Virus record (IMG/VR): IMGVR_UViG_3300024302_000069
Coordinates: 1 to 20,332 of that record
From: a virus
DNA length: 20,332 nt
Direction: 5' to 3' (one strand)
Positions 1 through 20,332 of the stretch are shown one piece after another. Under the pieces are notes generated by a model. That model was not told the origin of the DNA. It saw only the letters and a program-made list of their open reading frames with translations, and did no database searches. Position numbers and translations under genes: made by a program. Each line of letters opens with the position of its first letter. The stretch's first letter is position 1.

Positions 1-12
1 TTTTAAAAACTA

Positions 13-41
13 TTGACACAATACCATAAATAAGTTATAAT
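13..41 (+). promoter_or_regulatory. Consensus sigma70 promoter of tnpB
   Basis: TTGACA at 13-18 and TATAAT at 36-41 are separated by exactly 17 bp, a textbook match at both boxes. The predicted transcript start near 48 gives a leader of about 25 nt before the tnpB ATG at 74. It is the only promoter seen here with a perfect -35; the phage-type promoters elsewhere rely on extended -10 boxes, which suits the idea that this unit is foreign to the phage. Confidence 0.75.
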
Positions 42-73
42 AGCTATTGAATACCAATTTTAAAAGGACTATA

Positions 74-1222
74 ATGTTAAAAGTTGTTAAAATTAGAATT
101 TATCCTAATATTGAACAAAAACAACTTATTCATAAAACATTTGGTTCATGTAGGTTTGTATATAATATTTTACTTGATGCTAAAATAAAAGCTTATGAAT
201 GCGGAGATAATTTATCTGCTCGTATGGATTTAAAACCACGATTAGTTCCTATGAAAAAAGCAAAAGGTGGAGAATTTTTAAAAGATGTTGATAGTACAGC
301 ATTACAAAACTCAGTATTAAAAATAGATATTGCTTATAAAAACTTTTTCAGAAGATTTAAACAAGGTGGAGCAGTTGGTTTTCCAAAATTTAAATCCAAA
401 CATCATTCAAGACAATCATATCAAACTTCAACAGCTTCAATAAAAAATAATAAATTATATCTTCCAAAAATAGGAAATATAAAATCTAAATTTCATCGTG
501 GCACACTTAATGGAAAAATAAAAACTGTAACAATATCTTTTGAAGCTAATCAATATTTTGCAAGTATTAATTATGAAGATGGATTAGAAGAAACTACCAA
601 AATTAATAATGGTAATACTATTGGAATTGATGTTGGTGTAAAAGTTTTTGCATATACAAGTGAAGATGAAGCTATAAATCCATTTAAGGAGCATAATCTT
701 AATAAAGATACAAAAAATATGATTAAAGCTCAAAAAGTTTTAACTAGAAGAAGAAAAGGTGGGAAAAATAGATTAAAAGCAAAAATAAAACTAGCTAAAA
801 AGCATTTAAAAATTAGAAATAAAAGAGATGATTTTTTACATAAAATTACACATAAACTTAGTGAAAACCAAACTATAAAAGTAGAAAATTTACAGATAAA
901 AAATATGTCAAAAAAAGCCAAAGGTTCAATAGAAAATCCAAATATAAGAGCAAGAGCAAAAGCTGGACTTAATCGTTCAATATTACAACAGTCTTGGGGG
1001 AAGTTCTTTGAGATGTTAGAATATAAGTTAGATAAAAATGGTGGAGAATTAATTAAAGTTGACCCTAAATATACTTCACAAACTTGTTCATCATGTGGAT
1101 ATATTTCAAAAGATAATAGATTGACACAATCAAAATTTAAATGTATAAAATGTGAAAATACTTTAAATGCTGATTATAATGCTAGTCTAAATATATTAAA
1201 TGCGGTAGGGACTACCGTTTAA
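74..1222 (+). CDS. tnpB: TnpB RNA-guided endonuclease (IS200/IS605 OrfB family)
   Basis: 382-residue TnpB, the omega-RNA-guided DNA nuclease of IS200/IS605 and IS1341-type elements and the ancestor of Cas12. The N-terminus (MLKVVKIRIYPNIEQK) is the standard family opening. RuvC motif I is GIDVGVKVFAY, motif II is VENLQIKNM with its Glu, and motif III is NADYNASLNI with its Asp near the end. A zinc finger CSSCGY...CIKCEN lies between motifs II and III. All catalytic and metal-binding residues are present, so the protein looks active. I chose ATG at 74, not the in-frame TTG at 47, because AAGGA at 64-68 is well spaced and the family N-terminus begins there. No tnpA transposase lies on either side, although only 73 bp of upstream sequence is visible. 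Confidence 0.95.
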   Translation: MLKVVKIRIYPNIEQKQLIHKTFGSCRFVYNILLDAKIKAYECGDNLSARMDLKPRLVPMKKAKGGEFLKDVDSTALQNSVLKIDIAYKNFFRRFKQGGAVGFPKFKSKHHSRQSYQTSTASIKNNKLYLPKIGNIKSKFHRGTLNGKIKTVTISFEANQYFASINYEDGLEETTKINNGNTIGIDVGVKVFAYTSEDEAINPFKEHNLNKDTKNMIKAQKVLTRRRKGGKNRLKAKIKLAKKHLKIRNKRDDFLHKITHKLSENQTIKVENLQIKNMSKKAKGSIENPNIRARAKAGLNRSILQQSWGKFFEMLEYKLDKNGGELIKVDPKYTSQTCSSCGYISKDNRLTQSKFKCIKCENTLNADYNASLNILNAVGTTV

Positions 1223-1306
1223 GCCTTTTTAATCTAAGCATTAGCTTGGAGTTTCTAGGAAGCTCCACCCTTTAGGGTGGGGTAGTTCACAAACTATACT
1301 TTTTTT
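1150..1306 (+). ncRNA. Probable omega-RNA (reRNA) with guide, 3' end of the tnpB unit
   Basis: TnpB proteins use a guide RNA derived from the 3' end of their gene plus the transposon right end, with the guide copied from flanking DNA. Three consecutive hairpins fit this: 1203-1208 with 1212-1217 (6 bp, 3-nt loop), 1234-1239 with 1244-1249 (one G-U, 4-nt loop) and 1263-1270 with 1275-1282 (8 bp, one G-U, loop TTTA). The family-typical end GGTAGTTCAC closes the element at 1290, so the guide would be about 1291-1306, an AT-rich stretch containing most of a run of eight T. The 5' boundary given here is a guess; known omega-RNAs can extend further into tnpB. Confidence 0.6.
1223..1290 (+). mobile_element. 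Right end of the IS200/IS605-type TnpB element
   Basis: The sequence after the tnpB stop ends in a stem-loop (CCACCC, TTTA, GGGTGG at 1265-1280) followed by GGTAGTTCAC at 1281-1290, the layout of subterminal-hairpin right ends in this family. There are no inverted terminal repeats and no target duplication, as expected for elements moved by a Y1 transposase. The left end is at or beyond the window start and cannot be defined. Confidence 0.65.
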
Positions 1307-1366
1307 TAAAATTATAAGAATAAAAAAATAAAAGGAAAATGAAAAAACTTTTGATAATATAAAGCA

Positions 1367-1399
1367 AAAAAGGTGAACCCTCAGAAAGTTCACCTTTTT
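1367..1399. terminator. Bidirectional Rho-independent terminator
   Basis: A perfect 12-bp stem (1367-1378 with 1388-1399) with a 9-nt loop has four A at its left foot and four T at its right foot, so it can stop transcription from both sides. It separates the TnpB unit from the phage genes. Confidence 0.85.
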
Positions 1400-1492
1400 C
1401 TTGATAAAATTTGCATCTAACCGCTTAATATTCATCTTGAGTTATTTTATATAAAAATGACTTAAGTCAACATTAAATCAATGAAATATAGT

Positions 1493-1498
1493 TATACT
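1493..1498 (+). promoter_or_regulatory. Possible -10 box for the small-gene cluster
   Basis: TATACT at 1493-1498, in AT-rich DNA 33 bp before the first small gene. No convincing -35 box is seen. It is the best candidate downstream of the terminator at 1367-1399. Confidence 0.35.
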
Positions 1499-1530
1499 AT
1501 TCAAAATATCAATAAAAACAGGTGGAAAAT

Positions 1531-1869
1531 ATGAACAATAGAAAAATTATGAGGAAAAATTATGCAATTTTCCGTAAGTTACTTAAGAAATATGAATGGA
1601 GATATAAAATTATTAATACCATAATCAGCACCGTTCGAATTAATGTTCGCGTTGTTGACCCTAAAAGCAATGAGATTTTATTTTCCGCCGTTTATGATGT
1701 AGGACTTAACTCTCTAACAGCTATTAACATTGAGTACTCTGAAAGTATTAAGTCAAAAGTTGAATCAATAGATGAAGAGTATTTAGAATATTTTATATCC
1801 TTAACAATAGAGGAGATAATAGACCAAGAAATAGAGGGGATGTTAGACCAAGAAATAGCTTTCTTTTGA
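1531..1869 (+). CDS. Hypothetical protein, 112 residues
   Basis: I do not recognise this protein. The first 40 residues are basic (MNNRKIMRKNY, then LLKKYEWRYK). The middle (about 35-70) looks like beta strands (STVRINVRVVDP, EILFSAVYDVG). The last 35 residues are acidic and helical with a repeated DQEIEGMLDQEIA pattern. Such charge polarity is common in small phage nucleic-acid-associated proteins, but no function can be assigned. I chose ATG 1531 because AGGTGG at 1520-1525 sits 5 nt upstream; the GTG at 1522 lies inside that ribosome binding site. It is the first gene after the terminator and is followed 17 nt later by the next gene, so the two are probably co-transcribed. Confidence 0.75.
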   Translation: MNNRKIMRKNYAIFRKLLKKYEWRYKIINTIISTVRINVRVVDPKSNEILFSAVYDVGLNSLTAINIEYSESIKSKVESIDEEYLEYFISLTIEEIIDQEIEGMLDQEIAFF

Positions 1870-1886
1870 GGAGAAGGAAAGTTACA

Positions 1887-2228
1887 ATGAATATATTTAA
1901 AAATCTATTTAAACAAATATTACAAAAGCCAAAAGTCAAAAAAAATTCATTTATTGCTATAATGAACAAGCATGAAAGAGAAGCTTATCATTTGGACTTA
2001 TTAGATGAAGAAGCTAGATTAATAAAAAGAAAAGAAGAATTGATAAGCTATAGAGACTTTTTTAAAGATGAACATATCGAAAAAGAAAAAAAATTTATAG
2101 CTTTGCATTTAAAAGCACTTGATGAGCTAATAAAAATAACAAGAGACAGGGCATTATTGTTAAATTATACTGTTTTAAAAAATGGTGATGCAAAAAGAGA
2201 TGGCTCATGCTTTTCTGATTTAGAGTAA
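1887..2228 (+). CDS. Hypothetical coiled-coil protein, 113 residues
   Basis: Unrecognised. The N-terminus is amphipathic and basic (MNIFKNLFKQILQKPKVKKN). A long charged helix follows (about residues 30-90, rich in E, K, R and L), which predicts a coiled coil. It contains HLDLLDE, a heptapeptide also found in the membrane protein encoded at 2288-2530. ATG 1887 is preceded by AAGGA at 1874-1878 (8 nt spacing); an in-frame TTG at 1866 overlaps the previous stop but has no binding site. The protein is cytoplasmic by appearance. Confidence 0.72.
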   Translation: MNIFKNLFKQILQKPKVKKNSFIAIMNKHEREAYHLDLLDEEARLIKRKEELISYRDFFKDEHIEKEKKFIALHLKALDELIKITRDRALLLNYTVLKNGDAKRDGSCFSDLE

Positions 2229-2287
2229 TGATGCTATCGTATTAATAGTACTTCATATATAAAACATTTATAAATCAAGGAGAAATA

Positions 2288-2530
2288 ATGGACTCGAAGA
2301 GACAGTATATCACAACACTTATTATTGGAGGAATAATTGAAATATTAGGACTATTAATTATCATTGCAGTGACATCTTGGGAACTAGCACTAGGTGTACA
2401 TATACTTATACTAGGAATAATAGTTGTAAATAATGCAGAGAAATATAAGCATTTGGATTTGCTTGATGAAAGTTTAGATTTGCTAAATAAGAAAAGTGAT
2501 AAAAAATATGAGGAGAAGATAAATAAATGA
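2288..2530 (+). CDS. Small membrane protein with two transmembrane helices, 80 residues
   Basis: Two hydrophobic segments are separated by a short turn: about residues 9-28 (TLIIGGIIEILGLLIIIAV) and 33-48 (LALGVHILILGIIVV). A charged, helical C-terminal tail follows (KYKHLDLLDESLDLLNKKSDKK). With a basic N-terminus and basic tail, both ends would face the cytoplasm, a helical-hairpin topology. Holins and superinfection-exclusion proteins can look like this, but there is no endolysin nearby and no specific match, so I leave the function open. AAGGAG at 2277-2282 supports ATG 2288. Its stop overlaps the next start by ATGA (2527-2530). The motif HLDLLDE recurs from the preceding gene. Confidence 0.72.
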   Translation: MDSKRQYITTLIIGGIIEILGLLIIIAVTSWELALGVHILILGIIVVNNAEKYKHLDLLDESLDLLNKKSDKKYEEKINK

Positions 2531-2811
2531 AAATATTGCAAGGATATAGCAAAATATCTCGGTTTAAACAAAAAATAATAGATATTATAAACTTATACAA
2601 AAAAGATGACAAGAAGCTTACAAAAAAAGAATTAAAACTACTAGAAATAGATAAATTAGAAAAGCAAATACATTATCATTATTCAAGACTTAAGGATAGT
2701 CATAGACCCAAATATCACAAAGAACAAATAACTAAACTTAGAATTAAAAAGAGAACTGCAAATAATGTATATAGAAAAATGAAGAAAGAAAAAAAGCCTT
2801 TCAGTGCCTGA
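2527..2811 (+). CDS. Hypothetical Lys-rich protein, 94 residues
   Basis: A very basic helical protein (KKDDKKLTKKELKLLEIDKL, then LRIKKRTANNVYRKMKKEKK) with no recognised domain. It could bind nucleic acid, but this rests on charge alone. Its ATG overlaps the previous stop (ATGA, 2527-2530) and AGGAG lies at 2511-2515, so translation is probably coupled to the membrane-protein gene. Its 3' end overlaps the four-cysteine mini-protein gene by 8 nt. Confidence 0.68.
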   Translation: MKILQGYSKISRFKQKIIDIINLYKKDDKKLTKKELKLLEIDKLEKQIHYHYSRLKDSHRPKYHKEQITKLRIKKRTANNVYRKMKKEKKPFSA

Positions 2812-2968
2812 TAGAATATATAGGAATAGTGATTGTGAATTTTGCATATTAGAATTTACCACACCGCTAGTAATAAAATATCAAAAATCAAAAGATAGAC
2901 ATATTTGTGTGTGTACAGAATGCTATAGTAAAATCAAAAAAGATTTAAAAAGGACAAGCAAAATATGA
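2804..2968 (+). CDS. Four-cysteine (zinc-ribbon-like) mini-protein, 54 residues
   Basis: A short frame with a GTG start at 2804, overlapping the end of the preceding gene by 8 nt. Upstream the frame is closed by TGA at 2780-2782 and GTG is the only usual start in between. The product has C11-x2-C14 and C35-x-C37-x2-C40 (DCEFC..., then HICVCTECY), the spacing of a small zinc ribbon or treble clef, followed by a basic helix (KIKKDLKRTSKI). That arrangement suggests a DNA- or RNA-binding mini-protein, but the family is not recognised. It is linked to the next frame by ATGA at 2965-2968 and lies two frames upstream of the helicase, so a role in the same replication or transcription process is plausible. 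Confidence 0.6.
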   Translation: MPDRIYRNSDCEFCILEFTTPLVIKYQKSKDRHICVCTECYSKIKKDLKRTSKI

Positions 2969-3039
2969 TTAAATTAATTCAACTGGATAATCCTGAAATA
3001 TCTAAAGAGATTGAGGAAAAAATAATAGAGAAATGGTAG
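2965..3039 (+). CDS. Possible 24-residue peptide ORF bridging to the helicase
   Basis: ATG 2965 overlaps the stop of the four-cysteine gene (ATGA), and AAAGGA at 2949-2954 lies 10 nt upstream. The product (MIKLIQLDNPEISKEIEEKI, then IEKW) is a short acidic-basic helix. Its stop (TAG 3037-3039) overlaps the helicase ATG at 3033, so ribosomes ending here could restart on the helicase, which has no strong binding site of its own. It may be a real peptide or only a translational coupling leader. Confidence 0.4.
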   Translation: MIKLIQLDNPEISKEIEEKIIEKW

Positions 3040-4244
3040 AGTTGTTTCCCCATCAGAAAAAGTTAGTAAGTGTTTCATCACCTATTTTTAATAAATATGG
3101 CTTAGTTTATCTAGTAGCAGAGCCAAGAGTTGGTAAAACTTTATCAGCAATATTTTTAGCAAAAGATAAATATAAAAACATATTAGTTTTAACAAAAAAA
3201 AGTGCAATGAGTAGTTGGCTTAAAGATTTAGAACTTGCACAATGTGATAATTTTACGGTTATAAATTATGATAGCTTACATAAAGTGGATGGTGAATTTG
3301 ATTTATTAATTTGCGATGAAGCTCACTCGATGAGTAGATTTCCTAAACCTGCCAAAAGAACTGAAAAAATAAAAGAAAGATTTGAACATTTACCAATTAT
3401 TTTTATATCAGCTACACCAAGTGCAGAATCATACTCACAACTATTTCATCAGTTTTGGATATCAAATAAAAGTCCATATAGAGAAAAAAATTTTACCCAA
3501 TGGTACAAAAAAAACGGAATTGATGACAGCTTTATAGTTCGTGGAAGAAGAGTTAAACCATATAAAAAAGTAAATCCAAATGTTTACGATATGGTAAAGC
3601 ATTTAATGGCTGATATGTCTAAGATAGATGCTGATTTTGATGTTTTAGTGCAAGAGAGAGTACATTATTTGGATATGCCTTATGAATTGAAATTGATATC
3701 AAATAAAATGCAAGAGGGTGAAATTACTATTGATAGTGTAAAGCTTGATAAATTAGAAGGTGCTAAAAAAATAAATAAATTACATCAGGTAGCTGGTGGC
3801 ACCTTGAAGTTGACAGATGAAAAAAGTATTATTCTAAGTAGATATAAAGTAGATTATATTAAAAGAAATAGCACCAATACTAAAAAAGTTGTGGTTTTAT
3901 GCAATTATATAGAAGAAAGAAAACTTTTATTAAATGAACTATTTAAGGCTACTGAGGATATTGATGATTTTAAACATGGTGATGCTTCATTTTTTGTGGG
4001 TCATATTAAAAAATATTCTGAGGGTGTGGATTTTAGTTATGCGGATACAATGATAATATATTCATTAAATTTTAGTGCAACTACTTATTTGCAGTCCAAA
4101 GACAGATTAGCTAAAAAAACAAGAAAAGATAAAATAGTAGTTCATTATTTAATCGCTAAAAATACTATAGATGAATATGTGCTAAATGCGGTTAAATCAA
4201 AAAAGAATTTCACCTCAAGTTATTATAAAAATATAAGGCTTTAG
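3033..4244 (+). CDS. SNF2-like superfamily 2 DNA helicase/translocase
   Basis: 403-residue ATP-dependent translocase of the compact phage SNF2 type. Motifs in order: FPHQ at 5-8 (Q-motif-like), Walker A AEPRVGKT at 29-36, DEAH at 95-98, SATP at 126-129, and a motif VI-like QSKDRLAK at about 354. The LIAKNTIDEYV that follows is typical of the end of the SNF2 helicase core. The arginine usual in HRxGQ of motif VI is replaced (DRLAKKTR), so the exact arginine finger is unclear. Phage relatives usually sit in replication or recombination modules. Here the gene closes a rightward small-gene operon and converges on the terminase gene. The ATG overlaps the preceding 24-codon frame. It is slightly shorter than many phage SNF2 helicases but has both RecA lobes. 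Confidence 0.85.
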   Translation: MVELFPHQKKLVSVSSPIFNKYGLVYLVAEPRVGKTLSAIFLAKDKYKNILVLTKKSAMSSWLKDLELAQCDNFTVINYDSLHKVDGEFDLLICDEAHSMSRFPKPAKRTEKIKERFEHLPIIFISATPSAESYSQLFHQFWISNKSPYREKNFTQWYKKNGIDDSFIVRGRRVKPYKKVNPNVYDMVKHLMADMSKIDADFDVLVQERVHYLDMPYELKLISNKMQEGEITIDSVKLDKLEGAKKINKLHQVAGGTLKLTDEKSIILSRYKVDYIKRNSTNTKKVVVLCNYIEERKLLLNELFKATEDIDDFKHGDASFFVGHIKKYSEGVDFSYADTMIIYSLNFSATTYLQSKDRLAKKTRKDKIVVHYLIAKNTIDEYVLNAVKSKKNFTSSYYKNIRL

Positions 4245-4339
4245 TTTAAGCTAAAAGTGGTTATAATTTTATTGCTTGTGGCTTGTCTCACTTGTGCCTT
4301 ATAAAAAAATCATATACCTCCTTGATTTTGAGTAAAATT

Positions 4340-4378
4340 AAAATGAGTTTTGGTCATCCAACTGCTAAAACTCATTTT
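4340..4378. terminator. Rho-independent terminator between convergent helicase and terminase genes
   Basis: A perfect 12-bp stem (4340-4351 with 4367-4378, AAAATGAGTTTT and its complement) has a 15-nt loop and is followed by T-rich sequence on the plus strand. The A-rich left foot gives a U-rich tail on the minus strand, so it may serve both genes. Confidence 0.8.
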
Positions 4379-4421
4379 TTTAATAAATTCCAAAAAAATT
4401 AAGCAAATATTTAATCAAACT

Positions 4422-4430
4422 TGATATAAT
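4422..4430 (+). promoter_or_regulatory. Perfect extended -10 pointing into the terminase 3' end
   Basis: TGATATAAT (TGn plus TATAAT) at 4422-4430. It is the same 9-mer as each half of the palindrome in the divergent head-gene control region. No plus-strand gene follows; transcription would begin near 4437, run antisense to the end of the large terminase gene, and enter the inverted repeat at 4438-4521. Confidence 0.45.
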
Positions 4431-4437
4431 TCCCCAT

Positions 4438-4521
4438 GATGGTGGATATTTCCTTTCGTAATGTTTTTTGACAAAAATATACCACTTTGTGGCATATTAA
4501 ATGTTATACTAATCCACCATC
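4438..4521. repeat. Nested inverted repeats at the terminase 3' end
   Basis: The outer arms are 10 bp and perfect: GATGGTGGAT at 4438-4447 and ATCCACCATC at 4512-4521. The inner arms, 4476-4485 with 4489-4498, form nine pairs with one A-C mismatch around a TTT loop. The outer right arm lies in the last codons of the terminase gene (its stop is at 4504-4506). It may be a structured RNA on either strand. Apart from this and the preceding promoter-like box, the 4245-4503 intergenic region shows only the terminator. Confidence 0.5.
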
Positions 4522-6027
4522 TCTTATAGTTCTCATTGGAACAGATGTTTTCCCACTGTAACACACATATCTAATTACATCATAGCAATGATCAGGTACC
4601 CCTTTTGATTCAACATCTATACCACCTTTATCTATTTTTAATGATGGGAAAGTTCTTGTAGAGTTCCTACAAGTATCTACAAAATATAAACATGGTTTTT
4701 CAGGCATATCTTTTAATCCTTCTGCTAACATACTTTTTATTTTCTGTAGTCCTGAGATTCTTGACCCATTACTTTTATCACTTTTTACAAAATGTACTCC
4801 TAATTCTGCAAATTGATTAGCTATCGTGTCTAAACTGCTTTCTTTATTCCATATTGCGGTATCTGCACGACCTGCATATATTTTAGGTGTACAATATGTC
4901 GCTTTGATATATTCTTCCACTTTTAAAGCATTTTCTGATTGTTCAGGTATTGCATGATATAGCCCTTTGTCTTTTTCATCTCCACCATAAAATTCATGTA
5001 CAAATATAATACTTCCTTTTGGAGGGCAAAAAGTTTCTCCATTTAAAAAAGATATCTCTTCTCCGTTGGTGCGAATGTACCATAAAAAAGCATACGGAAC
5101 AGCAAGACCGTAATCATACCCACGATGAACAGTTGTGCCGTCAGGAATAAATATAGGTGATATAATGTGTTTACTTGGAGACCACTCATCAAATCCACCT
5201 AGAACTTTCATAGCATTCCAATCGCCATGTAATAATGCCATACTTTTTTCTTTGTCATCCATTCCTAACAGTCTTTTAATATCCTTATCACCTAGCTGAG
5301 GATTATCTGTAATTTTTGCAGGGATATAACATCTAGTATTCCCTAAATCGTCAGGTGGCTGAACAACAAATGGCTTTGCAGCGTTTACAAATTCATTTTT
5401 AAAATAATTTACTGTACTAGCAAAATATTCCTCACCTAGTAAAACTGGATTGGTCAGATACATTACTCTTGGCAATGTATTCTTCAAGTTAGGAGGAATG
5501 CTGTCTATTACATCTTGAACGACCCTAATCCTCGTGTTAATCTCTAAAAGTGCGCTCTTAGGGAAAGCTATAGCCTCATCAAATGCTATAAAGCCATACT
5601 CCCCACCTTGTATTTTACTAAGCTCATTGATATGATTCAGGTGCTTTAATCTAATAACACTTCCATTAATAAAAGATATCATAGGAGTTGGCTGCATCAC
5701 CACCTTACACACATTAACATCCACTAACTTTTGTAGCATTGCATAAAACCCCCCAGCTCCTTTCATGTGATTTTCTAAAAGCGATGTACTAACTCTTCTA
5801 AATAGTGCTGATGTGAAATTTGGTATCTGCAAACTATACAAAATACATGATGCCCTTGCTAAATAACTTTTACCACCACCAGCCGCACCACCATATAATG
5901 TTTCTGTACTCGGACAAGAATAAGCATATTTTTGCTTTGATGTTAAACTACCAGCTACTACTTCAATAGTCTCCTCAATAGCTTTAACTTGTTCTTTTGT
6001 ATATCCTATTTGCTTTGACTTGGACAA
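4504..6027 (-). CDS. terL: Phage terminase large subunit
   Basis: 507-residue packaging motor ATPase and nuclease that cuts phage DNA and pumps it through the portal. Walker A is GGAAGGGKS at 46-54; Walker B is FIAFDE at 146-151. The C-terminal RNase H-like nuclease shows its three acidic motifs: HRGYDYGLAVPYAF, AGRADTAIWN and VPDHCYDVIRY. The length is normal for the family. The start is TTG at 6027: AAAAGG at 6040-6035 sits 7 nt before it, and the next Met is beyond Walker A. It overlaps the portal gene's 3' end by 22 nt, so the two are translationally coupled, with portal first. It is transcribed away from the capsid genes and converges on the helicase gene. No small terminase subunit is recognised in the window. 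Confidence 0.95.
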   Translation of the reverse strand: MSKSKQIGYTKEQVKAIEETIEVVAGSLTSKQKYAYSCPSTETLYGGAAGGGKSYLARASCILYSLQIPNFTSALFRRVSTSLLENHMKGAGGFYAMLQKLVDVNVCKVVMQPTPMISFINGSVIRLKHLNHINELSKIQGGEYGFIAFDEAIAFPKSALLEINTRIRVVQDVIDSIPPNLKNTLPRVMYLTNPVLLGEEYFASTVNYFKNEFVNAAKPFVVQPPDDLGNTRCYIPAKITDNPQLGDKDIKRLLGMDDKEKSMALLHGDWNAMKVLGGFDEWSPSKHIISPIFIPDGTTVHRGYDYGLAVPYAFLWYIRTNGEEISFLNGETFCPPKGSIIFVHEFYGGDEKDKGLYHAIPEQSENALKVEEYIKATYCTPKIYAGRADTAIWNKESSLDTIANQFAELGVHFVKSDKSNGSRISGLQKIKSMLAEGLKDMPEKPCLYFVDTCRNSTRTFPSLKIDKGGIDVESKGVPDHCYDVIRYVCYSGKTSVPMRTIRDGGLV

Positions 6028-7370
6028 GATTTAGCCTTTTCATCTTTAGCTATTTTTTCTTTAGCTTCTTCTCTTTTTCTAATCTCCGCTAATTGGTCAA
6101 AATCTTCACTAGTTAAATTATTAGTTTTAAGATAGTCAAACCATTGGTCAGCACTATAGTTGCCATTTTCAAGAGCGGTATGCAGTGCATTCAGTAAGTT
6201 TGCATCTGTATCACCAATTTTAAAGTCAGTTGCCAAGCTAACACTTCCACTTTCAGTTTCACCTATATATTTAGCATGATAAACAAAAGATTGTTCAATG
6301 CCATCTTTTAGAGATTTCATAGCATTATTTAGTCCAGCATTCCCTAATGTAAAATCTAATTTAGATTCGGTTGCGGTTTGTGTCTGTTGTTTTTTACCTA
6401 AAAGCATACTCATCCCTTCTTTGGCAATTCTTTTTTCAATATTAGCTAATTCTTCTTGAACAAGTTTGATTGATGCACCAGTTGGTTCTACATAAGATAA
6501 TATTTCATCTTCACCAATTTCAATAAGTGAGTTTGGAGATATGGTCACACTTTCTTTTTCAGATGACATATCAGTTCCCAATCTTCTGTGAACCAAAAGT
6601 GGTACACAAGTTTTGTGCAAAATACTATCTAAGTCAGATGACATATTAAAATGTTTTATATTACTTAGTGCCATATCATAAAACAAAGGAGAGCTTTCAA
6701 AAAATCCAGTTTTATTAGAATAGACGGGAACTATAGGAATATATCCTAAGTTATGCTCCCCTTTTTCTACCTCATTTTCATCTTTATCTAATATTTGCCA
6801 TGTGTTTAGTGCATAGACTCTATAGATATCTTCTGAACTTTCGCTATATCCATCATAAGTCATTTTAGTATCTTTGATTATTAAAAGTGTTAATCTTGGT
6901 ACCCCATTTACATTTTCTTTTCTCCAATAGACTACATTGTGTGGTAAAATATGGCTCCAAAAAGGTCTTAGTTTGGATTGCTTGGATTGTTCTCTGGTCG
7001 TTGCATTATTATCAGGATAGCCGATAAACATAAAAGTATGACCATATTTTAAAGATGCGTTTAATACATCTTGAGCGAATAAATTTAAATGAGTTCCTAG
7101 CATATCTATATCTTCTGCTGCTTCAAGGATACTTTCTTTATTATTACTACTTAATACAATATCTTTATAAAAAGCTACACCTGTTAAGCCTGTGATTGTT
7201 CGATTGAACATATTATAGAATACTGCATTTTGTTTTCTTATTTTATAAGCAGTTGGTGTCTCTTGTGGGAATTGAACCAGCTTGTTTTTAGCTACCAATT
7301 CATCTCTACCTTCTGAAACAATATCTATCACTTTCCATTTTTCAGCCATATCTCTATTTTTTATAGTCAT
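6006..7370 (-). CDS. Phage portal protein (DUF4055-like)
   Basis: 454-residue protein with the look of the DUF4055 portal-like family: an N-terminal region with YKIRKQNAVFYNMFNRTITG and LTGVAFYKDIVLS, a central region with HNVVYWRKENVNGVPRLTLL, and a helical segment rich in Q and A (GKKQQTQTATESKLDF) typical of the portal crown side. The dodecameric portal would form the capsid vertex through which terminase moves DNA. The C-terminus is charged and Lys-rich (IRKREEAKEKIAKDEKAK). ATG 7370 has AAAGGG at 7381-7376 with 5-nt spacing. It is the first gene of a two-gene minus-strand operon driven from the divergent control region; order and strand are unusual relative to the downstream head genes. 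Confidence 0.88.
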   Translation of the reverse strand: MTIKNRDMAEKWKVIDIVSEGRDELVAKNKLVQFPQETPTAYKIRKQNAVFYNMFNRTITGLTGVAFYKDIVLSSNNKESILEAAEDIDMLGTHLNLFAQDVLNASLKYGHTFMFIGYPDNNATTREQSKQSKLRPFWSHILPHNVVYWRKENVNGVPRLTLLIIKDTKMTYDGYSESSEDIYRVYALNTWQILDKDENEVEKGEHNLGYIPIVPVYSNKTGFFESSPLFYDMALSNIKHFNMSSDLDSILHKTCVPLLVHRRLGTDMSSEKESVTISPNSLIEIGEDEILSYVEPTGASIKLVQEELANIEKRIAKEGMSMLLGKKQQTQTATESKLDFTLGNAGLNNAMKSLKDGIEQSFVYHAKYIGETESGSVSLATDFKIGDTDANLLNALHTALENGNYSADQWFDYLKTNNLTSEDFDQLAEIRKREEAKEKIAKDEKAKSCPSQSK

Positions 7371-7388
7371 TTTTACCCTTTGTGCTAC

Positions 7389-7459
7389 TGTGATTAAAAC
7401 TTTTTTTGATATAATGCTATTATATCATATCTTTATTACAAAATAGTTTTTGTGATTAA
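7389..7459 (+). repeat. Direct repeats TGTGATTAA flanking the divergent promoter
   Basis: Two exact 9-bp copies at 7389-7397 and 7451-7459 lie either side of the palindromic promoter, near the -35 region of the plus promoter and upstream of the minus promoter. They could be binding half-sites for a late-gene regulator. No regulator gene is visible in the window. Confidence 0.4.
7407..7427. promoter_or_regulatory. Palindromic divergent promoter with two extended -10 boxes
   Basis: TGATATAAT-GCT-ATTATATCA is a perfect 21-bp palindrome (7407-7415, 7419-7427). Each half is an exact extended -10 (TGnTATAAT) on its own strand. The plus box would start RNA near 7422 toward the scaffold gene; the minus box would start RNA near 7412 toward portal and terminase. 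Neither has a clear -35. The two polymerase sites overlap, so only one can be occupied at a time. The 7371-7493 region also has TGTGATTAA as a direct repeat (7389-7397, 7451-7459) and an 11-bp inverted repeat (7401-7411 with 7470-7480). Confidence 0.7.
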
Positions 7460-7493
7460 GGATAGATAGTATCAAAAAAACAAAAGGATTTGT

Positions 7494-8246
7494 ATGAATT
7501 TAAAAGAGCTTTTAGCACATTATTCAAGTAAGGCTAAAACTGATGAAGAGAAAGCAACTATAGAAAATGACTTTAAAGAAGCCATTGCTAATATGGATAA
7601 CTTAACTGCTAACCTACAATCTGAAAAAGACAAAGTAGATAATGCAAACAAAGATGTGCTAGATATTCAAAAAACATTGGATGGAAGAATGGCTACTTTA
7701 GGTAAGTTTGGACTTGACAAAGAGTTTAAAGATGAAGATGTGGATAAAATTATAGCTACTTTAAACTCTACAAAAACACCTGAGGATATCAGAAACCATA
7801 CCGCAGAAGCGATTAAAGAAGCTATTACAAATAGAGATGCTGAACACCAAGAAGCACTAAAAATTGTTATTGGTGAAAAAGATAAATACAAGTCAAATTA
7901 TGAAACTAATGTAGTTGAAAATAGCCTATTAAAGTCTATGACTAAGCATAAAATTGACCCTAAAAATCAAAAGTATATAGCAATGGATATTGCAAATGCT
8001 GGTCTTTCATTTAATCCAAGAGGAGAGATAGAATTTTTAGATAGTGGGAAAAAGCTGATTTTAGATAATAATGGTGACCCAATTAATGTAGATGGTGTAT
8101 TTGATAAATTGGTAAAAGATGGTAAATTTGATGCATTCGTTCCGAGTACAGCTCCTAATAATGGAATGCAACATAATGGTGGTGGGAAACCCACGAACGA
8201 TATGTCAGCTTTTGAAAAAATAGAAGCTGGATTAGCAAACAAATAA
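7494..8246 (+). CDS. Capsid scaffold protein
   Basis: 250-residue protein directly before the major capsid gene, the canonical scaffold position. Residues 1-150 are helical and charged with coiled-coil character (NLQSEKDKVDNANKDVLDIQ, then EALKIVIGEKDKYKSN). A compact C-terminal part follows (MTKHKIDPKNQKYIAMDIAN, GEIEFLDSGKKLILDNNGD, VDGVFDKLVKDGKFDAF). The end is Gly/Asn-rich and flexible (NNGMQHNGGGKPTND). This resembles Firmicutes-type phage scaffolds (phage minor structural GP20-like). It would direct procapsid assembly inside the shell. ATG 7494 has AAAAGGA at 7482-7488. No separate maturation protease gene is seen. It is the first gene of the plus-strand late operon. Confidence 0.83.
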   Translation: MNLKELLAHYSSKAKTDEEKATIENDFKEAIANMDNLTANLQSEKDKVDNANKDVLDIQKTLDGRMATLGKFGLDKEFKDEDVDKIIATLNSTKTPEDIRNHTAEAIKEAITNRDAEHQEALKIVIGEKDKYKSNYETNVVENSLLKSMTKHKIDPKNQKYIAMDIANAGLSFNPRGEIEFLDSGKKLILDNNGDPINVDGVFDKLVKDGKFDAFVPSTAPNNGMQHNGGGKPTNDMSAFEKIEAGLANK

Positions 8247-8257
8247 AAGGATAAGAA

Positions 8258-9175
8258 ATGGCGATACAAAATTTAGCAGAAGCTACAAAAGGTATTTCAG
8301 ATACAATGACAGAAGGGATTGTTGAGACAATAGTTACAACAAATCCAATATATGACAGCATACCATTTAAAAGTTATACGGGGTCAGCATTAGCAATTAG
8401 AAAAGAAGTTACGATGGGTAATTCAGGCTTCTACGATATTGGTGATACACTTGTGAGTAGAACACCTAGTACAACAGATTATGATTACTATAGAGCCACA
8501 AAGATAATTGGTGAAGTAGAAATGGATGATTTAGTTCAGGCAAGTAGTAATGATACCTCATTAGCCATTGAGATTGAGTCAAAAGCTAAATCAGTTTCAA
8601 GAGACTTTCAAAGCGGTATGGTAAACGGTAGCGGTACAGCACCACAGATGCATAGCCTGAAATCACTTTGTGCTACTAGTCAAACTATAGAAATATCTGA
8701 AAATGGTGGTGAAATTACTTTTGAAAAAATGGATGAAGCTATAGCATTAGTAAAGGCAAAAGATGGAGAAGTTGACTTTATTGTAGGAAATGCAACTTCA
8801 TTTTTAAGATACAAGGCATTTTTAAGAGCAAATAGTGTAAATCCTGCAGATATGATAATGAAGACTACATTAGGTAGAACTATAAGTTCTTATGAGAATA
8901 TTCCGTTTTACGTAATGGATTATATTCCTAATAATGAAGTTCAAGGTACTAGTACTGATTGTACATCATTATATTTTGGTTGTTTTGATGATGGAACAGG
9001 AAAAGTGGGAGTTACAGCTATTACACCTGCGCATCTTCCTGCTGGTATCCATGTAAAAAATGTAGGAACATCTTCAACTAAAGATGAAGAGCTATTTAGA
9101 ATTAAATTTTATGTAAATATTGTCATAGGAAGTGTTTTAGGTTTATCAAGATTAAAAGGTATTAGAAAATCATGA
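8258..9175 (+). CDS. Major capsid protein (HK97 fold)
   Basis: 305-residue shell subunit, a typical length for scaffold-assisted HK97-fold capsid proteins. Recognisable parts are an N-terminal helix-like arm (MAIQNLAEATKGISDTMTEG), the E-loop and P-domain region with early strands (SALAIRKEVTMGNSGFYDIG), a spine helix around 100-125 (AIEIESKAKSVSRDFQSGMV), an A-domain motif (VDFIVGNATSFLRYKAFLRA, then IPFYVMDYIPNNEVQG) and a C-terminal strand (IKFYVNIVIGSVLGLSRLKG). AAAAGGA at 8245-8251 supports ATG 8258. The stop overlaps the next start (ATGA, 9172-9175). Assignment rests on motif pattern plus its position after the scaffold gene. Confidence 0.9.
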   Translation: MAIQNLAEATKGISDTMTEGIVETIVTTNPIYDSIPFKSYTGSALAIRKEVTMGNSGFYDIGDTLVSRTPSTTDYDYYRATKIIGEVEMDDLVQASSNDTSLAIEIESKAKSVSRDFQSGMVNGSGTAPQMHSLKSLCATSQTIEISENGGEITFEKMDEAIALVKAKDGEVDFIVGNATSFLRYKAFLRANSVNPADMIMKTTLGRTISSYENIPFYVMDYIPNNEVQGTSTDCTSLYFGCFDDGTGKVGVTAITPAHLPAGIHVKNVGTSSTKDEELFRIKFYVNIVIGSVLGLSRLKGIRKS

Positions 9176-9420
9176 AACTTTTTATAAAGACAAATATCAG
9201 AAAAACCGAAGCAGTTGTAAAAGGTGGGTATCTTTGGCAACACGTCGAAGATGGTATTGTTTCTGAGGTAAAAGATGAAGCTAAGGCTAAAAGAATAATG
9301 GCAGGGTATGATGCAATAGAGATATCTGATGTTAAATATAATCAGCTATTAGGACTTGTACAGCCTGAGCCAAAACCAGCACCTAAGCCAAAGCAAAAAA
9401 CAGCCGAAAAAGAAGAGTAG
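9172..9420 (+). CDS. Small hypothetical head protein, 82 residues
   Basis: Between the capsid and neck genes, overlapping the capsid stop by ATGA. A folded N-terminal part (about 1-62, KLFIKTNIRKTEAVVKGGYL, then AKRIMAGYDAIEISD) is followed by a low-complexity Pro/Lys tail (PEPKPAPKPKQKTAEKEE). Small proteins at this spot in related phages are often annotated as hypothetical or head-decoration proteins; the flexible tail would fit surface exposure or binding to a partner, but nothing proves it. AAAAGG at 9154-9159 lies 12 nt before the ATG. The next gene begins right after its stop. Confidence 0.75.
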   Translation: MKLFIKTNIRKTEAVVKGGYLWQHVEDGIVSEVKDEAKAKRIMAGYDAIEISDVKYNQLLGLVQPEPKPAPKPKQKTAEKEE

Positions 9421-9861
9421 ATGTTAATTCCATATACTGCTGAGAATTTTGAAATATATAATAGTTATGTTACGATAGAATATGCTGATGAGTATTTTTC
9501 AAAGCAATTTGGAGAAAACTGGAGCAGTTTTACAGATACAGCCATAAAAGAAAGATTATTAGTTAGTGCTTCTTCATTAATTGATAATGAAAAACTTAGT
9601 GATTCAAAATTTGATGCAGGTCAAAATATGGAATTTCCAAGAGGTGATGGGATTATCCCAATGCCAATTAAATATGCTACTTGTGAACTAGCGGTATTGA
9701 TCCATGAAAATGATGGTATTCATTTTGAAAGAAGTCCTGAAAAGGTATCATTTCAAGGGGCAGTTACTATTGAGAATGAAGACAATAGACCTTACAATAA
9801 AGTAATCAGGGCTTTATTGTTACCCTTTGTTGAGAGAAGAGTGTCTCTTGAGAGGGGCTAA
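9421..9861 (+). CDS. Head-tail adaptor (DnaT-like/gp6-like connector)
   Basis: 146-residue protein with the opening YVTIEYADEYFSKQFGENW and the middle IKERLLVSASSLIDN, then FPRGDGIIPMPIKYATCELA, a pattern of phage proteins often named putative DnaT-like ssDNA-binding proteins. In structural modules these are gp6/gp15-type adaptors forming the first neck ring under the portal. The helical bundle and position after the capsid gene fit that role; ssDNA binding is not implied here. The ATG directly abuts the previous TAG (9418-9420), suggesting coupled translation. It ends just before a strong AGAGGGG site for the next gene. Confidence 0.78.
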   Translation: MLIPYTAENFEIYNSYVTIEYADEYFSKQFGENWSSFTDTAIKERLLVSASSLIDNEKLSDSKFDAGQNMEFPRGDGIIPMPIKYATCELAVLIHENDGIHFERSPEKVSFQGAVTIENEDNRPYNKVIRALLLPFVERRVSLERG

Positions 9862-9862
9862 A

Positions 9863-10177
9863 GTGATATTTAAAAAATATAGCATTAGAGGTATTTTGAT
9901 TAAAGAATCAGAAGATGAAGTTTTTGACCCACTGAAGGGTGAAATGATTGGAGATATAGACAAAAGATTTGATATTTTATTATTGCCAAAAAAAATGCTA
10001 AATTCAGACAAAAGCACAACTACTCAAAAAGATTTAAATTTTGAGTATTATATTTCATGTGAAAATGTTGTACCTAGTCTAAATGACAGTATTGAGATAA
10101 AAAGCAAGGTATTAAATATACAATCTATAGAACCTATTGTAAGCCTTAAAGATACTTTTTTAGTAGAGCTGAAGTAG
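9863..10177 (+). CDS. Putative head-closure (stopper) protein, 104 residues
   Basis: GTG at 9863 is chosen because AGAGGGG at 9851-9857 lies 5 nt upstream, while a longer in-frame TTG at 9827 would sit inside the previous gene without a site. The product is beta-rich (IFKKYSIRGILIKESEDEVF, FDILLLPKKM, FEYYISCENVVPSLNDSIEI, then VLNIQSIEPI). This small beta-barrel look, with a YISxENVxPSLND segment, fits SPP1 gp16-type stoppers that hold DNA in the head until the tail opens. Identification is by size, fold impression and order (adaptor, stopper, gp10-like, tail terminator). Confidence 0.62.
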   Translation: MIFKKYSIRGILIKESEDEVFDPLKGEMIGDIDKRFDILLLPKKMLNSDKSTTTQKDLNFEYYISCENVVPSLNDSIEIKSKVLNIQSIEPIVSLKDTFLVELK

Positions 10178-10182
10178 TAAAA

Positions 10183-10602
10183 ATGATAACAGCAGATGAT
10201 ATTGTTAAAGAAGCTGAAATGGTTATAAAACCTATTTTAAAGGATTGTTTTGTGGAAGTTTATAGTCCTAGTCCCATTTGGACTAGTACATATAATTCAA
10301 ATCACAAAATTGTTCATAAGCATTCTGCTAATGTTGCCGATAATGTTGCCAATAAATCAGATATAATATATGCTAGACATGGTGTACCATCGCCAAGACT
10401 TTTAAATTTGACTTCTGCCAGAAAAACGGAAAGCCTATTAAATATTGACAAATTAAAAATATCATCTAAAGCATTAACCTTGATTAGTTTTAGGAATGAT
10501 ACTTTTGACATGAGAAATTTTAATTATGGTGAAGAGTATGTGGAAGAAGAGTACAAGGTTTATGAAAGACTTGAGGAGATTTTGAATGCACGGCTTAATT
10601 AG
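10183..10602 (+). CDS. Putative neck/tail protein (HK97 gp10-like position)
   Basis: 139 residues, no firm family recognised. The central stretch (YARHGVPSPRLLNLTSARKT) and the late NYGEEYVEEEYKVYERLEEI resemble the Arg-Leu-Ser core and closing helix of HK97 gp10-like proteins, which occupy this position between the stopper and the tail terminator. It starts 5 nt after the previous stop with no strong binding site, so it probably depends on coupled translation. Its 3' end overlaps the tail terminator gene by 17 nt. The function is inferred from gene order. Confidence 0.55.
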   Translation: MITADDIVKEAEMVIKPILKDCFVEVYSPSPIWTSTYNSNHKIVHKHSANVADNVANKSDIIYARHGVPSPRLLNLTSARKTESLLNIDKLKISSKALTLISFRNDTFDMRNFNYGEEYVEEEYKVYERLEEILNARLN

Positions 10603-10987
10603 GAAACATTTTTTTGATAATATTGATATTCCCTCTAAATGGGAAAATACAGATAAAATTATTTACAAAGATGGTAGTATTTTTGAGCCATCGGAAAATA
10701 ATATAGTTTGGGCAAATGTTTCTACAAGAGAACTCAGCCGAAAAAGATATATTATTCAAGGCGATAAGCCCTTTGAAGTTCATGCAACTTTAGAGATTAT
10801 ATTAAATATTAATCAAGGATTAGGTGTAAAGCTAATAGAATCTAAAGCATCAGAAGTGATAAGAGCTTTTAATGAATTGGATACTATTAATGGTGTTCGC
10901 TTTAAATCTCCAAGAGTTAAAACTATTGGAAATGCGAACGGAACTTTCAAGAAGCTAGTTATGGTTTCTTTTTTTTATTATGAATAA
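10586..10987 (+). CDS. Tail terminator protein
   Basis: 133-residue protein of the tail-completion class (DUF4128/gpU-like). It has an N-terminal helix, WANVSTRELSRKRYIIQGDK, then a strand (FEVHATLEIILNINQGLGVK), a helix (LIESKASEVIRAFNELDTIN) and final strands (VKTIGNANGTFKKLVMVSFF). The alternation of strands and one long helix is typical of tail terminators, which cap the tube and attach it to the head. GAGGAG at 10573-10578 supports ATG 10586, inside the previous gene. It directly precedes the tube gene; no sheath gene intervenes, which argues for a siphovirus. Confidence 0.7.
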   Translation: MHGLIRKHFFDNIDIPSKWENTDKIIYKDGSIFEPSENNIVWANVSTRELSRKRYIIQGDKPFEVHATLEIILNINQGLGVKLIESKASEVIRAFNELDTINGVRFKSPRVKTIGNANGTFKKLVMVSFFYYE

Positions 10988-11004
10988 AACAAAAAGGAAA
11001 AATT

Positions 11005-12234
11005 ATGTCAATTCAAGACGGTAAAAATTCAAATGTCAAAATTTCTTACGGTAACGATAATTTCTTTAACATACCATTTATTAGTGCAGATGTTAAAGAA
11101 ACTACAAATGTTGTAGATTCAACTGCAAGTATATCTGTAGATCCAAATCCATCGCAGCCTATAAATGGAAACAAAACTGTTGACGGTTCGTTTTCAACAA
11201 TTTTTGATGACGCAGTAATGCCTTATTTTTTAATAGGCTTAACTGGAACACACTATAAAGCTTCAAATGGTGAAGACAATGCACTATTTACTCACACTTT
11301 TAAGTTAAGTAATAATCTACCTCAAGCTACTATTTTAAAAGAGTTTTTAGATACTGAGGAGTATTTTAAGTATTCTAATTCTAAAATAGGTAGCTTTGGT
11401 ATTTCAGTTTCAAGTGAAAGTGATATTACAGTAAACTACAATATGATGGGCTTAGAGCAAGAAACAAATGAGACAGTTACATCTGCAACTAATGTTCCTG
11501 AAGGGCAAAAGTTTCAATATTCTAAAACATCTTTAAGTATAGATGATGTTGAAATAACTTGTGGACTAGTTGAAAGTTATTCGTTTGACTTGAATAGAGG
11601 ATTAGAAGGTGGTGATTTTGCACTTTGTGGCGGAAAAAGAGTTAAAATAAGTGAAGGTGCTAAAGCTTCTTATGATAGTAAATCTACATTTTTCTATGAT
11701 GGTAGCATGAATGCTATCAAAGGTAATGGTCATAAAATAGCAGTAGTTATTCAAGCTGATAACAATCCTGCATATTTCAAAGTTGAACATACAGCAAACA
11801 TTCAACCACAAGGTGTCGGTATAGATACTCATACTGGATTAAAGCAAGAAATAGACATGAAGGGATATGAAGATATCACTTTGACTGTAGGTGATACTAT
11901 TTCAAATTTAAATGTAACTAATGTTACAACTGCAATTCCAACATCAAAAACAACTGATGGTGCTTCTACCTCGGCTGGTGAAGTTACTTTAAATGGTAGT
12001 TTTTTAAGCAAAGGCGATTCGGCATTTGCATTGGTTAATTTTGAGTATAGAAAAATAGGTGATACAGATTGGATTGCAACAGCTACTGAAACTAAAAGTA
12101 CAGTTTCAACATTTACAAAAGATATCACAAGCTTAGTGACTGGTGATGAATATGAATTTAGAACAGTAAGTAGTGATTTAACCGAAACTGATTTTAAAGC
12201 TTATGGTGTAATTAAAGAGATAATCGTAACTTAA
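11005..12234 (+). CDS. Major tail tube protein with C-terminal FN3/Ig-like domain
   Basis: 409 residues. The first 300 or so form the tube subunit (SIQDGKNSNVKISYGNDNFF, ending near GYEDITLTVGD), rich in beta strands and with a duplicated strand pattern like the Phage_tube_2 type. The last 100 (from about 310, ATPTSKTTDGAS-like linker region to the end) look like a fibronectin type III or Ig-like fold: VNFEYRKIGDTDWIATATE, a LVTGDEYEFRTVSSD ending strand, and flanking Thr/Ser-rich sequence. Such domains decorate tails and may bind surfaces weakly. AAAAAGGA precedes ATG 11005. The TAA lies in the first copy of a 20-bp tandem repeat, followed by a strong terminator, so this gene ends a transcription unit. 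Confidence 0.86.
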   Translation: MSIQDGKNSNVKISYGNDNFFNIPFISADVKETTNVVDSTASISVDPNPSQPINGNKTVDGSFSTIFDDAVMPYFLIGLTGTHYKASNGEDNALFTHTFKLSNNLPQATILKEFLDTEEYFKYSNSKIGSFGISVSSESDITVNYNMMGLEQETNETVTSATNVPEGQKFQYSKTSLSIDDVEITCGLVESYSFDLNRGLEGGDFALCGGKRVKISEGAKASYDSKSTFFYDGSMNAIKGNGHKIAVVIQADNNPAYFKVEHTANIQPQGVGIDTHTGLKQEIDMKGYEDITLTVGDTISNLNVTNVTTAIPTSKTTDGASTSAGEVTLNGSFLSKGDSAFALVNFEYRKIGDTDWIATATETKSTVSTFTKDITSLVTGDEYEFRTVSSDLTETDFKAYGVIKEIIVT

Positions 12235-12260
12235 TACCACTAATCGTAACTTAATACCAC
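12221..12260 (+). repeat. 20-bp tandem duplication across the tube stop codon
   Basis: Two exact adjacent copies of TAATCGTAACTTAATACCAC at 12221-12240 and 12241-12260. The first contains the tube gene's stop codon (12232-12234), so the second copy is fully untranslated. It looks like a recent slippage or duplication event. Confidence 0.9.
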
Positions 12261-12273
12261 TATTTGAACTATT

Positions 12274-12307
12274 AAACCTGAGTATTTTCTAATACTTGGG
12301 TTTTTTT
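12274..12307 (+). terminator. Rho-independent terminator after the tail tube gene
   Basis: A 13-bp stem (12274-12286 with 12291-12303, two adjacent G-U pairs), a TTCT loop and a run of seven T at 12301-12307. It would end transcripts from the head and tube operon. Confidence 0.85.
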
Positions 12308-12340
12308 ATGAAATTCTTTTATTAAACTTAAGAATTTTTA

Positions 12341-12349
12341 TGATAAAAT
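12341..12349 (+). promoter_or_regulatory. Extended -10 promoter for the chaperone and tape measure genes
   Basis: TGATAAAAT (TGn plus TAAAAT) at 12341-12349, with T/A-rich upstream sequence, 30 bp before the chaperone ATG and just after the terminator. It restarts transcription for the tail assembly genes and matches the extended -10 style seen at 7407-7427. Confidence 0.55.
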
Positions 12350-12379
12350 AACGATACCAAAACGAAAAGGAAAAGAAAA

Positions 12380-12799
12380 ATGATTATTATTGATAAACCA
12401 ATTAATGTTGTAGCTAGTATGAAAGAATTTAAAGGTACACTTTACGAGAATGAGCCTTTTGAGATTACTGTTGCACCACTAAAGACTAGTGAAAACCTAA
12501 ATGCTTATGATAAGAGTGAAAAATCAGATGAGAAAACTTTTGAGTTTTCATTTGCAGTTTTCAATAAAAAAGTAACTGAATGGAAAGGTGTTTTTGTAGA
12601 AAAAGATACTGCTAAAGAGCATAGTTTAAAGCATTCAGATATATCAGGTGATGAAATGGATGTTGAACTAATATGCAATGAAGATAATAAAAAATTCTTA
12701 TTTGAATATGCAAATGATTTTGTTAATTTAGTTGGTAAAGCTGCTGATGAAGCACAAAAAGATTATAAGAAAAAAGTTGCAAGAACAAAAAAAAAGTAA
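12380..12799 (+). CDS. Tail assembly chaperone, short form (gpG-like)
   Basis: 139-residue protein between tube and tape measure genes, the fixed place of tail assembly chaperones. The N-terminus is beta-like (MIIIDKPINVVASMKEFKGT, FEFSFAVFNKKVTEWKGVF), the middle is acidic (SDISGDEMDVELICNEDNKK) and the C-terminal helix is basic (AQKDYKKKVARTKKK). AAAAGGA at 12365-12371 supports ATG 12380. The run of nine A at 12787-12795 followed by G places the slippery heptamer A_AAA_AAG in frame immediately before TAA (12797-12799). The short form would bind and shield the tape measure; the frameshifted long form adds the T domain. Confidence 0.82.
   Translation: MIIIDKPINVVASMKEFKGTLYENEPFEITVAPLKTSENLNAYDKSEKSDEKTFEFSFAVFNKKVTEWKGVFVEKDTAKEHSLKHSDISGDEMDVELICNEDNKKFLFEYANDFVNLVGKAADEAQKDYKKKVARTKKK
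12790..12796 (+). other. Programmed -1 frameshift site A_AAA_AAG
   Basis: The heptamer is split as A, AAA, AAG in the chaperone reading frame and the next codon is the TAA stop at 12797-12799. Moving back one base continues as GTA from 12796 into a frame open to 13227. A 10-bp stem-loop (12817-12826 with 12833-12842, one G-U pair, 6-nt loop) follows 20 nt downstream; that spacing is longer than usual for a stimulator. Tail chaperone genes with conserved -1 frameshifts are an established feature of long-tailed phages. Confidence 0.8.
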
Positions 12800-13227
12800 C
12801 TGATTTTTTAACATGGCAGGTAGATGGCACAGCATCTATCTGTTCAGATTGCACTAAAGTTTGCGACAATCTTCCCCCTTGTATTGTGGATTCAATCAAT
12901 GACATTGATAAAGTTCCAGCAAGTACAAACTCCAAACAATACATCAAAAAGAATTTTCATAATAAATATAAACTTAACAAAGAAAATAAATATGTTTGTC
13001 AAAATTTTCATGAACCTACACCATACATTTTAGAATTAGCACAATCTTATCTGTTGATACATGGTGCAAGAGATGGAATGAGCGGTAATTTAGACTATTC
13101 AGCACTTTTTAGTTCGATGGAAATACATAATCTTGAAGGCAATGAGAAAATAATAGTGCTTGAAGCAGTAAGAGATGTTGAACATATTATCAAAAAACTA
13201 AATGAGTCAAAATCTGATAAAAAATAG
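12796..13227 (+). CDS. Frameshift extension of the tail assembly chaperone (T domain)
   Basis: Translated after the -1 shift, giving 143 residues joined to the 139 of the short form (282 in total). The frame starts VTDFLTWQVDGTASICSDCT and has no start codon with a binding site: the first candidate, GTG at 12886, lacks one, which argues for the fusion. It contains a cysteine cluster (C155, C158, C162, C168 of the fusion) and a helical C-terminal half (YILELAQSYLLIHGARDGMS, then IIVLEAVRDVEHIIKKL). In other phages the T domain recruits the tail tube protein to the chaperone-coated tape measure. It ends 82 nt before the tape measure gene. Confidence 0.75.
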   Translation, partial: VTDFLTWQVDGTASICSDCTKVCDNLPPCIVDSINDIDKVPASTNSKQYIKKNFHNKYKLNKENKYVCQNFHEPTPYILELAQSYLLIHGARDGMSGNLDYSALFSSMEIHNLEGNEKIIVLEAVRDVEHIIKKLNESKSDKK

Positions 13228-13272
13228 TAGATAAACTTATTCCACCAAAAGTGTTAATATAGCTATTTAAGA

Positions 13273-13295
13273 TATAATATATAATTAATATTATA
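13273..13295. promoter_or_regulatory. Possible -10 and AT inverted repeat before the tape measure gene
   Basis: TATAAT at 13273-13278 with no TG extension or clear -35, inside an 8-bp inverted repeat (13273-13280 with 13288-13295). The DNA here is nearly pure A/T, so chance matches are likely. It could give extra transcription of the long tape measure gene. Confidence 0.3.
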
Positions 13296-13309
13296 TAAAA
13301 GGTTTTTTA

Positions 13310-16300
13310 ATGGCAATAAAAGTAAAGATTGAGATTGCTCCACCTAGCAAAAGTGAATTGAATAAGGTTACTAGTGCAATTAAAACTGCCATTAATCCTA
13401 AAATAGACTTATCGTATGCAGAAAATCAAATTAAAGCTATTCAAAATCAAATTAAAAGTATAAAACCTACTAAATTATTTGATATGGATATATCTGATAC
13501 TGTAAGAAATATAGATAAAATCAAGAAACAAAATGAGCTATTAAGACAATCAAGAGCTGCATCTGTTCAAGATGCTGCACCCACTAAAAGTATAGATAAT
13601 CTAAAAAAAGTAGAAGCACTTATGAAAAAAATAAATGCTATGGGTAAACATAAAGAAGGACTTGGTACTACTGAAAATATAAATAATATTCAAAAAGAAA
13701 TTAAATTACTTGAAAAATATGAAAAAGCACTTAGTAAAATAAGAGCTGGATTTGATTTGAGTGCTACAAAAAATAATAGAATATCAGAATCACTAAAGAG
13801 ACAAATATCTTTAGGGAAAGAATATTTAGCGGTGCTTATCAAAATACAAAAACAATCTCACCAAATAAACAAAAACGAAAAAGATAGATTAGCAAATGCC
13901 GTAAAGCAAAACGAAGCCATCAAGAAACAAAATGAGCTATTAAGACAATCAAGAGCTGCATCTGTTCAAGATGCTGCACCCACTAAAAGTATAGATAATC
14001 TAAAAAAAGTAGAAGCACTTATGAAAAAAATAAATGCTATGGGTAAACATAAAGAAGGACTTGGTACTACTGAAAATATAAATAATATTCAAAAAGAAAT
14101 TAAATTACTTGAAAAATATGAAAAAGCACTTAGTAAAATAAGAGCTGGATTTGATTTGAGTGCTACAAAAAATAATAGAATATCAGAATCACTAAAGAGA
14201 CAAATATCTTTAGGGAAAGAATATTTAGCGGTGCTTATCAAAATACAAAAACAATCTCACCAAATAAACAAAAACGAAAAAGATAGATTAGCAAATGCCG
14301 TAAAGCAAAACGAAGCCATCAAGAAACAAAATGAGCTATTAAGACAATCAAGACCTACATCAACTCAAAGTACACAAAGTGATTCATCAAATAATACTAG
14401 CAGTTCATCGACCAGTAGAACTAGCAGGGATAGGTTTGATATTTATGGCAATTTAAACAAAGATTTACAAGAACTACAAGACACTTTTCATCGAACTCAA
14501 ATGACAAATGATGAGTTAATTTCTCAAGCAAAAACATTATTTAATACTTATAAGAATAAAGCTGAAAATATAATAACTTCATCGCCGAAAGAGATTCAGG
14601 CGATAAAGAATATTAAAATTGCTTACACAGGATTGATTAAAACTATAACAAATAATAAAAGCTTATCTCATGTTGACAAATTGACCCAAAGATATGAATT
14701 ATTACAAAGACAATTAAACGAGTTAAATAGTTTAAATTCAGCGGCTTCAAGAACAGAAGCTAGTCGGATTAGAAATGAGATGAGTGCTACAAATTCAAGA
14801 CTACAGTCATTGCAAACTGAAACTGAATTAACTAGGAGACTACAAGCAACACAATCTGAAATGAGAAATGCGATATCTTTGGCACGGTCAAATCCACATT
14901 TAAATTCACTTGAAAGAGAACTTGAAATAATATCTGCATTAAGAAGGTCAAGGGAAAATTTAAATAATATAAATTCAGCTGGTGCTAGGGATGAGCTTAG
15001 AAATGTTGAAAGACTATATGACTTACATAATGCAAGAGCTACACAACAAAGAGAATTTATAAGCAGAAGGTCGTCGGAAGATTCAAGACATAATATATAT
15101 GTTCAATCACTGCAGAGGTCGATGCGAAGAATGTTGGATTATTATGTAGGTATATATGCAGTAACTGAAGGTATTAAAAATACTATTGGTGGTGGTTTAC
15201 GATTGAATAAAGAACTAGAAGATGCTGGACTTGGTATTGCGGCTTTAGTTTCAAATAATACAGCACTAATTGATTCCAATAAAAAATTAATGAGTTCAAT
15301 GGAGCATTTTCAGGCTTCACAAAAATTATCAAAAGGTACTTTAAGAAAATTAAGAGAAGAAGCAGTATTAACTGTGGCAAGTTTTGGTGAATTAACAGAA
15401 GTATTTAGACAAAGTATCGGTGGTGCTTTAAGTGGTGGGAAAGCATTTGGTAAAGACCTTGAAACCATATTGAACAATACTATTGAATTTGGTAAAAAAT
15501 TGACCAATTTCGCAGGTGCGATTGGTATGCCAATGAGAGGTGCCTTAGAAGAGTCAAGATCTATGATAGAAGGGGGAAATATTACTAGAGACTCAAGAAT
15601 ATCTGTCATGCTATGGGGGTCACCAAAACAAGCAAATAAGGCAGTTTTAGCGGCAAAAGCTGATGTTAATAAAGTTGGTGCTTTGTATGATTTAATTATG
15701 AATAAATTTAAAGCATTTGATGCACTTGAATCACAAGATAGTATGTCTAAAACTCTGGCAAGATTAAGTGACCAATGGGATGCAAGTAGAAGAACATTTA
15801 CAGATTCCTTATTCAAAGCAGTTCAGCCACAACTTAAAGCTTTTACAGAAGAACTAAAGAAAAATGAAGGTGCAGTAAAAACTTGGGGAAATGTTTTGGG
15901 CAGTACATTTAACACAGTTTCAACTAGTGTAAAATTTCTTTATGACAATTTTGAATTAATAGCTGGAAGCATGATAGTAAGGTCTCTTGTTTCAACTAAT
16001 GGAATGCTAAACAGACTAATGGGAACTATGGTAAGTCTTGGCACTTGGATAGCAAGAATCCCTATAGGATTAGCCGCTATTGGTGGAGCTGGGATTATAG
16101 CTTCTATTGGTGGAGCTGGTGCTGCAATGGTTGGATTAGGTGCGACGATTGCGGCGATTGCCTTGCCTGTTGCAATAGTTGGTGCGGCTTGGTTTGGATT
16201 TGTGAAAGATGTTGAACATACAACTATAGATGATAGTACAGCATATAATATATTTTCAGGATTAGGTGTTGGGTTAAAAACGATTGTAATGAGACTGAAT

Positions 16301-19300
16301 ATAATATGGCTAAAGTTTTTAGCTACATTAAAGAACTCAGGACTACCTACTTTTATTGATGACAATATTGGTGAAAGAGTTAAGGCGGCACAGGATGAGT
16401 TTAAAGACTTTGTTGCTATAGGTGTTTCAAACAATGAAGTTTTATTTAATCCTAGCGACTGGGATAAAACAAAAGAAGCATTAAAAGGTATTAAAGAATC
16501 TTTTAACTCTATAAGTTTTAAAAAAGAAACGATTAAAGATTTAAAAATATATAAAAAAGCTCTTGAAGATTTAAGGGTAGAGTTAAAAGCAGATTCAGGT
16601 GGGAAATTTGTTAATGCTATTGATACAAATATAGATGCTATTAAATCAAAAATAGATGCTGCTACTAGTTCTATGAAAAAGCAAAATGATGAGACAAAAA
16701 ATCAAGTTGTTTTAAAACGAAAATTAACTGCTATTAAATTCAATGAAGTTGTTGGTGATAAAATTGGTGGTGTGGCAAAAGAATATATTGACATAACAAA
16801 AGAGATAAAAAAATATAATAAAGAATTATCTTATAACAAAGAGAGTCTAGAACTTTGGAAATATGCAACAGTTGATGCTATTAAAAAAGCAAAAGATGGA
16901 TTTAATAATTTAAGTGAAGATACAAAAAATAAAATAACATTTGATATTGATACCTTAAGTATTGAGAATTATGAAGAAAAGTTTTTAGCAGCATTAAATA
17001 ATATTAAAAATAATAATGAGATTGATAAATATTTACTTGAGATTGGTAATTTAAGTACAATCATAAACAATATCACCAATACTACTGCTGATAATCAATC
17101 ACTAAATATTGTAAAAAAGTTAAGTAATAATATTTTAAAAAGCAAAAAAGATATTTTAAGTATAGATGAAGAGATTGAGAAAGCTCAAAGAATTACTAAT
17201 AATTTTAAATCAAAAACATTAGCGATTGATAAAAAATCTATTAAACTAAAAGAAGAAGAATCAACTATTTTAAATAGTATCGAATTTGCTAAATCTAAAA
17301 ACAATAAAGCTATGAAAAAGATTTTAGATTTGCAGTTAAATCTAAATAGAGCCAAACAAGATTCACTAGAATTATCAAAAAAAGAAGAGATAAGATTACA
17401 AAACATACATAATACTAAAATAGCAACTGATTTAGCACTTGAAAAGCAAAAGATAGATAAAAGTGCTAATAAATACGATATTCAAGAGTCAGGGATTGAT
17501 GCGAATATCAAGACTTTAACTGAGGAAAAGAAAAAACTTCAAGATGAATTGACTATGGCAATAAAAAATGGAAATAATGAATTAGTTAAAACTAAAACCG
17601 CTGAAATTTCATTAAAAGACCAAAAAATAGCTACTTTGGATACAGAAAGACTTAAAACTGCTGAATTAAGTACACAGTATAATATATTACTTAAGCAAAA
17701 AGAAGTATTAGGTGGATTAAATGTCGATTTAGTAAACACTGGTGCAGTTGGTGACAGAACAGTCAACATTGAAAATCAGATAAAAAAAGCTAAGGCTAGA
17801 ATAGAAATTACTCAGGCTGAAATGGGAGCGATTGAGTCAAAAGGTAATACTCTTGAATATAATGTAGCTATAACAGGAGTAAAGAAAGCAAAAGCGGAAC
17901 TAAAGGGTCTTGAAAAAAATCTACCTACAGGTGGTTCGGCTGGAAGTGGTGGAGGTGGTAGTAATGACTATAAAGCTAAACTTATCTATGAAATTGAGAT
18001 AAAAGGTTTTGATAAATTTTCTAATGCCATTGCTGATAGTATTTCTGCTATAAATAAACTAGACAATATTGAAAAAAACAAAGAATTGTCAGATAAAGAA
18101 AGATTTAGAAGTAATATTATAGGATATAAAAATTTAGCTGGGGCAGTTCAAAGTTTTGCTAAAGAGGGGTCGTCTTCATATAAATTTTTAGGTAAAGTTC
18201 AAAAAGCTATGCACATTGCAGAAATAGTATTAGCCGCTGAAAGATTGGCTATTAAATTAGGCTTTATGAGTGCAGAAGTTACAGGAGCAGTAGCTAAGGA
18301 TACAGCTATTACTGCTTCATCAACTGTAGCGGCTGGTGTTTCATCTATGGTAGGACTTACGTTTCCTGCAAACTTGGCAGCATTAGCCGCAACAATGGCA
18401 GCAATTGGTGTATTAACTGGTGGCTCAACTAGTGCAGCCGCCGCACCAGTTATCCCAACAACAGCAAGTCATAATACAAAAGAAATAAAAAGCTCTTTTG
18501 AATTATCAAACAGTGGTACTACTTTAGATGGTATAAAAATTGAAACTAAGCCTATTTCGGCTGAGTATGCTAAGTTAAATGTACTGATTCTAGGAGATAT
18601 AAAAAGAACTGTTGCAGATGCGAACATAACTATGTCTTCACTTGGACTGGGTGTATTTAAAATGTCGGCTGAGATTGGAACTAATTTAAAAGCTGGACTT
18701 CACACAAGCAAAGAATTGACTGATGCTAATATTAAATATAAAGAATCATTAAAAGAAGTTGCTAAAAAAGATAAAAGTATCGTTGAAGATTATATAGATA
18801 AAAGTATTTATGGTGATAATTCGGTAGATAAACTTGGTGATGATATTAAAAAAACACTTGATAAATCAAATGATATGATTATGGATTCTTTAAGCTACTT
18901 TAGAGATGGATTAAGCCGAAGTGTTAGTGTTACTCTTGCTAAAAAAAGCTACAAGGCTATGATGGATGAAAGCCTTAAAAAAAGTGGTATAGATGATGTG
19001 GGAAAAGTATTTTTTACAGAATTATTTGAAGGAACTACACAATATTTAGGTAAGAAAAAAGGCGGCTTACACGGATTTGCTATTAGCTTAGGTGAAATTA
19101 TTACTGGTGGCAAAGATCTTACAGACTTTGTTCAGACAAATATTTATGATGAGCTTATAAAAAAATATGATGGCATGGTGGATATTAGTTCTATTTATGC
19201 AGAAGTTATAGATAGTGGTGTCAAAGAATGGACTACAAAAAAAGGTGATATGTGGTCATCTACTAAAAGATTTTATGCACAACAGTGGGCGGAGATTCAA

Positions 19301-20332
19301 TATTCTATAGACAAAACAGCAGAGTACTCTAACAATATGCTAGATGCATTAATTGAAAGTGCTGCTGATACAGAAGAAGGTGTATCTATCTTTTGGGAAA
19401 GTGTTAAGAAAATTAGAGATTACACTTATGACATAAAAAGATTATATGCAGAAGCTAGTGGTAATGAATTAGATGTACTAAAAATAAATAAAACACAATC
19501 CGTTGATATGTTTAAAGCTACAGTTGAAGGTTATGGTACTGTTTTTACAGATGCATTTGCTGGATTTAATGATTATTTAAGTGGAGCAAAAACTGATAGT
19601 GGCTTATCTAGTAGCACTATAGCAAGTATAAAAAGTGAGCTTGATGGATATCAGAATATTTTGAGTTCAGTATCAGATTTTGACTTTAAAATTGAAAGTA
19701 GTGATGATATTCTTGTGTTCCTAGATGCTATTGATGGTATTGAAACTAAAATGAATATGCTTAATCTTGACAGTGCAACAGGATATGGAACAACAATAGA
19801 AGATACTTCTAATGCCTTAAGTGAATTGGAAAAAAGCTTAAGAGATGTATTGGATAGTAGTAATGAATACGAAGAGTTTTTAGATAGTATAAAAGATTGG
19901 TATAATGATTTAGATTTTTCTATTGACCCAATCATAAAAACGCTTCAACAGTTACAAAACGAAATAAATAATATTGAGAATTTAAGCCAAACAGATTATC
20001 AAGAAAAAATAAGTAATTTAATTTCAGATACTAAAGAATACCATAATATACAAATTGAAAATTTAGACAAACAAATAAGTTTAGCTACTAATTTAAAAGA
20101 TACTTTTGATGGTTTAGATGATATTGCACCTACTCTTGAAAGCATAAAGGCTAGTATAGGTAATATTAGTAATTTAAATGTAGATGATATTGAGAAAGAG
20201 GTTAATAATTTAATTTCAGATACTAAAGAATACCATAATATACAAATTGAAAATTTAGACAAACAAATAAGTTTAGCTACTAATTTAAAAGATACTTTTG
20301 ATGGTTTAGATGATATTGCACCTACTCTTGAA
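13310..20332 (+). CDS. Tail tape measure protein, partial (open at window end)
   Basis: Reading from ATG 13310 there is no stop up to the last base: 2341 codons, incomplete. AAAAGG at 13297-13302 lies 7 nt upstream. Parts in order: N-terminal coiled coil with a 133-residue exact duplication (72-337); a Ser/Thr/Asn linker (349-375); long helical coiled coils; a membrane-active Gly/Ala segment at about 904-965 (IGLAAIGGAGIIASIGGAGA); more coiled coil; a Gly-rich linker near 1541-1550; a second hydrophobic Ala-rich segment at about 1628-1712; a mixed region with WESVKKIRDYTYDIKRLYAE; then a 64-residue repeat array at the end. Tape measure proteins set tail length and leave the tail tip during DNA entry. 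At about 0.15 nm per residue the tail would exceed 350 nm if most of the chain were extended helix. Confidence 0.93.
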   Translation, partial: MAIKVKIEIAPPSKSELNKVTSAIKTAINPKIDLSYAENQIKAIQNQIKSIKPTKLFDMDISDTVRNIDKIKKQNELLRQSRAASVQDAAPTKSIDNLKKVEALMKKINAMGKHKEGLGTTENINNIQKEIKLLEKYEKALSKIRAGFDLSATKNNRISESLKRQISLGKEYLAVLIKIQKQSHQINKNEKDRLANAVKQNEAIKKQNELLRQSRAASVQDAAPTKSIDNLKKVEALMKKINAMGKHKEGLGTTENINNIQKEIKLLEKYEKALSKIRAGFDLSATKNNRISESLKRQISLGKEYLAVLIKIQKQSHQINKNEKDRLANAVKQNEAIKKQNELLRQSRPTSTQSTQSDSSNNTSSSSTSRTSRDRFDIYGNLNKDLQELQDTFHRTQMTNDELISQAKTLFNTYKNKAENIITSSPKEIQAIKNIKIAYTGLIKTITNNKSLSHVDKLTQRYELLQRQLNELNSLNSAASRTEASRIRNEMSATNSRLQSLQTETELTRRLQATQSEMRNAISLARSNPHLNSLERELEIISALRRSRENLNNINSAGARDELRNVERLYDLHNARATQQREFISRRSSEDSRHNIYVQSLQRSMRRMLDYYVGIYAVTEGIKNTIGGGLRLNKELEDAGLGIAALVSNNTALIDSNKKLMSSMEHFQASQKLSKGTLRKLREEAVLTVASFGELTEVFRQSIGGALSGGKAFGKDLETILNNTIEFGKKLTNFAGAIGMPMRGALEESRSMIEGGNITRDSRISVMLWGSPKQANKAVLAAKADVNKVGALYDLIMNKFKAFDALESQDSMSKTLARLSDQWDASRRTFTDSLFKAVQPQLKAFTEELKKNEGAVKTWGNVLGSTFNTVSTSVKFLYDNFELIAGSMIVRSLVSTNGMLNRLMGTMVSLGTWIARIPIGLAAIGGAGIIASIGGAGAAMVGLGATIAAIALPVAIVGAAWFGFVKDVEHTTIDDSTAYNIFSGLGVGLKTIVMRLNIIWLKFLATLKNSGLPTFIDDNIGERVKAAQDEFKDFVAIGVSNNEVLFNPSDWDKTKEALKGIKESFNSISFKKETIKDLKIYKKALEDLRVELKADSGGKFVNAIDTNIDAIKSKIDAATSSMKKQNDETKNQVVLKRKLTAIKFNEVVGDKIGGVAKEYIDITKEIKKYNKELSYNKESLELWKYATVDAIKKAKDGFNNLSEDTKNKITFDIDTLSIENYEEKFLAALNNIKNNNEIDKYLLEIGNLSTIINNITNTTADNQSLNIVKKLSNNILKSKKDILSIDEEIEKAQRITNNFKSKTLAIDKKSIKLKEEESTILNSIEFAKSKNNKAMKKILDLQLNLNRAKQDSLELSKKEEIRLQNIHNTKIATDLALEKQKIDKSANKYDIQESGIDANIKTLTEEKKKLQDELTMAIKNGNNELVKTKTAEISLKDQKIATLDTERLKTAELSTQYNILLKQKEVLGGLNVDLVNTGAVGDRTVNIENQIKKAKARIEITQAEMGAIESKGNTLEYNVAITGVKKAKAELKGLEKNLPTGGSAGSGGGGSNDYKAKLIYEIEIKGFDKFSNAIADSISAINKLDNIEKNKELSDKERFRSNIIGYKNLAGAVQSFAKEGSSSYKFLGKVQKAMHIAEIVLAAERLAIKLGFMSAEVTGAVAKDTAITASSTVAAGVSSMVGLTFPANLAALAATMAAIGVLTGGSTSAAAAPVIPTTASHNTKEIKSSFELSNSGTTLDGIKIETKPISAEYAKLNVLILGDIKRTVADANITMSSLGLGVFKMSAEIGTNLKAGLHTSKELTDANIKYKESLKEVAKKDKSIVEDYIDKSIYGDNSVDKLGDDIKKTLDKSNDMIMDSLSYFRDGLSRSVSVTLAKKSYKAMMDESLKKSGIDDVGKVFFTELFEGTTQYLGKKKGGLHGFAISLGEIITGGKDLTDFVQTNIYDELIKKYDGMVDISSIYAEVIDSGVKEWTTKKGDMWSSTKRFYAQQWAEIQYSIDKTAEYSNNMLDALIESAADTEEGVSIFWESVKKIRDYTYDIKRLYAEASGNELDVLKINKTQSVDMFKATVEGYGTVFTDAFAGFNDYLSGAKTDSGLSSSTIASIKSELDGYQNILSSVSDFDFKIESSDDILVFLDAIDGIETKMNMLNLDSATGYGTTIEDTSNALSELEKSLRDVLDSSNEYEEFLDSIKDWYNDLDFSIDPIIKTLQQLQNEINNIENLSQTDYQEKISNLISDTKEYHNIQIENLDKQISLATNLKDTFDGLDDIAPTLESIKASIGNISNLNVDDIEKEVNNLISDTKEYHNIQIENLDKQISLATNLKDTFDGLDDIAPTLE
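13520..14353 (+). repeat. 399-bp perfect tandem duplication in the tape measure gene
   Basis: Bases 13520-13954 are identical to 13919-14353: two whole 399-bp units (13520-13918, 13919-14317) and a 36-bp third start. The period equals 133 codons, so the frame is kept and the protein gains an exact 133-residue coiled-coil unit. Absence of any difference, even at silent positions, points to a very recent event or to a copy number that varies in the population. Confidence 0.95.
20014..20332 (+). repeat. 192-bp repeat array in the tape measure gene, cut by the window end
   Basis: Bases 20014-20140 and 20206-20332 are identical over 127 bp, a 192-bp period (64 codons, frame kept), and identity runs to the last base. 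The residues before the first copy (TLQQLQNEINNIENLSQTDY) are a diverged version of those before the second (TLESIKASIGNISNLNVDDI), so the array is older and at least three units long. Its true length is unknown. Confidence 0.93.

Follow-up and report, generated by a model that had tools for sequence, protein, structure and literature searches.

A 21-bp palindrome of two face-to-face extended -10 elements as a likely bidirectional promoter between the packaging and head operons of a phage contig

Introduction

The virus record analyzed here, a 20-kb contig (20,332 nt, referred to as the window) with a DNA of about 30% G+C, contains a portal gene and a major capsid gene that belong to divergent operons. 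The portal start codon is at 7370 on the minus strand, the first rightward gene starts at 7494 on the plus strand, and the 123-bp gap that separates them contains the perfect 9-3-9 inverted repeat TGATATAATGCTATTATATCA, located exactly at 7407-7427. The question raised by this locus is whether the palindrome acts as a promoter of one or both operons, as an operator or as an RNA element, and whether it could set the relative output of packaging and shell proteins.

Gene Layout of the Divergent Operons

Investigation of the genes flanking the palindrome (Table 1) revealed a leftward operon of portal and terminase large subunit (terL) and a rightward operon that starts with a gene in the scaffold position and continues past the capsid gene through head-tail genes as far as the tape measure. 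The first genes behind both divergent leaders have a purine-rich ribosome binding site (RBS). The scaffold role of the first rightward gene product is putative and assigned by position only; the protein had no family match in phrog/Pfam-type searches and resembled a gene of L133 only weakly. The major capsid protein is 37-39% identical to those of Xp15 and Effie, which are the relatives with the best annotation.

TABLE 1 Features of the window, with positions counted from its first nucleotide.
Feature	Position	Strand	Evidence and remarks
TnpB (IS605 OrfB-type RNA-guided nuclease)	47-1222		Closest plasmid match Hydrogenimonas (Campylobacterota), 48.6%
Terminase large subunit (terL)	4504-6027	-	phrog_979, PF03237; second gene of leftward operon
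Portal protein	6006-7370	-	phrog_145 (E 1e-94), PF13264; RBS AAAGGG; predicted leader 42 nt
T7 tract	7401-7407	+	Sequence; directly upstream of rightward -10
Extended -10 of predicted rightward promoter (TGATATAAT)	7407-7415	+	Exact TGnTATAAT; would serve scaffold-position/capsid operon; predicted start 7422 (A)
Extended -10 of predicted leftward promoter (TGATATAAT)	7419-7427	-	Exact TGnTATAAT; would serve portal-terL; predicted start 7412 (A)
Predicted hairpin	7423-7468	+	MFE fold; from second nucleotide of predicted rightward (scaffold/capsid) mRNA
Possible second leftward promoter (TTTTTTTGATACTAT)	7466-7480	-	Inverted copy of rightward TTTTTTTGATA; predicted start about 7459
Scaffold-position protein (putative)	7494-8246	+	First gene of rightward operon; RBS AAAGGA; predicted leader 72 nt
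Major capsid protein	8258-9175	+	phrog_212 (E 1e-41)

Single-protein searches detected no close relatives of the portal and capsid proteins among viral contigs or of TerL among genome contigs, and the TerL search of viral contigs returned one distant locus (33%). Profile searches recovered about 200 loci, most of them 30-44% identical, and all of these were collinear where this could be judged, as were both Xp15 and Effie. Capsid and terL/portal were on the same strand in 48/48 placeable loci and terL preceded portal in 51/51 terL-portal pairs of the relatives, the loci in both counts not being de-duplicated. The region 4504-9175 of the window is alone in having portal and terL on the strand opposite to the capsid gene and portal before terL. 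Since portal and terL keep their physical order while each is reversed, the layout reflects neither a single block inversion nor an assembly fold-back; a fold-back chimera was also rejected on the grounds that the ancestral order, when folded, puts portal to the left of terL, whereas terL is to the left of portal in the window, and that both leaders have an RBS of their own. The reversal of portal and terL relative to the capsid gene, present in none of the relatives found, represents an unusual rearrangement. A DNA search with positions 7200-7700 against phages yielded short AT-rich matches only.

The Palindrome and Its Two Extended -10 Elements

Both arms of the palindrome are exact copies of TGnTATAAT, one on each strand, and the original prediction of a 21-bp palindrome with this motif on either strand is correct to the base. 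The TATAAT hexamers are at 7410-7415 (plus strand) and 7424-7419 (minus strand), with a gap of 3 bp between them, and the symmetry extends no further outward than the TG/CA bases that bound the two extended -10s. With the usual 7-nt discriminator after each -10, the predicted starts both fall on an A and are 10 bp apart, each (7422 on the plus and 7412 on the minus strand) within the -10 of the opposite strand, as had been claimed.

A bare palindrome (arms of at least 9, loop of at most 8) occurred in 2.3% of shuffles of the 123-bp gap, and the palindrome alone is only mildly unusual. What stands well above chance is the promoter match: one of 20,000 dinucleotide shuffles of the gap (a rate of 5e-5) had an exact extended -10 on each strand, and none had the face-to-face geometry. 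The whole window contains six exact extended -10s (five on the plus strand and one on the minus strand) compared with 2.8 expected from shuffles, and the sole exact copy on the minus strand is the leftward arm of the palindrome. Apart from its own reverse strand, TGATATAATGCTATTATATCA has no second match at up to 3 mismatches in the window (0/100 shuffles). No match to a -35 was seen by inspection on either side of the palindrome, and a promoter scan with -35/-10 hexamers did not score above shuffles; extended -10 promoters can, however, do without a -35. The extended -10 rule applied here is a borrowed one.

Other functions of the palindrome were considered and rejected. An RNA hairpin as its main function is at odds with both predicted transcripts starting inside the palindrome, and only transcription from the upstream leftward candidate promoter, the weaker one, would allow such a hairpin to form. 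An intrinsic terminator was discarded for lack of a G+C-rich stem and for its location at gene starts. Searches for RNA families and tRNAs found none.

The best explanation, which we consider likely, is a bidirectional sigma-70 promoter composed of two face-to-face consensus extended -10s with starts 10 bp apart. Sequence, geometry and gene layout are direct observations, as are the statistics of same-geometry sites in other viral contigs, and we infer promoter activity, the start sites and the exclusivity of the two orientations: host RNA polymerase would bind the palindrome facing left or right, but never both ways at once, with leftward transcription leading into portal-terL and rightward transcription into the scaffold-position gene, the capsid gene and the downstream head and tail genes. 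Bidirectional promoters are a known and common class in bacteria, with a preferred start spacing of 18 bp, while spacings of 10 and 23 bp are also common (PMC12825309). The 3-bp gap between the two -10s makes the predicted start spacing exactly 10 bp and would thereby place the site in one of these common classes. Judged from the DNA alone, the palindrome is thus best explained as a phage example of the known 10-bp class, involving no new mechanism. The original prediction of two mutually exclusive extended -10 promoters for the divergent operons is in this respect supported by the exact motifs and by the 10-bp class (PMC12825309), while its further claim, that exclusion fixes the ratio of motor to shell, is not.

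Many bacterial bidirectional promoters yield mRNA on one side only (PMC10268837), and the palindrome might likewise be used for the rightward (capsid) transcript alone, the leftward -10 being weak or incidental and portal-terL being transcribed from a separate promoter such as TTTTTTTGATACTAT (7480-7466). In line with such one-sided use, the T-tract and the set of T residues at -17, -18 and -27 are confined to the rightward side, the leftward side having T at -17 only, and T7GATA recurs in inverted form at 7470-7480, where TTTTTTTGATACTAT and TTTTTTTGATA make up an 11-nt perfect inverted repeat of a kind seen in 1.2% of shuffles. The leftward extended -10 is, however, a perfect consensus, whereas the hexamer of the alternative, TACTAT, has 4/6 matches with a predicted start on a T, and a portal mRNA originating from TTTTTTTGATACTAT would carry the palindrome, folded, in its leader. 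Exclusive rightward use is therefore regarded as improbable.

Relative Output of the Two Operons

It was originally proposed that opposing polymerases, by blocking each other at the shared site, hold packaging motor and shell at a fixed ratio, a function that would add to the bidirectional promoter and not replace it. Opposing polymerases cannot bind such a promoter simultaneously (PMC12825309), both -10s of the palindrome are perfect, so that the palindrome may be occupied more fully than the tested E. coli promoters were, and competition does arise once one side is strengthened. In those tests, however, none of the five E. coli bidirectional promoters (5/5) showed basal competition, their basal activity being too low for it, and competition was seen only after one side had been strengthened. 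Moreover, a fixed ratio needs no competition, as two independent constitutive promoters give one too, portal and capsid are required in very unequal numbers in phages, and asymmetric features are present outside the palindrome. Control of the ratio by occlusion is thus unlikely, and this part of the original prediction is not supported.

The relative output is probably set by one-sided features (the T-tract, a predicted 5' hairpin on the rightward transcript only, and the RBSs) and not by polymerase competition as such. The first 54 nt of the predicted rightward leader have an MFE of -15.3 kcal/mol (z -5.2), a value that none of 200 shuffles equaled, while the leftward (portal) leader is unstructured in the folding prediction. 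A fold as good as that of the rightward leader is reached by 0.8% of the 54-nt segments of the whole window, and the predicted hairpin is notable but not unique. It may stabilize the mRNA, bind a protein or act in translation; 5'-terminal hairpins are known to stabilize mRNAs, including those of ompA and papA (reviewed in PMC3997798). A wider scenario, in which a shared, exclusive promoter of consensus strength would gate packaging and shell, the T-tract and a stabilizing hairpin on the capsid mRNA would set the unequal output, and the layout would have been acquired with the portal/terL reversal seen only in this contig, is offered as a doubtful possibility.

The TGTGATTAA direct repeats on either side of the palindrome, which had been suggested as sites for a late activator or repressor, are exact at 7389-7397 and 7451-7459. 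Shuffles of the 123-bp gap contain a 9-nt direct repeat of some kind in 9% of cases, and with one mismatch allowed TGTGATTAA is no commoner in the window than expected by chance (9 copies vs. 13.8 expected). Against the suggestion, the repeat is near chance level, the two copies are asymmetric about the two predicted starts and the right copy lies inside the 3' arm of the predicted hairpin; a regulatory role of the TGTGATTAA copies is improbable.

The Same Geometry in Other Viral Contigs

A scan of viral contigs for the relaxed pattern TGNTATAATNNNATTATANCA detected 115 stretches, of which the 80 listed represent 64 independent sites, and 60 of these 64 could be classified relative to genes with a simple longest-ORF gene caller. 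The classifiable sites are depleted within open reading frames (ORFs), where 15% were located compared with 65% of AT-rich 21-mers from the same contigs (P = 1e-13) and 32% of single extended -10s (P = 0.016). Sites between divergent genes make up 17%, more than in random AT-rich DNA (5%; P = 0.003), but no different from single extended -10s (15%; P = 0.83). Most of the same-geometry sites lie between co-directional genes, and divergent use is therefore no special property of the class. A 3-bp gap with exact arms was not preferred over a 4-bp gap, the two being found in five viral contigs each.

The same contigs bear on whether the palindrome is instead the operator of a dimeric regulator, such as a late repressor or activator of the phage, with an incidental promoter overlap. 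In the control region of divergent genes, a perfect 9-3-9 inverted repeat has the classic shape of an operator, and a single DNA strand of the palindrome folds on itself. Its arms, however, are exactly the sigma-70 extended -10, the symmetry stops at the outer borders of that element, and the window contains no second copy of the site, although a single-copy operator remains compatible with this. The 64 same-geometry viral sites likewise have no complementarity beyond chance outside the promoter bases, as observed for the n of TGn (16 vs. 18.1 expected), for the flanks and for spacer pairs (29 vs. 25.1 expected). As the symmetry of these sites is limited to promoter bases, the class behaves as promoter pairs and not as operators, and an operator function of the palindrome is considered highly unlikely.

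The same palindrome is also carried between divergent genes by a phage group (L207/L210) whose members are 97.8% identical around the site and count as one observation. In L207, an unrelated phage, TGATATAAT-N3-ATTATATCA at 3989-4009 separates the gene of a putative HExxH metallopeptidase from an operon encoding a sigma-70 region 2 protein near terL.

Host Hints and Other Features of the Window

Regarding the host, a member of the Campylobacterota is plausible on the basis of the TnpB match. A stable fold at the 3' end of the TnpB gene (1201-1314) could be an omegaRNA or right end.

The AT-rich inverted repeat AAAATGAGTTTT...AAAACTCATTTTTTT at 4340-4381, between the convergent helicase and terL genes, has the appearance of a two-way terminator by eye, but was not called in the scan. 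An exact TGATATAAT at 4422 (plus strand) points antisense into terL. Just upstream of the tape-measure start, at 13272-13296, is a further AT-rich palindrome, ATATAATATATAATTAATATTATAT, each strand of which contains TATAAT. The tape-measure gene itself has a 399-bp in-frame tandem duplication at 13520-14361 (99% matches, with a 300-nt core that is 100% identical) and, where the gene is cut off (19964-20332), a repeat of 192 nt; these repeats are either a recent duplication or an assembly effect.

Comparison With Known Systems

Sigma-70 promoters of Campylobacter jejuni and Helicobacter pylori do without a -35, and in the epsilonproteobacterial sigma-70 promoter gnTAnaAT precedes the start by 4-8 nt, a -35 is missing and T is favored at -17, -27 and -38 (PMC3847290). 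The -10 motif and the absent -35 of the phage site fit this pattern on both sides, while T is present at -17 and -27 on the rightward side and at -17 alone on the leftward side; the relevance of this pattern depends on the host assignment from TnpB.

With regard to transcript structure, the predicted hairpin of the capsid mRNA would be 5'-terminal like the stem-loops of ompA and papA (PMC3997798), beginning at the second nucleotide of the predicted transcript. The Pc/Pr promoters of plasmid pLS20 (PMC4207663) are overlapping divergent promoters on a conjugative mobile element and in this respect resemble the phage site; pLS20, however, has a dedicated regulator (RcoLS20), operators and DNA looping, whereas neither regulator nor operator evidence was obtained for the phage site.

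The palindrome is a clean candidate of consensus strength for the 10-bp bidirectional promoter class in a phage, and, since both -10s are perfect, a good natural site for testing whether polymerase competition matters. The closest likeness is to the bacterial bidirectional promoters described by Warman, Grainger et al. (PMC12825309, PMC10268837), in which starts 7-25 bp apart are served by reciprocal -10s, as they would be here at the predicted 10 bp, one polymerase binds at a time and the site often lies between divergent, functionally linked genes. The phage site differs in its location between packaging and head operons and in that its promoter activity is a prediction. It also differs in the make-up of the -10s: the commonest bacterial class, with 18-bp spacing, has one shared degenerate -10, whereas the two -10s of the phage site are both perfect to the extended consensus, face each other and share no bases.
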